Shown here piece by piece: positions 1-64,000 of a DNA stretch of 64,000 nt. The notes below the pieces were generated by a model that had not been told where the DNA came from, made no database searches, and saw nothing but the letters and a program-made list of their open reading frames with translations. Position numbers and translations under genes: made by a program. The DNA comes from Acetobacterium woodii DSM 1030 (lineage in GTDB: Bacteria > Bacillota > Clostridia > Eubacteriales > Eubacteriaceae): positions 620,001-684,000 of the forward strand of contig NC_016894.1 in assembly GCF_000247605.1 (NCBI RefSeq), in the 5' to 3' direction. How positions within the stretch are numbered: the stretch's first letter is position 1; the number at the start of each line of letters is the position of its first letter.

Positions 1-54
1 AGCCAAAATCGAAACGTTGGTAAGAATTAAAATCATTAATAAAAGGAGCAAACC

Positions 55-624
55 ATGGCACACAAATTTAACCCGATTAACATAAAAAAACTCGATAATG
101 AATGGCGACGAGAAAATCTGCCGCCGTTTGAAACATTGCAAAAACTGGGCGTGGAAGCAACTGATGTTTTTGCCGATATTGGCTGTGGAATTGGTTATTT
201 TACTATTCCGGCGGCAACAATGACAAAAAATAATGTTTATGCGCTCGACACTTCAGCGGCAATGCTGGAAGAACTAAAAATACGAGCAAATGAAGCCGAT
301 CTGGAAAATGTTGTGTTGACTCAAACCGCTGAATATGATTTAAAACTTCCAAATGAATCAGTAACTTTTGCACTGCTGGTTAATGTGATTCATGAAATTG
401 ACAACAAGGAAAAGTTTTTAAATGAAATTAACCGCATCTTAAAAACGGGGGGGAAACTGGCAGTGATTGATTGGGAAAAGGCTGAACTGGAAATGGGGCC
501 GCCGATTAGTCACCGGCTTGGTAAAGATACGTTAGCCAAAATGTTAAAAGAAATCAAGTTTGATTGTCAAAAAACAATGAGTTTTACGGAAAATTTTTAT
601 GGCTTGGTATTTATAAAAAATTAG
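55..624 (+). CDS. class I SAM-dependent methyltransferase
   Basis: A 189-residue cytoplasmic protein with the Rossmann-type motif I ADIGCGIGYFTIP near residues 40-52, then an acidic residue at the end of strand 2 (ALDTS) and a motif-III-like segment (LKTGGKLAVIDW) near residue 130. This is the UbiE/Methyltransf_11 type fold that methylates small molecules with S-adenosylmethionine; the substrate cannot be read from sequence. The ATG follows an AAAGGAG ribosome binding site. The next gene starts 23 bases downstream on the same strand, so the two are probably cotranscribed. No transmembrane segment is seen. The family is clear; the substrate is unknown. Confidence 0.85.
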   Translation: MAHKFNPINIKKLDNEWRRENLPPFETLQKLGVEATDVFADIGCGIGYFTIPAATMTKNNVYALDTSAAMLEELKIRANEADLENVVLTQTAEYDLKLPNESVTFALLVNVIHEIDNKEKFLNEINRILKTGGKLAVIDWEKAELEMGPPISHRLGKDTLAKMLKEIKFDCQKTMSFTENFYGLVFIKN

Positions 625-647
625 GATCGAACGAAGAGGTAACGGGA

Positions 648-1037
648 ATGGAAAAAGAAATGTTAAAGATTATTGACAATGATCAGTTTGCTAAACTTGT
701 CGGTTTAGAACTCATTAAGGTAGAGATCGGTTATGCCGAAGTAAAAATGAAGATTGAAGATAAACATCTTAATGGGATTGGGATTGTTCAGGGCGGAGCT
801 TTGTTTACTTTGGCAGATTATGCCTTTGCGGCGGCTTCCAACGCTGGTGGAAAAATAACGGTCGGGATCAATGCAAACATTACCTATTCAAAACCGGCGA
901 AAGGCAAGTATCTTTTGGCAAAAGCCTCCGAGACGTCAGCAAGTCGAAGTTTATGCAATTATACAGTGGATATTTATGATATCGATAATGATACCCTGGT
1001 TGCAAAATTTACGGCGACTGGTTTTATCAAGAATTAA
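648..1037 (+). CDS. PaaI-family hotdog thioesterase
   Basis: A 129-residue protein with the single hotdog domain of PaaI/YbgC-like acyl-CoA thioesterases. The segment around residues 35-60 (NGIGIVQGGALFTLADYAFA) is the conserved helix where an active-site Asp/Asn and the H/QGG turn normally sit. The longer open frame starting at 564 would overlap the methyltransferase by 61 bases. I chose the ATG at 648 because GAAGAGG lies just upstream and hotdog homology begins there. These enzymes hydrolyse aryl- or acyl-CoA thioesters. It is the last gene before a strong terminator. The real substrate is unknown. Confidence 0.85.
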   Translation: MEKEMLKIIDNDQFAKLVGLELIKVEIGYAEVKMKIEDKHLNGIGIVQGGALFTLADYAFAAASNAGGKITVGINANITYSKPAKGKYLLAKASETSASRSLCNYTVDIYDIDNDTLVAKFTATGFIKN

Positions 1038-1046
1038 AATAAAAAT

Positions 1047-1087
1047 CCCATCGTTAAGCTTTGATCGTAACGATGGGGGTTTTTATT
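1047..1087 (+). terminator. intrinsic terminator
   Basis: CCCATCGTTA (1047-1056) pairs perfectly with TAACGATGGG (1068-1077) across an 11-base loop, followed by a T-rich tract. It lies ten bases after the thioesterase stop codon. It ends the plus-strand pair and separates it from the minus-strand gene that ends at 1117. Confidence 0.85.
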
Positions 1088-1116
1088 TAGGTAAATTGCC
1101 GAATTCAGAACCAGCA

Positions 1117-1806
1117 TTATGAACAGGTAGCACCAGAGACACGGCAGGATTTATGCAGTGAGCAAAAATCGCAGGGGTTTAAATCATTGGTTTGATTTTG
1201 ATTTAAGACGCCCATTATTCCAGATACCGATTTGATCGGGTTCATCTTCATACTTGGGGCGAGCTGAACTCCAATTTCTTCAGGGGCTAAGAGGTTAAAG
1301 AGACATCGTTGATTTTTTAATTCAAATTGATGTTGCCCGGGGCTCCACACATGCGTACGTTTTAAGGTTAATTCGGCTAATTCTTGGGCGATATAATCTT
1401 TCAACCATCGTTCAGCATTTTCAATAAAGGCAGTTCCCCAGATATCCAAAAAGTAGTTTTCCAGGGAAGCGGTTAAGACATGAGACTTATCGTCGAAATT
1501 TCGGATGGTTACAACAAAACATAAAACCTGTTTTGAATCTTTTAAGATTCGCCCCGGCATTTCCCCCAAGAAAGATTCGCCATTACACAAAAGAACATGA
1601 TCTTCATGGATTTCCGAAATCTCAAAACTCTGAAGGAGTGCCAGGATTTCCAAGTCTTTTATCAAAAAATCATAGGCATTATTAACGGCCATTCCATATT
1701 TTTTAGGCACTTCCGGATAATCGATATTAGTATGCTTTTTAAAGTAGTCATTCACTTGGGTTAGATTGGCAGCGGGAACATTAAGAATGTGTTTTTTAGT
1801 TAACAT
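1117..1806 (-). CDS. MetH-activation-domain-like corrinoid protein with C-terminal Cys cluster
   Basis: A 229-residue protein resembling the B12-dependent methionine synthase activation domain. The segment near residue 155 (HVWSPGQHQF) matches the domain's 'SPG' loop, and KSVSGIMG near residue 195 matches the conserved 'P.KSVSGI.G' strand. The C-terminus carries CX2CX5CX6C (CDFCSLHKSCRVSGATC), a probable metal or Fe-S site absent from MetH itself. In MetH this domain helps reductive remethylation of cob(II)alamin. Stand-alone versions are common beside corrinoid methyltransferases in acetogens, and a large methyltransferase island starts 1.6 kb away. A role in corrinoid activation is therefore inferred. 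The ATG at 1806 follows AAAGGAT. Confidence 0.7.
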   Translation of the reverse strand: MLTKKHILNVPAANLTQVNDYFKKHTNIDYPEVPKKYGMAVNNAYDFLIKDLEILALLQSFEISEIHEDHVLLCNGESFLGEMPGRILKDSKQVLCFVVTIRNFDDKSHVLTASLENYFLDIWGTAFIENAERWLKDYIAQELAELTLKRTHVWSPGQHQFELKNQRCLFNLLAPEEIGVQLAPSMKMNPIKSVSGIMGVLNQNQTNDLNPCDFCSLHKSCRVSGATCS

Positions 1807-1826
1807 TGTTTTATCCTTTCGCGTTA

Positions 1827-2534
1827 TTAAATAGAATCGAGAATAAACATATTCAGCGATTTTATCGTTTTTATTTCATCAGTGGTTAAGGTTAAACGAT
1901 CAGCGGTGATTTCTTCATTTTCCAGTGGATTGGAAGACATCAAAAATTTTAAAGAAAAAGGGGCAATCGGACGATAAGAGATACCAAACATCAGACCCCA
2001 CGTGCTGGATTGGTAATATAATGAATTCAAAATGCAAAAGGACATTTTTTCCATCGGATTCGCCTGATTGACTAGGTGGACATAGGTAACAAGATCGTAT
2101 GATTCGACTGAGCCAAGGTAATAAAATGAACATTTTTCGAAATTTTCAAAAGAAGGAATGTCCATATAAAAGCTGCAGCAGAAATCGTTGCTGTTGGTAC
2201 TGGGATTAATCGTTAGATAAGACTTAACGATCCGTCGTTTTCGGCCATCGTAAAAGTAGATGTGCATGTGCCGTTGGCCGTTAAAAGGGCTGTTTAAATT
2301 GGTGGAAAGAGATTTTTTTTCAACTTGAAAATCAATAAGTTGATGAATTTCAACGTTTAAAGTTTGCGCAATTTCGTATAAAGTTTGTAAATCGATGGAG
2401 ATTTGTCCGTTTTCGTATTTGGATACGGTTGATTTACTTTTGCTGATTAACTCAGAAAATTGGGCAATGGATAAATGCATCTGTTTTCGATAAAATTTTA
2501 TTTTTTTTCCGACGTAGATTGAAATTGATTCCAT
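1827..2534 (-). CDS. XRE-family transcriptional regulator
   Basis: A 235-residue protein with an N-terminal helix-turn-helix of the Cro/C1 (XRE) type (residues about 7-60; recognition helix in ISKSKSTVSKYENGQ). The C-terminal part of about 150 residues has no family I recognise; it is rich in aromatic residues and could bind a ligand. A GTG at 2546 is also in frame, but GAGGA sits at the right distance for the ATG at 2534. The gene has its own strong promoter at 2651-2679. It ends 20 bases before the B12-activation-domain gene, so the two are probably one operon. Its position suggests control of the adjacent methyltransferase genes, but that is inference. Confidence 0.85.
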   Translation of the reverse strand: MESISIYVGKKIKFYRKQMHLSIAQFSELISKSKSTVSKYENGQISIDLQTLYEIAQTLNVEIHQLIDFQVEKKSLSTNLNSPFNGQRHMHIYFYDGRKRRIVKSYLTINPSTNSNDFCCSFYMDIPSFENFEKCSFYYLGSVESYDLVTYVHLVNQANPMEKMSFCILNSLYYQSSTWGLMFGISYRPIAPFSLKFLMSSNPLENEEITADRLTLTTDEIKTIKSLNMFILDSI

Positions 2535-2650
2535 AACATTCCTCACTTTATAAAGAACAAGTTTTTAATTCAGTTTAAATTAGGATTAATTAAAATGATT
2601 TTAGAAAAAGTATCGCTACTTAATCAATAATTTCAAAATGATTATGAAAT

Positions 2651-2679
2651 ATTGTATACAGAATACAGGTTTCTGTCAA
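2651..2679 (-). promoter_or_regulatory. sigma-A promoter of the XRE regulator with embedded palindrome
   Basis: On the minus strand TTGACA (2679-2674) is separated by exactly 17 bases from TACAAT (2656-2651). A short palindrome, TGTAT-N5-ATACA, fills the spacer and touches the -10 box. That would be a natural operator for autoregulation by the XRE protein. The promoter is seen directly; the operator is inferred. Confidence 0.7.
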
Positions 2680-2925
2680 TGATTTAATCAGCGCATTGAT
2701 GTTCCATATAAAAACAGAATTGAGATGAATAGTGATATCGCATGGAAAGGCTAAGAATTGATCATAAAGAAGAGATTTTTACAAATATTTCTTTAAAATA
2801 CAATTATAGTTTGATTAATGTTGATATTTACTAAAAAAACAAGTATCTATTAAAAATAAAGGCTAAAAAGTTCTTGTTAATAAACTAATTGGTATTGATA
2901 TTTCCTGTTATGAAACACATATTGA

Positions 2926-3030
2926 TTGACAGATGCCAAGTTTTAAGATAATATTTTGAAAAGTGAATAAATTAAACACGGATAAAGTAAATATTGAAAT
3001 TTGACAAGGAAGTCACTCTAATTTTATAAA
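2926..3030 (+). promoter_or_regulatory. tandem candidate promoters of methyltransferase operon 1
   Basis: Two sigma-A-like promoters lie in the 0.9-kb gap before corrinoid gene 1: TTGACA-N17-TAATAT (2926-2954) and TTGACA with TTATAA at 17 or TATAAA at 18 bases (3001-3030). Transcripts would carry a 400-500-base AT-rich leader that crosses the hairpin at 3288-3336. I see no cobalamin riboswitch box and no coding gene in the rest of 2547-3449. Confidence 0.5.
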
Positions 3031-3287
3031 TTAAGTGGCTTATTTATGTTTAAGAGCGATCTTAATATTAAATGAGATGGACGTTTCATTTTTACCGTGT
3101 GTTTTTAATAGCGCTTTCACTCATTCTTCGAAGTAATAAAACAAAATTTAATTCTTGAAAAATCAGTCAGACGGATTTTGAAAATTTAAAAGATCAATAA
3201 AAAAATGATGGTTTGAATTTTTTAATGGATGTGTCAAATAAAATTTCCCGATCAGTAAAAAAAGAATCAAGTGAATATTAGACAATG

Positions 3288-3336
3288 AGGTCTATCTATT
3301 AAAGTAATGATTAATAGATAGACCTTTCTTTTTTTG
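3288..3336 (+). terminator. leader terminator upstream of corrinoid gene 1 (possible attenuator)
   Basis: AGGTCTATCTATTA (3288-3301) pairs with TAATAGATAGACCT (3312-3325) around a short loop and runs into a T-rich tract. The only plus-strand genes near it are downstream, so it stands between the candidate promoters at 2926-3030 and the corrinoid gene at 3450. A terminator in a long leader is the usual arrangement for attenuation control. Confidence 0.7.
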
Positions 3337-3449
3337 ATGGCAGTAAAAAGACAAAATATTGCCAAAGATCAATATATGTCATCAAAATAATTTTAGTGTT
3401 AACCAAAAGCAATAATTAATAATAAAGAAAATTAACAGAGGAGAAAAAA

Positions 3450-4088
3450 ATGTCAAAAATTACAGAATTAGCCGTTATTGTTGAAGAGGGAAGAATCGAT
3501 GATGTGATTGCCGCCGTTGATGCTGCTGTGGAAGAAGGAAATGCCCCAATGGATATTTTAAATGCCGGGTTGATCGCCCCAATCAATATCCTGGGTGAAA
3601 AGTTCAGATTGGGAGAAGTGTATGTACCGGAATTATTGATTTCATCCAAGGCCATGAAAATGGGTGTTGATCAAATTAAACCATTGTTAGCAACCGGAGA
3701 TGTCACCACTTTGGGAAAAGCAATCTTTTGTACCGTTGAAGGCGATATGCATGATATCGGTAAAAATCTCGTCGTATTGTTACTCGAAAGTGCCGGCTTT
3801 GAAGTCATCGACCTGGGCATGGATGTTGAACCGGATGATATTGTTGAAGCCGTTCAGGAAAATGACGATGTTCAAATTGTCGGGATGTCAGCCATGTTAA
3901 CAACGACGATGTATGCCATGAAAGAAACAATTGAAGCATTAGAAGAAGCCGGTCTGCGTGATCGTGTCAAAGTTTTAATTGGCGGCGCACCGGTTAATCA
4001 GATGTTTGCTGATCAAATTGGCGCTGACGGTTACACTACCAATGCCCCATCGGCTGTGGAATTATGTAAAAAATTGATTGTTGCGTAA
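3450..4088 (+). CDS. methyltransferase corrinoid protein (copy 1)
   Basis: A 212-residue two-domain corrinoid protein of the MtbC/MttC/MtgC type. Residues 1-85 form the helical cap that shields cobalt. Residues 88-212 form the B12-binding Rossmann domain, with DMHDIG (99-104) supplying the lower-ligand His101, the SxL-type turn at Ser147 and the GG loop at 178-179. It accepts a methyl group from an MttB-type enzyme on Co(I) and passes it to a second methyltransferase. SD AGGAG precedes the ATG. It leads an operon with two MttB homologues and a BCCT transporter. It is nearly identical to the gene at 9201-9839, differing at only two residues (Val9/Ala, Ile210/Val). Confidence 0.93.
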   Translation: MSKITELAVIVEEGRIDDVIAAVDAAVEEGNAPMDILNAGLIAPINILGEKFRLGEVYVPELLISSKAMKMGVDQIKPLLATGDVTTLGKAIFCTVEGDMHDIGKNLVVLLLESAGFEVIDLGMDVEPDDIVEAVQENDDVQIVGMSAMLTTTMYAMKETIEALEEAGLRDRVKVLIGGAPVNQMFADQIGADGYTTNAPSAVELCKKLIVA

Positions 4089-4118
4089 TCGCATAATCGG
4101 AAAATGGAAGGGTAAATA

Positions 4119-5582
4119 ATGAAAGAATTTAACACACGATTTATGGGAGCTAAAGGTGTTTCTTTTCTCACACGAGAAGAAATGGGAAAAATTCATAGCT
4201 GTACGCTGGAACTGTTACAAGAAGTAGGGGTGGAAGTTCAGCATAAAGGGGCCCTCGAATTATTAAAAAAAGCCGGTTGTATTGTTAATAAAAAACGGGT
4301 ATCGATGCCTCCGGCATTAGTGGAATGGGCAATCAAGCAAGCACCATCACGAATTTTATTATATGATCGCAACGGCGATTTTGCTATGGATGTCAGCGAA
4401 AAAAATTCTTATTACGGCGTTGGCTCGGCTTGTCCAAATATTGTTGATAGTTTTACCGGTGAGATCAGACTTTGTAATGAGGAAGATAATAAAAATTGTG
4501 TAAAGGTTGCCGATGCCATGCCATATATCGATTATATGATGTCAATGGCTCAGGTATATGGACATCCCAAAAGTTCATTTGATCATGAATATGCAGCGAT
4601 GATTCGTTATAGTTCAAAACCACAGGTAGTGATAACCGCAGATTTGGAATCAACCAAAAATGTGGTTGAAATGGCCTCAGTAGTTCGAGGCGGAATCGAA
4701 GAACTGGTTAAGAAGCCATTATTTATTCTTTATTGTGAACCAACTTCACCACTGGTTTGTACAAAAGATTCGGTCGAAAAAGTGATGTATATGGCGGAAA
4801 ATAATCTGCCGGTACTTTACGCACCCATTCCGATGAACGGAGCAACCGGACCGATGACCTGTGCCGGATCACTGATTCAGGCGAATGCGGAATGTCTGGC
4901 TGGTCTGGTTATTGCTCAGGTTACCAGACCCGGGGCACCATTTTTATACGGTGCGATCATCACCAATATGGATATGAAGAGTTTACAGCCAACCTATGCA
5001 TCACCGGAAACGATGATGGAATCTTTGGCAATGTCAGAAATGGGTTGTGATTTTTATCATTTGCCAACCTGGGGAACGGCCGGTTGTACCAGTTCGAAAT
5101 TGCCTGATGAACAGGCTGTGTTAGAAGGGACCCAATATATTACTTTAGCTGGTTTATCGGGTGCCAATATCATCCACGATGTTGGTTATACGGCCTTTGG
5201 TTTGGCTTTTTCACTGGATCTGGTGGTCATGATGAATGATGTTATTGGTCGCGTCAGACGATTGTTTGATGGTATTAATATGACTAAGGAATATTTATGT
5301 ATGGATGATTTGAAAGAGGTCGGCCCCAAAGGGCATTATCTGGGCCAACTCTCGACGCGAAAATTCAATAGTGAAATGTGGGAATCGGAAATCGAAGATC
5401 GTAACGAATATGATCGATGGCAGGATTTAGGCTCCAAAACCATGGGTCAACGAGCCAACGAAATGGTTAAGAATATTATCGAAAATGGCGAACTCAATAC
5501 CTTACCAAAAGAAATGGACGATAAAATCGTGGCGATTTTGGATGCTGCGGATGCCAAAGAAAAAGAATTAGAAAAAAAATAG
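4119..5582 (+). CDS. MttB-family corrinoid methyltransferase (non-pyrrolysine), copy 1
   Basis: A 487-residue COG5598 protein, the trimethylamine methyltransferase superfamily. The reading frame has no internal TAG, so it belongs to the non-pyrrolysine branch, whose characterised members (MtgB, MtpB, MtcB) demethylate glycine betaine, proline betaine or carnitine. The typical TIM-barrel family segments are present (for example GATGPMTCAGSLIQANAE and LPTWGTAGCTSSKLPDEQA). It transfers a methyl from the quaternary amine to Co(I) of the corrinoid protein encoded 30 bases upstream. SD GGAAGG precedes the ATG. It is clearly more similar to the enzyme at 9873 than to its neighbour at 5656. The substrate is not decidable; the nearby BCCT carrier favours a betaine. 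Confidence 0.9.
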   Translation: MKEFNTRFMGAKGVSFLTREEMGKIHSCTLELLQEVGVEVQHKGALELLKKAGCIVNKKRVSMPPALVEWAIKQAPSRILLYDRNGDFAMDVSEKNSYYGVGSACPNIVDSFTGEIRLCNEEDNKNCVKVADAMPYIDYMMSMAQVYGHPKSSFDHEYAAMIRYSSKPQVVITADLESTKNVVEMASVVRGGIEELVKKPLFILYCEPTSPLVCTKDSVEKVMYMAENNLPVLYAPIPMNGATGPMTCAGSLIQANAECLAGLVIAQVTRPGAPFLYGAIITNMDMKSLQPTYASPETMMESLAMSEMGCDFYHLPTWGTAGCTSSKLPDEQAVLEGTQYITLAGLSGANIIHDVGYTAFGLAFSLDLVVMMNDVIGRVRRLFDGINMTKEYLCMDDLKEVGPKGHYLGQLSTRKFNSEMWESEIEDRNEYDRWQDLGSKTMGQRANEMVKNIIENGELNTLPKEMDDKIVAILDAADAKEKELEKK

Positions 5583-5598
5583 ACAAAATTACTAGGCT

Positions 5599-5627
5599 GA
5601 AAATAATTACAATGGCGTAATTATTTC
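5599..5627 (+). other. intergenic hairpin between two methyltransferase genes
   Basis: AAATAATTAC (5601-5610) pairs perfectly with GTAATTATTT (5617-5626) over a six-base loop in the 73-base gap between two cotranscribed methyltransferase genes. It lacks a clean T-tract, so it looks like an mRNA processing or stability element more than a terminator. Confidence 0.4.
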
Positions 5628-5655
5628 TGGGTATACAGAAAAGGAAGTGAATTAA

Positions 5656-7137
5656 GTGGCAATTGAAGGAATAAAATCCTATTATTCTGCCAATAAGGCA
5701 AGATATACAACAATAACAGAAGCAGAATGCGAAGTCATTATTGAAGCGACGCTGGAAATTATGGAAACCGCGGAACAGATTATTGGCGAAAAAAGAACTT
5801 TAGAAATTCTCAAAAAAGCAGGTTGTCCGGTAAATGGTAAGAAGGTTACCATTCCCCGGGAACTGGTAATAAAAGCGATTCAAACGGCGCCCAGTTCGTT
5901 TACCCTATATAACCGTAATGGGGAGCCGGCAATGGAAATTGGCGGGACCAACAGTTATTTTGGATTAGGTCCAACCAATCCATATTTTTGCGATTTTGAA
6001 ACAGAAGAGCGACGAACATCAGTATCGGAAGATACTAAAAATTCGATGATCATCGCTGATGCCTTGCCAAATATCGATTTTATGATGTCTTTATCTGGTT
6101 CAAATGACGGACCGGCAAATAATGCGGAAGTCATGGAAATGAAAATGATGCTTCAAAATACAACAAAGCCAATTATTGGTTGGGGAAACTCACCAGAGGG
6201 AATTGCCGAAATCATTGAAATGTGCGGTGCTGTGGCTGGTAGTGTGGAAGCATTCAAAGAAAAACCGTTTGTCGGAATTTACGTTGGCGATCCGGTCACT
6301 CCATTAACACACCCTAAAGATTCGTTGGAAAAACTTTTATATTGCTGCGAAAATAATATCCCGGCGATTTATCTCTCCGATTCCCAATTGGGAACCTTAA
6401 CCCCTGTTACACTGGCTGGTTCAGTGGTAGTGGGATTGGCAGAAGTAATGACCGGTCTGGTGATCAGTCAGCTTGTTAATGAAGGTTGCGTTTATGTCGG
6501 CGGGGTTATTAATCTCAGTGTTGATATGAAGCCGGTTAATGTTTGTTATGGCAGTCCGGAGTTTTGTTTAGGCAATGGCGCCTGTTACGATGTTCTCCAT
6601 TACCTGAATCTTCCGATTTGGGGTACTGCTAATATTACTGATTCTAAATTTGTTGATGAACAGGCCGCTATCGAAGGGTCGATGACCAGTTTGACGTCTT
6701 GCCTTAATGGGGCACACATGATTCATGATGCCGGTTTTATTGAAGGGGCGATGTCTGCGGCCCTTGAGCAAATCGTTATGAGTAATGAAATCATCAGTTA
6801 TGCCAGACGGGTGCGAGAAGGAATGGTTATTGATAAAGATACATTAGCACTTGATTTAATCCGGGAAGTGGGTGCCGGCGGCACTTATATTACGGAGCTG
6901 CATACCCTTAAAAATTTCAAAAAAGTATGGGAATCGACCTTATTTGATCATAGTATCTATGATCCGGCCATTACGCCGACACGGATGTATGAACGCATTA
7001 AAAAGAAAGTTGCCAGCATTTTGGAGACCCATCAACCGCAACCGCTGGCGCCGGAGATTATCGAAAAAATAGCGTCGATTTATGAAGCTTCAGTTGAGCG
7101 CGTAAATAATACCCAAAAAAACAAAAATAAAAAATAG
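5656..7137 (+). CDS. MttB-family corrinoid methyltransferase (non-pyrrolysine), divergent paralogue
   Basis: A 493-residue member of the same COG5598 family, with no in-frame TAG. It begins with GTG behind AAGGAAG; there is no better ATG near the conserved start. Family blocks are recognisable (SYFGLGPTNPYF, PIWGTANITDSKFVDEQAA, HMIHDAGFIEGAMS) but diverge strongly from the enzymes at 4119 and 9873, so it probably handles a different methylated amine or acts downstream on a partly demethylated product. It shares corrinoid protein 1 and is followed by the transporter gene after 63 bases. The family is certain; the substrate is unknown. Confidence 0.88.
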   Translation: MAIEGIKSYYSANKARYTTITEAECEVIIEATLEIMETAEQIIGEKRTLEILKKAGCPVNGKKVTIPRELVIKAIQTAPSSFTLYNRNGEPAMEIGGTNSYFGLGPTNPYFCDFETEERRTSVSEDTKNSMIIADALPNIDFMMSLSGSNDGPANNAEVMEMKMMLQNTTKPIIGWGNSPEGIAEIIEMCGAVAGSVEAFKEKPFVGIYVGDPVTPLTHPKDSLEKLLYCCENNIPAIYLSDSQLGTLTPVTLAGSVVVGLAEVMTGLVISQLVNEGCVYVGGVINLSVDMKPVNVCYGSPEFCLGNGACYDVLHYLNLPIWGTANITDSKFVDEQAAIEGSMTSLTSCLNGAHMIHDAGFIEGAMSAALEQIVMSNEIISYARRVREGMVIDKDTLALDLIREVGAGGTYITELHTLKNFKKVWESTLFDHSIYDPAITPTRMYERIKKKVASILETHQPQPLAPEIIEKIASIYEASVERVNNTQKNKNKK

Positions 7138-7200
7138 TGAGTAAATCACTTTTTTAGATAACACACAGTATCTTAGAATCTACTTATTAAGGAGGGTAAC

Positions 7201-8805
7201 ATGAATTCACAAGAAACAGTCACAAAGAAATGGAATCCAGTATTGATTATCTCACTGATCATTACTTTGTCCATTGTTGCCTGGGGTGTTTTTGCTCCGG
7301 AGAATTTTGAAGAAGTTGGGGGTTTTGCTTTTGGTTTGCTGACCGGTTCATTCGGTTGGTTTTATACCGCTTCCGTAGGCGCATTTTTGCTTTTTAGCTT
7401 ATGGATTGGATTTTCAAAATACGGCAATATTAAATTAGGTGCCGATGATTCCAAACCGGAATATAGCACAACTTCGTGGTTTGCGATGTTGTTTTCAGCC
7501 GGGATGGGAATCGGACTGATATTCTGGGGGGTAGCCGAACCGCTAAACCATTATCTCAATCCCTTGTATGTGGAACCCGGAACCCCGGCAGCGGCAGAGT
7601 TTGCAATTGAAAAATCGTTTTTACACTGGGCGCTGCACCCCTGGGCATGTTTTGCTGTGATGGCACTGGCATTAGCTTTTATGCAGTTTAGAAAAAACAA
7701 AAAAGGATTGATCAGTAGTATTTTTATTCCTTTGGTTGGTGAAAAAATTGTAAATGGCTGGTTTGGAAAAACCATCGATATTCTGGCTGTTTTTGCAACT
7801 GTTGCCGGCGTTGCCACTTCGCTTGGTCTGGGAACGATGCAGATCAATAGTGGACTGAACTTTTTGTTTGGGGTACCGGAATCGAAACTCATTCAGATTA
7901 TTATTATTGTGGTAGTAACTTGTTTGTTTATCTTATCAGCGGTTTCCGGGATTGGACGGGGAATTAAAATTCTTTCGAACACCAATATGGTTTTGGCCGG
8001 AGCTATTGTAATCATTGCTTTTCTGGTAGGACCAAAAGTTACCACGCTTAGCTTTTTGACCGAAGGGATTGGTAATTACTTCCAGTCAATTGTGGGCGAA
8101 ACCTTTGCTATTGGCGCTTTTGGTGATTCGGAATGGTATGGCGGCTGGACAATCTTTTATTGGGCGTGGTGGATTGCCTGGGCTCCATTTGTTGGTTCTT
8201 TTATTGCCCGAATTTCTAAAGGAAGAACGATCAGAGAATTTGTGGCCGGGGTTTTACTGGTACCATCGATTTTGACGTTTATCTGGTTTTCGGTTTTTGG
8301 AAGCATGGGGATCAGTTTAGGACCGGATATCGCCGCCGAAGCAATCAAATCAACATCGACTGCTTGTTTTGTAGTATTCAGTCATTATCCAATGGGTATT
8401 TTGTTGTCAATCGTAACACTCACTTTGGTATGTACCTTTTTTATTACTTCAGCAGATTCAGCAACCTTTGTATTAGGCGTTTTTAGCTCAAATGGAAATT
8501 TAGATCCTTCAAATAAAATAAAGGTAGTCTGGGGTATTTTAGAATCTTCACTGGCGCTGGTGCTATTAGTTGGAACAGAAAGTGGATTATCGATGTTACA
8601 GAGTGTTTCAATTGTGGCAGCGTTTCCTTTTGCCTTTGTCATGATTGGAGCGATGTTTGCGATGGTAAAACTGGTCAGAACTGATCCGGGATATGAGGAA
8701 GCAACTGAGAAAACAGGGATGCCAGATTTTAAAGACCCGGTATTTCCCGATATTGACATTGAGTTGTCAAAACTCGAAACAAAACCTGCTTTGACAGAAG
8801 AATAA
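7201..8805 (+). CDS. BCCT-family betaine/carnitine/choline transporter
   Basis: A 534-residue polytopic membrane protein with about 12 hydrophobic helices. It has the BCCT glycine-rich motif GMGIGLIFWGVAEPL near residues 101-115 and the signature region FYWAWWIAWAPFVGSFIARI near residue 320. BCCT carriers import quaternary ammonium compounds by Na+ or H+ symport or exchange. AAGGAGGG precedes the ATG. Its place directly after two MttB-type enzymes indicates that it feeds them substrate for growth and is not only an osmolyte carrier; that part is inference. A hairpin at 8834-8862 ends the operon. Confidence 0.93.
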   Translation: MNSQETVTKKWNPVLIISLIITLSIVAWGVFAPENFEEVGGFAFGLLTGSFGWFYTASVGAFLLFSLWIGFSKYGNIKLGADDSKPEYSTTSWFAMLFSAGMGIGLIFWGVAEPLNHYLNPLYVEPGTPAAAEFAIEKSFLHWALHPWACFAVMALALAFMQFRKNKKGLISSIFIPLVGEKIVNGWFGKTIDILAVFATVAGVATSLGLGTMQINSGLNFLFGVPESKLIQIIIIVVVTCLFILSAVSGIGRGIKILSNTNMVLAGAIVIIAFLVGPKVTTLSFLTEGIGNYFQSIVGETFAIGAFGDSEWYGGWTIFYWAWWIAWAPFVGSFIARISKGRTIREFVAGVLLVPSILTFIWFSVFGSMGISLGPDIAAEAIKSTSTACFVVFSHYPMGILLSIVTLTLVCTFFITSADSATFVLGVFSSNGNLDPSNKIKVVWGILESSLALVLLVGTESGLSMLQSVSIVAAFPFAFVMIGAMFAMVKLVRTDPGYEEATEKTGMPDFKDPVFPDIDIELSKLETKPALTEE

Positions 8806-8833
8806 AGCCTTAAATTGAGTATGATTTCGATTT

Positions 8834-8862
8834 ACAAAAGTCCAGGTGTCCTGGACTTTTGT
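8834..8862 (+). terminator. hairpin terminator after the BCCT gene
   Basis: ACAAAAGTCCAGG and CCTGGACTTTTGT form a perfect 13-bp stem with a three-base loop, 28 bases after the stop codon. The T-run is inside the stem and short, so termination may be partial. The rest of 8806-9200 contains only the promoter and attenuator described separately. Confidence 0.6.
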
Positions 8863-9036
8863 GGCGTTCTAAAATCCGGTGACATGACAGTTAAAAGTTT
8901 CGTTTAAATATAGTTACCGTTTGAAATTTCGTTATTCAACCCTTTAAAAACGACAAATTCAAGACTGTATCCAAGAAATGAACACTAAAAGGAAACTTGA
9001 ATGCGGATATATTTCGTAACATGAAAAAAAATTGAT

Positions 9037-9065
9037 TTGACGATTAGATTAAAAACTTGTAGAAT
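9037..9065 (+). promoter_or_regulatory. promoter of methyltransferase operon 2
   Basis: TTGACG (9037-9042), a 17-base spacer and TAGAAT (9060-9065) make a good sigma-A promoter. The predicted start near 9072 would give a leader of about 130 bases that passes through the hairpin at 9110-9155 before corrinoid gene 2. Confidence 0.65.
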
Positions 9066-9109
9066 GATATCAACTTAATAAGTAGTTCCAAATAATTGGA
9101 AAAGACGAA

Positions 9110-9155
9110 GAAGTCTGAATTTCAACGCAAACGTTGGTTCGACTTCTTTTTTTAT
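9110..9155 (+). terminator. leader terminator upstream of corrinoid gene 2 (possible attenuator)
   Basis: AGAAGTCTGAA pairs with TTCGACTTCT with one bulged base, and an inner CAACG/CGTTG stem sits in the loop. Seven or more T residues follow. It lies between the promoter at 9037 and the gene at 9201, the same arrangement as upstream of corrinoid gene 1 although the two sequences are unrelated. Confidence 0.7.
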
Positions 9156-9200
9156 TGATTAAAAACTAAAAAATTAAATGATGTTCAAAGGAGAAAAAAG

Positions 9201-9839
9201 ATGTCAAAAATCACTGAATTAGCCGCTATTGTTGAAGAGGGCAGAATCGACGACGTAATTGCCGCTGTTGATGCTGCTGTGGAAGAAGGAAATGCCCCAA
9301 TGGATATTTTAAATGCCGGGTTGATCGCCCCGATCAATATTCTGGGTGAAAAGTTCAGATTGGGCGAAGTGTATGTACCGGAATTATTGATTTCATCCAA
9401 GGCCATGAAAATGGGTGTTGATCAAATTAAACCATTGTTGGCAACCGGAGATGTCACCACTTTGGGAAAAGCAATCTTTTGTACCGTTGAAGGCGACATG
9501 CATGATATCGGCAAAAATCTCGTCGTATTGTTACTCGAAAGTGCCGGCTTTGAAGTCATCGACCTGGGCATGGATGTTGAACCGGATGATATTGTTGAAG
9601 CCGTTCAGGAAAATGACGATGTTCAAATTGTCGGGATGTCAGCGATGTTAACAACAACGATGTACGCGATGAAAGAAACAATTGAAGCATTAGAAGAAGC
9701 CGGTCTGCGTGATCGTGTCAAAGTTTTAATTGGCGGCGCACCGGTTAACCAGATGTTTGCTGATCAAATTGGCGCTGACGGTTACACTACCAATGCCCCA
9801 TCGGCTGTGGAATTATGTAAAAAATTAGTTGTTGCATAG
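9201..9839 (+). CDS. methyltransferase corrinoid protein (copy 2)
   Basis: A 212-residue corrinoid protein with the same architecture and DMHDIG cobalt-ligand motif as the copy at 3450. Only residues 9 and 210 differ. The DNA is also almost identical across the gene, including most third positions, while flanks diverge at once on both sides; this pattern suggests recent duplication or gene conversion. It leads a second unit with the MttB-type enzyme 33 bases downstream. Because the two corrinoid proteins are equivalent, methyltransferases from either operon can presumably use either one. Confidence 0.93.
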   Translation: MSKITELAAIVEEGRIDDVIAAVDAAVEEGNAPMDILNAGLIAPINILGEKFRLGEVYVPELLISSKAMKMGVDQIKPLLATGDVTTLGKAIFCTVEGDMHDIGKNLVVLLLESAGFEVIDLGMDVEPDDIVEAVQENDDVQIVGMSAMLTTTMYAMKETIEALEEAGLRDRVKVLIGGAPVNQMFADQIGADGYTTNAPSAVELCKKLVVA

Positions 9840-9872
9840 TTGCGATAACGGGAAAAGGGAAGGATAATAGAA

Positions 9873-11357
9873 ATGGATCGTTCAAATTATAATAATGTCT
9901 TAAAATGCGGGTCACCGCTACGCTTTTTAAATGAAGAGGAAATGAAAGAAATACATACCTCGACACTTGAAATATTACAAGAAGTTGGCAGTGTCATTCA
10001 GCATGAAGGTGCTCGCGAAATGCTTAAAAAGGCCGGTTGTACAGTGAAAGGGAAAACCGTATTCTTCCCTCATGGTCTGATTGAATGGGCGATTAAACAA
10101 GCGCCTTCACACATTCACGTTTATGACCGTGATGGTGATATAGCGATGGATCTGGGTGGTCGAAAAGCTTATTTTGGAACCGGTTCGGATTGCCCGACAC
10201 TGTTAGATGTTTATACCGGCGAACATCGTAATTTTACTTCAAAAGACATGGAAGATGGCGCTAAAATTATTGATGCATTACCACAAATGGATTTTTTAAT
10301 GTGTTGTGGTCTGATGTATGATTATCCAATTACTTCATACGAACATGAATATGCTGTTATGGTTCGTAATTCAACTAAACCGCAGGTAGTTACCGCAGCA
10401 GACCGGGAATCAATCAGCAATATTACCAAAATGGCTGTAGCGATTCGTGGAAGTATCGAAGAACTAGCGAGAAAACCACTGTTCCTGATGTACAACGAAC
10501 CAAACTCTCCTTTGATTCATACCTTCGAGGCAGTTGACAAATTGATTTATTGTTCAGAAAATCAAATCCCAACAAACTATTCGCCTTGTATGATGCCTGG
10601 AGCAACAGGTCCGATTACCAATGCTGGAGCATTAATTCAAGGAAATGCTGAATGTTTGGCAGGTTTGGTTATTCATCAGTTGGCTCATCCTGGTTCACCA
10701 ATCGTATTTGGTGGGGGGATGTACAATATGGATTTAAAATGTATGCAACCAACCTATTGCTCACCAGAAGCGATGGTGAATAATATTACCTTGGCGCAAT
10801 TGGCAAGAGAACTTTATGAACTGCCAACTTGGGGATTCACCGGATGTTCCGGCAGCAAACTCTTTGATGCTCAAGCGACCAACGAAGCAGCAGAATTTAT
10901 TTTCTCAATTGGTTATGCCGGAGTTAATCTAAATCATGATGTTGGTTATTTAAATTATGGTTTGACATTTTCCTATGAATTGTTAGTGTCCTGTAATGAA
11001 ACAATCAGTCAGATGCGTCGAATTTTTGATGGTGTTCAAATGGACAAAGATCATATGGCGATGGATGTTATCAAAGCAGTTGGTCCTAAAGGTCATTATT
11101 TAAGTGAACCACATACATTAAAATATAATAAAGAAATGTGGAAACCAGATCTGACAGATCGGGCCGATTATGAAGGATGGAAAAATGCTGGCGCAACATC
11201 TTACGAACAACGAGTAAAAGCACGAACCATTGATATTATTGAAAATTATGTCCCCAAAGCATTAACGCCAGAACAAGATGCCGCAATTGAAGCGATTCTT
11301 ACCGAAGTTGATGCCGCTGCTGAAGCATCAACAGAAAAGAAACACCATAAAAAATAA
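9873..11357 (+). CDS. MttB-family corrinoid methyltransferase (non-pyrrolysine), copy 2
   Basis: A 494-residue COG5598 methyltransferase without any in-frame TAG. It aligns along its length with the protein at 4119 (shared EWAIKQAPS, LPTWG, LNHDVGYLNYGLTFS-like blocks; more than half the residues look identical by eye). It ends in a charged tail (EKKHHKK). It presumably moves a methyl from a quaternary amine to corrinoid protein 2. SD GGAAGGA precedes the ATG. A terminator-like hairpin follows at 11427-11473, but the next gene starts 26 bases after it with no visible promoter, so some readthrough is likely. Confidence 0.9.
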   Translation: MDRSNYNNVLKCGSPLRFLNEEEMKEIHTSTLEILQEVGSVIQHEGAREMLKKAGCTVKGKTVFFPHGLIEWAIKQAPSHIHVYDRDGDIAMDLGGRKAYFGTGSDCPTLLDVYTGEHRNFTSKDMEDGAKIIDALPQMDFLMCCGLMYDYPITSYEHEYAVMVRNSTKPQVVTAADRESISNITKMAVAIRGSIEELARKPLFLMYNEPNSPLIHTFEAVDKLIYCSENQIPTNYSPCMMPGATGPITNAGALIQGNAECLAGLVIHQLAHPGSPIVFGGGMYNMDLKCMQPTYCSPEAMVNNITLAQLARELYELPTWGFTGCSGSKLFDAQATNEAAEFIFSIGYAGVNLNHDVGYLNYGLTFSYELLVSCNETISQMRRIFDGVQMDKDHMAMDVIKAVGPKGHYLSEPHTLKYNKEMWKPDLTDRADYEGWKNAGATSYEQRVKARTIDIIENYVPKALTPEQDAAIEAILTEVDAAAEASTEKKHHKK

Positions 11358-11426
11358 TAAGCTTTGTCAAAAGATCGATAAAACTGATAATTGAACATAA
11401 ATTTATAATACTGAATAAAAATAAAA

Positions 11427-11473
11427 AAACCGGTACAACGACGTGCCTCAACACAGTTGCCGGTTTTTTTTGC
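11427..11473 (+). terminator. terminator between methyltransferase and hydantoinase-family genes
   Basis: AAACCGG-TA-CAAC pairs with GTTGCCGGTTT with a two-base bulge. An inner GTG/CAC stem closes a CCTCAA loop, and eight T residues follow. The next open reading frame begins only 26 bases later, so the element probably reduces downstream expression and does not abolish it. Confidence 0.7.
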
Positions 11474-11498
11474 GCAGATTTGAGAAAAGGACAGGCAG

Positions 11499-13502
11499 AT
11501 GAAAATAGGAATTGGAATTGATACCGGTGGAACTTGCACCGATGTTGTCGCATACGATTTTGAAAAAGAACAGATCATTGCTTATGGAAAGACCTTAACG
11601 ACTAAAGAGGACTTGTCAATCGGGATCGGAAAAGCGCTTGATAAACTACCCCGCGAATGCGTGGAACAGGCCGAAGTGATTGCGCTATCGACAACCCTGG
11701 CAACCAATGCCTGCGTTGAAAATAAAGGCGGGCGGGCAAAGCTGGTTTTATTTGGAATTGAGAAAGAAACCATTGCTAAAGTTGGCGGTAATTATGGTTT
11801 AACTATGGATGACAGTTTGCATTTTATTAACAGTAAAACAAAACCAACCGGGAAGGTTGTTGAGGCACCGGATTGGATTGGTTTTGAAGAAAATTTAAAA
11901 GACCATTTTGAATCATGTGATGCGGTTGGGATTGTTGAAATGTATGCCAAAAAAACGGGAGCTCAATTTGAGAAAAAGGCGCATTCAATGATCGATGAAC
12001 AACTGGGCATTCCATCGGTTTGTGGTTATGAGCTTTTTTCGGAAAATAACATTGTTAAACGGGGCGCCAGTGCGTTACTTAATGCCCGTTTAATTCCGGT
12101 AATCGAGGAATTTTTAAGATCGGTAGAAAAAGCGCTGGCAGAACGGCAAATAAAAGCGCCTTTTGTAATTGTTCGTAGTGATGGTAGTTTGATGACTGAG
12201 CAGTTTACCGCTACCCGACCCGTTGAAACCTTATTATGCGGCCCGGTCGCCAGCGTAATGGGGGCGGTCAAGCTTTCCCGCGAAGAAAACGCCATAATCG
12301 TTGATATGGGAGGGACCACCACCGATATTGCATTTGTCAAAGCAGGCGTTCCGCAACGCGTAAAAACAGGGGTACGGATTGGCAAATGGGATACCTTTGT
12401 CAAAGGACTTTTTGTTGATACTTTTGCTTTGGGCGGCGATAGCGGAGTGGTGATCGATGATGGGAAATTAGTTCTGGAAAATGAAAAGGTCATGCCATTA
12501 TGTATTGCCGCAAGAAAATATCCGGATCTGGTTAAATATCTCAAAAAAGAAGATGAAAGCCGAACCTTATATCGGAATCAGCAAAAAGAAATCTATCTGG
12601 GTTTAAAAAATATTGATGATCGCTTAGGCTATTCAGCACAAGAAAAAGAAATTTCCAGAAATCTCTATCACCATCCGACCAGCCTTGAGGTGCTGGGCAA
12701 GAAAATGAATACAATTGTTCTTAATTCTCAAATTGAGCGGATGATTCGAGAAGGAATTTTGATTCGTTGTGGAATAACGCCAACTGACGCGATGCATATC
12801 AAAGGTGATTTTAATCAATATAATCGTGAGGCTTCACAATACGGTATTAACATTATGGCGCGATCATTGGCGATTCAACCGGATGTATTATGTGAAAAAA
12901 TTTATGATGAAGTCAAACGAAAACTTTATTTTAATCTGGTTCGGATTATGATTGAAGATGCTTTCCCGACGATTAGAGAAACTGGACTGGGAGAGCAATT
13001 GGAGTGTATTATCAATGATAATTTCAGGCGGGCTCAAAATGGGGTTGATAGTATTGAATTTTTTGGCTGTCAATTAGCAACTCCGGCAGCCTTAATCGGA
13101 GTCGGTGCACCAACCCATATTTTTCTAAAAGATGTGGCCAGAATGCTGGGAACCGAGGCACATTCCTCGGAATATTCGAAGGTGGCAAATGCTTTGGGCG
13201 CCGTCATTGGAAAGGTTAATGCTGTTATTACGATTGATGTTTCCTATAATCAGGAAATGGATGATTATATTGTTTATGGCGGCGGTGAACGGTTGTCTTT
13301 TAAAGATCTGGAAAAAGCAAAACAGGTGGCCGCAAATTTGGCCGAAGAAAAAGTCCAAATAGAAGCGATTAATCGTGGGGCTGATGATAATTTAACCATT
13401 AGTTGTAACGGTCAAGAAACAATCGTTGATACAGAATTTGGCCCTTTATATATGGGGTATAAAGTAGTGGCAACAGCCAGTGGAAATTTAAAATTAAGAT
13501 AA
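11499..13502 (+). CDS. hydantoinase/oxoprolinase-family protein
   Basis: A 667-residue protein with an N-terminal phosphate-binding loop IGIDTGGTCTDVV (residues 4-16) and a second actin-like loop IIVDMGGTTTDIAFV near residue 265, as in HyuA/5-oxoprolinase-type ATPases. Characterised members hydrolyse cyclic amides with ATP. In acetogen and methanogen methyltransferase islands such genes recur with unproven function, possibly ATP-dependent activation of a corrinoid protein or of a substrate ring. It is followed five bases later by the UroD-family gene, so they are cotranslated. SD AAAGGA precedes the ATG. The family is clear; the role here is unknown. Confidence 0.82.
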   Translation: MKIGIGIDTGGTCTDVVAYDFEKEQIIAYGKTLTTKEDLSIGIGKALDKLPRECVEQAEVIALSTTLATNACVENKGGRAKLVLFGIEKETIAKVGGNYGLTMDDSLHFINSKTKPTGKVVEAPDWIGFEENLKDHFESCDAVGIVEMYAKKTGAQFEKKAHSMIDEQLGIPSVCGYELFSENNIVKRGASALLNARLIPVIEEFLRSVEKALAERQIKAPFVIVRSDGSLMTEQFTATRPVETLLCGPVASVMGAVKLSREENAIIVDMGGTTTDIAFVKAGVPQRVKTGVRIGKWDTFVKGLFVDTFALGGDSGVVIDDGKLVLENEKVMPLCIAARKYPDLVKYLKKEDESRTLYRNQQKEIYLGLKNIDDRLGYSAQEKEISRNLYHHPTSLEVLGKKMNTIVLNSQIERMIREGILIRCGITPTDAMHIKGDFNQYNREASQYGINIMARSLAIQPDVLCEKIYDEVKRKLYFNLVRIMIEDAFPTIRETGLGEQLECIINDNFRRAQNGVDSIEFFGCQLATPAALIGVGAPTHIFLKDVARMLGTEAHSSEYSKVANALGAVIGKVNAVITIDVSYNQEMDDYIVYGGGERLSFKDLEKAKQVAANLAEEKVQIEAINRGADDNLTISCNGQETIVDTEFGPLYMGYKVVATASGNLKLR

Positions 13503-13518
13503 ACTAGTGGAGGATACA

Positions 13519-14868
13519 ATGGGAAAAGAAGTAGTTTTAAAAACACTTAGACATGAACAAGTGGATGAGGTGGCTTGGGTTCCGTTTTCGGGAGCGCATG
13601 CAGCGTTTATTAAAGGGTATACCGCGACCGAAATATTGACCGATGGTGATAAATTATTTGATGCTTTAATGGAAGTACATAAGCTGTATACTCCTGATGG
13701 GATGCCGATTATGTTTGATCTTCAAATTGAAGCAGAAATCTTGGGATGTAAATTAATGTGGGCCGATGAAAATCCGCCTTCAGTTGTCAAACACCCTTTG
13801 CGTAAGGAAAAAACAATTCCCTGCAAATGCAAAATTCCGAAAAAAACTGATGGCCGGATTCCAATGGTCTTAGAAGTAATGGAACGGGTTAAAAAAGAAA
13901 TTGGTGATGATACTGCTTTATATGGTTTGCTTTGCGGGCCGGCGACATTAGCATCGCATTTACGGGGAACCGATTTCTTTATGGATATTATTTCAGATCC
14001 TGCTTATGCAGAAGAACTTGTTGATTTTTGTGCGGAGGTAAATATTGCCTTAGCCAAATATTACGTTGAAGCCGGAATGGATGTAATTGCCGTGGTCGAT
14101 CCGATCATTAGTCAAATTTCTCCGAAAGCCATTGAAACGCATTTTCTGGCATCGTTCCAGGCAATCTTTGACGAAATTCGCAATCTCGGGGTTTTAAGTT
14201 GTTTGTTTGTATGCGGTGATGCAACCAATCAAATGGATGTAATGGCGCGTTCACGAGCCGATGGGATTTCGATTGATGAAAATGTCAATATCGTTGAAGC
14301 TAAAAAAATAACCGATCAATATAATGTTACGATCTGCGGAAACATTCCGTTAACAACGGTAATGTTGTTTGGTAGCCAATTGGATAACATGAAATACGTT
14401 GTTGATATGATGGATACCATCGACCATCATAATCTGGTTATCAGTCCTGGTTGCGATATGCCCTTTAGAATTCCGGTCGATAATACCATTGCCTGTGTCC
14501 AGGCGATTAAACATACCGATGAGTCGCGCGAAATGGTGAAAAATCATGAAGCAGCGGGAACGTTAATGGATATTGATTTACCGGATTATGACGCCTTGAC
14601 AAAACCCTTTGTGGAATTATTTACCTTGGATGCGGATACTTGTGCGGCCTGTACTTATATGGTTAATGCGGTTAAAGATGTTAAGGAAATCATGGGCGAT
14701 GATTTTGATATGGCAGAATACAAATACAATCGCAAAGAAGATATTGCCAGAACCCAAAAAATGGGGGTTGAACATTTACCTTCTATTTATATCAACGGAA
14801 AAGTGCGATGGTCTTCGATTATTCCGCCACGGGAAGAATTGATTAATGCAATTAAAGAATTAATGTAG
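13519..14868 (+). CDS. UroD/MtaA-type methyltransferase fused to a thioredoxin-like domain
   Basis: A 449-residue protein. Residues 1-360 are a uroporphyrinogen-decarboxylase-type TIM barrel of the MtaA/MtbA/CmuA branch, which transfers methyl from a corrinoid protein to a thiol or pterin. The conserved LLCGPATLASHLRG, His/Cys positions (CGD near 240, PGCDMP near 317) and CGNIP segment are visible. Residues about 370-449 add a thioredoxin-like tail with a CAAC motif (375-378), EHLPSIYINGK (a cis-proline loop) and a closing helix. The ATG at 13519 follows TGGAGGA. It probably performs the second methyl transfer, perhaps to tetrahydrofolate, and the tail may guard the zinc or cobalt redox state. 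Both points are inferred. Confidence 0.8.
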   Translation: MGKEVVLKTLRHEQVDEVAWVPFSGAHAAFIKGYTATEILTDGDKLFDALMEVHKLYTPDGMPIMFDLQIEAEILGCKLMWADENPPSVVKHPLRKEKTIPCKCKIPKKTDGRIPMVLEVMERVKKEIGDDTALYGLLCGPATLASHLRGTDFFMDIISDPAYAEELVDFCAEVNIALAKYYVEAGMDVIAVVDPIISQISPKAIETHFLASFQAIFDEIRNLGVLSCLFVCGDATNQMDVMARSRADGISIDENVNIVEAKKITDQYNVTICGNIPLTTVMLFGSQLDNMKYVVDMMDTIDHHNLVISPGCDMPFRIPVDNTIACVQAIKHTDESREMVKNHEAAGTLMDIDLPDYDALTKPFVELFTLDADTCAACTYMVNAVKDVKEIMGDDFDMAEYKYNRKEDIARTQKMGVEHLPSIYINGKVRWSSIIPPREELINAIKELM

Positions 14869-14933
14869 TTTAATCACGGTATAACAAATGGTTACAACAA
14901 ACAGACCATTATTTTAAATTGATAACAATACTT

Positions 14934-14972
14934 AAGAACCTTTTTTGAATAATAAACAAAAACGGTTCTTTT
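14934..14972 (+). terminator. hairpin before the corrinoid activator gene
   Basis: AAGAACC plus a T-run pairs with an A-run plus GGTTCTT (one bulged base), followed by TTTT. It stands in the 127-base gap between the UroD-family gene and the activator. It also covers the alternative TTG start at 14945, which argues that translation begins later, at 14996. Confidence 0.45.
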
Positions 14973-14995
14973 GTTCAAATACAGGAGAAAATGTG

Positions 14996-16813
14996 ATGAA
15001 AATACTATTCCAACCGGGCGAAAAATTGATCGAAGTCACTTCCAATAGTACCTTGCTTGAAGCTGCATCAAAAGCTGGGATGTTGATTGATGGGAGTTGC
15101 AATGGTGCTGGAACCTGTGGAAAATGCAAGGTACGAATGATTGCGGGAAAACCCGATGAACTGACTGCGGCCGAGAAAAAAATATTAACCGTTGAAGAAG
15201 TAGAAGCTGGTTTTCGCCTGGCTTGCAAAACGATGGTAAAAAATGATATGGTTGTGGAAGTGCCTTTGATGCATGGTGGCAGCAATCGAAAAAAAGAAAT
15301 GAATCAATTGCCAGCAGGATTTAAGTTGGACATTCGACTTTCCAAACGTCATGTAAAAGTGAAACGGGCTTCCATGAAATATCAGAAAAACGACTTAAAA
15401 CGGCTTGAAGACGCGCTGGAAATTAAAGAATTAACCATTGATTCACAGATCTTATCGCAATTACACCCGACGTTACAAGAACATAAAGGTGAAGTAACGG
15501 CGGTGTTAAGAAATGATCAGTTAATTGCTTTGGAGGTCGGTGATACCGAACTGGACCATTATGGATTAGCCTTTGATATCGGGACAACGACAGTCGTGGG
15601 AATGTTATGGAATCTTAATAATGGGGAGCTGGTCGATGTTGAAGCAAGAACCAATCCGCAAAGCAATTTCGGGGCGGATGTTATTTCGCGCATTCAGTTT
15701 ACTAAAGAAGGTGAAGAAAATCTTGAGTTTATGCAAAAAAAAATTGTGCAATGTTTTAATGAGATGATTCAAACCTTTGCCATTAAAAATGGGTTTAAAC
15801 CGGAACATATCTATGATCTAACCGTTGTTGGGAATACGACCATGAGCCATCTATTTGAAGGGGTCGATCCGGAATCATTGGCCCGGACACCATTTGCCCC
15901 GGTTTTTTGTCAGGGAGTGAATGGCACCGCCAGGGAATTAGGATTGGACGTAAACCCCTTGGCCAATGTTTATACCCTGCCAAATATTGCCGGGCATGTC
16001 GGATCGGATATTGTAGCGGGGATATTGGCAACGGATATTAATCAGTTAAAAGGGATCACCCTGGCCATTGATATTGGAACAAATGGGGAAGTTACCTTTG
16101 CCCATGATGGGAAAATATCCGTATGTTCAACGGCAGCCGGTCCGGCCTTTGAAGGGGCCAGCATTCACCATGGCATGCGTGCCGCTAAAGGCGCTATTGA
16201 AAAAGTAAAAATAAAAAATGGTCAGATTGCTCTGGAAATAATTGACGGGGGCGAACCCATAGGAATTTGCGGATCAGGTCTTATTGATGCCGTGGCAGCA
16301 TTGTTGGAAGCCGGGTTAATCACTAAAAACGGCCGGATGATTACCAAAGAAGAAGCAATTGAAGCTGGGGTGAAAAAAGAATTGGCCGATTGTCTGATTA
16401 AGTCGGACATGGGGATGGCCTTTATTTTGTATCAGGATAATGCCCGGGCGATTCTGATTAACCAAAGTGACATTCGGGAAGTGCAGTTAGCTAAAGCTGC
16501 TATGCTGGCCGGGATGTGTACGTTGGTTAAACATAACGGATTCAAGTTGGAAGACGTTGATCGCGTCCTGATTGCCGGAGCGTTTGGTAATTATATTGAT
16601 AAAAAAAGTGCGGTCAGAATTGGGTTGCTACCGGATATCGGAATTGATAAAATATTTAGTGTTGGTAATGCCGCTGGTTCGGGAGCAAGCATGGCCTTAT
16701 TATCTGAAAAATTACGGGTTGAAGCGGAGAGTTTAGCCAGCTCGGCAACACATATTGAGTTGTCGATGAATCCCGATTTTCAGGATGAATATATGATGGC
16801 GATGCGTTTTTAA
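14996..16813 (+). CDS. ATP-dependent corrinoid activation protein (RACo/RamA-like, 2Fe-2S)
   Basis: A 605-residue protein. Residues 1-90 form a plant-type 2Fe-2S ferredoxin domain with Cys35, Cys41, Cys44 and Cys77. The remainder is a linker plus the ASKHA-type ATPase region (DUF4445), with LAFDIGTTTVVGML near residue 185 and IDIGTNGE near residue 357. Proteins of this type use ATP to drive one-electron reduction of inactive Co(II) corrinoid proteins to Co(I). They are needed because the super-reduced cobalt occasionally oxidises. I chose the ATG at 14996, behind AGGAG, over a TTG at 14945. It should serve both corrinoid proteins of this island. Confidence 0.88.
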   Translation: MKILFQPGEKLIEVTSNSTLLEAASKAGMLIDGSCNGAGTCGKCKVRMIAGKPDELTAAEKKILTVEEVEAGFRLACKTMVKNDMVVEVPLMHGGSNRKKEMNQLPAGFKLDIRLSKRHVKVKRASMKYQKNDLKRLEDALEIKELTIDSQILSQLHPTLQEHKGEVTAVLRNDQLIALEVGDTELDHYGLAFDIGTTTVVGMLWNLNNGELVDVEARTNPQSNFGADVISRIQFTKEGEENLEFMQKKIVQCFNEMIQTFAIKNGFKPEHIYDLTVVGNTTMSHLFEGVDPESLARTPFAPVFCQGVNGTARELGLDVNPLANVYTLPNIAGHVGSDIVAGILATDINQLKGITLAIDIGTNGEVTFAHDGKISVCSTAAGPAFEGASIHHGMRAAKGAIEKVKIKNGQIALEIIDGGEPIGICGSGLIDAVAALLEAGLITKNGRMITKEEAIEAGVKKELADCLIKSDMGMAFILYQDNARAILINQSDIREVQLAKAAMLAGMCTLVKHNGFKLEDVDRVLIAGAFGNYIDKKSAVRIGLLPDIGIDKIFSVGNAAGSGASMALLSEKLRVEAESLASSATHIELSMNPDFQDEYMMAMRF

Positions 16814-16831
16814 GAAAAAAAGGAGAAATCA

Positions 16832-17323
16832 ATGAGTGAGAATGCACAAAAAGTTTTTGACGTTTTGGATCAATTGGAGATAGAGTATCGGGTAATTAAT
16901 CATCCGCCGGTTTATACGTGTGAAGAGCTTGAACAATATATTGAAGGCGTTGAAGGTGCCCATTGTAAAAATTTATTGCTGCGCAATAAAAAAGGGAATC
17001 GTCACTTTCTGGTTATTTTGGAAGAATCAAAACAAATGGATATTAAAAATTTTGGTAAAAGCATTGGTGTCAGTAATCTGAGTTTTGCTTCGGAAGAACG
17101 GTTGCAGAAATATTTAGGCGTTTCAAGCGGAGCGGTTTCGGTGTTCGGGGTGATTAATAATGATGACCATGATGTTGAGGTTTTTATTGATCAAGCGATG
17201 ATGCGCCAAAAGATGATTAACTGCCATCCCAATGACAATACCGCAACGGTGAATTTTGAGACCGCAGGATTGAAAAAATTTTTAGACCAATGTGGCAATC
17301 CAGTCAGTTTTGTGACGATATAA
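16832..17323 (+). CDS. YbaK/ProX-type aminoacyl-tRNA deacylase
   Basis: A 163-residue single-domain protein of the prolyl-tRNA-synthetase-associated (ProX/PrdX/YbaK) family. It has the typical opening YRVINHPPVYTCEEL, the NLLLRNKKG strand pair and SGAVSVFGVIN. These enzymes hydrolyse misacylated tRNA in trans, classically Ala-tRNA-Pro. It starts 18 bases after the corrinoid activator and is followed by two more cofactor-type genes, so it is embedded in the methyltransferase operon. Its presence could relate to proline or N-methylproline metabolism, or be accidental. SD AAAGGAG precedes the ATG. Confidence 0.85.
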   Translation: MSENAQKVFDVLDQLEIEYRVINHPPVYTCEELEQYIEGVEGAHCKNLLLRNKKGNRHFLVILEESKQMDIKNFGKSIGVSNLSFASEERLQKYLGVSSGAVSVFGVINNDDHDVEVFIDQAMMRQKMINCHPNDNTATVNFETAGLKKFLDQCGNPVSFVTI

Positions 17324-17327
17324 AGCG

Positions 17328-17972
17328 ATGAAAGCATGTTATGATTTTGAAATCGGCATTGACCAGCAAAAAATATTTGAACGTCTGAATCTGATCGCAG
17401 GGTCATCACATTATCAATATTTTTTAGATGCTTATGAGGAACTTTTGAAAGAATTCGAGAGCTTGGTCAAACCGGAAGGTTATTATCAATTAAAAATTAA
17501 CGGTTTAGGAAAGGCTTTTCATACCGATTTTGAATTGCCGACCCATGCGGTGTTTTGCCTCATTACCTTAGGTGAAGCAGTCAGCCGTAGAAGCACCGAA
17601 ATGTTTCGGGAAAATGATTCGTTTAAGGGGTTGCTTTTGGATGCGATGGCCAATCAACTTTTGTTTGATTTAAGTGAAAAATTCTACCAGCAAATCCGCG
17701 AAGATATTTATCAAAATAGTGGTTTTGGTTTAACGAGACGTTATTCTCCGGGTGACGAAGGGATTTGTTTATCTTATCAGAAGGACATTCTCGACCATTT
17801 AAGTGAAACTTTAAAACAAAAAATAGCGGTAACCAAAAGATATATGTACAAACCGTCCAAAACGCTGGGGTATGTTTATGGTGCCGATCAAAGTTTTGAT
17901 TGTCGTTTGAAAGACCACGATTGCAGCCGGTGTCAGCAGCTTAGCTGTAGTTTTCGAAAAAGAACCAATTAA
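17328..17972 (+). CDS. MetH-activation-domain-like protein with C-terminal Cys cluster (second copy)
   Basis: A 214-residue protein whose segment LTRRYSPGDEG near residue 140 and following YMYKPSKTLGYVYG match the B12-dependent methionine synthase activation domain. The C-terminus has CX6CX2CX4C (CRLKDHDCSRCQQLSC), a probable metal or Fe-S site, as in the related protein at 1117 but with different spacing. It starts four bases after the preceding stop codon without a good ribosome binding site, so translation is probably coupled. A role in corrinoid handling or reactivation is inferred from domain and neighbours. Confidence 0.72.
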   Translation: MKACYDFEIGIDQQKIFERLNLIAGSSHYQYFLDAYEELLKEFESLVKPEGYYQLKINGLGKAFHTDFELPTHAVFCLITLGEAVSRRSTEMFRENDSFKGLLLDAMANQLLFDLSEKFYQQIREDIYQNSGFGLTRRYSPGDEGICLSYQKDILDHLSETLKQKIAVTKRYMYKPSKTLGYVYGADQSFDCRLKDHDCSRCQQLSCSFRKRTN

Positions 17973-17983
17973 GAGGTGGAAAA

Positions 17984-18946
17984 ATGTCCTTATTAAATAA
18001 CCAATCAGCCATTGGGCAGGAAAACAAGATGAAACTTATTCTTTTGACCGGATTTTTAGGTGCGGGAAAAACAACGCTACTAAAAAGACTGCTGAAAGAA
18101 TATGACGATACTAAAATTGGCGTGTTAATGAATGAATTCGGAGAAACCAGCATTGATGGACAACTTATCCATAACGAAGATTTTGATCTGATTGAATTAA
18201 CCAACGGTTCGATTTTCTGTGCTTGTTTAAAAGAAAATTTCATCAAAGGATTAGCGGAGTTCTTAAATCGCGATCTGGAAATTGTTTTTGTAGAATCTTC
18301 CGGAGTGGCCGATCCTTCCAATATGGACATTATTCTGGAGACTGTGACAAAAATTTCTGGGGCCGCTTATCATTATGCCGGTTCCATCTGCATTGTCGAT
18401 GCGCTGTATTTTTTAAGACAGTTTGAAATCATCCCGGCACTGGAAAAACAGTTATATTACGCCAATGAGGTGATTATTAATAAAACGGATCTGCAGACGC
18501 CGGAAATACTGGCTGAAATTGATCAAAAAATCGGCACGATAAATCCCGACATAAAACCTTATCATACTTCTTTTTGTCAGGTGCCAATCCGAGCAATGGT
18601 TTCCGGTCTGAAAACGAAAAAAATGGCCTTACAGGATTCAACCAATACCTGGGAATCACGACCAAAGACAAGTGTCCTGAAAACTAAAGAAGTGCTGGAT
18701 TATGAAAAATTTAACACCTTCATTCAGGCAATTAAATTCTCAACCCATCGAATCAAGGGCTTTGTTCAAACCACGCAAGGTGTTTTTGAGGTCAGCTGTG
18801 TCAATGATTTTGCGGTAATGAATCCCTGGCATCAACCCATCAAAGAAACCGAAGTGGTGTTTATTTCGGCGGTTGGCATCCGCATGACCAGTGATCTGTT
18901 AAGGTGCTGGAAGGATTCTTTTGGCGACTTGCCAATACAGATTTAA
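17984..18946 (+). CDS. CobW/YjiA-family metallochaperone GTPase
   Basis: A 320-residue G3E GTPase. Walker A is GFLGAGKTTLL (residues about 17-27), the metal-binding CXCL-type motif is CACLKE near residue 75 (family consensus CXCC), the G3-like ESSGVADP lies near residue 106, and NKTDL near residue 166 is the guanine-specificity motif. The C-terminal CobW_C domain ends the protein. Members deliver or insert metals (Co, Zn, Ni) into partner proteins. As the last gene of the methyltransferase island it may supply cobalt for corrinoid or zinc for the UroD-type enzyme; this is inference. GAGGTGG precedes the ATG. Confidence 0.85.
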   Translation: MSLLNNQSAIGQENKMKLILLTGFLGAGKTTLLKRLLKEYDDTKIGVLMNEFGETSIDGQLIHNEDFDLIELTNGSIFCACLKENFIKGLAEFLNRDLEIVFVESSGVADPSNMDIILETVTKISGAAYHYAGSICIVDALYFLRQFEIIPALEKQLYYANEVIINKTDLQTPEILAEIDQKIGTINPDIKPYHTSFCQVPIRAMVSGLKTKKMALQDSTNTWESRPKTSVLKTKEVLDYEKFNTFIQAIKFSTHRIKGFVQTTQGVFEVSCVNDFAVMNPWHQPIKETEVVFISAVGIRMTSDLLRCWKDSFGDLPIQI

Positions 18947-18952
18947 ACAAAA

Positions 18953-19176
18953 AAAGTGATGTTTAGGCATCACTTTCAGACTGTCAAAAAAGACAACATA
19001 GTACCGACAATTGTTCGATCATGTTGTGTGCCTCAAGGCGAACAGTTGCTGCGAAAAGGATATCTTTAGGCAAAGCTTTGATTGCAACTGTACGAATTGC
19101 GTGCATGCAACAGATTAACAATTGATCGGTACGGTCGTTTATTGACAACCTTAAAGTGATGTTTAGGCATCACTTT
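18953..19176. repeat. MITE-like palindromic element between duplicated terminator hairpins
   Basis: A 24-base palindromic hairpin, AAAGTGATG...CATCACTTT, occurs at 18953-18976 and again identically at 19153-19176. Between them lie 176 bases whose ends are imperfect inverted repeats (CTGTCAAAAAAGAC...GTACCGACAATTG versus the reverse complement of the right end, TTGTCAATAAACGAC...), with an inner CAGTTGC/GCAACTG pairing. The whole can fold into one long stem. The right copy contains the stop codon and last codons of the minus-strand gene at 19163. On the minus strand only the left copy is followed by a T-run, so the original terminator appears to have been split or duplicated by insertion. Confidence 0.65.
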
Positions 19177-19666
19177 TTTTAATAACTTTCAGATAAATAA
19201 TCCCGATAATCAGGGCCAGAAATGCCAAAATGGTACCCCCAATTATTTTCAGCGAGGAAACGGATTCTTCGTTGGAATAACCGGTTTTTACCACGGAGAT
19301 GGAAGCACAGTGAATATCCATATCACCGCCGTGTTCAACACAGGCCCGGTTAAAGATGCCAGTGATCTGAAGCTGATCGCCAATATGTTTATAATCCCCG
19401 AAGACGCCAATGCTTTGGGCATCTTCAGTACGCATCCAGATTCCCATGGCATTACTGCCATCATTGATATTCACCCAGGCGTGATCGCCCCGTACCATCA
19501 CTTCACCAATCGCTTCACCGGTAACGGTGACGGTTTGGCCATCGCTTACTTCGGGGTTTTCAACAAGCTGATTGAGTTCAATGATATCGCTGGCAAAGAC
19601 CCCTTCGGTCAGGCAAAAAAGCAGACCCATGGTAATCAGAAATAAGGTTATTGTTTTGTTAAACAT
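19163..19666 (-). CDS. membrane-anchored OB-fold-like protein of the Trk operon
   Basis: A 167-residue protein with a signal peptide (residues 1-25, ending GVFAS), an extracytoplasmic OB-like beta-barrel domain (about 30-130; GQTVTVTGEAIGEV, WVNINDGS and GDQLQITG resemble strands of the nucleic-acid-binding OB family but face outside), and a C-terminal membrane helix (about 140-160) with a KKSDA tail. The start overlaps the end of trkH by 19 bases, so it belongs to the potassium operon. I know of no defined function for such a protein; modulation of TrkH is possible. Confidence 0.65.
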   Translation of the reverse strand: MFNKTITLFLITMGLLFCLTEGVFASDIIELNQLVENPEVSDGQTVTVTGEAIGEVMVRGDHAWVNINDGSNAMGIWMRTEDAQSIGVFGDYKHIGDQLQITGIFNRACVEHGGDMDIHCASISVVKTGYSNEESVSSLKIIGGTILAFLALIIGIIYLKVIKKSDA

Positions 19667-21177
19667 TTTTTGAGGCCTCCAATGATAAACCCGATCAGGG
19701 CGAAAACAGAAAGGAATTCCAGTCGCCCTAAATACATGGCAATGATATCGTAGATTTTCAAAATAGCTGGCATATCAGGTGTAGTTATGCCGATCGACAG
19801 ACCGACATTTCCGGTAATGGAGGCTGCTTCAAAGGCGGCACTGGCCAGCGGATAACCGCAAAAGGTACCGATTAATGTTCCGCTGGCAAAGGTGATCAAA
19901 TAACAAATGATGATCAGAGCGGAGGCTTTTACCAGACCATCGGTCAGAATCTGATCTTTGATGTGATGGAAACGAAAGACTTTGACATTGCGTTCCGAAG
20001 ATAACAAACGTTTTACATCGGTAAAAATACTTTTAAAAACGATGCCGATCCGCAGTCCTTTAAAACCGCCGGCAGTGGAACAGGCCGAACCGCCAATAAG
20101 CATCACAATGATCATTACCAGAATTCCGAAGTCACCCCATTCCAACGCGAATTGGCGGGCATAAATCGAACCAAATCCGGTGGTCGTGTGAGCAGACAAG
20201 ACATTATAAACAACCCGTCGAAATATTGAGACGGCATCGGCATAAACGTCGGTTCGGGCCAGCCACAGGACCGCCAGAGCACTGGCCAGAAATGAGGTGA
20301 TAAAAAAACTCTGCGTTTCGATATTTTTCAGCAATTCTTTTTTGTTACCGGAAAAAACAGCGTGGTGTAGACCAAAATTTAATGAACCCAGAATAAAAAA
20401 GATCATCGTAATTATTTCATAGGAAAAGCTGTGGTAATACATTATATTTTGACTATAGGGAGCAAAACCGCCGGTGCTCCAGGAAGAGGCAAAAATAAAT
20501 AAGCCATTAAAAAATGCCGACAGGGGAGAAAGTCCGATGACCATTCCGTCAATCCACAATGCGGCAGTTCCAATGACCAGATAAACCAGACTGATTTTCC
20601 AAATGATCCGGGCCGTGCCTTTAACATTGGGGACAAGTTCGATATCTTTGGCTTCGCCCACATAAAAGATATAGGCACCGCCGGTTTCCTTTAATAAAAA
20701 GGTCAGTGCCAGCACAATCATCCCCTGACCGCCAATAAACGTGATCATGTGACGCCACATATTTAAACTGAGCGAGATATGATCCAAATCCTGGGTCAAT
20801 ACCATTCCAGTGGTGGTAAAACCACTCATCACATCAAAGCAGGCGTCCAGAATCGAATTGACGTGCCCGCTAAGTAAATAGGGGATGGCACATAAAAACA
20901 TCAAGATGATCCAGGATAGCGAGGCCACGACAAAACCATGTTTCCACTGAACAAAGTTTTTGTTCAAACGGGTTTCTTTTCCGATGATAATGAGAGAAAA
21001 TCCCAGAATAATAGAAATCGCCATAGTAATAATAAAGTCCCAAAAGGGATTCCATTCTTGCAGTCCCACCGCTGTTAAGATGGGAAGAATCATGAGCAGG
21101 GCGATGCCCAGAACAACATAACCGGTATAATAACTGATGATTAAGATACTGTAAAAACGTCCGTTAAAAGTATTCAT
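19648..21177 (-). CDS. trkH: TrkH/KtrB-family potassium uptake channel subunit
   Basis: A 509-residue membrane protein with the four membrane-pore-membrane repeats of the Trk/Ktr superfamily. Selectivity-filter segments are visible around GFTTTGMV, SWSTGGFAP, HTTTGFGS and SITGNVGLSIG, together with GGSACSTAGGFKGLRIGI. It translocates K+ (perhaps with Na+ or H+) under gating by cytoplasmic TrkA-type rings. Both TrkA proteins are encoded upstream in the same operon. Its ATG lies seven bases after the small-peptide stop codon with a weak ribosome binding site, so translation is likely coupled. This is the only plausible complete K+ importer in the window, given the kdp decay. Confidence 0.92.
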   Translation of the reverse strand: MNTFNGRFYSILIISYYTGYVVLGIALLMILPILTAVGLQEWNPFWDFIITMAISIILGFSLIIIGKETRLNKNFVQWKHGFVVASLSWIILMFLCAIPYLLSGHVNSILDACFDVMSGFTTTGMVLTQDLDHISLSLNMWRHMITFIGGQGMIVLALTFLLKETGGAYIFYVGEAKDIELVPNVKGTARIIWKISLVYLVIGTAALWIDGMVIGLSPLSAFFNGLFIFASSWSTGGFAPYSQNIMYYHSFSYEIITMIFFILGSLNFGLHHAVFSGNKKELLKNIETQSFFITSFLASALAVLWLARTDVYADAVSIFRRVVYNVLSAHTTTGFGSIYARQFALEWGDFGILVMIIVMLIGGSACSTAGGFKGLRIGIVFKSIFTDVKRLLSSERNVKVFRFHHIKDQILTDGLVKASALIIICYLITFASGTLIGTFCGYPLASAAFEAASITGNVGLSIGITTPDMPAILKIYDIIAMYLGRLEFLSVFALIGFIIGGLKKCLTKQ

Positions 21178-21184
21178 GGCAATA

Positions 21185-21286
21185 TTAGATAAACAAAAGG
21201 ATCAGCACAAAAAATAAAAAAATATATGCTGATACTGACAGCAGTTCGATTATCAGTCCCAGGACTTCATTTTTTCGTGATGTCAT
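21185..21286 (-). CDS. 33-residue single-helix membrane peptide in the trk operon
   Basis: An ORF of 33 codons: a short polar start (MTSRKNEVLG) followed by about 20 hydrophobic residues (leucine, isoleucine, phenylalanine and valine) ending in FI. A perfect GAGGAGG ribosome binding site lies seven bases before its ATG. The ATG overlaps the last codons of the upstream trkA in another frame, and the stop lies seven bases before trkH. The strong SD, the overlap and the membrane-helix composition argue that it is real. By position and size it recalls KdpF, the small stabilising subunit of the Kdp pump, but I recognise no homology. Confidence 0.65.
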   Translation of the reverse strand: MTSRKNEVLGLIIELLSVSAYIFLFFVLILLFI

Positions 21287-21953
21287 TTTGTTTTCCTCCT
21301 CGGAATAGATGCGCTTTTATTTTGGTTAAAGCAGTATTATTGGTAATCACCAACACCTTGTCATTTTCCATAAATTGAGTATTTCCTCTGGGGTAAATAA
21401 CGGTCTCATCTCTGAGGATGGAAGTGATGACACATTCGGCAGGTAAGTCGATGTTGTGAATATACTGATTACACCATCTGTCATCACGATGAATCGTAAT
21501 TTCCACAAGAATCATCGAGCCGCGTTCAAAGGTATGGATCAGTTTGAAATGATCTTTATCAAATTCGTATTCGATGAGATTGGCAATCACCTCGGTGCTG
21601 CAAACTGTTTTATCCACCCCTAGCGCCTTGAACATCGAAATATTCTTGGGATTATTGATTCGGGCGATGGTTTTGTTGATGTCAAAACTGAGTTTGGCAA
21701 TTTCACAAATTACCAGATTTTCTTCATCGCTCCCGGTTACGGCGGCAATAATCTCGGCTTCCTGGATGCCAGCATCTTTTAAAACTTCCAGATCAGTGCC
21801 GTCGCCGCAAATAATTTCGGCATCAATGTCGGCCGCAATTTTTTGACAAATGGTAGGGTTGCGTTCAATTAAGATAACATGATACCCTCTTCTTTGAAGA
21901 GTCTGGAGCAGGTAATAACCAACCTTTCCGCCGCCAATAATGAGTGATTTCAT
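21267..21953 (-). CDS. trkA: TrkA-type potassium channel regulatory subunit (second)
   Basis: A 228-residue RCK protein. The Rossmann TrkA-N domain (residues 1-135) opens with IIGGGKVGYYLLQTL, a GXGXXG-like nucleotide loop, and has an acidic ribose-binding position in VILIERN. A TrkA-C domain follows (about 140-220). It binds NAD(H) or adenine nucleotides and gates TrkH. Its start overlaps the stop of the preceding trkA (ATGA type), and its end overlaps the small membrane peptide. Confidence 0.9.
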   Translation of the reverse strand: MKSLIIGGGKVGYYLLQTLQRRGYHVILIERNPTICQKIAADIDAEIICGDGTDLEVLKDAGIQEAEIIAAVTGSDEENLVICEIAKLSFDINKTIARINNPKNISMFKALGVDKTVCSTEVIANLIEYEFDKDHFKLIHTFERGSMILVEITIHRDDRWCNQYIHNIDLPAECVITSILRDETVIYPRGNTQFMENDKVLVITNNTALTKIKAHLFRGGKQNDITKK

Positions 21954-22603
21954 AATGTTATCTCCTTAGCCAATGCGATAAGGAGTTTTTCCTTATCCTT
22001 TTTATGAATAGTGCAGATAATTTTTGTACCGTAAGGAACCAGTTCATCTGGTTTAGGGAAAATAAAATTATCGGCCACGATTAAACCGGACAGAATACAG
22101 TTGAACTTTGCTTCGATGCCGGCGACGGTATAAGGTTTATGTTTTTTAACGGTCAGTTCAAGAATTTCAGTGTCCTTTTGGATCACCGTGAGCACTTCCA
22201 CATTTTTTTCGGAGATCTTCCGCTTAAAGATTTCAACCCCCAGTTGGGTGGGACAAATGGTTTCAATCCCCAGTAGATCATAAATGTGTTTTTTATTATG
22301 ATCTCCAACGCGGGCAATGATTCGTGGGACATTGTAAATTTTCTTGGCAATCAGAGATACGGTAATATTGATATTGTCATCAGCAGTTACTGCTAAAACA
22401 AAATGGGCCTGTTTGATTCCGGCTTCCAGCAGGCGATCATTATCATATTCAATGCCTTTAAATTTTGCGCCGTTAAAACCGCCGCCGAGGACGTTCAATT
22501 TTTCGCTGTCATGATCAATGACGGAAATGTCGTGGCCAGTAAGGGATAATTCTTTGGCTAAGGTGCTGCCCAGCTTGCCGCAGCCAATAATAATGATATA
22601 CAT
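21950..22603 (-). CDS. trkA: TrkA-type potassium channel regulatory subunit (first)
   Basis: A 217-residue RCK protein with IIIIGCGKLGSTLAKEL at the N-terminus, SVIDHD as the ribose-binding strand, and a TrkA-C domain at the end. I chose the ATG at 22603 because GAGGAG stands at the right distance and the Rossmann strand begins directly there; an upstream in-frame start at 22618 would overlap the ribosome binding site. It is the first gene of the minus-strand potassium operon. Two TrkA chains may form a mixed ring or act as alternative regulators. Confidence 0.9.
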   Translation of the reverse strand: MYIIIIGCGKLGSTLAKELSLTGHDISVIDHDSEKLNVLGGGFNGAKFKGIEYDNDRLLEAGIKQAHFVLAVTADDNINITVSLIAKKIYNVPRIIARVGDHNKKHIYDLLGIETICPTQLGVEIFKRKISEKNVEVLTVIQKDTEILELTVKKHKPYTVAGIEAKFNCILSGLIVADNFIFPKPDELVPYGTKIICTIHKKDKEKLLIALAKEITL

Positions 22604-22688
22604 AAAGTTACTCCTCAATATGAAGCTGAGATGATGAAGACAGGGAATAATGTTATTATTTGCCCTACTAAAAAATTACCACAGTTCC

Positions 22689-22705
22689 TATAAAGTTTGT
22701 ATAAA
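22689..22705 (-). promoter_or_regulatory. KdpE-box-like direct repeat upstream of the trk operon
   Basis: On the minus strand TTTATA-N5-TTTATA lies 86-102 bases before the first trkA start. KdpE of E. coli recognises a direct repeat of the form TTTATA-N5-TTTACA. The match is 11 of 12 specified bases in an AT-rich region, so chance is possible. A kdpDE pair without its own pump is encoded 6 kb away. Confidence 0.3.
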
Positions 22706-22816
22706 GATGTTGATACCTTATATAAATTTAATGTTAATGGATAAGCGTTGATAAATTAAGGGTCGTTAGTTATAATGAAGCAGACAAGCGTTAGTTTGAG
22801 AACGGGAGGAGAAAAC

Positions 22817-23527
22817 GTGAGAATAACCGTAATCAATGGAAATATGCATCATGGCAGTACTTGGCATTGTAAAGATTTGCTGGTGCAAAAAATTTCAGAA
22901 TTAGCAGAAACGCAGGTAACGGAATTTTATCTGCCCAAAGATATGTCAGATTTTTGCAGCGGCTGTTTTTCCTGCTTTTTAAAAGGCGAAGAAACCTGTC
23001 CCCATGCAGATCAGATCCGGCCAATTGTTGCCGCGTTGGCAGCGGCCGACCTGGTAATTTTGACATCTCCCGTTTACGGGTTGGATGTTTCAGGGCAACT
23101 AAAGGCACTATTGGATCATTTGTGTTTTATGTGGATCAGCCACCGTCCCAATCCCAAAATGTTTAATACTGTCGGCATCAGTTTAACCACTACGGCTGGA
23201 GCTGGGCTTTCCCACACCACAAAAACGATGCAGAATAGCCTAAAATATTGGGGGATTAAAAAATGTTTTGCCAGCAAGCAACGGGTGGCAGCCATGACAT
23301 GGAGTGAGATCCCGGCTAAAAAGCGGGGCCAAATTGAAAAAGAAATGCAGCGACTTGCCCAAAAAGTGACGCAAACAGTAACGCAGATTGAACACCGTCC
23401 GTCACCGCTGTTCCGGAAAGTCATGTTTAATGTGATGAAACAGATGATGAAAGATAATCACTGGAATCCGATTGATCGCAATCATTGGGAAGCCCATGGT
23501 TGGTTAACTGGAAATAAACCGTTTTAG
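22817..23527 (+). CDS. flavodoxin-fold NAD(P)H-dependent oxidoreductase
   Basis: A protein of about 236 residues with the flavodoxin-like FMN-binding start ITVINGNMHHGSTWH (the phosphate-loop analogue of NADPH-dependent FMN reductases) and the middle segment LVILTSPVYGLDVSGQLKA. A short Cys pair CSGCFSC near residue 45 is typical of the iron-sulfur flavoprotein-like branch. I chose the GTG at 22817, behind GGGAGGA. It probably moves electrons from NAD(P)H or ferredoxin to FMN; the partner is unknown. It is convergent with the gene ending at 23531. Confidence 0.75.
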   Translation: MRITVINGNMHHGSTWHCKDLLVQKISELAETQVTEFYLPKDMSDFCSGCFSCFLKGEETCPHADQIRPIVAALAAADLVILTSPVYGLDVSGQLKALLDHLCFMWISHRPNPKMFNTVGISLTTTAGAGLSHTTKTMQNSLKYWGIKKCFASKQRVAAMTWSEIPAKKRGQIEKEMQRLAQKVTQTVTQIEHRPSPLFRKVMFNVMKQMMKDNHWNPIDRNHWEAHGWLTGNKPF

Positions 23528-23530
23528 CAA

Positions 23531-24892
23531 TTAAATAACTTCAATCGTGGTGGCCATTTTGAGAATTTTTGCCAGTCGATTGCGGGGTTGGGTGCGCAGA
23601 TAAGTATTCAGATTTTGTTGCATCCGGATTTCGGCGGCCGAATAATCAATGGCTTCGACTTCCTGACGAAGTGGGTGGCGTTTGCTTAGAACAGCGAGTT
23701 CTGTGTCATCAAGCAGATCAAAAATCAGCGCGGCTTCAGGCGACTCCAGTTCACCGGCGATAAGGAGGTCTTCCATATCGGCCAGGGTTTTAATGTGCTC
23801 TTTAATGATGGCCAGTTTATCTTCAAAATAGCGACAGGACAAAAACTCCATAACAATGTCCCGGTAAGTTTTATCATCCATTTTAATGCCCATATTATAG
23901 TGGATGATCGGTTTTAGCTTGGCGTTGTAACAGGGCACAAAAACCTTGTTGAGCGTGTTGGTTGCCAGCCCATTATAGACGATGGTGGTTAGCTTGGGGA
24001 GACTGGCGAGCAGGTATTTTTTCAGGGATACATTGGTTATTTCCAGAGTTGCGATAACTTCATGAGTAGTGATAGTTAACTTTTTTTGGAGTTCAGCCTG
24101 GTCGTAATGTTTTAAATCATTGTTCAGGTCGGTCAGTTCTGCCGGACAAAAATCCAGCGCGGCCAGGGAAATATTCAACAAATTGCAACCCAACGCATTT
24201 TGAAAAACTTGGGCACAAATATTATCCAGAAGATTTTGATAAGAGGGATCATAACCGCTCATAACCGCATCGATGATATCAGCGTCAAAATAGGAACAAA
24301 ATAAATTTTCATAATAAAGATTTTCCAGATATGAAATGACGAATTCAACACCAGCCAGGTCAGTAACTGGATGGATCAGCTGATAGTCAATGTCGCTGGG
24401 GATCTCGTGGGCATGAAAATTGATGTCATAGTTTTTAAAAAAAGGTTTGAAACCATCATCGATAGTGATATTGTAAGCTTGATTTTGAGTTTTGAACTTT
24501 GTTTTACAAACTAGATGAAAAAAATAATTGGCAACGTTGATTTTTCGCTTAAGGACGGAGTGACCATATTCATAGAGTTTTTCGATCGGTTCGTTTTTGA
24601 TATGAAAGAGGGCAGTATCAAGATCGGGTAATGTTTTAAGGTAGAGACCAATCGTGTAAAGGTTGGAAGCCATGATACCCTGGGCGATTTCAACCCGAAC
24701 CGAGCTGCTTTTTCCCTTTGTAAATCGTTCGGTACAGTCAGCTAGAAGTTTAAGGCACTCCAGCTGAATACGTTCGGATTCCTGCGGGCTGAGTTCGCCT
24801 TTGACAAAGGCCTCTTGAAGCAGCGACTGAAAATAAAATTCACCACTTAGCTTATCGGCATCAATTTTGGTCTGTTTTTTTAGATTATTCAT
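23531..24892 (-). CDS. conserved protein of unknown function (DUF6179-like)
   Basis: A 453-residue, mostly helical soluble protein without signal peptide, membrane helix or catalytic motif that I can identify. Length and pairing with the small gene upstream fit the DUF6179/DUF6323 pair of Clostridia; that is recalled from memory and not checked. The ATG at 24892 overlaps the stop of the upstream gene behind GAGGATG, so the two proteins are translated together and probably form a complex. The longer frame to 24937 would overlap the upstream gene by 50 bases more and is rejected. Confidence 0.6.
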   Translation of the reverse strand: MNNLKKQTKIDADKLSGEFYFQSLLQEAFVKGELSPQESERIQLECLKLLADCTERFTKGKSSSVRVEIAQGIMASNLYTIGLYLKTLPDLDTALFHIKNEPIEKLYEYGHSVLKRKINVANYFFHLVCKTKFKTQNQAYNITIDDGFKPFFKNYDINFHAHEIPSDIDYQLIHPVTDLAGVEFVISYLENLYYENLFCSYFDADIIDAVMSGYDPSYQNLLDNICAQVFQNALGCNLLNISLAALDFCPAELTDLNNDLKHYDQAELQKKLTITTHEVIATLEITNVSLKKYLLASLPKLTTIVYNGLATNTLNKVFVPCYNAKLKPIIHYNMGIKMDDKTYRDIVMEFLSCRYFEDKLAIIKEHIKTLADMEDLLIAGELESPEAALIFDLLDDTELAVLSKRHPLRQEVEAIDYSAAEIRMQQNLNTYLRTQPRNRLAKILKMATTIEVI

Positions 24893-25382
24893 TATCATCC
24901 TCATCTTCCCATATTTTTTCAGTTTCATAAAGATCATTATAATCGGGATCTAACCCCAGGCGAATATTTTTAGCCATTCGCTCCAGTTCCCGATGTTTAA
25001 GTTGCTCCAACGAACCTTGGCAGACGCCATCAAAATATTTTTTCATATAGCTGATCAAATCATCATCACTCATTAAATCCAGGGTTTCATTTTTAAAGTA
25101 ATAAAAGATTTCGACGAGGTCATTTAAAAATTCAGCATAGCGGTATTGAGAAATATAGGGGGTGTCGGCAAAGGCCAGGATGACCTTTTCGATGATGCCG
25201 CCGCCAAACTCGACTCGGCCAAAATTTTTCAGCGCATAGGAACGGGTTTCGACTAGTTCCAGCGCCTGTTCTTCAGACAACACCAGTGAATAATCGGCGG
25301 TAATTTTATTACACAACAACACTTCCGAAACAGCCTGTTTTTCCATTAGAAAATTATCAAATAGCATCAATTCAAAAGACAT
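24885..25382 (-). CDS. conserved protein of unknown function (DUF6323-like)
   Basis: A 165-residue acidic helical protein with a glycine-rich turn (RVEFGGGIIEKV) and a very acidic end (EKIWEDEDDNE). No enzyme motif is visible. It is the first gene of a two-gene minus-strand unit with the 453-residue partner. The ATG at 25382 follows GGAGAGGT. The assignment to DUF6323 rests on recollection of the segment EEQALELVETR and the gene pairing. Confidence 0.6.
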   Translation of the reverse strand: MSFELMLFDNFLMEKQAVSEVLLCNKITADYSLVLSEEQALELVETRSYALKNFGRVEFGGGIIEKVILAFADTPYISQYRYAEFLNDLVEIFYYFKNETLDLMSDDDLISYMKKYFDGVCQGSLEQLKHRELERMAKNIRLGLDPDYNDLYETEKIWEDEDDNE

Positions 25383-25488
25383 AGGGTTACCTCTCCGAAA
25401 TAAAAAATAATTGGGAACTTGTTAAGCAATTGTAAAACTGGAGCATAAAGTTCGGGGCCGTTAAGCAATTAAAAAAAGAAATTATGTA

Positions 25489-25638
25489 TTGACAAAACTA
25501 GTGATGTATGGTACAATTTACTTGTAAAATATTAAAATGAAATATTTATGTGTACTAGACAATAGTATCACGAATAACTGGATAAATCAATGGTTTTAAT
25601 AAAAAACAGGTGTTGTTTAAGAAACAACACCTGTTTTT
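25489..25638 (+). ncRNA. candidate small RNA or leader: strong promoter followed by strong terminator
   Basis: TTGACA (25489-25494), a 17-base spacer and TACAAT (25512-25517) form a near-consensus promoter. A perfect terminator follows: AAAAAACAGGTGTTGTTT (25601-25618) pairs with AAACAACACCTGTTTTTT across a two-to-four-base loop. Between them there is no ORF with a ribosome binding site. The predicted transcript of roughly 115 bases would be a free small RNA or an attenuated leader of the TPR-kdp unit that starts at 25813. No other element was found in the 25383-25812 gap. Confidence 0.5.
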
Positions 25639-25812
25639 TATTTACCTTCTGGCAAATATATTGATAAACAATGGCAGAATGTAATTTTGCGACATAAAGC
25701 AGCTTCTTAATGTAATCTTTATCCTCTGATAGCGATTCAATATGCTAAATTAATTAAAAAATAAATATAATAAATCTATAAAGTAATACATTTAATTCAG
25801 GAGGATAAGAAG

Positions 25813-26199
25813 ATGGATCAAGTGAATGCCTTTGAAGAGTATATGGCTGCCGCCAAAAAGGCGTTAAAGGCTGGTGACTATCGTTTAGCGGAAGAAAAAA
25901 TTAAAAGTGCCATGAATGAAAATCCGCACTCCCCAAGGGTGCATAACCTGTATGGTATTTTGGAAGAATTATTAAAAGAAGATAATTTGGCCCACAAACA
26001 TTATCAGGTTGCCATTGCTTTAGACCCTGCTTATAAGCCGGCAATGAGAAATCTGGAAAGAATTTCGACTTTCGAAGAACATGCCATAAAAGCACATATT
26101 GATTTTGGCGATGATCCGGAACAATCGGAGGAAGAGTTATACATTATTGAATATGACCAGAATCATGTCGGGCATCTGCGAAAAAAAGGCAGAAAGTAA
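25813..26199 (+). CDS. TPR-repeat protein upstream of kdpF
   Basis: A 128-residue protein with one and a half tetratricopeptide repeats (residues about 8-75; typical AKKALKAGDYRLAEEKI and HYQVAIALDPAYKPAMRNL spacing) and a charged C-terminal tail ending GHLRKKGRK. AGGAGGATAAGA precedes the ATG. Its stop codon is five bases before kdpF, so it is part of the kdp transcript. TPR repeats mediate protein contacts; no partner is evident. Confidence 0.7.
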   Translation: MDQVNAFEEYMAAAKKALKAGDYRLAEEKIKSAMNENPHSPRVHNLYGILEELLKEDNLAHKHYQVAIALDPAYKPAMRNLERISTFEEHAIKAHIDFGDDPEQSEEELYIIEYDQNHVGHLRKKGRK

Positions 26200-26204
26200 G
26201 AAAG

Positions 26205-26294
26205 ATGAAGGTCGGTTTAGTCATTTCAGGGCTGATTGAAGGGGTGTTACTGATTTGTCTGGGAGTGGTATTATTTAAAGCGGTAGAATTATGA
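26205..26294 (+). CDS. kdpF: KdpF-like small membrane subunit
   Basis: A 29-residue single-helix peptide with a glycine/valine start and a hydrophobic core (VLLICLGVVLFKAV). In Kdp operons KdpF (about 29 residues) precedes kdpA and stabilises the KdpFABC complex. Here its stop overlaps the ATG of the kdpA remnant in the ATGA manner, exactly the expected junction. The ribosome binding site is weak. It may be translated, but with no KdpA left it has no obvious partner. Confidence 0.6.
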   Translation: MKVGLVISGLIEGVLLICLGVVLFKAVEL

Positions 26295-26419
26295 GTCAGG
26301 GGATATTAGTGGGCAGCGCATATCTGGGGATACGTTTAATCGGGACATTGAGTTTTTTTGCAACGCTGGCTTTTAGGCCTGCTATCGATTATTTTGTAGC
26401 TATAAATGGAGTTGATTGA
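26291..26419 (+). pseudogene. kdpA: kdpA remnant (C-terminal 42 codons only)
   Basis: A 42-codon ORF whose end, GTLSFFATLAFRPAIDYF, aligns with the last membrane helix and tail of KdpA (consensus GALTFFPALALGPIVEH). Intact KdpA has about 560 residues with four pore repeats, so more than 90% is missing and no pore remains. The fragment runs from just after kdpF into the kdpB start (overlap 14 bases), as in an intact operon. A large in-frame deletion that fused the kdpF-proximal ATG region to the kdpA 3' end explains it. The K+ pathway is therefore gone. Confidence 0.7.
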
Positions 26420-28478
26420 TGTGGAAAATAATGAGTCGAAGAAAAACATCTTAATCGCAGCAATCAGGCAATCCTTTATCAAATTATCACCGCGGCGACA
26501 GCTAAAAAATCCGGTGATATTTGTGGTTTTTAGTGGGGCAATCATGACGACCACGCTTTATGGTCTGAGCTTTGTTCAGATCAAAAGCGAAGGTGCCAAC
26601 GATATCCTGATCATCACCTTAATACTCTGGCTTACGGTTTTATTTGCGAATTTTGTCGAAGCTATTGCCGAAGGCCGGGGTCGCGCTCAAACCGATAGTT
26701 TGCGGCGAACCCGAAAAGATGTAAAAGTGCGAAAGCTGAATGACTGGTCTGATTTGGCACTTTATACAGAGGTTAAGCTAAATCGTTTGAAAAAGGGTGA
26801 TCTTGTTTATGTGAAATCTGGCGAACTAATCCCCTTAGATGGGAATGTTATCGAAGGGACGGCTTTAGTGGATGAAAGTGCGATCACAGGAGAAGCGGCT
26901 CCGGTGCTCCGAGAATCACGAGAGGGTTATCGTGCGGTTAGTGGGGGAAGCAAGCTTTTATCGGATTGGCTGGTCATTCAGGTGACGGTTGAAAATAGTG
27001 AGCGTTTTTGGGATAAAATGATTATGCTGGCTAGAGAGTCAGCGCGAAAGAAAACGCCCAATGCGTTCGCCGTGCAGATTTTTCTGATGACTCTGACAAT
27101 TATCTTTCTGGTAGTTGGGGTTATCTTGCTGCCGTCTTCTTATTTTTTTGGTGAACAAGCAGGTACTGGTGCGGCGATATCGCTCACTTATGTCATCGCT
27201 TTGCTGGTTTGTCTGGCTCCGACAACGATGGGGGCGCTGCTTTCACCGATGGGAATTGCCGGTATGAATCGGCTGCAACAGGTTAATGTGCTGGCTAAAA
27301 GCGGCAGCGCCATTGAGGCGGCTGGGAATGTGGATGTATTATTGTTGGATAAAACCGGGATAATTACGCGGGGAAATCGACAGGCCAGTGTTTTTATCCC
27401 AATAACCGGGGTCACTGAAAAAGAGCTGGCGGTAGCGTCGCAATTAGCTTCTCTGGCCGACGAAACGGCGGAAGGGCGAAGTATTGTGGTTTTGGCCAAG
27501 GAACGGTTTGATCTGCGGGAGCGGGACATGAAAGCATTGGGAGCGAGTTGCGTGGCATTAACGGAAAAAGCCCCAATAAGTGGTATCAATTATCGCGGAA
27601 ATGAGCTTCGTAAAGGGGCTGCCGAAGCGATCAAAGCCTTCGTTTTGGGCAACGGTGGCAATTATCCGCAAGAATGCCATGAGATTGCCCAAAAGGTGGC
27701 AAATGATGGGGGAATCCCACTGGTTGTGGCAAAAAACAAGCGGGTGCTGGGGGTAATTTACCTGAAAGATGTTGGCGAAAATGAGATCAAGGAACGTTTT
27801 GAAGATTTACGCCAAATGGGCGTCAAAACGATCATGATTACCAGTGACAATCCGATGACGGCAGCCGCTATTGCGGCTGAAGCTGGAGTCGATGATTTTC
27901 TGGCTGGAGCTACTCCGGATACTAAGCTGGCACTGATCCGAAATTATCAGGCGCAGGGACAGCAGGTAGCAGTGTCCGGGAATGAAACCAAGGATATATC
28001 AGCCCTGATCCAGGCCGATGTAGCAGTGGCGATGAATACCAGTGCTACGGCGGTTAAAGAAGCTGGAAACATGATAGATCTGGATTCCAATCCCACCAAA
28101 CTCATCGAGATTGTCCGGATTGGAAAACAATTACTGATGACCAGAGGGGCATTGACAACCTTTAGCGTGGCGAATGATCTGGCAGAATATTTTGCGCTTA
28201 TTCCGGTTTTGTTTTACAATATTTATCAACCATTAGCAAGGCTGAATATATTGGGGTTAACCAGTGTAAAAAATGCCATCTTGGTAGTGCTTAGTTATAA
28301 TGTGTTGCTTATTATTGCGATGATTCCTTTGGTTTTAAAGGGCGGTAAGGATCAAGGAAGGGTGACGGCAAAATGGTTTGAAAAAAACAGGCTGATTGAT
28401 GGCTTAGGGGGTTTATTAACTCCATTTGTAGCGATTAAATTACTGAATATGTTGTTAACGGCGCTGGGTCTTGAGTGA
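26406..28478 (+). CDS. kdpB: degenerate KdpB-like P-type ATPase
   Basis: A 690-residue homologue of the catalytic subunit of the KdpFABC potassium pump, full length (E. coli KdpB is 682 residues; positions align with an offset of +8). The phosphorylated Asp315 survives, but DKTGT is DKTGI. The hinge GDGTND is GNETKD (524-530 reads SGNETKD). TGES is TGEA (161-164). TGDN is TSDN (479-482). The TM5 Lys needed for coupling (E. coli Lys586) is Glu594, and the adenine-stacking Phe377 position is Leu385. KdpA and KdpC are destroyed on either side. It cannot pump K+ as KdpFABC. Relaxed selection or a new non-transport role are both possible; the ORF itself is intact. Confidence 0.85.
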   Translation: MELIDVENNESKKNILIAAIRQSFIKLSPRRQLKNPVIFVVFSGAIMTTTLYGLSFVQIKSEGANDILIITLILWLTVLFANFVEAIAEGRGRAQTDSLRRTRKDVKVRKLNDWSDLALYTEVKLNRLKKGDLVYVKSGELIPLDGNVIEGTALVDESAITGEAAPVLRESREGYRAVSGGSKLLSDWLVIQVTVENSERFWDKMIMLARESARKKTPNAFAVQIFLMTLTIIFLVVGVILLPSSYFFGEQAGTGAAISLTYVIALLVCLAPTTMGALLSPMGIAGMNRLQQVNVLAKSGSAIEAAGNVDVLLLDKTGIITRGNRQASVFIPITGVTEKELAVASQLASLADETAEGRSIVVLAKERFDLRERDMKALGASCVALTEKAPISGINYRGNELRKGAAEAIKAFVLGNGGNYPQECHEIAQKVANDGGIPLVVAKNKRVLGVIYLKDVGENEIKERFEDLRQMGVKTIMITSDNPMTAAAIAAEAGVDDFLAGATPDTKLALIRNYQAQGQQVAVSGNETKDISALIQADVAVAMNTSATAVKEAGNMIDLDSNPTKLIEIVRIGKQLLMTRGALTTFSVANDLAEYFALIPVLFYNIYQPLARLNILGLTSVKNAILVVLSYNVLLIIAMIPLVLKGGKDQGRVTAKWFEKNRLIDGLGGLLTPFVAIKLLNMLLTALGLE

Positions 28479-28479
28479 G

Positions 28480-28684
28480 GTGAAGAAGATAAAAAAAGCA
28501 AAAGAAAATCCAAAGTTTAAAATTGCCTTCAGCATCGTTTCATTTTCTGGTACTGACTGAGATTTGGGGGATGATTTATCCGGTTAGTGTAATAAATACT
28601 GCACAAATTGCATTTCCAAATCAGGCAAATGGTAGTATCATTATAATATCAGTGGCAGAATGGATGGATATATTTAGTAAATAA
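28480..28684 (+). pseudogene. kdpC: kdpC pseudogene, frameshifted and truncated
   Basis: Starting two bases after kdpB, one frame (28480-28560) gives a basic start and ends at TGA. A second frame from about 28540 continues with FLVLTEIWGMIYPVSV and TAQIAFPNQANGSI, which match the KdpC membrane helix and the hallmark FP.QANGS motif. The match stops near residue 45 of about 190; nothing of the periplasmic domain remains. A single frameshift near 28540 joins the frames. The end abuts the palindromic element at 28675-28867, whose insertion may have accompanied loss of the rest of the gene. Confidence 0.75.
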
Positions 28685-28867
28685 TATAGGTAATTATGAA
28701 AGTAAAAAACATCGAACAACGGTTGCTTTGGGTGCAGTTTCCACAAACAATTTTGTAACGTGTAGGCGAACCGTTCATCGAACTGTCCGCCGTACCGTGT
28801 AGAAATTGTTTCGTGCGAAACTGGGCCCGAAGCTCACGGCATTTTCGCAATTACCTAGTAAATAATA
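28675..28867. repeat. MITE-like element A1 in the kdp ruin
   Basis: A 169-base element (28687-28855) is bounded by inverted ends TAGGTAATTATGAAA and TTTTCGCAATTACCTA and is imperfectly palindromic throughout. It is flanked by a 12-base direct repeat, TAGTAAATAATA (28675-28686 and 28856-28867). It encodes nothing. The right end shares CCC-AA-CTCACGGC...GCAATTACCTA with the element at 42062-42122. The direct repeat and inverted ends indicate transposition by a transposase in trans. Confidence 0.75.
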
Positions 28868-28888
28868 CAGATGAAGGTAGGGAATTAA

Positions 28889-31600
28889 ATGGCGATTTTC
28901 AGTGATACCCGTCCGAATCCTGATGATATTTCAGCAGGTTTGTTTATAAAAGAACAAAACAAAAAAGGGCGGCTGGAAATCTTTTTTGGATATGCCGCCG
29001 GAGTGGGGAAAACCTATGCCATGCTCGACGATGCCCAGGAGCAAATAAAGTGTGGGGTGGATGTTCTGGTCGGATATGTAGAAGAACATACACATCCGGA
29101 AACTGTCCAATTAATTAGTGGATTACCGGCTTTGCCGCCTAAAATTGTTGAATATCGTAAGATCAGACTAAAGGAATTTGATTTGGACGCTGCTCTCGAA
29201 CGAAAACCCGATCTGATTTTGGTTGATGAGTTAGCACATACTAATGCTCCGGGAACGCGCAACAAAAAAAGATATCAGGATATCGAAGAACTGTTAAATG
29301 CCGGAATTGATGTTTTTACGACGGTCAATGTGCAGCATCTGGAAAGTCTCAATGATGTGGTTCAAAAAATCACTTGGGTTGATGTCAAAGAAACAATACC
29401 GGATTACATATTTAATCAGGCTGACAAAATTCGCCTGATTGACATTGAACCGGATGAATTGTTGAGACGATTTGAAGGTGGGAAAATTTACCGAACGGAA
29501 CGGACCCAAAAATCTCAGGATGATTTTTTTATCCGAGAAAATCTCCGCTTGCTTCGGGAAATCGCGATGCGAAAAGCGGCCAATCGGATTAGTACCGATA
29601 ATCAGAATGAACCCCGGCTGTCAAAAAAAATGGCCAATACCAAATTGATGGTTTGTATCAGCGCATCACCCTCTTCGGCACGCTGTATTCGCTGGACAAA
29701 TCGGACGGCTGAAGCGTTTCGGGCACCTTGGACAGCCGTTTATGTTGAAGCTATGGATAGTGATGTGATGACCGATGCAGAAAAAGATGCCGTTCGGGAT
29801 AATCTGGTTTTGGCAGAGCGACTAGGGGCCGAGATCGTCACCCTCAATGGGCACGATGTGGCGACCGTGATTGCCGAATACGCTAAGCTGTCGGGGATTA
29901 CCAATATTGTTATCGGAAAAAGCCGGAATAAAAAATCGCTGCTTAGTTATTTAAAAGCAAGTCTTGAAGAAAAACTGATTGCGATGTTGCCCAGCATTGA
30001 AATTCATATTATCCCAGGTGACCCTGGAAAAAATAACAGTGCGTTGTATCAGCAGCGGCGATTGAGGATCAGCGGGAGTTTGTTCTTTACTTGGCAGGAC
30101 GGGTTAAAAACCCTGCTGATTATTGTGATCGCAACAGCTATTTCATTAATTCTTCAGGCACTGAACATTAGTGATCAGAATATCATTATGGTTTATATTC
30201 TATCGGTATTGATTGTTTCACGAGTAACGACAGGTTATGTTTATGGTATTCTAACTTCATGTCTGACGGTGCTTGTTTTTAACTATTTTTTTACGATCCC
30301 TTATTATACGCTGCATGCAATTCAGCCGGGATACCCCATTACTTTCGTGATTATGTTACTGGTGGCATTAATCACCAGTGCCTTGACGGTGCGGATAAAA
30401 ACTCAGGCCCATTTGGCAGTAGAACGGGAACACCGTACCGAGGTGCTTTATGAAATCAATAAAAAATTGCTGGCATCACGGGATTTAAAAGAAACGATCC
30501 AACTGATCAATGTCTATATGGTCAAGATTTTTGGCCGGTCAGCGATCTTTTACCATCAGGACCCGAAAGATCTTGAATCAGAAACGTTTCAACAATCAGC
30601 GTTAGATAGTGATGCTTCTTTTCTGATGTCAGAAAGTGAGCGAGCGGTGGCACACTGGGTATTCATGAATAAAAAGTGTGCCGGTGCCGGAACGGATACC
30701 TTGATGGGGGCCGGTGCTTTTTATATGCCCATTGTATCGCAGAGTAAGGTGCTTGGCATAATCGGATTGTCTTGTGCAGATGGCGTTCTTAACCAGAATA
30801 ATCGCTTGTTTTTAAGAATGATTGCTTCACAGGTCGAGATGGCCTTGGAGCGTCATTATCTTTCCAATGAACAAAGACGGATGATCGTTGAAGCGGAGAA
30901 GGAAAAAATGCGAAGTAATCTGCTTAGAGGCATATCTCATGATCTGCGGACACCGCTCACGGGGATTTTAGGGTCAAGCTCGGCGATTTTGGAAAATGGC
31001 CAAACGATGGATCAGGATACTCAGGATACCTTGTTATTTAATATCCGAGAGGATTCCCAGTGGCTGATTCGGATGGTCGAAAACTTGTTGTCAGTTACTC
31101 GAATTAATGAAGGCCCTATGAATGTCACAAAAACACCGGAAGCAGTTGAAGAAATTGTGGCAGAGGCGATTAGTCGAATCCGTAAACGTTTTGTGAACCG
31201 GAAAATTAAAGTCAAGGTGCCGGAGCAGCTCTTAATTGTACCGATGGATGGTACCCTGATTGAGCAGGTGCTGATCAATTTGCTTGAAAATGCGATCAAA
31301 TACTCACCGGAGGACTCGGTTATTGAGGTTGAGGTGAAAAAAAATGAGAATGCGGCGGAGTTTGAAGTAAAAGATCAGGGCAAAGGGATTAGTGATCAGG
31401 ATTTTCCGTATCTATTTGAGACCGCTGTTCCAGATGGCAAACGGAGTTCTGATTCGTCTCGGGGGATGGGGATCGGGTTATCTATTTGTAATTCCATTGT
31501 CAAGGCACATCATGGAGAAATGGCAGCTCAAAATAGGCTAAGCGGAGGTTCAATTTTCCAGTTTACTTTACCATTGGAGGAGGAAAGCAAAAATGGATAA
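28889..31600 (+). CDS. kdpD: KdpD sensor histidine kinase
   Basis: A 903-residue protein with full KdpD layout. The N-terminal KdpD domain has Walker A GYAAGVGKTYAM (residues about 31-42) and Walker B LILVDELAHTNAPGT. A USP-like domain lies at about 245-375, four membrane helices at about 405-505, GAF-like at about 525-660, HisKA with GISHDLRTPLTGILG near 690, and HATPase with an N box (LLENAIKYSPED) and G boxes (GKGISDQDF, GMGIGLS). It senses K+ limitation and turgor and phosphorylates KdpE. It overlaps kdpE by eight bases. The sensor looks intact although its pump genes are ruined. Confidence 0.95.
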   Translation: MAIFSDTRPNPDDISAGLFIKEQNKKGRLEIFFGYAAGVGKTYAMLDDAQEQIKCGVDVLVGYVEEHTHPETVQLISGLPALPPKIVEYRKIRLKEFDLDAALERKPDLILVDELAHTNAPGTRNKKRYQDIEELLNAGIDVFTTVNVQHLESLNDVVQKITWVDVKETIPDYIFNQADKIRLIDIEPDELLRRFEGGKIYRTERTQKSQDDFFIRENLRLLREIAMRKAANRISTDNQNEPRLSKKMANTKLMVCISASPSSARCIRWTNRTAEAFRAPWTAVYVEAMDSDVMTDAEKDAVRDNLVLAERLGAEIVTLNGHDVATVIAEYAKLSGITNIVIGKSRNKKSLLSYLKASLEEKLIAMLPSIEIHIIPGDPGKNNSALYQQRRLRISGSLFFTWQDGLKTLLIIVIATAISLILQALNISDQNIIMVYILSVLIVSRVTTGYVYGILTSCLTVLVFNYFFTIPYYTLHAIQPGYPITFVIMLLVALITSALTVRIKTQAHLAVEREHRTEVLYEINKKLLASRDLKETIQLINVYMVKIFGRSAIFYHQDPKDLESETFQQSALDSDASFLMSESERAVAHWVFMNKKCAGAGTDTLMGAGAFYMPIVSQSKVLGIIGLSCADGVLNQNNRLFLRMIASQVEMALERHYLSNEQRRMIVEAEKEKMRSNLLRGISHDLRTPLTGILGSSSAILENGQTMDQDTQDTLLFNIREDSQWLIRMVENLLSVTRINEGPMNVTKTPEAVEEIVAEAISRIRKRFVNRKIKVKVPEQLLIVPMDGTLIEQVLINLLENAIKYSPEDSVIEVEVKKNENAAEFEVKDQGKGISDQDFPYLFETAVPDGKRSSDSSRGMGIGLSICNSIVKAHHGEMAAQNRLSGGSIFQFTLPLEEESKNG

Positions 31601-32291
31601 TAAATCAGTTATTCTAATTGTGGAGGACGAAATGGGGATTGCCAACTTTATTGCGGCGATACTAAAAGCAAATGATTATAAAATGATTAAAGCCGTTACC
31701 GGAAAAGAAGCGATCTCAATGGCGGCATCCTATTCCCCGGATCTAATCCTGCTTGATTTGGGATTGCCGGATATCGATGGGATGGATGTGTTAAAAACCA
31801 TCCGGGTATGGTCAAATATCCCGATAGTTGTGGTATCGGCACGCGGGCATGAACGGGAAAAGGTGGAAGCCCTGGATTTGGGAGCGGATGATTATATTAC
31901 CAAACCTTTCGGCACGGCCGAGTTACTAGCAAGAATCCGGACGGGAATTCGTCACAGTCCTAAAAATAGGGGAGCGGATACTTTAGCAATGAGTTGTCTG
32001 GTTATTGGGGATCTTACCATTGACTATGATAAACGGGTAGTGACCGTGGCTGAAAAAGCGATCCATTTGACGCCCATTGAATATAAGATTATGGTACTGC
32101 TTTCAAAAAATATCGGGAAAGTGCTGACTCACGATACGATTATCCGGGAAGTATGGGGTCCCTATACTAACGAGATTCAGGCTTTACGGGTGAATATGGC
32201 CAATATTCGCAGAAAAATTGAAGAAAATCCGGCCGAACCCAAATATATAGTAACTCAGGTTGGGGTCGGTTATCGGATGGTGGAAGAATAA
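31593..32291 (+). CDS. kdpE: KdpE response regulator
   Basis: A 232-residue OmpR-type regulator. The receiver has the acidic pair in VEDEMG, the phosphoacceptor Asp in LILLDLGLPDIDG (about residue 54), Ser/Thr in VVVSARG and Lys in ITKPFG. A winged-helix DNA-binding domain (about 130-230) ends with VGVGYRMVE. It is translated with kdpD (eight-base overlap). Its classical target, the kdp promoter, no longer controls a functional pump; the trk operon carries a box resembling its site at 22689-22705. Confidence 0.95.
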   Translation: MDNKSVILIVEDEMGIANFIAAILKANDYKMIKAVTGKEAISMAASYSPDLILLDLGLPDIDGMDVLKTIRVWSNIPIVVVSARGHEREKVEALDLGADDYITKPFGTAELLARIRTGIRHSPKNRGADTLAMSCLVIGDLTIDYDKRVVTVAEKAIHLTPIEYKIMVLLSKNIGKVLTHDTIIREVWGPYTNEIQALRVNMANIRRKIEENPAEPKYIVTQVGVGYRMVEE

Positions 32292-32306
32292 AATAGCAGC
32301 AAATTT

Positions 32307-32367
32307 AAAAACAAAAAATACCAATTTGAATTGTAGCACAATTTAAATTGATATTTTTTGTTTTTAA
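32307..32367 (+). terminator. large A/T hairpin terminator after kdpE
   Basis: A stem of AAAAACAAAAAATA-CAATTT-AATTGT pairs with ACAATT-AAATTG-TATTTTTTGTTTTT, ending in T residues, and lies 15 bases after kdpE. The rest of the 32292-32704 gap is AT-rich with weak promoter-like sequence (TTGACG near 32420, TATAAT near 32540) and no gene that I can support. Confidence 0.65.
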
Positions 32368-32704
32368 AAAAGCGACGATCTGAAGAAGGCGATTTTTGGG
32401 AGAGATTTTATTTATAGCATTGACGTTTAATACAGGATAATGGCATACTATAACTAATTCAATCTGAAAAATGATATCAATCGATAGTCAGCGGGAGATA
32501 AAATAAATATATTTATACAGATCTTCAGGTGAATAGGATATAATGATTTCATTAAATTGGAGCTAATTGTTTAAAAGATTAGCTGTTAAGACAGTGGGTA
32601 TAAAAAGTCGATGTGAAGACTGGATTGAGTGAGTTTGATCGAATAAAGAATTATAAAAAAGGATAACAAAGGTCATCACAGTGCCAATGATTGGAGAAGT
32701 AAGT

Positions 32705-34588
32705 ATGAAAGTATCACCTGTGAATATCGCAATCATCGTATTGGTTCTTTTTTTATTGGGCCTGATAATGTTTTTCACAATTAAAAAAGGGCGAAAAATA
32801 AAAAAAGAACGTGAAATTCGCCGATTTAATGAGTTAGTTCAAACATTTATCGAGTCAGAGGAAATTCCGGTTAGCTTAAAAGATGAAGAATTACATTATA
32901 TTTTTGTCAATCTTGCCATGGAAGAATTTTACGGAATCAGTTCCGAAGAACTGATTGGACGGGATGATTTTGAAATACTCGAAGAGAAGCTTGCCATGAA
33001 GGAAAGAAAAACCGATAAAAAGGTGTTAGAAACAAAAACCTTTGTAACGGATGAAATGTTATGGCGAGGCAAGATTTTCAAAACAACTAAGTTTCCCGTT
33101 GATTTACTAAATGGAAAATTTGGAGTGGGAGCATATATCCGGAGTGTATCAGAGAAGAATCGCGAAAAATATTTAAAAACATTGATGTCAATCGGTGACG
33201 GAGTGATGATTGTTGATCCAATGGGTCGAGTTGAGATGTTGAATAATACGGCTGAAAAAATGACCGGTTGGACTGTGCTCGAAGCGATGGGAAGACATTA
33301 TTCACAGGTATTTGTTTTGGAAGATGATAAGGAAAGTGGCATAGTTCCGGACCCCATCGAAGAAGCATTTAAAGATAATACCATGAAAGAATTGGAGAGT
33401 CATGTCGTTTTGGTTTCCCGAGATGAAAAGCGGTATCATCTGGAGGAAAGTGTTGCACCGATTAGCGATGATGAAGGAAATATTGATGGTGCAATTATTA
33501 TTTTTAGAGATGTGACGGAGAAAAAAGAAAGACGGGCAGCAATTGAATACAACAGTTTTCATGACACTCTAACGGGTTTATATAATCGGCGCTTTTTTGA
33601 AGAAGAGTTGATTCGTCTGGATACCGAACGAAATCTGCCACTTTCAGTAATTATTGGTGATGTGGACGGCTTAAAACTGACCAATGATATTTTTGGTCAT
33701 GAAGCTGGCGACGAATTGATTAAAAAAGTTTCGGAAATATTTAAAAAGGTTTGTCGCGCGGATGATATTATTGCGCGATGGGGTGGTGACGAATTTGCCA
33801 TATTGCTGCCGCAAACTGAAAAAAAGGATGCTCAACAGATTTCCGACCGAATAAAAAACAATTTTAGCAAAGAAAAAATTAAGTCGATTCAAGGGAATGT
33901 CTCACTTGGGGTGGCGACTAAATATGCGGTTGAAGAAGATATTGAAACGATTATCAGTAGTGCTGAAAATAACATGTATATGAAAAAAACATTGGACAAA
34001 GGGAAGAAAAAGGAAGATGCGTTTAATATTATTTTAGATAAGTTATATGGTGAATTTCCGGCAGAAGCAGAACATTCCCGAAAAACGAGTGAGATATGTA
34101 AAAAAATTGCTCGAAAAATGAATTTACCTGAAGCTGAAATCAATAAAGTTTCCAAAGCGGCCTACTTGCATGATATTGGAAAAGTTGCTTTGGATAAAGA
34201 GGTCGCCAGCAAAAACGAATATACAGTCGATGAAACCTATAAAGAAATGAAAATGCATCCGGTCGTCGGATATCGGATTCTTAACGCTTTTGATCATACC
34301 GTTGATTTGGCTAATATCGTTTTGGGACATCATGAACGTTGGGATGGAACCGGATACCCGCAAGGGTTAAAAGGTAAAGAAACCCCTAAATTATCGCGGA
34401 TTATTGCAGTCGGCGAGCGCTTTGATGATATGACAACAGATAAAGACTATCGTAAGGCTATTGATCCCATGGCCGCGTTAGAAGAAATGAAACGAAATGT
34501 CGGTACCCACTATGATCCGGAGGTGGTCGAGGCGTTGGAAAAGGTAATTTTGGAAGAAAATCGATACAGCAATAAAATAAGTCGATAA
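32705..34588 (+). CDS. membrane PAS-PAS-GGDEF-HD-GYP c-di-GMP protein
   Basis: A 627-residue protein: one N-terminal membrane helix (about 7-27), two PAS-like domains (about 40-270), a GGDEF domain with intact RWGGDEF near residue 358 and the substrate-site GDVDGLKLTND, then HD-GYP with HDIGK near 489 and HHERWDGTGYPQGLKG. It may make and hydrolyse c-di-GMP depending on the PAS signal. The ATG at 32705 behind GGAGAAG is preferred over one at 32681. A bidirectional terminator follows at 34611-34645. Confidence 0.9.
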   Translation: MKVSPVNIAIIVLVLFLLGLIMFFTIKKGRKIKKEREIRRFNELVQTFIESEEIPVSLKDEELHYIFVNLAMEEFYGISSEELIGRDDFEILEEKLAMKERKTDKKVLETKTFVTDEMLWRGKIFKTTKFPVDLLNGKFGVGAYIRSVSEKNREKYLKTLMSIGDGVMIVDPMGRVEMLNNTAEKMTGWTVLEAMGRHYSQVFVLEDDKESGIVPDPIEEAFKDNTMKELESHVVLVSRDEKRYHLEESVAPISDDEGNIDGAIIIFRDVTEKKERRAAIEYNSFHDTLTGLYNRRFFEEELIRLDTERNLPLSVIIGDVDGLKLTNDIFGHEAGDELIKKVSEIFKKVCRADDIIARWGGDEFAILLPQTEKKDAQQISDRIKNNFSKEKIKSIQGNVSLGVATKYAVEEDIETIISSAENNMYMKKTLDKGKKKEDAFNIILDKLYGEFPAEAEHSRKTSEICKKIARKMNLPEAEINKVSKAAYLHDIGKVALDKEVASKNEYTVDETYKEMKMHPVVGYRILNAFDHTVDLANIVLGHHERWDGTGYPQGLKGKETPKLSRIIAVGERFDDMTTDKDYRKAIDPMAALEEMKRNVGTHYDPEVVEALEKVILEENRYSNKISR

Positions 34589-34610
34589 AATTGAAGCAAA
34601 CCGGAAACGT

Positions 34611-34645
34611 TAAGGCCACAGTAACTAACAGTTATTGTGGCCTTA
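34611..34645. terminator. bidirectional terminator between convergent c-di-GMP genes
   Basis: TAAGGCCACAGTAACT pairs with AGTTATTGTGGCCTTA across a three-base loop (one G-T pair). It overlaps the last four codons of the minus-strand gene ending at 34632 and serves both convergent transcripts. Confidence 0.7.
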
Positions 34646-36128
34646 GATGTTGAGTAATGACTTGTTTAAAGATAGTTACTAATTTGGGATCAAACTGAGC
34701 ATCAGAGCAGGAAATAATTTCTTTAATGGCGGTATCCGGAGAAAGTGCGGCTCGGTAAGGGCGGTCATTGGTCATCGCATCGTAGGAATCGACAATCGAT
34801 AAAACGCGGCATTCAATGGGAATATTATTGCCGGCAAGTCCGATCGGATAACCAGCACCGTCCCAACGTTCGTGGTGTTTTAGAATGAGATGGGAAATCT
34901 CTTTGAGCTCCGAAGATTCGTTGGCAATACGTTCGCCGATTTTACAGTGGGTTTTCATGACCTTCCACTCATCGATGGTTAAAGTCGCTGGTTTTTTCAG
35001 GATACTGTCGGGGATACCAACTTTGCCGATGTCATGGAATTTTGTCAGCAATTGAATGCGATCCATGATATTCTGCGGCAAATGGAGGGTGTGACCAATC
35101 AGGGTGGCGAGGGTGTCCATACGATTAGTATGGCCTTCAGTGACATAATCTTTAGCTTCCAGTGCTTTCATCAGGGTTTTGACTAAATTATTTCGCGTGC
35201 TGGATTCTTTTAGTAATTTATTTTGATACATATTGTTATCGGCTTCCTGAAACAGGAAATCAGTATTAACAGTCCCCAAAGCATGGTAGGAATAGCCGTA
35301 GGAAAGAGACAGCTTAAAAGTCGAGTCAGGCAATTGGTTAAAAGATTTTAATTCTGAGTTTAAATTTTTCAGGGCGTTTTCAATGGTTTCAGGCGGTTCG
35401 TTTTTGATAATCAGGCCAAATTCATCGCCACCGATCCGTGAGGCAATACCAAGCGAGCTAAAACATTGACTGATAATCTGACTGGCGGAAATAATAACTT
35501 GATCGCCCGTTAGGTGACCGAGGGTATCATTAATAAATTTAAGTCCGTTAATATCGAATAGTAGAATGATTAACTGTTCAATCGATTGTTGATTAACTTT
35601 TTCCAGTTCCATTTCAAAATAGCGACGGTTAGCAAGGTGCGTCAAGTGATCTTTTTCGGCCAGATCGCGAAGTTTATTTTCCATCGAAACGCGTTCAGTC
35701 ATATCCCGGATCATGATTAGAACTTCATCGAAAGTTGACATTTGGATTCGGACTTCAAAATAATGCAGTAGATCGTTGAAAGGCAGTGAAAAATAATAGG
35801 TTGATAAAATCTTGTTTTCCATAACCTGTTTAATCAATTTATGCAAATCAGTCATCACACTATCGTTTTGCATGATCGCATGAGTGACGGCAAAATCTTT
35901 GTCAGACGAAGATTTGAGTGAGGTGATCTGACCATTGCCGGTACTAATTAATAAGATATCCGGAATCGTGGCGATCAAAGCGTTGGTACGGCTATTGATC
36001 CGTTCTAAATCGATAAGTTTCGTTTGGAGTTCGGAATAATAATTTTTTTTGAAAGAATTTTCGCCAAGTCCGATAATCGCTTCTCGTGTGATTTTTTTTT
36101 TATTTTTGAGATTGTAAGATTCGTCCAT
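34632..36128 (-). CDS. PAS-GGDEF-HD-GYP c-di-GMP protein
   Basis: A 498-residue soluble protein: PAS-like region (about 45-150), GGDEF (about 155-315) with intact RIGGDEFG, and HD-GYP (about 320-495) with FHDIGKVGIP and HHERWDGAGYPIGLAG. Both active sites look competent, so the net activity is not decidable. Its ATG lies 29 bases inside the end of the upstream alcohol dehydrogenase gene and follows GAGGTGAG, so the two are one transcript. It is convergent with the related gene ending at 34588. Confidence 0.9.
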   Translation of the reverse strand: MDESYNLKNKKKITREAIIGLGENSFKKNYYSELQTKLIDLERINSRTNALIATIPDILLISTGNGQITSLKSSSDKDFAVTHAIMQNDSVMTDLHKLIKQVMENKILSTYYFSLPFNDLLHYFEVRIQMSTFDEVLIMIRDMTERVSMENKLRDLAEKDHLTHLANRRYFEMELEKVNQQSIEQLIILLFDINGLKFINDTLGHLTGDQVIISASQIISQCFSSLGIASRIGGDEFGLIIKNEPPETIENALKNLNSELKSFNQLPDSTFKLSLSYGYSYHALGTVNTDFLFQEADNNMYQNKLLKESSTRNNLVKTLMKALEAKDYVTEGHTNRMDTLATLIGHTLHLPQNIMDRIQLLTKFHDIGKVGIPDSILKKPATLTIDEWKVMKTHCKIGERIANESSELKEISHLILKHHERWDGAGYPIGLAGNNIPIECRVLSIVDSYDAMTNDRPYRAALSPDTAIKEIISCSDAQFDPKLVTIFKQVITQHLRPQ

Positions 36129-37275
36129 AAATAATTCTCACCTCGTCTTTAGTCAAAACCTTTGGATTAGTTACCATGCACGGATCATAAAGGGCATTTT
36201 CGATTAAATAATCAATGGTCATTTCATCAAGTCTGGCAACGGTCAGGGTAGCTGGAATATGCAGTTTTTCACGGATTAAAATAATATGATTGATGATCGT
36301 TTCCAGCAAAATAGACGCATCCGCATTATTGACCAAAAGTCCGAGTTGCTTAGCGATCATTTGATAGCGATCAGGAACAGCAGCAAAGTTAAAGCGAATA
36401 ATATGTTCCAGAAGAATACTGTTGCATTCGCCGTGGGGTAAGTCTAAAAGCCCACCCAGAGCGTGGGACATGGCATGAACCGCACCAAGACTGGCATTGG
36501 AAAAAGCTAAACCGGCATGGAGCGAACCAAGCATTAGCTGAAACATGGTTTCAATCGTTCGTTGCGGATTTACCGCGTTTTCAATTTCTTGATTGATGAG
36601 TTTAATGGCTTCTAAGGCATGGATATCGGTTAAGGCCGAATGGGTATTGGATACGTAAGCTTCAATGGCATGGGTTAACGCATCCATGGCGGTACAGCCG
36701 GTTAGATAAGGGTCCATGGTCATCAGTGGAACGGGATCGATGAGGGCTAAGTCGGGGACTACTTTTTTACTGATAATTGCTCGTTTGATATTTGTCGAGG
36801 TATCTTTGATAATGGCAAATTGCGAAACATCAGCGGAAGATCCAGCGGTGGTGGGAATACAGATCAGTGGCGGACCGGGCATTTGAACTTCATCAACACC
36901 TTCGTAGTCAAGAATGTTACCACCATTTGAAGCGACGATACTGATGCATTTGGCACAATCAATGGCGCTGCCTCCGCCAATGGCGATCAGCAGATCGCAA
37001 TTTTGGGATAAAAAGAGGTCGGCGCCAAGCATCGCTTCGAAATCTTTGGGATTGGGCGTGATTTCATCGAAAAAAATAAGCTGCTCAACGGCAGGGTGAA
37101 TTAAATCGATGGTTTCTTGAAACCATCGAAAGTGCTGAACCTGTTTATCGGTTACAATCATCGGTTTTTGGGCATTGAAATGGGCGATGTATCGATTAAT
37201 TAGTAAGCGGGCATCGATCCCGATAATGATTTCAGGGATCACAAATTTTCTAAGTTCCAATAATGATGCAGCCAT
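36100..37275 (-). CDS. iron-containing alcohol dehydrogenase
   Basis: A 391-residue group III dehydrogenase. The NAD-binding GGGSAIDCAK lies near residues 100-109. Metal ligands are suggested by DALTHAIEAYVSN (about 200) and HAMSHALGGLLDLPHGE (about 267-283). Members oxidise or reduce short-chain alcohols, aldehydes or 1,3-propanediol; the substrate is open. The ATG at 37275 follows GAGAGG. The coding end overlaps a GGDEF/HD-GYP gene, an unusual pairing of a catabolic enzyme with a second-messenger protein. Confidence 0.9.
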   Translation of the reverse strand: MAASLLELRKFVIPEIIIGIDARLLINRYIAHFNAQKPMIVTDKQVQHFRWFQETIDLIHPAVEQLIFFDEITPNPKDFEAMLGADLFLSQNCDLLIAIGGGSAIDCAKCISIVASNGGNILDYEGVDEVQMPGPPLICIPTTAGSSADVSQFAIIKDTSTNIKRAIISKKVVPDLALIDPVPLMTMDPYLTGCTAMDALTHAIEAYVSNTHSALTDIHALEAIKLINQEIENAVNPQRTIETMFQLMLGSLHAGLAFSNASLGAVHAMSHALGGLLDLPHGECNSILLEHIIRFNFAAVPDRYQMIAKQLGLLVNNADASILLETIINHIILIREKLHIPATLTVARLDEMTIDYLIENALYDPCMVTNPKVLTKDEVRIIYGRILQSQK

Positions 37276-37510
37276 ATCAGCAACCTCTCATTCTCAATTG
37301 AAATTTGTTATTTCAGTATAACAGCTGGAATTTTAAATGTAAATAGGCTTGCGTGCCTCAAAATGGCAATTAATAAACATTAGAATTTTTAGTACTATCG
37401 GAATATTACCCGAATTCGACAAAAATTAACTAAGAATTTACGAACTGGTAATATTAAAAATTAGTTGCGATGGTTATAATTTGTAATAATGACAAAGGGG
37501 AGGAGATGGC

Positions 37511-39268
37511 TTGGATATAAATTACAGCAAAGAAGATGAGCGTTTAAGAGGCGAACTTCTAGAGATTCTCTACCAAAAAAAAATTCAGACTGTTTTTCAG
37601 CCGATCGTTTGCTTACATGACGGAACGGTACACGGGTATGAAGCACTGAGTCGAGGGCCGCAGGGTTCGATTCTTCATACGCCGGATATGTTATTTAAAT
37701 GTGCCCAAAAATTTAATAAACTTTGGGAATTAGAGTTCCTTTGTCGATCAAAAGCCTTTGAAGCGGCTTTCAAAATTAAAAATGACTTTCGTTTATTTTT
37801 AAATGTTAATCCTAATATTATGCAGGATGTAAAATTCAGAAGAGGATTCACAAAAGAGTATCTGGAAAAATTCGGAATTGATCCCAAACGGATTATTTTT
37901 GAAATTACGGAAAGCGAAGCAATCAATCACCTTGACGATTTTATCAAGACGATTGATAATTATAAACAGCAGGATTATCGGATTGCGATCGATGATGCCG
38001 GTGCTGGTTATTCAGGGCTTAATTTAATTTCGGACATCCACCCTAATTATATTAAATTGGATATGAAACTGGTTCGTGATATTGATAAAGACACAACGAA
38101 ACAAACATTGATTCAATGTCTGAACGAGTTTTCAGAGTATACCGAAACAGCCTTAATTGCCGAAGGGATTGAAACAAAAGCAGAGTTGTTGACCCTTATC
38201 GAAATTGGGGTTCAATATGGACAAGGATTTTTTCTTCAAAAACCTAATGGAATTTTAAATACAATCTCAAGGGATGTGGTTGAAATAATACAGGTAAAGA
38301 ATGAAAATAAACGAAAATTGAAGGACAATCGGGTTCTTAATGATCGGATCGAGTCGATTTGTAAATTGGATCAAACCATTGAACCGGAACTGCTGGTGTG
38401 CCAGGTTCACGAAATGTTCAAAAAAGACGAAACCCTTTCCGGATTTTGCGTCGTTGAAGATAAACATCCCATTGGCGTTATTACCCGAAATGCGCTTTAT
38501 AAAAAAATTAGCGGGCAATATGGCTATATCCTGTATGCCAATAAGCCGATTCGCAATATTATGGATCAGGACTTTATGAATGTTGATTGCAAAACGACCA
38601 TTGATGTAGTCGGAAAAAATGCGATGAAGCGAGATTTTGACAAGATTTATGATTTTATCATCGTTACTCGCAATGATCATTTTCGCGGCACGGTGACTGT
38701 TAAAGATTTGATGGAAAAACTTATTGAAATTGAATTTGTTTATGCGAAACACCTGAATCCTTTATCGGAATTGCCGGGTAATCTGATGATTGAACAACAG
38801 CTTGAAACAGCACTCGAAACGAAAGACAAAAAAAACATCCTTTATTTTGATCTTGATAATTTTAAAGCGTACAATGATCTTTATGGGTTTGAAAATGGTG
38901 ATCGAGTGCTTAAAGAGTTTGCCCAAATCCTAAAAACCTGTATCCCAACGGAATATTTTATCGGTCATATTGGTGGCGATGACTTTGTTGCGATTGTTCC
39001 TAAAAAGAAAACCGAACAAATCTGTCAGACCATTATTTTTGCCTTTAATAACGCCGTAACGAAGTTTTATAATCAAACGGATATTGAGCGCGGTTATATC
39101 ATCACGAAAGATCGCAAAGATATTGAAGAAAACTATCCATTTCTATCGGTTTCAATAGCTGGAGTCGCCTGTGATAGCAATAAGACCATTTTTTCATTAG
39201 CCGAAACGGCCGCAAAAATAAAAAAGAAATGCAAGAAAAAACCGGGTAGTAATTATTTGATCGTTTAA
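37511..39268 (+). CDS. EAL-CBS-GGDEF c-di-GMP protein
   Basis: A 585-residue protein with EAL first (about 15-255: YEALSRGP, the EITES Glu, DDAGAGYSGL where DDFGTG is usual, KLD, EGIET, QGFFLQKP). A CBS-pair-like middle lies at about 265-400. A C-terminal GGDEF has GGDDF near residue 488. This order matches the YfgF/Rrp-like EAL-CBS-GGDEF group. The phosphodiesterase residues are mostly in place; GGDDF is an unusual but possibly active cyclase motif. The start is TTG at 37511, behind GGGGAGGA; no ATG precedes the conserved EAL start in frame. The 235-base upstream gap shows no clear promoter. Confidence 0.88.
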   Translation: MDINYSKEDERLRGELLEILYQKKIQTVFQPIVCLHDGTVHGYEALSRGPQGSILHTPDMLFKCAQKFNKLWELEFLCRSKAFEAAFKIKNDFRLFLNVNPNIMQDVKFRRGFTKEYLEKFGIDPKRIIFEITESEAINHLDDFIKTIDNYKQQDYRIAIDDAGAGYSGLNLISDIHPNYIKLDMKLVRDIDKDTTKQTLIQCLNEFSEYTETALIAEGIETKAELLTLIEIGVQYGQGFFLQKPNGILNTISRDVVEIIQVKNENKRKLKDNRVLNDRIESICKLDQTIEPELLVCQVHEMFKKDETLSGFCVVEDKHPIGVITRNALYKKISGQYGYILYANKPIRNIMDQDFMNVDCKTTIDVVGKNAMKRDFDKIYDFIIVTRNDHFRGTVTVKDLMEKLIEIEFVYAKHLNPLSELPGNLMIEQQLETALETKDKKNILYFDLDNFKAYNDLYGFENGDRVLKEFAQILKTCIPTEYFIGHIGGDDFVAIVPKKKTEQICQTIIFAFNNAVTKFYNQTDIERGYIITKDRKDIEENYPFLSVSIAGVACDSNKTIFSLAETAAKIKKKCKKKPGSNYLIV

Positions 39269-39377
39269 AGCAACGAAGTTAACGGTGGCACCGGTGAAAA
39301 CTGACTTTAGGAGCAGGTGGTTTTTAATAAAGATCGAAAACCGGATTAAAAAGACTTATGCAAAAATAATTTAGGGC

Positions 39378-41256
39378 TAAAGGGGGTGTCGCAAAATAAC
39401 ATTTTGTTAGTCAGCGATGCCCCCCTTTTTTGATGCCATAAACAAAACCGAAACGACTCTGGTCAATTTTCAGAAGTGTTTCGGTTTATTTTGTTTTTTG
39501 GCGCACTTTAATAAACCATGGGTTTATTGATGCGATTCAAGCTGTTGTTTTAAGGGAATGGAGATGGTGACCGCATCGTTGCGTTTGAATTTTCGCATGA
39601 AATTTGTTGATATTGTAACCAAAGCAGAGCAGGAAAAATTCAGTTTTCACCTGATTTTTGCCCCGTGTTAAAAAACGGGAGAAAGCATAGTCGTTTTTCA
39701 ACACGCCAAAGGCGCCTTCCACCTGAATGGACCGATTCATACGAAGGTGTTTTCCCGTTTCGGTTATGATATTCCCATAGGAAACCTGTCTTTTTTCGAT
39801 GAAGTTTTTGGATACCTGCAGGCGGCGATTTCCTTTTGCACGGGTACATTTTGCTTTAACCGGACAGGCTTCACAATTTTCGCATTCGTAAATGGTTACA
39901 TCTGATCGATAGCCGGTCACCGATGTCCGGTGTGTGATACCGATTGGTCGGAGTTGTTTGTTATTGTGGCAGGTATATTCGTCGGTTTCAGCATGGTAAA
40001 TCATGTTTTCCCGTTTACTGATATCCTTTTTGAACGTTTTCTTCTTCCATTTCTCATAAGTCTGAGGTTTAATAAAGGGAATATACTTGTTATCCGTGAG
40101 ATAGCCGTAGTTCTCTTCGCTTTCATAACCGGAGTCGGCAATTACATTGGTATAGCGGCAACCGATATTTTTCTCCAGTTTTTCGAGCATGGGAATTAGT
40201 GTTGTGAGATCATTGCGATCCTGAAAAACACCCACGGCGGTAATGTATTCACTCTCCACCCCGATTTGTACGTTGTAGGCGGGTTTGAGCTGACCATTAC
40301 GCATATGATCTTCTTTCATCCGCATAAAGGTCGCATCGGGATCGGTTTTAGAATAGCTGTTGCGGGTTTCAAAAAGTTCATGGCTGATCTGGTAGTTCTG
40401 TTGCCTGGTTTTATAGTCGGTCAATTTCTCAATCCATTTCTGCAGTTGCGTTTTTCGTTTGCCGATCCCATGAACAAAGGTGATCCCCTGGGCGTCCTTC
40501 TGTCTGAGGAGATCAGCAAGAATCCTTTCCAGATCATCAACCAGCGTTTCGGTGGAGACCGTATAGCCGAAAAAACAGTGCTGATTCATTTCGTCAATCA
40601 GTTGTTTCACTTTTTCCTGCATTTTGGCTTCATTTCGGCTTACCGTCTTTTTCCAGACAAAGGTATAGCGGTTGGCATTGGCCTGAATTTTTGTCCCATC
40701 GATAAAGATATTTTCCAATGGGATTTCACCTAATCGATTCAGTTGTTTGACCATCTGATAAAACAAGTCTTCCATCGATTCAGACAGGTATTTTTGTCGG
40801 AATCGGGCGATGGTCGCGTGATCCGGCGGTTTCTGCCCACCCAACAGCCACATAAAGTTGATATCCCGTTTACAGGCTCTTTCGATTTTATGTGACGTAT
40901 AGAGATTATTCATGTAGGCGTATGTAATGATTTTAAACATGATTTTAGGTTCAACTGCCGGTTTTCTCCCTTTTGAGGAGTATGCCTGATATAACTTTGT
41001 ATAATCCAATCCCTCCAACAGGTGGCTGTGCAGTCTCACTGAATCATCTGACGGTATTAACATTTCGAATTCCAATGGTAATTTTAGTTGATAAAATCCA
41101 TTTAATTCGGTATAATTCTTACAGGTTAATTTAGTTTTTTGCATGACTTAATTATACCACTGATGCGGATTCTTCGGAATTCGCATTTTTATTTTAAAAC
41201 ACAAAAAAGGAGCTTTTGCATCATAGCTTATTCGCTATTTTGCAAAAGCCCCTTTT
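39378..41256. mobile_element. IS1182-family insertion sequence
   Basis: About 1.88 kb bounded by imperfect inverted repeats. The left end TAAAGGGGGTGTCGCAAAATA and the reverse complement of the right end, AAAAGGGGCTTTTGCAAAATA, match at about 17 of 21 positions. It carries one transposase gene on the minus strand. Each end also folds into a G/C-rich hairpin with a T- or A-tract (39381-39435 and 41204-41256) that would act as a terminator and insulate the element. No clear target duplication is visible. It looks complete and possibly active. Confidence 0.82.
39537..41144 (-). CDS. IS1182-family transposase
   Basis: A 535-residue DDE transposase. The N-terminal DUF772-type domain (about 40-115) contains PAVEPKIMFKIITYAYMNNL and PDHATIARFRQKYL. 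The catalytic core includes FIDGTKIQANANRYTFVWKK (first Asp), VIADSGYESEENY (second Asp) and the C-terminal Glu region EGAFGVLKNDYAFSRFL, plus a CXXCXXXXXC segment (CENCEACPVKAKC). It is full length with no frameshift. The gene faces opposite to both neighbours. Confidence 0.93.
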   Translation of the reverse strand: MQKTKLTCKNYTELNGFYQLKLPLEFEMLIPSDDSVRLHSHLLEGLDYTKLYQAYSSKGRKPAVEPKIMFKIITYAYMNNLYTSHKIERACKRDINFMWLLGGQKPPDHATIARFRQKYLSESMEDLFYQMVKQLNRLGEIPLENIFIDGTKIQANANRYTFVWKKTVSRNEAKMQEKVKQLIDEMNQHCFFGYTVSTETLVDDLERILADLLRQKDAQGITFVHGIGKRKTQLQKWIEKLTDYKTRQQNYQISHELFETRNSYSKTDPDATFMRMKEDHMRNGQLKPAYNVQIGVESEYITAVGVFQDRNDLTTLIPMLEKLEKNIGCRYTNVIADSGYESEENYGYLTDNKYIPFIKPQTYEKWKKKTFKKDISKRENMIYHAETDEYTCHNNKQLRPIGITHRTSVTGYRSDVTIYECENCEACPVKAKCTRAKGNRRLQVSKNFIEKRQVSYGNIITETGKHLRMNRSIQVEGAFGVLKNDYAFSRFLTRGKNQVKTEFFLLCFGYNINKFHAKIQTQRCGHHLHSLKTTA

Positions 41257-41324
41257 CAGTTTATTTATCATAAAAAAAAGCGTCGGTTGGAGACGCAATA
41301 ATAGCGAATTAGAAGCCCAAATTA

Positions 41325-41353
41325 TTGAATATTTTGTGTCGGTATGATACTAT
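41325..41353 (+). promoter_or_regulatory. candidate promoter of the DUF5317-agr unit
   Basis: TTGAAT (41325-41330), a 17-base spacer and TACTAT (41348-41353) lie about 80 bases before the DUF5317-like gene, just outside the insertion sequence. It is moderately good; no experimental support. Confidence 0.45.
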
Positions 41354-41430
41354 ATTTGAATATTATGCTTTTCTTTACGCCTGATCGATAGACGATAAAA
41401 AAGTGAATAAGTATAAATTGAAGAGGAATT

Positions 41431-42027
41431 ATGATTATTACGTTTATAGTTGCAATTGTTTTCGCAAAATTTCGCGGCGGCGAGATTCGTTTTGGGTTAA
41501 AAAGTCCGGCCCTTTATCCGCCGATCTGCTGCGAAATAGGTTATCTTATTTTACAGCTTTTGGTGATGCGGGGGAATTATCAGGTGATTGGATATGCCGA
41601 TATTTTTAAGAAAATTTATCTCTTATCTTTTCTTTTTCCAATAGTCTATTTAAAGCTTTATAAACCGGGTTTAATCGGAGCCGTGTTTGTTAGTGTTGGC
41701 ACTTGGCTGAATAACTGGGTTATGCAATTAAATGGTGGAAAAATGCCAGTCTTTCCATCGTTGTCTTATTTAACAGGTTACGTAAAAGCCGATACCTTTC
41801 AAAAAATTAACGATATTCATATTTTAGGTAATGCCGATACGAAGATGATTATTTTTTCTGATATAATTGATGTTGGCTGGTCGGTTTTAAGTATTGGCGA
41901 TATCTTGATCAGAGTTTTTGCGGGAATTGTTATTTATTCGGCAATTATTGAGCTCAATAAACAAAAAAACGAATCATTTCAGTTAAAGCCAATTTTTAAA
42001 TACACAAAAAAAGGCGCTTTAAAATAA
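41431..42027 (+). CDS. DUF5317-like membrane protein
   Basis: A 198-residue protein with about five hydrophobic segments and the typical features of DUF5317: FRGGEIRFGLKSPALYP near the start, the central KMPVFPSL, and the late IIFSDIIDVGWSVLSIGDIL. The function is unknown. GAAGAGGA precedes the ATG. It stands upstream of the agr genes, separated by a small palindromic element, so whether it belongs to the quorum-sensing unit is uncertain. Confidence 0.7.
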   Translation: MIITFIVAIVFAKFRGGEIRFGLKSPALYPPICCEIGYLILQLLVMRGNYQVIGYADIFKKIYLLSFLFPIVYLKLYKPGLIGAVFVSVGTWLNNWVMQLNGGKMPVFPSLSYLTGYVKADTFQKINDIHILGNADTKMIIFSDIIDVGWSVLSIGDILIRVFAGIVIYSAIIELNKQKNESFQLKPIFKYTKKGALK

Positions 42028-42051
42028 TGGAAAAGCAACCATGATTTTAAA

Positions 42052-42132
42052 ATGAAATAGATAGGTAATTGCGAAATTAAAAAACAGCACCCAAAACTCA
42101 CGGCTTTTTTGCAATTACCTATGAAATGGATA
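42052..42132. repeat. MITE-like element A2 (60-base form)
   Basis: Inverted ends TAGGTAATTGCGAAA and TTTTTTGCAATTACCTA bound a core of about 60 bases (42062-42122). The flanks are a near-perfect 12-base direct repeat, ATGAAATAGATA and ATGAAATGGATA. The right half CACCCAAAACTCACGGC matches element A1 at 28687-28855. It is a shortened relative of the same family. Confidence 0.7.
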
Positions 42133-42149
42133 GAATTAAGGAGCAATTT

Positions 42150-42638
42150 ATGAAACTGACGTTATTGGAATTGATGATCAAAGGAATTCCGGAAGCGACT
42201 CTTTTTACTCTTGGGATGTATGCTTTCACCGGGACAAAAATAGTTAAGGCAAGTTGGCCCAAACTGCGGGTGTTTGCTTTGGTCATGTTTTTATGGACAT
42301 ACTTCGTTCGATTACTGCCAATTAATTATGGGGTAAATATCTTACTGGTGCTGATTTTAACCATCTTTTTAGGGGTGATGTTTCTTAAAATACCGCTGAT
42401 TCAATGTATGAAGGCTTCCTTGTTAAATGCAATTGCAATTGTAGTTGGCGAAGGTTTGAATTTTTTGTTATTACAGGTTGTTTATGGAGCCCAAAAGACT
42501 CAGGAAATAATTGGAAATCCTTTTTTAAAAGCAATCAATACAATTCCATCAACCATCATATTTGGGAGCATCGTAATTTTTGTATATTATTTTAATAGTG
42601 CGCGTGCAAAGGAGCAGGATCATGTTGACATTGACTAA
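42150..42638 (+). CDS. integral membrane protein of the agr locus
   Basis: A 162-residue protein, almost all of it five or six hydrophobic helices, ending in a short polar tail (NSARAKEQDHVDID). It resembles in size and layout the membrane sensory half of AgrC-type receptors, but no kinase domain follows, so this likeness is tentative. AAGGAG precedes the ATG at 42150. It overlaps agrB by 17 bases, so they are translated together. It could receive, transport or protect the peptide signal; all are guesses. Confidence 0.6.
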   Translation: MKLTLLELMIKGIPEATLFTLGMYAFTGTKIVKASWPKLRVFALVMFLWTYFVRLLPINYGVNILLVLILTIFLGVMFLKIPLIQCMKASLLNAIAIVVGEGLNFLLLQVVYGAQKTQEIIGNPFLKAINTIPSTIIFGSIVIFVYYFNSARAKEQDHVDID

Positions 42639-43278
42639 GCGATTATCGGCAAGTATTTGTCAAAGTCTGAATATTACTGGGGACAAACGGGAAGTGGTAG
42701 AATATGGAATGATTGCGCTGATCCAGATTCTGGTGTTAATTCCGGCAATCATCATCATTGGATCGTTAACAGGAACGGCATTATCAGCCTTGATTATCTG
42801 CTTTTCGGCAAGCTTGCTGCGAAAATCAAGTGGTGGCGTTCATGTCAGTTCAATAAACATCTGTACAATTATGGGAATAACATTTTGCGTAGGCGCTTCG
42901 GTTCTGATACAATACTTTTTAGATAGCCATGTTAGTATAAATGTTCTTTTAGCGGTGGTGATTATTTCATTTTTAATCGCATTAGCGGTGATTTTGACGA
43001 AGGCGCCAGTTGATACTGAAAACAAACCAATCAGAACGGCTAAAAAGAAAAAACGGCTCAGAAAAGAAGCACTTTTTATTCTAGCTTTTTATGCCGGAAT
43101 TTCGGTGTTGTTAATATATTTTTCATTTAACTATCGTATTACGACGGTGTATCTATGGAGTATTTTATTTGGCATGATGTGGCAAGTACTGACGCTCACT
43201 CAGATCGGGGAAAAAATCATTGGCGGGATCGATAAAAAACTGTGTCAGATCTGGAAGTTGGCAAGAAGTTCGCGATAG
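42622..43278 (+). CDS. agrB: AgrB-type peptide-processing protease
   Basis: A 218-residue membrane protein of the accessory gene regulator B family. The catalytic His lies in the conserved RKSSGGVHVSS region (about residues 68-78); the usual Cys a little further on fits CTIMGITFC. Multiple membrane helices follow. AgrB cleaves the C-terminal tail of AgrD and joins the cysteine side chain to form a thiolactone ring. I start it at the ATG at 42622 behind AAGGAG; the longer frame from 42580 lies inside the previous gene. agrD follows after 16 bases. Confidence 0.9.
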   Translation: MLTLTKRLSASICQSLNITGDKREVVEYGMIALIQILVLIPAIIIIGSLTGTALSALIICFSASLLRKSSGGVHVSSINICTIMGITFCVGASVLIQYFLDSHVSINVLLAVVIISFLIALAVILTKAPVDTENKPIRTAKKKKRLRKEALFILAFYAGISVLLIYFSFNYRITTVYLWSILFGMMWQVLTLTQIGEKIIGGIDKKLCQIWKLARSSR

Positions 43279-43294
43279 GGAAGGAGGTGATAGA

Positions 43295-43420
43295 ATGAAA
43301 AATAAAGTGTTTGGCCTAGTGGCAACAGTAGCAACGGCATTGGCAGTACTAATGTCAACGTCAGCCTGCTTCTTATTTGTTAACCAACCGGAAGAACCAA
43401 TGTGTTTAAGAGAAGAATAA
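43295..43420 (+). CDS. agrD: AgrD-type cyclic peptide autoinducer precursor
   Basis: A 41-residue precursor with the classic three parts: an amphipathic leader (MKNKVFGLVATVATALAVLM), a signal core around SACFLFV, and an acidic tail QPEEPMCLREE with the conserved (Q/E)P..P element. By comparison with clostridial AgrD peptides the mature thiolactone is probably a five-residue ring Cys28-Phe-Leu-Phe-Val, with or without a short tail. A perfect AAGGAGGTGAT ribosome binding site precedes the ATG, consistent with high expression. An unusually long hairpin follows immediately. Confidence 0.88.
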   Translation: MKNKVFGLVATVATALAVLMSTSACFLFVNQPEEPMCLREE

Positions 43421-43471
43421 GATGATTTATTAGAAAGGGAGCCGTTGCGGCTCCCTTTCTAATAAATCATC
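43421..43471. terminator. perfect 23-bp hairpin after agrD
   Basis: The 23 bases at 43421-43443 are perfectly complementary to 43449-43471 with a five-base loop GTTGC. The stem starts one base after the agrD stop. No T-run follows, so this may be a terminator of unusual type, an RNase III site or an mRNA-stabilising stem. The gene for the next signalling protein begins 34 bases on. Confidence 0.6.
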
Positions 43472-43504
43472 TGTAAAAGGATATTTGGCAGGAAAGGAAA
43501 GTAT

Positions 43505-45193
43505 ATGGAAAAAATTGATGAAAACAGAGAAAGTAGACGACAACAATTATTGGTCACGATAAAATTGTCGATTTTAGTTTTCTCGGCGATTGCGTTTTTT
43601 CAACATTATTTTAAAGGTAAAAATGTTTTAGATCTGCTTTCAAATGGAAGTTGGACAGTTTGTGTCGTTATATTGGTGTTAGTAAGTATATATCTGGCGT
43701 TGCTATTTTTTGATGCAAAGGCGTTAGCCAGGCAATCACGACTTTTTGTATGGACAGAGCTTGTTTTTTTAGGGCTATTTTCTTTTGCGGCTATTTTTTT
43801 TACCGGAGCGATTGACAGTAATTTTAAATCACTCTTGTTATGCGTGATTTTATTGGCAACAATCAGTCAAGGCTTGAATATCGGGATGATCACAGCGGTT
43901 GTTCTTTCGGGGAGCCTTTTAGGGATGGATTTAATCATGATGGCCCCGAATCAGTTGGTTAATTTATATTTCGAATATGATCTAATCTTAACGTGTATTT
44001 TTATGCTGGTTGCTTTTTCAGTTGGCTATTATGTAACGATGGAAAATGAATACAGTGAAGAGCTTAGAAATTTGGTAAACATGGATGCCTTAACAAGTTT
44101 ATACAATCACCGTTATTTTCATTCGATTTTAAGCGATCGGATTCAGGAAGCAAATAAAAAACAGGCATCATTATCGTTGCTGTTGTTGGATATTGATGAT
44201 TTTAAAATATATAATAATCTTTATGGACATAGTGATGGTGATAAAGCGTTAAAAAAAATAGCTGCGATTATATCCGCCAGCCTGGAAAATAAAAATATTG
44301 CCTGTCGTTATGGGGGCGAAAAGTTTGCGGTTTTGATGGAAGATACCAATGAAGGAACAGCGATTGAATATGCGCAACATTTACGTGATGAAATTGCTAA
44401 AACTGTTTTTTACGGGCAAGAATATTTGCCGGAGGAAACGCTGACGATATCGGTGGGAGTATCAGAATATCCTCATAAGGCAAAAAATGAAAATGAGATC
44501 GTGACTCAGGCCGATGAAGCACTTTATCGGGCAAAATTCTTCAGAAAAAATCGGGTTGAAAGTTATGTATCAATTTTAGATAATTTGAAGGATTCGCTTT
44601 CAGAAGAGGATGAGTCGATTATTACGACCCTGCGAACCCTCATCGCAGTAATCAATTCCAGAGATAAATGGACTTACGAACATGTTATTCGAGTGGCCGA
44701 ATATTCTGGTTGGATGGCAGATCAGCTTAATTTTTCGGCGGAATCGCGACAAACCCTTCTTTATGGTGCGTATATGCATGATATTGGAAAAATTAATACC
44801 CCAAAGGAAGTGTTGATAAAATCTGATAAACTGACAGCGGCAGAATGGGAAGAGCTAAAGTGTCATCCGGTTCAAGGTGTTGAAATCATTGAACATGTCG
44901 ATGTAATAAAAGACGTTCAGCAATTAATTCTTCAGCATCATGAGCATTATAACGGAGCTGGTTATCCATATGGGTTAAAAGGTAATGAAATTGCCTTTAT
45001 GTCAAGAGTGCTCTCAATAGCGGATGCTTTTGATGCCATGACTTCACAACGACCGTATCAGAATAAAAAAACGATTGAAGCGGCGTGTGAAGAACTGATC
45101 CGTTGTAAGGGGACACAATTCGATCCGCAGTTAGTAGATGTCTTTATTAACATCATTGTGGAAAAATTTAACTTGAATTCCCAGAAGAGATAA
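43505..45193 (+). CDS. membrane GGDEF(degenerate)-HD-GYP protein next to agrBD
   Basis: A 562-residue protein: about six membrane helices (residues 22-180), a GGDEF domain (about 195-345) whose motif is GGEKF near residue 277, and HD-GYP (about 360-555) with MHDIGKI and HHEHYNGAGYPYGLKG. The fourth motif position Lys should disable cyclase activity, while the HD and GYP residues remain. It therefore looks like a c-di-GMP phosphodiesterase with a membrane sensor and possibly a GTP-responsive GGDEF. The position right after agrD makes it a candidate sensor or output of that signal. The gene ends before a 348-base gap. Confidence 0.85.
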   Translation: MEKIDENRESRRQQLLVTIKLSILVFSAIAFFQHYFKGKNVLDLLSNGSWTVCVVILVLVSIYLALLFFDAKALARQSRLFVWTELVFLGLFSFAAIFFTGAIDSNFKSLLLCVILLATISQGLNIGMITAVVLSGSLLGMDLIMMAPNQLVNLYFEYDLILTCIFMLVAFSVGYYVTMENEYSEELRNLVNMDALTSLYNHRYFHSILSDRIQEANKKQASLSLLLLDIDDFKIYNNLYGHSDGDKALKKIAAIISASLENKNIACRYGGEKFAVLMEDTNEGTAIEYAQHLRDEIAKTVFYGQEYLPEETLTISVGVSEYPHKAKNENEIVTQADEALYRAKFFRKNRVESYVSILDNLKDSLSEEDESIITTLRTLIAVINSRDKWTYEHVIRVAEYSGWMADQLNFSAESRQTLLYGAYMHDIGKINTPKEVLIKSDKLTAAEWEELKCHPVQGVEIIEHVDVIKDVQQLILQHHEHYNGAGYPYGLKGNEIAFMSRVLSIADAFDAMTSQRPYQNKKTIEAACEELIRCKGTQFDPQLVDVFINIIVEKFNLNSQKR

Positions 45194-45492
45194 ATATTTA
45201 TTGATAAATTGCCAGGATTGTTTTTTATTTAGTTGATATTTTTGGATTGCAGTTGATAATTTCAGCGAAACATTGGGTAAAACGAATTAAAATTAAATTT
45301 ATAGGGGGGAGCAGGATGAAAACACAATCAAGACCAGGTTTTAAATAAATGGCGAAACGCGATTAGGATGTTTCTCCTTGCGATTTAAAATGAAAATTGA
45401 TATACTTCAACATAGTTGAGAATGGTGACGTTGGGATTATCTCTAAGCGAATAATGATCATTAATGGTGTCTGGTGAGAGAAGGTTCCCAAG

Positions 45493-45521
45493 TGGGACTG
45501 TTTTCATATAAAATGGGACTG
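45493..45521 (+). promoter_or_regulatory. direct repeat upstream of the cupin gene
   Basis: TGGGACTG occurs at 45493-45500 and again at 45514-45521, exactly 21 bases (two helical turns) apart, 20 bases before the cupin start. Such spacing fits a dimeric regulator site. The rest of the 45194-45541 gap holds no gene that I can support. Confidence 0.35.
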
Positions 45522-45541
45522 AATTTTGGAAATAAGTGGGG

Positions 45542-45853
45542 ATGAATTTGAATATTTTTGATTTGCCGTCGCTTCCGCTAAATGATGAGTTGACGACAAT
45601 TCTTCAGGAAAGTAACAAAATCAGAATTGAGCGAATAATCAGTACCGGACAGACCTCCGGCTGGTATGATCAGGATGAAGCAGAATTTATCGTTCTGGTA
45701 GAGGGTTTTGCTAAACTGGAATTTGAAAATGACCGCTTTCTTTCCATGAAAAAAGGTGATACGTTTTTAATTCATCCACATCAATTGCATCGGGTAGCGC
45801 ATACATCGATGCATCCGCCATGCATTTGGCTGTGTGTATTTTACAAAGTTTAG
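45542..45853 (+). CDS. small cupin-domain protein
   Basis: A 103-residue single-domain cupin. The beta-barrel motifs are visible: the first as WYDQDEAEFIVLVEGFAKLEF and the second as KGDTFLIHPHQLHRVAHT, with His residues that may bind a metal. A GTG two codons upstream at 45536 is also possible. The function of such small cupins is usually unknown. It is followed by a palindromic element and the amino-acid transporter, so it could belong to the same metabolic unit. Confidence 0.8.
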   Translation: MNLNIFDLPSLPLNDELTTILQESNKIRIERIISTGQTSGWYDQDEAEFIVLVEGFAKLEFENDRFLSMKKGDTFLIHPHQLHRVAHTSMHPPCIWLCVFYKV

Positions 45854-45902
45854 GCAGTTGTTAAAACGTCCCAAAACACAAGGCGCATCGGCAATTGTCT
45901 AG
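45851..45902. repeat. diverged palindromic element A3
   Basis: TAGGCAGTTG...CAATTGTCTA ends enclose CCCAAAACACAAGGCGCATCGGCAATT, which resembles the right half of elements A1 and A2 (CCCAAAACTCACGGC...GCAATT). There is no clear flanking direct repeat. It is best read as an old relative of that family; it lies between the cupin and the transporter genes. Confidence 0.4.
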
Positions 45903-45931
45903 ATCAAAATTATTGAGAAGGAGTTAAGAAA

Positions 45932-46744
45932 ATGAAAAAGTTAATCTTCCTAATGCTGATCATTGTTGTTTCGGGGAGTATGCTGATGGGTTGTACGTCG
46001 CAAAGTAAAAGCAACGAAAGTGATAAAAAACCATTGATAGTGGGGATGGAATTGGCATATCCACCATTTGAAACAAAAGATGACCAGGGCAATCCCAGTG
46101 GAGTCAGTGTTGATTTAGCCGTTGCTTTGGGAGAATATTTAGGCAGACCGGTTCAAATTGAAAATGTTAATTGGGACGGACTGATTCCTTCATTACAGAC
46201 CGGCAAAGTAGATGTGGTAATTTCGTCGATGACGATAACCGATGAACGTCAAAAAGTAGTTGATTTTTCGATTCCCTACGCCCATTCTTATTTGGGATTA
46301 TTGGTCAATAAAAATTCAAATGTCAATCAAGTGGAGGATCTCAATCAGGCGGGAAAGATAGTAGATGTTAAAAAAGGAACAACCGGAAACATTTACGCCA
46401 CCAAAAATCTGAGTAATGCAACGATTAATGCGTTATCTTCAGAAAATGCCTGTGTTACCGAGGTGACCCAAGGAAAAGCGGATGCTTTTATTTATGATCA
46501 ATTGACGATTTATCGACAGAATCAATTGAATCCAGATACCACCAAAGCGATTCTGATTCCTTTTCAGGATAGTGAAAGCTGGGGAATGGCGGTTAACAAG
46601 GGAAATGATGAACTGTTAACGCAAATAAATAGTTTCATTGAGACCTATAAAGCGCAAGGTGGATTTGCTGAACTTACCGACAAATATCTAAAAGCTGAAA
46701 AGCAAACTTTTGATACCCTCGGTTTTCCGTGGTTTTTTGATTAG
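45932..46744 (+). CDS. polar amino-acid ABC transporter, substrate-binding lipoprotein
   Basis: A 270-residue lipoprotein: N-terminal membrane helix with lipobox LMGC (Cys21), then a periplasmic-binding fold of the SBP family 3 (ELAYPPFETKDDQGNPSGVSVD, then VDVVISSMTITDERQKVVDFS). The family binds glutamine, histidine, lysine, arginine, cystine or opine-type ligands. GGAG precedes the ATG. The permease and ATPase follow directly, so a complete importer is encoded. The ligand is unknown. Confidence 0.93.
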   Translation: MKKLIFLMLIIVVSGSMLMGCTSQSKSNESDKKPLIVGMELAYPPFETKDDQGNPSGVSVDLAVALGEYLGRPVQIENVNWDGLIPSLQTGKVDVVISSMTITDERQKVVDFSIPYAHSYLGLLVNKNSNVNQVEDLNQAGKIVDVKKGTTGNIYATKNLSNATINALSSENACVTEVTQGKADAFIYDQLTIYRQNQLNPDTTKAILIPFQDSESWGMAVNKGNDELLTQINSFIETYKAQGGFAELTDKYLKAEKQTFDTLGFPWFFD

Positions 46745-46752
46745 GATAATCG

Positions 46753-47538
46753 ATGAAAAAGACATTAAATAAAGAGCCTTCGTTTAGTTATAAAGTGATC
46801 AGTGCGATTTTAGTAGCGACCGTATTAATTGGATTTCTCTGGTTTTCAGTTGCCGCGATTGGTTTAAAACTCGATTTTACAACTTTATATCAGTATCGGC
46901 AACGGCTTTGGGATGGTTTTTTGATGACGATAATCATCTCCGTTGCCAGTTTAGTGGTCAGCCTGGCGGTTGGTTCGATCTCGGCACTGGGACAAAATTC
47001 GAAAATTTTGCCGATCAGTTATTTTTGTAAAGCTTATGTCCAGATTATTCGGGGGACGCCACTGCTGGTGCAGATATACTTTTTTTATTATATCATTGGA
47101 ACCGCCTGGGGGGTGAATAACCGTTATATTGCCGGCGTGATTATTTTATCACTTTTTGAAGGGGCATATATTTCGGAAATCATCAGAGGCGGTTTGGAAA
47201 GTATCGATCGGCAGCAATACGAGGTGGCTAAATCGATTGGATTAACACCCATTAAAACCCTTCAGTTAGTAACCTTTCCGATTTTAATGGCGCGGATACT
47301 TCCTGCTCTGGCCGGTCAATTTGCCTCGATTATCAAAGATTCTTCACTGCTTTCAGTTATTGCGGTCATTGAATTAACGCAGACCGTGCAGGAAATATCG
47401 GCGGATAATTTTAGAATGTTTGAAAATTATCTCTTTGTGGGGGTATTATATTTTATTTTAACCTTCAGTGTCGCCATCCTTTCAGGGGTGTTGGAAAGGA
47501 GATATAATCATGAATATCGAGCTAATAAATATTTGTAA
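46753..47538 (+). CDS. polar amino-acid ABC transporter permease
   Basis: A 261-residue inner-membrane protein of the HisM/GlnP type with five to six helices and the cytoplasmic coupling EAA-type loop (YEVAKSIGLTPIKTLQLVTFP). IIRGTPLLVQIYFFYY is a family hallmark. It starts eight bases after the binding protein and overlaps the ATPase gene by 29 bases. Confidence 0.93.
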   Translation: MKKTLNKEPSFSYKVISAILVATVLIGFLWFSVAAIGLKLDFTTLYQYRQRLWDGFLMTIIISVASLVVSLAVGSISALGQNSKILPISYFCKAYVQIIRGTPLLVQIYFFYYIIGTAWGVNNRYIAGVIILSLFEGAYISEIIRGGLESIDRQQYEVAKSIGLTPIKTLQLVTFPILMARILPALAGQFASIIKDSSLLSVIAVIELTQTVQEISADNFRMFENYLFVGVLYFILTFSVAILSGVLERRYNHEYRANKYL

Positions 47539-48244
47539 AATATTCCAGAATGAACTGGTTTTAGAAAATATCAATGGTTCTTTTGAGATCCACTCGATTG
47601 CCGTGATCGGACCATCAGGGGGCGGAAAGTCAACGCTGCTGCGAATTATCGGCGGCCTTTTAGCACCCGATTCCGGCACACTTAAAATTGATGGCGGAAA
47701 AATAGAATTTAATAAAAAGGACTTGCAGAAATATCGGCGAAATATTGGCTTCGTTTTTCAATCAAAAGGTTTGTTTGAACATCTGAATGCGATGGAAAAT
47801 ATGCTCTTACCATTGGTTCATGCTTATCATATCAGCAAGTCGGAGGCGATTGATATCAGCAATCGATTATTTGAACGTTTTGGGTTGCTTGACGAAAAAA
47901 ACAAGTATCCTTTTCAGCTTTCCGGGGGGCAGCAGCAGCGAATTGCGATTGCCAGAGCAGTGGCGATTAAACCAAAACTATTGCTACTGGATGAACCGAC
48001 ATCAGCATTAGACCCGGAGTATACGGCGGAAGTTTTAAATATGCTGGGAGAACTTCAAGCGGAAGGACTAAAGACGATTATTGTTACTCATGAAATGGGT
48101 TTTGCCAAAAATGCTTGTGAAAAAGTTATTTTTCTAGCCGATAAACGGATCGTTGAAAGTGGCGAGAGCGCGGAAATATTTAAAAATCCTCAAAGTACTG
48201 AACTTAAGATCTTTCTGAATAAAATTCTCGAATGGAAGGTTTAA
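47510..48244 (+). CDS. polar amino-acid ABC transporter ATP-binding protein
   Basis: A 244-residue ABC ATPase with Walker A GPSGGGKST (residues about 32-40), Q-loop FVFQSKGLFEH, signature LSGGQQQRIAIARA, Walker B LLLLDEPTSALD and the switch His in IIVTHEMGF. The ATG at 47510 behind AAGGAG is inside the permease end. It energises uptake with the neighbouring permease and lipoprotein. Confidence 0.95.
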   Translation: MNIELINICKIFQNELVLENINGSFEIHSIAVIGPSGGGKSTLLRIIGGLLAPDSGTLKIDGGKIEFNKKDLQKYRRNIGFVFQSKGLFEHLNAMENMLLPLVHAYHISKSEAIDISNRLFERFGLLDEKNKYPFQLSGGQQQRIAIARAVAIKPKLLLLDEPTSALDPEYTAEVLNMLGELQAEGLKTIIVTHEMGFAKNACEKVIFLADKRIVESGESAEIFKNPQSTELKIFLNKILEWKV

Positions 48245-48416
48245 GGATAATTAGTTAACAACTAAATTTTTGCAAAACAAGGCGATAAAAGTTGGTCTGA
48301 AATGCTCACAAATCGATTGACCAGTCGAGATATAATTGAGAATGGCTCTGATTATTGTGAGTGAGAGTCTAATTTTATAATATCATTTTAGATGATAAAA
48401 AGATGGAGAGTTAGCA

Positions 48417-49103
48417 ATGGAAAAAGAAATGCAGAAAAAAATTAAAATCCTCAAAGATGGACCTTATCTTGTGACCGGTCAGGTTAAACTGTCAGAGAAA
48501 ATCATCACCTCAAAAGGAAAGGGCTATGTCTATACGGAAGGACGGACTTTTCCCCAGAGCAAAACCTATACCTTATGCCGGTGCGGAAAATCCAAAAATC
48601 CGCCGTTTTGCGATGGCGCTCATTCTAAATGTGATTTTAAAGGCGAGGAGACGGCATCAAAAGTCAATTTTGACGAACGGGCGGAGCTTTTTATTGGACC
48701 TGATCTGGATATGAAAGATGATCATCGTTGTGCGTTTGCCCGTTTCTGTCATCGTAATGACGGGACGGCATGGGAACTCATTGGACAATCGGATGATCCG
48801 AAATTAAAAGAAGAAGCGATTAAAGCGGCCAGCGAGTGTCCGGCCGGACGTTTGGTGGCGGTGGAAAAAAATGGAAACGATATTGAACCGGAATATGAAC
48901 CGGAGATTGTGATCTTACAGGATCCGGAAAGAGGCGTCAGTTGCGGAATTTTTGTTAAGGGTGGAATTCCGCTTCAATCGGCCGATGGGAGTCTATATGA
49001 AACCAGAAATCGGGTGGTGTTGTGTCGCTGTGGCGAATCTAACAACAAGCCATTTTGTGATGCAACGCATGTAAACATAAAATATTTGGATGAAAAACAA
49101 TAA
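48417..49103 (+). CDS. double-CDGSH iron-sulfur protein with central Fer4_19-like domain
   Basis: A 228-residue protein. The first CDGSH-type domain has CRCGKSKNPPFCDGAH (about residues 54-69). The central part, CAFARFCHRNDG...ASECPAG (about 103-141), matches the divergent 4Fe-4S mono-cluster domain. The second CDGSH has CRCGESNNKPFCDATH (about 202-217), with Ala-Thr where Gly-Ser or Gly-Ala is usual before the ligand His. CDGSH sites hold a 2Fe-2S with Cys3-His ligands; the function is redox or cluster transfer, unproven. No signal peptide is seen. The flanking genes do not suggest a partner. Confidence 0.88.
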   Translation: MEKEMQKKIKILKDGPYLVTGQVKLSEKIITSKGKGYVYTEGRTFPQSKTYTLCRCGKSKNPPFCDGAHSKCDFKGEETASKVNFDERAELFIGPDLDMKDDHRCAFARFCHRNDGTAWELIGQSDDPKLKEEAIKAASECPAGRLVAVEKNGNDIEPEYEPEIVILQDPERGVSCGIFVKGGIPLQSADGSLYETRNRVVLCRCGESNNKPFCDATHVNIKYLDEKQ

Positions 49104-49252
49104 TGAATTTTTTGCAAAGCTAATCGGATAAAGTGCTTTTCGCTATTGATACTTGTTTCATAAAGTTGACATGATTAGTTTAACGCATTTAATTTTTGTA
49201 TCAGATAATATCATTAGAAGCTGTCGGCAAATTACGAGGATAAGGAATTAAT

Positions 49253-51658
49253 ATGAATATTCAAAACGTGTTGTTAAATTTAATCGTGTTTACCTTACCG
49301 GTGATTGCTGGCGGATACATTTTTGTGGGAATTAAACTTTTAAAGCAAAAAGTTGATGGACACTACAATTATTTTTCAGCGATTATGTTCTTTTCAGCTG
49401 TTTATGCACTGGGCTATTTTCTTTCACTTAATTCGTTAACCATTGAGACGATGATCGTGGCCAGAAACTTTGAGAATTTGGGTGTAATCGCTATTCCGAG
49501 TTGCGGAATAGTGTATGTTTCACAACTTTTAAATAGAAAGTTGTCGCATAAAATAAAATATCTATTAGGTGCTGTCTCCGGGACATTATGGGTTATCTAT
49601 ATTACAAATCCTCTTCATCATTGGGCGTTTAGTCAGATCGATTTAGTAAAAATAAATGGCTTTGCAGTAGCGGCGACAACAAAAGGACCTGGCTATTACC
49701 TGATTCCCGCTTATTATGCTATTTTTTTGATCTACACGTCAATTGAACTGTTAAAAGCCATTAAAACAACGAATTATGAGCAGTTAAAAAGAAGTTATCT
49801 ATTTTATTTTTTGACGGTTCAGACCTCATGGATAGCGGTAATCATCATTTTAACCGGTTTAGATAAATATCTTGATCCGACTCCAATCGTCATTTTGTTG
49901 CTATTATTAATTTTTGGTTATTGCGAAGTAAAAAATATGTTATTTAGATTAGAAATTGATCGCTGGAAACGAAATTTTATAAAAATAGAAGAGATTGCCT
50001 TTTTAGTAAATGAATACAATGAAATCGTCTGCCTTAATAACAGCGCAAGCATTTTTTTTGCTGGCAAAAAAGAAAGTGTCCATGAGATCTTAAAAATTCT
50101 TGATCATGACGATCATAAACGCAAGCCGATGAAGATCCCGATTGATAATGATGCACACTGGTTTTATGTTAATATAAATGATTTTGACATAAAGCGAAAG
50201 TTAACAAGTTATATGCTTGTGGATTTTACCGAACATCATCAGGCTGAGGCGGCTTTAAGGGAAAGCGAAGAAAAACATCGATTGCTGATTACCCAGATGG
50301 CTCAGGGGCTTGCGGTCCACGAAATCATTTTAGATGAAGCAAGAAAAATAGTCGACTTTCGTTATCTGGATGCCAATGATAGCTATGAACGGTTAACCGG
50401 TCATAAAAGTCAAGATATTGTGGGAAAGACAGCGCTGCAAGTAAACCCTCAAATGGATAAGGCGTGGATTCAAAAATATGGACAAGTTGCGGTAACCGGT
50501 CAACCGATACATTTTGATTTTTATGATCGAAATGTCGATAAATATTTTGATATCGTTGCTTATTCGCCCCGATTCAAACAATTTGCAGTTATTATTTCCG
50601 ATATGACGGAGCGGAAAAAAGCGGAACAGGAAATACGTTATTTAAGTTATCATGATTACCTTACTGGTTTGTACAATCGGCGATTTTATGAAGAAGAATT
50701 AGAACGGCTCGATATTCCCGAGAATTTGCCGATTACCCTGATTATGGCGGATGTGAATGGACTAAAACTGATCAATGATTCTTTTGGCCATCTTAAGGGC
50801 GATGAACTGTTAAAAAAAGCGGCCTCATTGATCTGTGAAGGAGCTCCGGAAGGGAGTGTTATTGCCAGGCTGGGAGGTGATGAATTTATCGTGATTTCGC
50901 CGCAAACAGATATTTTTGAAGCGGTTGAAGTAATTAATAACATGAAATTAAAAACTTTAAATGAAAGGATCGATGCTTTTGACGTTTCAATATCGTTTGG
51001 ATATGAAGTCAAGGAAAGCGAAGATCAGGATATTCAGGAAATTTATAAGCGCGCTGAAGATGATATGTATAAACATAAACTGTATGAAAGCGCCAGCATC
51101 AAAAACAAAACCATTGAATTAATTATGAACACCTTATATGAAAAAAGCGGTCGCGAGATGCGTCATTCCCGAAGAGTGAGTGAACTCTGTAAATCGATTG
51201 CGGTAGCAATGGGTTTGACTAAAGACGCCGTTAATCAAATTGGTGCGGCGGGTTTAATGCATGATATTGGGAAAATGGGGATTGATGAAAAAATTCTCAA
51301 TAAAGAAGGGCCACTAAACTTTGAGGAATGGCTTGAAATTAAGCGCCATCCGGAAATCGGTTATCGAATATTAAGCTCATCCAATGAATTTTCAGAGTTG
51401 GCAAAATATGTTTATGAGCATCATGAACGATGGGATGGAAAAGGTTATCCCAAAAAATTAAAAGGGCCGGAAATATCTATTCAGGCTCGAATTATCGGGG
51501 TTGCCGATTCCTATGATGCGATGACCTGTGATCGCAGTTATCGAAAAGGACTCAACCAAAGAGCGGCGATCAGTGAACTTAGAAAGTATGCCGGACAGCA
51601 ATTCGATCCGGAAGTAACGCAGATCTTTATTGAGAACGTATTAATGAAAGAAAATTGA
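49253..51658 (+). CDS. 7TM-PAS-GGDEF-HD-GYP c-di-GMP protein
   Basis: An 801-residue protein. Residues 1-225 form seven membrane helices of the histidine-kinase N-terminal 7TM sensor type. A short PAS-like unit (about 240-330) and a PAS (about 345-450) follow. GGDEF (about 460-620) is intact (RLGGDEFIV), and HD-GYP (about 620-800) has MHDIGKMGID and HHERWDGKGYPKKLKG. A linker with MYKHKLYESAS is nearly the same in the proteins at 54793 and 60684, so the three are recent paralogues. A terminator follows at 51679. Confidence 0.9.
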   Translation: MNIQNVLLNLIVFTLPVIAGGYIFVGIKLLKQKVDGHYNYFSAIMFFSAVYALGYFLSLNSLTIETMIVARNFENLGVIAIPSCGIVYVSQLLNRKLSHKIKYLLGAVSGTLWVIYITNPLHHWAFSQIDLVKINGFAVAATTKGPGYYLIPAYYAIFLIYTSIELLKAIKTTNYEQLKRSYLFYFLTVQTSWIAVIIILTGLDKYLDPTPIVILLLLLIFGYCEVKNMLFRLEIDRWKRNFIKIEEIAFLVNEYNEIVCLNNSASIFFAGKKESVHEILKILDHDDHKRKPMKIPIDNDAHWFYVNINDFDIKRKLTSYMLVDFTEHHQAEAALRESEEKHRLLITQMAQGLAVHEIILDEARKIVDFRYLDANDSYERLTGHKSQDIVGKTALQVNPQMDKAWIQKYGQVAVTGQPIHFDFYDRNVDKYFDIVAYSPRFKQFAVIISDMTERKKAEQEIRYLSYHDYLTGLYNRRFYEEELERLDIPENLPITLIMADVNGLKLINDSFGHLKGDELLKKAASLICEGAPEGSVIARLGGDEFIVISPQTDIFEAVEVINNMKLKTLNERIDAFDVSISFGYEVKESEDQDIQEIYKRAEDDMYKHKLYESASIKNKTIELIMNTLYEKSGREMRHSRRVSELCKSIAVAMGLTKDAVNQIGAAGLMHDIGKMGIDEKILNKEGPLNFEEWLEIKRHPEIGYRILSSSNEFSELAKYVYEHHERWDGKGYPKKLKGPEISIQARIIGVADSYDAMTCDRSYRKGLNQRAAISELRKYAGQQFDPEVTQIFIENVLMKEN

Positions 51659-51678
51659 ATGATTAACATGATCTGCCA

Positions 51679-51707
51679 AAAGAGTCCGTTTTAGGATTCT
51701 TTTTTTG
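51679..51707 (+). terminator. intrinsic terminator after the 7TM c-di-GMP gene
   Basis: AGAGTCC pairs with GGATTCT across GTTTTA and is followed by seven T residues, 20 bases after the stop codon. The following gap to 51944 contains a candidate promoter TTGACA-N16-TATTTT at 51787-51814 for uvsE and nothing else that I can support. Confidence 0.7.
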
Positions 51708-51944
51708 GGTTAAATTATAAGATATCATTGATTTTACTGCCAATTTACTTCATATTCAAAGGTATTTCTGATATAATAAAAAAATCATTGACAATGTCGT
51801 CTGCAAACCTATTTTAGGGACTCAACAGAAAGGAATGTGGGGTTGATCGTTGTCGTAATGGTTAATTTTATAAGTTTGGACATTTATAGCTAAGGGCTCA
51901 AAAAGTGACGAATTAAAGTGTTTATTTGAGGAAAGAGGGTTTTA

Positions 51945-53204
51945 ATGAAAATAGGATATGCCTGTTTAACAATCGGGGTAGCAAATACGGAACTAAAGAC
52001 TTGCTTGCTCAAAAATGCGTCCAATGAAAAATTGACGGAATTAATTCGGCATAATTTGAATGCTCTCGATACGATGATTGATTATAACATAAACAATGAT
52101 ATAGCGCTTTTTAGAATCAGTTCAGCCATTATTCCGTTTGGCTCCAATCCCGCTAATCAGATTATCTGGTGGAAAAATTTTGAAAAAACGCTTAAAAAGA
52201 TCGGTAAGAAAATTAATAAAAGTGGCATGCGGGTGTCAATGCATCCGGGGCAGTATACGGTTTTAAATGCGGCGGATGAAAATGTCGTGAACCAAGCCAT
52301 CCGGGATTTAAATTATCACGCACGTTTTTTAGATAGTTTGGGAGTTGGCGCCGATCATAAAATCATTCTCCATATTGGTGGGGTATATAATAATAAAAAA
52401 CAGGCGATCAAACGATTTTTAAAAAATTATGATCAATTAGAAGAAATGGTCAAAAAAAGACTGGTGATTGAAAACGATGATAAGTCCTATACCATCGCAG
52501 ATGTGCTGGAAATTGGAAGGACCCTTGAGATACCGGTTGTTTTTGATAATTTACATCATCAGTTAAACCCTTGTGATGAAAATAAGTCTGATTTATTTTG
52601 GATTGACGAATGCCAGACAACCTGGAAAGATGTGGATGGAAATCAGAAAATTCATTATTCGCAACAGCATTCAGAGAAAAAAAATGGTGCCCATTCCAAG
52701 ACGATCAAAATTACCGAGTTTATGGAATATTATCAAGCGTTAGAAAATCGAAAACCGGATATCATGCTTGAAGTGAAAGATAAAAATTTATCCGTTATCA
52801 AATGCAATAATTGCATTACGGATCAAAAAGAAATCAATCGGTTAGAACATGAATGGAGTAAATATAAATATGCGATTCTAGAGAGGTCGCCACTGGATTA
52901 TCTGGAAATCCGTAAGCTTTTGAATAATAAGGATACTTACCCATGTATGGAATTTTATAACATAATTGAAAATTCATTTCAAAAAGAAACAACGATCGGG
53001 AATTCAATTAACGTGGCCCAACATATTTGGGGGTATTTTAGGACGGTGGCATTGCCCAGTGAAAAGAAATATTTCTTAAAACTATTGGAGCGGTATGAAA
53101 AAGGTGAGGTTTCAATAAAAAAAATCAAAAAAAACTTGTGGAAAATGGCGGTTAAATATCAACAGGATTATCTGCTGGATTCCTATTATTATATTATTAT
53201 TTAA
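51945..53204 (+). CDS. uvsE: UV DNA damage endonuclease
   Basis: A 419-residue UVDE TIM-barrel endonuclease. Conserved metal-site segments are visible: RISSAIIPFGSN, RVSMHPGQY, LHIGGVYNNK, VIENDDKSYT, VFDNLHHQ and KITEFMEYYQ, which supply the His/Glu/Asp ligands. It nicks 5' of UV photoproducts and other distortions, an alternative to UvrABC. The ORF is about 100 residues longer than the catalytic barrel; the extra C-terminal part is helical and lysine-rich. SD GAGGAAAG precedes the ATG. Confidence 0.93.
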   Translation: MKIGYACLTIGVANTELKTCLLKNASNEKLTELIRHNLNALDTMIDYNINNDIALFRISSAIIPFGSNPANQIIWWKNFEKTLKKIGKKINKSGMRVSMHPGQYTVLNAADENVVNQAIRDLNYHARFLDSLGVGADHKIILHIGGVYNNKKQAIKRFLKNYDQLEEMVKKRLVIENDDKSYTIADVLEIGRTLEIPVVFDNLHHQLNPCDENKSDLFWIDECQTTWKDVDGNQKIHYSQQHSEKKNGAHSKTIKITEFMEYYQALENRKPDIMLEVKDKNLSVIKCNNCITDQKEINRLEHEWSKYKYAILERSPLDYLEIRKLLNNKDTYPCMEFYNIIENSFQKETTIGNSINVAQHIWGYFRTVALPSEKKYFLKLLERYEKGEVSIKKIKKNLWKMAVKYQQDYLLDSYYYIII

Positions 53205-53287
53205 GTTGATTCAAACGAGAATAAGGATTGAAAATTTAGGTTAGTAGCGAAAGCACCAAATTAATAAATTACGAAGGAGCACAGATT

Positions 53288-53713
53288 ATGAATTACAAAG
53301 TTGTTTATTTTTCAAGAACTGGAGTAAGTGAAAAGGTGGCAAAGAAGATCGCGGAAAAGCTAGATTGTGAAGTTATTGAAATTACCGATGATATGAATTG
53401 GAAAGGTCCAATCGGATTTGTAAAAGGAGGCATGTATGCAACTCAAAACAAACCGGTCAACATTACGGTTCATGGAGAGTTAGCAGCTACTGACGAATTA
53501 ATCGTTGTTTCACCAGTTTGGGCCAATCGGGTGGCTCCGGCGATTACCGTTTTTCTGGAAAAACGAGATTTGAAAACAATCCATTTAGTAACAACATCAA
53601 AGGGCAGTACCATTAATAATCAATCGGATTATAAAACGGCGCATGCGATTATCGAAAAAGACAACAATGAAACGGCGGTCATCACCGAGCTTATCAACCT
53701 GCTAGAGTCGTAA
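53288..53713 (+). CDS. flavodoxin family protein
   Basis: A 141-residue flavodoxin-fold protein; the FMN phosphate-binding loop is FSRTGVSEKVAKKIA at the N-terminus and the isoalloxazine loops are VVSPVWANRVAPAI and VTTSKGST. The length is typical of short-chain flavodoxins. It probably carries electrons at low potential. AAGGAG precedes the ATG. It is followed after 37 bases by a GGDEF gene. Confidence 0.88.
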   Translation: MNYKVVYFSRTGVSEKVAKKIAEKLDCEVIEITDDMNWKGPIGFVKGGMYATQNKPVNITVHGELAATDELIVVSPVWANRVAPAITVFLEKRDLKTIHLVTTSKGSTINNQSDYKTAHAIIEKDNNETAVITELINLLES

Positions 53714-53750
53714 AGCAATGATAATTCAGGAAGTGATTTGAGGAAAGCTT

Positions 53751-54752
53751 ATGTTAAAAACCGAAGTTAAGGAATTGCTGCAGTATCTTAAAAACAGAAT
53801 TTCGGAAGACAAAATCGAGGCATGTTTTTTTGAAAAATATGCCAATGATCCCGATTTTGTTGAACTTGATACCTTAGTAAAGGGGATTCGCGATAACTGT
53901 AAAAAGCATTTTGAACAGATTTTTGATTTATTACCCGATCCGACAATTATTACAACCATGGAAGATGGAAAACTATTGACATATAATAAGGCGTTCTTAA
54001 AAATGGTTGAGTCGCGGGGAGCTATAAATGTTGATGAATCAACAAATTTACATGATTTATATTTTGAACTAGATAAAAGAGACCAGTTAATAGCGGAATT
54101 AAAGCGGACAGGGATTTGCGAAAATATGGAAATCCTGGTAACGGATGTCAATAAAGAAATATTTGTCGGATTGGTGTCAGCTCAGGCAATTAAAATTGAA
54201 GGTGAATCCTACGTGTTAAGTGTGATCAGAGATATATCCGAGATAAAAAAAATGGAAGCGGAAATTAAAAGACTTGCGACAACCGATAAGTTAACCCAGG
54301 TTTTTAATCGATTAAAATTGGATGAATATCTGCAAATAGAGCTGGAACGATCGGAAAGAACAAAAGCCCCATTTTCAATTATCTTAATGGACATTGATTC
54401 ATTAAAAACGATCAATGATGTCTATGGAAATCCTGTTGGAGATCAAGTGCTTGTTGAATTGGCCGGAATCCTTAAAATAAATGTGCGGTCAACTGACATT
54501 GCGGGAAGATGGGGAGGCGAAGAATTTTTAGTCATCCTGCCGGATACGGAAGTAAATGGTGCGATCGTATTAGCTGAAAAATTACGAGAAATTGTTGAAA
54601 AAACGGAATTTGAAAAGGTTGGGAAATTGACGGCAAGCTTTGGGGTAACGGCTTATCGTAAAGATCTTTTACCGGCAACTTTGATTTCCCGAGCCGATTT
54701 GGCACGCAATAAAGCAAAACTTGAGGGCCGAAATCGGGTTGAATATTTATAA
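53751..54752 (+). CDS. PAS-GGDEF diguanylate cyclase
   Basis: A 333-residue soluble protein: a short helical start, a PAS domain (about 50-165) and GGDEF (about 170-333) with intact RWGGEEF and MDIDSLKTINDVYG. No phosphodiesterase domain is present, so it is the one clear dedicated cyclase in the window. GAGGAAAGC precedes the ATG. It opens the signalling run that ends at 62582. Confidence 0.9.
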   Translation: MLKTEVKELLQYLKNRISEDKIEACFFEKYANDPDFVELDTLVKGIRDNCKKHFEQIFDLLPDPTIITTMEDGKLLTYNKAFLKMVESRGAINVDESTNLHDLYFELDKRDQLIAELKRTGICENMEILVTDVNKEIFVGLVSAQAIKIEGESYVLSVIRDISEIKKMEAEIKRLATTDKLTQVFNRLKLDEYLQIELERSERTKAPFSIILMDIDSLKTINDVYGNPVGDQVLVELAGILKINVRSTDIAGRWGGEEFLVILPDTEVNGAIVLAEKLREIVEKTEFEKVGKLTASFGVTAYRKDLLPATLISRADLARNKAKLEGRNRVEYL

Positions 54753-54792
54753 AATTACGAAAATGAGAAAGTTGATTTGGACGAGGTAAGAA

Positions 54793-56724
54793 GTGAATAA
54801 AAGACAGCAAAGCGTATTAGTGATTGATGATAATCGGGATAATGTGATTGTCTTAAAAGCGCTGATCAATGATATGTTTCCGGAGATCAAAGTCTTAATG
54901 GCGCTCAGTGGCAAAAAGGGATTTGAAATAGCTTTAGCGAAAGACCCGGATATTATTTTTTTAGACATTATTATGCCGGATATGGATGGATTTGAAGTGT
55001 GCCGAAAATTAAAATCACATCCTGATCTGGTTGATATTCCGGTGGTATTTGTGACGGCGGCCCGTGGGGATAAGGAAAATCGGATGCTTGCATTGGAGTG
55101 TGGCGCAGAAGGATTTCTTTCCAAGCCCATTGATGACTATGAATTAATTACGCAAATTAAGGCAATGGAAAAGATAAAAATTGCCAATGTTCAAAAGCGA
55201 AATGAAAAAAAACGGCTTGACATGTTAGTAAAAGAGCAAACCAATAAATTGAAAATTGCCCATGTCCAAACGTTAGAGCTTTTAAAATCTTTGGAAAAAG
55301 AAAATGAGGCTCGAAAAAAAAGTGAGCAAGCTTTAGTTGAAGCCCATAAGTTAGCACATCTGGGAAGTTATGAATTTGATTTAAAAAGTAGCGAATTAAG
55401 TTGTTCTGATGAGGCTTTAAATATTTTAGGTGTCACTTTGAAAGAGCAAGTCAGGACCATTGCGCAGCTAACCAAATTAGTACATCCACAGGATGTTACA
55501 TATTTGTTGGAAAACATTAATCAGCTCGACAAGGAAAATTCGACCCGGGATTTCATTTTTCGGATCATCAGACCAGATAACGAGGAACGAACGATTAATG
55601 TGAGAATGATGCCCAAGTTTGATGAGGCGACAAATCGGATTGGTAATTTTGGAACGGTTCAGGATATTACCCGAATTAGAAAAACAGAAGAAGCGATCCG
55701 ATATCTGAGTTACCATGATCATTTGACAGGTTTATTTAATCGGCGATTTTATGAAAAAGTGCTGGTTAAATTAGATAAGAAAGAGAATTATCCTTTGACC
55801 TTGGTCATGGCGGATGTTAATGGACTGAAAATGATTAATGATTCTTTTGGACATGCTGTTGGAGATGAATTGTTACAAAAAGCATCAAATGTAATTAAAA
55901 AAGGATGCCGCGAAAATGATATCATTGCCAGACTTGGCGGTGATGAATTTGTTATTATCCTGATTAAAACAGATGTTGAAGCGGCCGCACATTTCATAAA
56001 ACGGTTGGAAACGATGGCTGCTCAAGAAAAAATTCATGGGCTGAAGCTTTCGATTGCTTTTGGCAGCCGGACAAAAATCAGAGCCGAAGAAGACATCCAG
56101 CGAGTTCTCAAAAATGCCGAAGATGAAATGTATCGTCATAAACTTTATGAAAGTGCAAGTATGCGCAGTAAAACCATCGAGTTAATTATGAATACCCTTT
56201 ATGAAAAAAGTAATCGTGAAATGCGGCATTCAAACCGGGTCAGTCAAATTTGCGAAAAAATTGGTCAAAAAATGGATTTGCAAAAAAATGAGATCAATCA
56301 AATCAGGACAGCGGGACTGATTCATGATATTGGAAAAATGGGGATTGATGAACAAATACTAAATAAACCAGGATCATTAAGTGATGAGGAGTGGAAAGAG
56401 ATACAGCGACATCCTGAAATTGGCTATCGGATCTTGAGTTCAGTTAACGAATTTTCAGAAATGGCAACCTGCATTCTTGAACATCATGAACGATGGGATG
56501 GGAGAGGGTATCCAAAAGGTTTAAAAGGGGAAGAAATTTCTATTCAAGGGCGAATTGTAGCCGTAGCGGATTCTTTTGATGCCATGACCAGTGATCGTAC
56601 TTATCGTAAAGGGTTAGCTCAAGAAGAAGCAATTGCCGAAATAAATCGCTGTTCGGGAACCCATTTTGATCCACAAATCGCAAAAATGCTTGTTGATGTG
56701 GTTCATTCAGAAAGAATTCATTAA
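54793..56724 (+). CDS. REC-PAS-GGDEF-HD-GYP response regulator
   Basis: A 643-residue protein: receiver (1-125; acidic DD in VIDDNRDN, phosphoacceptor Asp in IIFLDIIMPDMDG, Lys in SKPIDD), coiled-coil linker, PAS (about 185-295), GGDEF (about 300-455, intact RLGGDEF) and HD-GYP (about 465-640, IHDIGKMGID and HHERWDGRGYPKGLKG). Starts with GTG behind GAGGTAAG. It is a probable output of the hybrid kinase encoded at 57704. Confidence 0.9.
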   Translation: MNKRQQSVLVIDDNRDNVIVLKALINDMFPEIKVLMALSGKKGFEIALAKDPDIIFLDIIMPDMDGFEVCRKLKSHPDLVDIPVVFVTAARGDKENRMLALECGAEGFLSKPIDDYELITQIKAMEKIKIANVQKRNEKKRLDMLVKEQTNKLKIAHVQTLELLKSLEKENEARKKSEQALVEAHKLAHLGSYEFDLKSSELSCSDEALNILGVTLKEQVRTIAQLTKLVHPQDVTYLLENINQLDKENSTRDFIFRIIRPDNEERTINVRMMPKFDEATNRIGNFGTVQDITRIRKTEEAIRYLSYHDHLTGLFNRRFYEKVLVKLDKKENYPLTLVMADVNGLKMINDSFGHAVGDELLQKASNVIKKGCRENDIIARLGGDEFVIILIKTDVEAAAHFIKRLETMAAQEKIHGLKLSIAFGSRTKIRAEEDIQRVLKNAEDEMYRHKLYESASMRSKTIELIMNTLYEKSNREMRHSNRVSQICEKIGQKMDLQKNEINQIRTAGLIHDIGKMGIDEQILNKPGSLSDEEWKEIQRHPEIGYRILSSVNEFSEMATCILEHHERWDGRGYPKGLKGEEISIQGRIVAVADSFDAMTSDRTYRKGLAQEEAIAEINRCSGTHFDPQIAKMLVDVVHSERIH

Positions 56725-56788
56725 TTTTAATTACTATTTGTGGTCGCAATTTGAGTAACGATGCGATAATAGTTAAGGAGACTGATAG

Positions 56789-57619
56789 ATGGAAGAGATT
56801 ACGGATAAAATTATACATGAAGTGACTCAGATCATGAATGAGATATATGGAAAAGATCTTACCATATATGATCAGGTCTTTTTATCAAAATCAATCGAAA
56901 GAAGAATTGTGGCAGTCAATGTAAAAAAGTCAGACTACGGTTTATATTTGGTAAAAAACAGGAACGAAGCAGATCGACTGATGGCATCATTTAATATTAC
57001 TTATACGCAATTTTTTAGAAATTCACTGACATTTTCACTGCTGGAACATTTAATATTGCCGCGTTTATTAAACCAGAAACCTGAAGGAACAGAGATCAGG
57101 ATTTGGTCGGCAGGTTGTTCGACCGGGCAGGAGGCATATTCAATCGGAATTTTGCTGGAGGAAATGTTAACAACTGCTTCGAAATCGATGCGATTTCGAA
57201 TTTTCGCGACGGATGTATCTCCTGAAGTCCTGGTACTCGCGCGAGAAGGTATTTATGATGAGGAAGGAATTTCCAATCTCAAGATGAAATACCTGAAAAA
57301 GTATTTTATCAAAAATGGAGAAATGTATCGGGTCAATCATCAATTAAAAAAAAACATCGATTTTTTAAGATACGATTTGCTAGATCAATATTCGATTAAT
57401 CCACCGGAAAGTATTTTTGGTGATTTTGATATTATAGTTTGTTCGAATCTGCTTTTTTATTACCAAATAGATATTCGCCGAACCATTGTAAATAAGTTGA
57501 AACGCTCTTTATCAGCACAAGGGTATCTGATTAGCGGCGAGGCAGAATCCCGATTTATTGGAAAAGATGCGGAATTGAAAATGATTAGCCCGAGTTCGAC
57601 AATTTTTCAGATCCATTAA
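56789..57619 (+). CDS. cheR: CheR-type protein-glutamate methyltransferase
   Basis: A 276-residue protein. The N-terminal CheR helical domain (about 1-75) precedes the SAM-binding domain with IWSAGCSTGQEAYSIGILL (about 106-124), RIFATDVSPEVL and a late motif IIVCSNLLFYY (consensus CRNVLIYF). CheR methylates glutamates of chemoreceptors. No chemoreceptor, CheA or CheB gene is present in the window, so it probably works on an unknown target within this signalling group or on receptors encoded elsewhere. GGAG precedes the ATG. Confidence 0.9.
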   Translation: MEEITDKIIHEVTQIMNEIYGKDLTIYDQVFLSKSIERRIVAVNVKKSDYGLYLVKNRNEADRLMASFNITYTQFFRNSLTFSLLEHLILPRLLNQKPEGTEIRIWSAGCSTGQEAYSIGILLEEMLTTASKSMRFRIFATDVSPEVLVLAREGIYDEEGISNLKMKYLKKYFIKNGEMYRVNHQLKKNIDFLRYDLLDQYSINPPESIFGDFDIIVCSNLLFYYQIDIRRTIVNKLKRSLSAQGYLISGEAESRFIGKDAELKMISPSSTIFQIH

Positions 57620-57703
57620 AATTGTTGTAAATTAGATTAAAAAAGCGATTGTATTGTATTTTCGAAATAATGGCAATTCAGATAAAGGATCTAGGGAGAA
57701 ATA

Positions 57704-60694
57704 ATGAAGATTAAAAATTTAAGAGTTAAATCTCAGCTAAGCATCGGTTTTGGAATTATTCTTATTTTAGTTCTTTTATTAGGAGTTGTGGTTTATTTTC
57801 AAACCACTGCTATTGTTAATCAGGCAGAAACTATGTACGAGCATCCATTTAAAGTCTCTAAGGCGATTGAGCAGTTGAATGCCGATATTTTGAATATGCA
57901 GGTACATCTAAGAGATTTGGTCTTGATTGACACAGTTAATCAGGATGAGTTAAATGAATTATTTGCGCAGAGTGATGCGGATATTCATGTACAATTTGAT
58001 ATTTTACGAGAACTTTATTTGGGCCCGAAGCAAGATGTTGAAGCGGCTTATAATGCTTATATTGATTGGAAAACAAGCACCTTAAAAATTACCGATAATG
58101 TGTTTTCCGGAGATCTTGAAACAGCGAAAAAAAGTTTACTACCCGGGGAAATGGTTGCGACATCTCGAGAAACATTGCTCGCAAAGATAGATGTCATTAG
58201 AAGTTTTGCCAATAACAAAGCCGATTCATTATATTTAAATACAAACAATTTATATACGACGATAAAATTACAAGTGTCATTGTTTATCTTTTTATGTGTT
58301 GCTTTTTCAAGCGGCATAGGTTTTATTTTGATTCGTAATCTTCAGGAACCGATTGATGAATTAACCAGAGCCACCGATGAATTTCATAACGGCAACCAAA
58401 ATGCCAGAAGTAGATATCGTTATAGTAATGAGTTTGGGATCTTGTCCGAATCGTTTAATGAATTGGCTGGGGATATTCAAAAAAATATGGAATTAAGCGA
58501 AAAAAGCGAAAATTTCATCAAGGTAATGGTAGGGGAAGAAGATGTCAGAGAATTTTTCAAAAAAACACTCAACTTACTTTTGATAAATACTGATTCTCAA
58601 GTTGGTGCCGTTTATTTGTTGGATTACCAAAATAATCAGTTTGAGTATTTCGAATCCATTGGCCTGGATGAAAACGGCCGAAAGTCATTTGATTATGATA
58701 CCCTTGAAGGTGAGTTTGGAGCATCCATTGCCAGCGGCAGATATCGACTCATTCGGGATATTCCGGCTGATTCACGTTTTACATTTTATACCGTTTACGG
58801 AAAATTTATACCCCGAGAAATCATCAGTATCCCGATTATTTTTGGCGAAAAAGTGATTGCGATGATATCATTAGCGGCGATTAGCAAATATGCCCAAAAA
58901 TCGATTGATTTTATTGAGGCCACGGTTAATACCATGAGTGCCAGAATTGAAGGGATCTTGGCCTATCGTACGATTAAAGAATTCTCAGAAAAAATGGAAA
59001 TTCAAAATCGTGAACTGGATGCTCAGAAAAATGAAATGGAAGAACAATCAGTAGAATTGATGCATCAGAACATTGAACTGGAAATGCAGAAAAAAGAATT
59101 AAAAGAGGCTAATCAACTCAAGACAAACTTTTTATCAAATATGAGCCATGAGTTACGAACCCCTCTTAATTCGGTGATTGCGCTTTCTGGGATTCTTAAT
59201 CGACGGCTTCGCAATGCGATTCCAGAGGAGGAATATAGTTATCTGGAAGTGATTGAACGGAATGGAAAAAATCTCCTGGCGTTGATTAATGATATTTTAG
59301 ATATTTCTCGGATCGAAGCCGGGCGGGAAGAGGTCGACATCACCACCTTTAATGTCAATTTGTTAATCAATGATGTGGTGGAAATGCTGGCGCCGCAAGC
59401 AAATCAGAAAGATGTTTTATGTGTGAATACATCTAAAGGTACAAGTGTGTACATTAATAGTGACAGTGATAAATGCCGACATATTCTTGAAAACCTGGCC
59501 GGTAACGCGGTTAAATTTACTGAAAAAGGTAAAGTTGAGTTATCGCTTAATCAAGATCAGGAAAATATCGAAATTCGGGTCAAAGATACGGGAATTGGGA
59601 TCGATAAAAACTATCTACCATTTGTTTTTGAGGAATTTAGACAAGCAGATGGCAGCACTTCGCGGAAATTCGGAGGAACCGGGTTGGGCTTGGCGATTGC
59701 CAAAAAATATGCTAATTTGCTAGGCGGAACAATTCGGGTTAAAAGCCAGGTTGGACAAGGGTCCGAGTTCATTCTTTCATTGCCGATCAATTATTCCATT
59801 GAAAACCGGGTGCATGAAGAAATACCGGTTAAAAAAGCAGAAACTTTCAAATTTAAGACGGACGAAGGGAGAGGACATTTAGCGAACAAACAATTAATTG
59901 AACCTTCAACAAAGACCCTTTTATTGGTTGAAGACAGTGAGCCGGCGGTGATTCAAATCAGAGATTTGCTGGCGGAAAGTGGATACACGATTCGCGTGGC
60001 GCGAGATGCCGAAGAAGCTTTTAAAATTATTGAAGAAGTTATTCCCGATGCAATGATTTTAGATTTAATGATGCCAGGAATTGATGGTTTTGAATTGCTC
60101 GGCGTTTTAAGAGAGGCGGAAGCAACTGCGGAAATTCCGGTATTAATTCTTACCGCAAAACATATTTCGAAAGATGAGCTAAAATTTTTGACCCGGAATA
60201 ATATCCATCAACTGATTCAAAAGGGTGATATTAATCGAGAAGATCTTAAACAAGCGGTTGCCTCGATGCTTTATCCGGAAGTTAAAGAAAAAAATATCAA
60301 ACAATTTGAAGCCGAAACCAATCAACGAAAACCATTGGTGTTGGCAGTTGAAGATAATCCGGATAATATGATTACGGTTAAGGCGTTACTGGAAGATCAT
60401 TTTTCGGTGTTAGAGGCTGTTGATGGGAACGAAGGAATTGAGATGGCTAAACAATTTGTCCCAGATTTGATACTGATGGATATTGCATTGCCCGGGATAA
60501 ATGGGATTCAGGCATTCAAGACGATTCGTGCGTTACCGGCCTTACATAAAATACCGGTGATTGCCTTAACCGCCAGTGCCATGACCCAAGACCGTGAAGG
60601 CATTTTGGCTCAGGGATTTGATGCATTTATACCCAAACCGATTATCGAACGGGAATTTTTAAAGGTGATACGCGAGGTGCTCTATGACAGATAG
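57704..60694 (+). CDS. hybrid sensor histidine kinase with two receivers
   Basis: A 996-residue protein: TM1 (about 11-31), four-helix-bundle sensor (about 32-185), TM2 (about 190-210), HAMP (about 213-265), GAF (about 280-425), a long coiled coil (about 425-470), HisKA with FLSNMSHELRTPLNS near 480, HATPase (ILENLAGNAVKFTE and GGTGLGLAIAKKY), receiver 1 (Asp in AMILDLMMPGIDG) and receiver 2 (Asp in LILMDIALPGING). It overlaps the next gene by 11 bases. The next gene and that at 54793 each have their own receiver and are likely phosphotransfer outputs. Confidence 0.92.
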   Translation: MKIKNLRVKSQLSIGFGIILILVLLLGVVVYFQTTAIVNQAETMYEHPFKVSKAIEQLNADILNMQVHLRDLVLIDTVNQDELNELFAQSDADIHVQFDILRELYLGPKQDVEAAYNAYIDWKTSTLKITDNVFSGDLETAKKSLLPGEMVATSRETLLAKIDVIRSFANNKADSLYLNTNNLYTTIKLQVSLFIFLCVAFSSGIGFILIRNLQEPIDELTRATDEFHNGNQNARSRYRYSNEFGILSESFNELAGDIQKNMELSEKSENFIKVMVGEEDVREFFKKTLNLLLINTDSQVGAVYLLDYQNNQFEYFESIGLDENGRKSFDYDTLEGEFGASIASGRYRLIRDIPADSRFTFYTVYGKFIPREIISIPIIFGEKVIAMISLAAISKYAQKSIDFIEATVNTMSARIEGILAYRTIKEFSEKMEIQNRELDAQKNEMEEQSVELMHQNIELEMQKKELKEANQLKTNFLSNMSHELRTPLNSVIALSGILNRRLRNAIPEEEYSYLEVIERNGKNLLALINDILDISRIEAGREEVDITTFNVNLLINDVVEMLAPQANQKDVLCVNTSKGTSVYINSDSDKCRHILENLAGNAVKFTEKGKVELSLNQDQENIEIRVKDTGIGIDKNYLPFVFEEFRQADGSTSRKFGGTGLGLAIAKKYANLLGGTIRVKSQVGQGSEFILSLPINYSIENRVHEEIPVKKAETFKFKTDEGRGHLANKQLIEPSTKTLLLVEDSEPAVIQIRDLLAESGYTIRVARDAEEAFKIIEEVIPDAMILDLMMPGIDGFELLGVLREAEATAEIPVLILTAKHISKDELKFLTRNNIHQLIQKGDINREDLKQAVASMLYPEVKEKNIKQFEAETNQRKPLVLAVEDNPDNMITVKALLEDHFSVLEAVDGNEGIEMAKQFVPDLILMDIALPGINGIQAFKTIRALPALHKIPVIALTASAMTQDREGILAQGFDAFIPKPIIEREFLKVIREVLYDR

Positions 60695-62582
60695 AACGTT
60701 AAAGTTTTTGGTGATTGATGATAATATGGATAACTTAATTACCTTACGAGCCTTGATTAAAGAAGTTTTTCCGGTATCTGAGGTGTTTACGGCAAGAGCT
60801 GGGGTCATCGGGATAGAAATTGCCAAAGAAAAAGATCCAGATGTTATTTTGTTGGATATTGTAATGCCAGGCATGGATGGTTTTGAAGTCTGTCGGCATT
60901 TAAAAGCAGATCAAGAAACAAAAGAGATCCCGGTTGTTTTTGTAACTGCGATTAAAGGCGATCGAGAAGATCGGATTATGGCACTGGAATCGGGAGCCGA
61001 GGCTTTTTTAGCCAAACCGATTGATGAATCTGAACTTACTGCTCAGATTCGGGCGATGATTAAAATAAAAAATGCCAATCGTCAAAAACGGGACGAAAAA
61101 GGTCGATTAGCACAGTTGGTCGAAGAGAAGACCGCGGAATTAAAATTGGCACACCAGAAAACGATTGAACTTTTAGAGAATTTGAAAACAAGCGAAGAAA
61201 GAAATCGGCGATTGATTACACAAATGGAGCAAGGCCTGGTACTGCAGGAATTTATTTTCGATGAAAATGAAAAAGAACAGGACTGTCAATTTTTGTATGT
61301 CAATAGTAGTTTTGAACGTCTCACGGGTTTAAAAAGTCATGAAATTATCGGAAAAACGTTAACCGAAATTATGCCGGACTCACAACAATTTTTATTGTCG
61401 CAATACATTTGTTTGTTAAGAACAAATGAATCGGTCCGTTTTGAAAAATACTTTGAACAATTTGAAAAATATTTTGAAGTAGTCGCTTATTTACCTGAAA
61501 CACGACAGGTCGCAACAATTATTTCCGACATCACGAAAAGAAAAAAAAATGAAGAAGCGATTTGTTATTTAAGTGACCATGATTATCTGACCGGGGTTTA
61601 TAATCGACGTTACTATGAAGAAGCATTAACAAAAATTGATGTCGCCGAAAATATGCCGTTAAGTTTAGTGATATCCGATGTGAACGGATTAAAACTGATT
61701 AATGAATCATTTGGTCATGCTGTCGGTGATGAACTGCTAAAAAAAGTAGCAGATATTATTGTTAAGGAGTGTCGGGATCAGGATATTGTCGCACGACTTA
61801 GCGGCGATGAATTTATTATTTTACTGCCTCGCACCGACGGAGTACAAACGGCTCAATTGGTCAAAAATATGAAAAATAATGCCCTGAAAGAGTCGATTGG
61901 AGCGATTGAATTTTCGATTTCATTTGGTTATGAAACAAAAGCGCATGTCAATGAGGATGTTCAAGAGGTATTAAAAAATGCCGAAAATAATATGTATCGA
62001 CATAAATTGTATGAAAGTGCAAGCATTAAAAATAAAACCATTGATTTGATTATGAATACCCTTTATGAAAAAAGCAGCCGTGAGATGCTTCATTCTCAGC
62101 GGGTTAGTGAAATTTGCGAGCAGATAGCAATAAAAATGAATTTTGACCAGGATGATATCAGTCAGGTAAAAACGGCCGGACTCATTCATGATATTGGAAA
62201 AATGGGAATTGATGAAAAAATACTCAATAAACCAGGTACATTGGACCAGGATGAATGGAAGAAAATGCAGCGGCACCCAGAGATTGGTTATCGTATTTTA
62301 AGCTCATCCAGTGAATTTTCCGAGTTGTCCAGATATGTACTTGAACATCAGGAACGATGGGATGGAACAGGATACCCAAAGATGTTAAAAGGCGAAGAAA
62401 TTTCGATCCAGGCACGAATCATTGGCGTTGCCGATGCATTTGATGCGATGACCTGTGATCGGGCTTATCGAAAAGGATTAAGTGTGGAAGAAGCCGTTGC
62501 AGAAATAAAAAAATGCGCCGGAACGCAGTTCGACCCTGTTATCGCCGATGTTTTTGTTGAAAAAGTTTTGCTTAAAAGTTAA
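60684..62582 (+). CDS. REC-PAS-GGDEF-HD-GYP response regulator with altered motifs
   Basis: A 632-residue paralogue of the protein at 54793: receiver (1-125, Asp in ILLDIVMPGMDG), PAS (about 175-290), GGDEF (about 295-455) and HD-GYP (about 455-630). The GGDEF motif is SGDEF and the HD-GYP metal motif HHE is HQE (in EHQERWDGTGYP). Both changes affect important residues, so one or both activities may be weak or lost. The ATG lies inside the end of the hybrid kinase gene, so translation is coupled. Confidence 0.9.
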   Translation: MTDRTLKFLVIDDNMDNLITLRALIKEVFPVSEVFTARAGVIGIEIAKEKDPDVILLDIVMPGMDGFEVCRHLKADQETKEIPVVFVTAIKGDREDRIMALESGAEAFLAKPIDESELTAQIRAMIKIKNANRQKRDEKGRLAQLVEEKTAELKLAHQKTIELLENLKTSEERNRRLITQMEQGLVLQEFIFDENEKEQDCQFLYVNSSFERLTGLKSHEIIGKTLTEIMPDSQQFLLSQYICLLRTNESVRFEKYFEQFEKYFEVVAYLPETRQVATIISDITKRKKNEEAICYLSDHDYLTGVYNRRYYEEALTKIDVAENMPLSLVISDVNGLKLINESFGHAVGDELLKKVADIIVKECRDQDIVARLSGDEFIILLPRTDGVQTAQLVKNMKNNALKESIGAIEFSISFGYETKAHVNEDVQEVLKNAENNMYRHKLYESASIKNKTIDLIMNTLYEKSSREMLHSQRVSEICEQIAIKMNFDQDDISQVKTAGLIHDIGKMGIDEKILNKPGTLDQDEWKKMQRHPEIGYRILSSSSEFSELSRYVLEHQERWDGTGYPKMLKGEEISIQARIIGVADAFDAMTCDRAYRKGLSVEEAVAEIKKCAGTQFDPVIADVFVEKVLLKS

Positions 62583-62651
62583 AAAGGATTCAAACGAATC
62601 AAAGTGATTAAGCATGATTTTATAAAATAATTCAATTTAAAGGAGTGGTTT

Positions 62652-63233
62652 ATGATGTCAGAAAAAAAAGAGAATGTAATTAACGGAGTAATAAAAAAGC
62701 TGAAACAGGGAAATGCGGATTTTGTCAAAAACGAGAAAAATGAAGGTGATATCTCGCAGATGATTCGGACCAAAACGGTTGCAGAGGGGCAAAAACCATA
62801 TGCCGTGGTAATAACCTGCTCGGATTCAAGAGTCCCACCAGAACATATTTTTTCAGCGGGAATCGGAGAATTATTTGTGATTCGTACGGCCGGAAATGTA
62901 ATTGGTGATTTTGAATTAGGCAGTATTGAATATGCGGTGGGGCACCTTAATACCGCGGTTGTTCTGGTGATGGGACATAGTCATTGCGGAGCCGTTGCCG
63001 CAGCAATTGAGGGTCATGGCGAGGGGTATATCAACGCAATTTTGGAAGAAATACAGCCCGTTATTGTCGGGGAAACAAATGTTGGCAAATGTGAAAATCT
63101 CAATATTGAAAACAGTATCAAACGGATTTTACAAAGTGAGATGATTAAGACAATGATTGGTGAAGGTCAGGTGAAAGTTTTAGGCTGTAAATATGATCTT
63201 GGATCTGGTCAGGTTGAATTTTTCGAAAACTAA
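62652..63233 (+). CDS. beta-class carbonic anhydrase
   Basis: A 193-residue beta-carbonic anhydrase: CSDSRVPPEH near residue 56 supplies the first Zn Cys and the Asp-Arg dyad, and MGHSHCGAVAAA near residue 109 supplies the His and second Cys. It interconverts CO2 and bicarbonate, useful to an acetogen that fixes CO2. A second ATG one codon on is possible; AAAGGAGTGG precedes the first. It is cytoplasmic. Confidence 0.93.
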   Translation: MMSEKKENVINGVIKKLKQGNADFVKNEKNEGDISQMIRTKTVAEGQKPYAVVITCSDSRVPPEHIFSAGIGELFVIRTAGNVIGDFELGSIEYAVGHLNTAVVLVMGHSHCGAVAAAIEGHGEGYINAILEEIQPVIVGETNVGKCENLNIENSIKRILQSEMIKTMIGEGQVKVLGCKYDLGSGQVEFFEN

Positions 63234-63289
63234 GGTTCTGGCGAGGTCACGGATACGGAGAAATCGTTAAGTTAAAAAAGGAGCTCAAT

Positions 63290-64000
63290 ATGAAACAAAG
63301 ACCTTTGATATTGATGGGATTGGCTGGCATCGTGGCAATTATGCTAATAATGGCAGGTTGTCAAAAGAAAAATCAGCTCAAACCGGATGAATCTGTACTG
63401 GCGTCGTTTGATCGTTCGATTGTTGCTAAAAGAAATGATTTTGGGTTTAGCCTTTATCAAAAGTTAATTAATGAAAATGAAAATATGATGATCTCTCCGG
63501 TCGGTGTAACGTTGGCGATGGATATGGCTTATAATGGGGCGGAGGGAGAAACAAAAGCGGTTATGGCAAAAGCCTTAAACATTCAGGGCATTGATACGGA
63601 ACGACTAAATAAAAACAATCGGGCATTGCTTTATTTATTAACTTCCGCTGAACCAAAAGTGATATTAAACATTGCTGATTCACTGTGGTTGGATCAAAGT
63701 TTTGAATTTTCAGAACCATTTAGACAAACCGTTAAAGATAATTATCAGGCCCAAACGGAAGAACTCGATTTTAGTGACCCAAAGTCAGCGGATACGATTA
63801 ATAAATGGGTGAAGGATAAAACAGCAGGGGTTATTGATCAGATCGTAGACGCGCCGATAGATTCCGAGACCATGATGTTTTTAATCAATACTGTTTATTT
63901 TAAAGGCGCGTGGACAAGTCCGTTTGATCAAGAACAAACCAGTGAACAGAATTTTAAAACCGGTAATGGTCAGACGGTGGCGACACCAATGATGTTTCAG
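63290..64000 (+). CDS. serpin-family lipoprotein (5' part, cut by window end)
   Basis: The first 237 codons of a serpin. A signal peptide with lipobox IMAGC precedes a linker, then the serpin core: SPVGVTLAMDMAYNGAEGET (helix B/D region) and MFLINTVYFKGAWTSPFD (the conserved strand 3A/6B region, NAIYFKG.W). The reactive-centre loop lies beyond the window. Serpins trap serine or cysteine proteases; surface-anchored bacterial ones may protect against extracellular proteases. AAAGGAG precedes the ATG. Confidence 0.88.
   Translation, partial: MKQRPLILMGLAGIVAIMLIMAGCQKKNQLKPDESVLASFDRSIVAKRNDFGFSLYQKLINENENMMISPVGVTLAMDMAYNGAEGETKAVMAKALNIQGIDTERLNKNNRALLYLLTSAEPKVILNIADSLWLDQSFEFSEPFRQTVKDNYQAQTEELDFSDPKSADTINKWVKDKTAGVIDQIVDAPIDSETMMFLINTVYFKGAWTSPFDQEQTSEQNFKTGNGQTVATPMMFQ

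What the first reader, a model, noticed from the sequence alone, without database searches (positions are those of the whole stretch)
26205..28684. A kdp operon whose transport genes are ruined while kdpD and kdpE stay intact
Seen: kdpF is followed by a 42-codon ORF matching only the C-terminus of KdpA, a full-length kdpB, and a kdpC that is frameshifted and ends after about 45 residues. Intact kdpD and kdpE follow. Known: KdpFABC needs KdpA for the K+ path and KdpC for function. Inferred: the pump is gone but the sensor-regulator pair is kept, perhaps rewired to another target such as the trk operon.
Basis: partly seen in the sequence, partly recalled or inferred. Interest (0 to 1): 0.75.

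Follow-up and report, generated by a model that had tools for sequence, protein, structure and literature searches.

The report
Dead potassium pump, living potassium sensor
This bacterium has lost a potassium pump but keeps the pump's sensor and switch, possibly because they also control another potassium importer, which makes it a natural experiment on what that sensor does without its pump.

Summary
G000's operon reads TPR-kdpF-kdpA'-kdpB-kdpC'-MITE-kdpD-kdpE; 10 of 18 congeners keep KdpA. kdpA' is an in-frame internal deletion; kdpC is frameshifted, deleted and carries a MITE. It changed at 129 of 540 sites invariant in 8 relatives, late evolution is not distinguishable from neutral, yet no stop is seen (5-6.5 expected). 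kdpD and kdpE show no relaxation, nor does KdpD's N-terminal serine-kinase domain, whose known target serine in KdpB is gone. A likely reason: a box matching E. coli KdpE half-sites precedes trkAAH. Its 17-mer core has 14 exact hits in 19 genomes, all before trk, a KimA-like gene or an orphan kdpD. The trk link would then predate pump loss. Against: three genomes have the box without a close KdpE, and with mismatches allowed the reversed control pattern is as frequent. Nothing was tested at the bench.

The parts
19648..21177 (-). trkH, open
   Evidence: PF02386 E=5e-36; omega on G000 branch .087 vs .082 elsewhere, 5 taxa
21267..21953 (-). trkA2, open
   Evidence: omega .140 vs .075, p=.051
21950..22603 (-). 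trkA1, first gene of the trk operon
   Evidence: PF02254 E=5e-21; start codon
22689..22707 (-). putative KdpE box of the trk promoter, TCTTTATACAAACTTTATA; a further TTTATA 21 bp upstream of the core
   Evidence: exact 19-mer in 10 of 19 genomes; context; half-sites as in E. coli KdpE
25705..25723 (+). putative KdpE box of the kdp operon, TCTTAATGTAATCTTTATC
   Evidence: conserved in the 9 operons aligned; not found in G003
25813..26199 (+). 128-aa TPR-like gene, first gene of the operon, not relaxed
   Evidence: TPR Pfam hits, all below cut-off; omega .091 vs .160, p=.15
26205..26294 (+). kdpF, 29 codons
   Evidence: alignment with 7 relatives; no Pfam hit
26291..26419 (+). kdpA remnant: in-frame internal deletion, ~14 N-terminal codons joined to ~24 C-terminal codons plus four
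26406..28478 (+). kdpB, open frame without intact active-site motifs (a GTG at 26421 behind a conserved GGAG is a likely alternative start, my reading)
28480..28686 (+). kdpC remnant, frameshifted, body deleted
   Evidence: PF02669 E=1.5e-7 on 28523-28681
28687..28855 (.). MITE-like element inserted in the kdpC scar; target duplications 28675-28686 and 28856-28867
   Evidence: 48 matches in own genome; flanks and ends
28889..31600 (+). kdpD, open, all five segments tested under purifying selection
31593..32291 (+). kdpE, open

Best explanation
Shown: on the G000 lineage kdpA and kdpC were destroyed and kdpB lost catalytic motifs, while kdpD, kdpE, the TPR-like first gene and the operon's upstream box were kept. 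Inferred: KdpD still senses K+ status and phosphorylates KdpE, and KdpE-P binds TTTATA-N5-TTTATA-type boxes before trkAAH and before its own operon, switching on Trk and sustaining its own expression. This is an ancestral second branch of the KdpDE regulon that outlived the pump. kdpB is a relict; its frame is perhaps kept open because translation through it spares the downstream kdpDE from polarity, or is open by luck.
For: Omega on the G000 branch versus elsewhere: kdpB .265/.054 (p=2e-29), kdpD .091/.093, kdpE .068/.063. Five kdpD segments are unrelaxed, p=.42-.78. A two-epoch model puts about the last 23% of the branch (t_post .383 of 1.69) at omega 1 for kdpB; the same kind of fit, with class values fixed, gives t_post .0001.007 and .0001 for control branches G002, G004 and G001. 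Box: TTTATACAAWCTTTAYA has 14 exact hits in 19 genomes against ~0.15 expected in 65 Mb by a first-order Markov model: trk 8, KimA-like 5, orphan kdpD 1. E. coli KdpE half-sites are TTTATA and TTTACA, 5 bp apart (PMC3264566, passages); G010 and G018 carry exactly these before the KimA-like gene. In G003 the box heads an operon KimA-like-kdpA-kdpB(split)-C-D-E, and in G005 and G015 KimA-like-kdpDE. The box is exact in 10 of 10 genomes with a close kdpE (77-100% identity) and in 3 of 9 without (0.003 by hand, kinship ignored). The residues aligned with E. coli KdpE R193, R200 and T215, needed for DNA binding, are the same (a chain offset of two is my inference). Of 8 genomes with the trk locus, the 6 with KdpDE have open trkA1, trkA2 and trkH and the 2 without have broken trk.
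Against: Three of 13 genomes with an exact box lack a close KdpE at E<=1e-45 (G006, G014, G018). G009 (81% complete) has kdpA, kdpB and part of a close kdpD at a contig end but no box; counting it as a KdpE genome weakens the co-occurrence to 10 of 11 against 3 of 8 (0.024 by hand). With mismatches allowed the reversed control pattern is as frequent: 16 control against 18 true hits at <=1 mismatch, 17 against 16 at <=2; the tool gives no exact count for the control, so the case rests on the exact hits and their setting. Only 5 of 11 KimA-like matches have the box. The box may overlap a -35 region and be plain promoter. In G000 a GATAAT-like element behind the box reads GGTAAT, though it also varies elsewhere. 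The trk-KdpDE co-loss rests on 8 related genomes and, in G014, on one stop in a draft. In M. smegmatis trk genes fell at low K+ in wild type and mutants alike (PMC5401905, passages). No expression or binding data were available for this strain.
Confidence: 0.58

Rival explanations
1. Plain decay caught midway: kdpDE is simply next to go, and the kdpB frame is open by chance.
For: Post-loss omega of kdpB is not distinguishable from 1 (free value .43, lnL gain 1.17). Changes are spread over invariant sites (129 of 540), and membrane segments are not spared more than in neutral simulation (58 changes, simulated mean 55.5). Loss of the whole TPR-kdp operon is seen in G014.
Against: kdpD and kdpE show no relaxation while kdpB collected an estimated 263 neutral substitutions; 5.1-6.5 stops were expected and none seen (P .006-.0015). 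One of 400 simulations had zero stops, but these treated all 186 changes as neutral and so overstate the expectation somewhat.
Confidence: 0.2
2. KdpB is a pseudo-ATPase with a new job, for example a membrane partner of KdpD.
For: Open frame without stop or internal indel. Adding the stop penalty to the fit favours weak constraint (omega .43) over neutrality by about 6-8 log units (my rough sum). Changes at invariant sites are uneven along the protein, p=.002, a post hoc test. A KdpD-KdpB interaction is mentioned in PMC11018627 (passages).
Against: Constraint on amino acids is at best weak; membrane segments change much as in neutral simulation (new charged residues 4, simulated mean 7.2; per change.07 of simulations as low); the serine that KdpD modifies is gone.
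Confidence: 0.12
3. The trk/KimA box is bound by another OmpR-family regulator, and KdpDE is kept for an unrelated target.
For: Box present without close KdpE in G006, G014 and G018.
Against: Box heads operons that contain kdpDE in G003, G005 and G015, and orphan kdpD in G018 (exact) and G010 (one mismatch); it matches published KdpE half-sites.
Confidence: 0.22
4. Sequencing or assembly artefact.
For: No reads examined.
Against: Several independent lesions (deletions, frameshifts, MITE, 186 of 687 residues changed in kdpB) cannot be one error, and the genome is one contig.
Confidence: 0.02

Closest known systems
KdpFABC/KdpDE of E. coli
   Same: gene order F-A-B-C-D-E; KdpD and KdpE domains; KdpE half-site sequence and 5-bp spacing
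   Different: pump dead here; putative KdpE boxes at trk, whereas a 2013 review calls Trk constitutive and Kdp the only known K+ system strongly controlled by transcription (PMC3610689, passages)
Francisella tularensis SchuS4 kdp operon
   Same: kdpA pseudogene with kdpD kept
   Different: there kdpE is also a pseudogene and kdpB, kdpC are listed as present (PMC6584805 Table 3, passages); here kdpE is open and kdpB lacks catalytic motifs
KdpD as tandem serine-histidine kinase (E. coli, D. geothermalis)
   Same: N-terminal KdpD domain with Walker A kept
   Different: its known substrate residue, KdpB Ser162, is absent here (PMC11018627, passages)
kdpFABC under a c-di-AMP riboswitch in B. thuringiensis
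   Same: pump and KdpDE need not go together
   Different: there the pump is kept without kdpDE (PMC6488665, start of abstract in listing); here the reverse, and no Rfam match in 15000-40000

Membership tests
functional KdpFABC pump | full KdpA pore subunit | tested here: not met
   no PF03814 match in G000; 42-codon remnant
functional KdpFABC pump | P-type ATPase motifs DKTGT and GDGTNDAPAL in KdpB | tested here: not met
   DKTGI and GNETKDISAL; the 8 compared relatives keep both
functional KdpFABC pump | full KdpC | tested here: not met
KdpDE two-component system | KdpD: KdpD, Usp, DUF4118, HisKA, HATPase domains; KdpE: receiver and Trans_reg_C | tested here: met
   these above cut-off (GAF below)
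KdpDE two-component system | KdpE DNA-binding residues R193, R200, T215 | tested here: met
   alignment to 4kny; residue numbers from PMC3264566, offset inferred
KdpDE two-component system | K+-responsive phosphorylation and transcription | not testable with these tools
   needs bench work
KdpE operator (trk promoter) | two TTTAYA half-sites 5 bp apart | tested here: met
   TTTATA-CAAAC-TTTATA; binding itself not tested
KdpE operator (kdp operon) | half-sites beginning TT, 5 bp apart | tested here: met
   TTAATG-TAATC-TTTATC; the first half-site deviates from TTTATA
neutral pseudogene (kdpB) | no amino-acid constraint after loss | tested here: inconclusive
   omega 1 not rejected, free fit .43
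neutral pseudogene (kdpB) | stops or frameshifts in proportion to divergence | tested here: not met
   0 seen, 5.1-6.5 stops expected
c-di-AMP-binding KdpD Usp domain | (A/G/C)XSXSX2N(Y/F) | tested here: inconclusive
   CXSXS present but S at the N position; the older SXS-X20-FTAXY is met with W for F

The most novel reading that the evidence does not exclude
KdpDE in this genus is a general K+-uptake regulator that directly activates Trk and some KimA-like importers, and the N-terminal serine kinase of KdpD has a conserved role that does not need KdpB: in G000 it remains under full constraint although pump and target serine are gone.
Probability: 0.33. Interest if true: 0.75.

Novelty: new variant of a known kind. 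Interest (0 to 1): 0.55.

Why it matters
KdpDE is best known as the switch of the Kdp pump, and Trk as constitutive (PMC3610689, passages). A strain in which evolution removed the pump but kept the switch lets one ask, without first making a pump mutant, what KdpDE controls besides Kdp and what KdpD's recently described serine-kinase domain does when its target in KdpB is absent. It also offers a concrete operator and target (trkAAH) to test.

Tried and rejected
Rejected: assembly artefact (many independent lesions); a second kdpA elsewhere; a known riboswitch in 15000-40000 (no Rfam match at gathering score); an internal or MITE-borne promoter for kdpDE as an argument (11 promoter-like sites in 25500-28950 against 8.3 in shuffles, uninformative). 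The kdp-type box with 3 mismatches gave many hits (20 in G000 against 9 for the reversed control; list cut short) and was not used to predict targets. G000's one other site within 2 mismatches of the trk box lies inside a coding frame. Other K+ importers of G000 beyond KdpA, the KimA-like gene (none at E<=1e-60) and this trk were not searched.

Rows left out of the codon fits: G003 (kdpB split), G009 (short contig) and the 48%-identical second copies of G005 and G015. Nine genomes were fitted for kdpB, kdpD, kdpE and TPR, five for trkH and six for seven other flanking genes. One of nine flanking genes, HDGYP2, was accelerated in G000 (.138 vs .080, p=.006), and trkA2 was near threshold. Leave-one-out: 4-12 changes at invariant sites in other lineages against 129-134 in G000. 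G006 is 86% complete, so its lack of KdpDE is weaker evidence.

Full report
Observation. The window lies at G000:C1:620001-684000 of a one-contig genome. The operon reads TPR-like gene, kdpF, kdpA remnant, kdpB, kdpC remnant, MITE-like element, kdpD, kdpE. Among 19 genus genomes (G000 included) 10 have a KdpA at E<=1e-3, G000 none; 12 have a KdpD at E<=1e-100. In G001, G002, G004, G010, G016 and G017 the order is TPR-kdpA-B-C-D with kdpE behind, and a small kdpF-like frame precedes kdpA in the alignment.

The lesions. kdpA lost its middle: the remnant starts with the KdpA start and about 14 codons and continues, in frame, with a block that in three relatives begins at residue 538 of 562. kdpC has two single-base gaps against four relatives, then a large deletion up to its stop region. 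A MITE-like element then landed in the scar: its 12-bp duplication contains the kdpC 3' end, so the deletion came first (my reading). The element has 48 matches in G000, with 40 of 179 candidate places scored, and matches in 17 of 19 genomes.

kdpB. The 690-aa frame has no internal indel against its near relatives. Over 687 aligned codons 186 residues differ from the inferred ancestor, 129 of them at the 540 sites invariant in 8 relatives; other lineages show 4-12 such changes. Lost: DKTGT (to DKTGI), GDGTNDAPAL (to GNETKDISAL), TGDN (to TSDN) and the lysine aligned with K586 of the solved KdpB (to E) (the roles of these residues are recalled). TGES is TGEA; that alone need not inactivate, since a solved KdpB chain (7bgy) carries TGEA too, and Ser162 is the inhibitory phosphosite (PMC9651954, start of abstract in listing).

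Selection. Codon models (my own implementation, nine genomes) give omega .265 for kdpB on the G000 branch against .054 elsewhere; kdpD and kdpE do not differ. With three site classes, the best account with two branch parameters is a last stretch at omega 1 (lnL -9650.25, against -9652.96 for a relaxation exponent; no change, -9849.51). Three control branches show no such stretch. The stretch implies about 263 substitutions and 5.1-6.5 stop mutations; none is present (P .006-.0015). Freeing the late omega gives .43 with a lnL gain of 1.17, not significantly below 1. So amino-acid constraint is gone or weak while the frame is open. kdpF, kdpA' and kdpB are all open and overlap, which would fit protection of kdpDE from polarity; this is inference.

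Why the regulator stays. The operon's upstream box TCTTAATRKAATCTTTATC is present in the nine aligned operons, G000 included, and missing in G003. A related box, TCTTTATACAAACTTTATA, lies upstream of trkA1 in G000 and relatives. Its core TTTATACAAWCTTTAYA has 14 exact hits in 19 genomes, ~0.15 expected by a first-order Markov model of the window. All 14 precede K+ genes: trk in G000, G001, G002, G004, G006, G014, G016, G017; a KimA-like permease (name recalled; Pfam AA_permease_2) in G003, G005, G010, G015, G018; an orphan kdpD in G018. A further TTTAT[AG] lies 21 bp upstream in the 13 trk and KimA-like promoters. E. coli KdpE binds TTTATA and TTTACA 5 bp apart, with the first two T invariant across genera (PMC3264566, passages). 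In G000 both boxes end 86-90 bp before the start codon. The exact core is in 10 of 10 genomes with a kdpE of 77-100% identity and in 3 of 9 without.

Against. With mismatches allowed, hits do not outnumber the reversed control: 18 against 16 at one mismatch, 16 against 17 at two; exact counts of the control are not given. G006 and G014 have the trk box but no KdpD or close KdpE, and G018 has kdpD but no close KdpE. G009, an incomplete genome, has kdp genes but no box. Five of 11 KimA-like matches have the box. In G014 the whole TPR-kdp operon is absent between its usual neighbours and trkA2 has a premature stop; in G006 most of trkA1 to trkH is deleted. The six genomes with this trk and KdpDE keep trk open. 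That fits a link, but the genomes are few and related.

KdpD. A 2024 paper assigns the N-terminal domain a serine-kinase activity on KdpB Ser162 and also recalls a role in the phosphatase (PMC11018627, passages). In G000 that domain shows omega .072 against .060 (p=.57), 4 of 157 invariant sites changed, Walker A kept. So it probably does something besides inhibiting the pump; control of the KdpE phosphatase is the conservative reading.

Literature. F. tularensis SchuS4 is a partial precedent (passages). Searches for 'Acetobacterium woodii'+potassium+kdp (four papers), Acetobacterium+KdpD (none), KdpDE+orphan+kdpFABC, KdpE+trk+regulon+'binding site', KdpD+KdpE+kdpFABC+pseudogene, KdpDE+trkH+ktr, KdpE+kimA and KdpE+trkA+'KdpE binding'+promoter showed, by listing and the passages read, no report of KdpE boxes at trk or kimA. 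Most of the listed papers were not opened, and the library lacks most subscription papers.

Noticed in passing
28687-28855: A ~169-bp MITE-like family with AGGTAATT-type ends, 48 matches in G000 and matches in 17 of 19 genus genomes; G002 seems to carry a related fragment at the same kdpC-kdpD junction (by eye).
   Followed up: partly
25813-26199: A 128-aa TPR-like protein heads the kdp operon in the 9 genomes aligned, is not relaxed in G000 and is gone together with kdp in G014: a candidate unnamed Kdp accessory or output gene.
   Followed up: partly
L081, L082: Orphan kdpD-like genes (67% identity) in G018 and G010 with two box-like repeats upstream and no kdpE seen beside them.
   Followed up: partly
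L065: In G003 kdpB is split by a 514-aa ORF, perhaps a transposase (not searched), while kdpD and kdpE stay open: possibly a second, fresh case of pump loss.
   Followed up: no
L063, L064: G005 and G015 have a second kdp operon with the regulator genes upstream and an extra 112-aa ORF between kdpB and kdpC.
   Followed up: no
L153, L154: trk operons are broken in the two genomes that have the trk box but lack KdpDE.
   Followed up: partly
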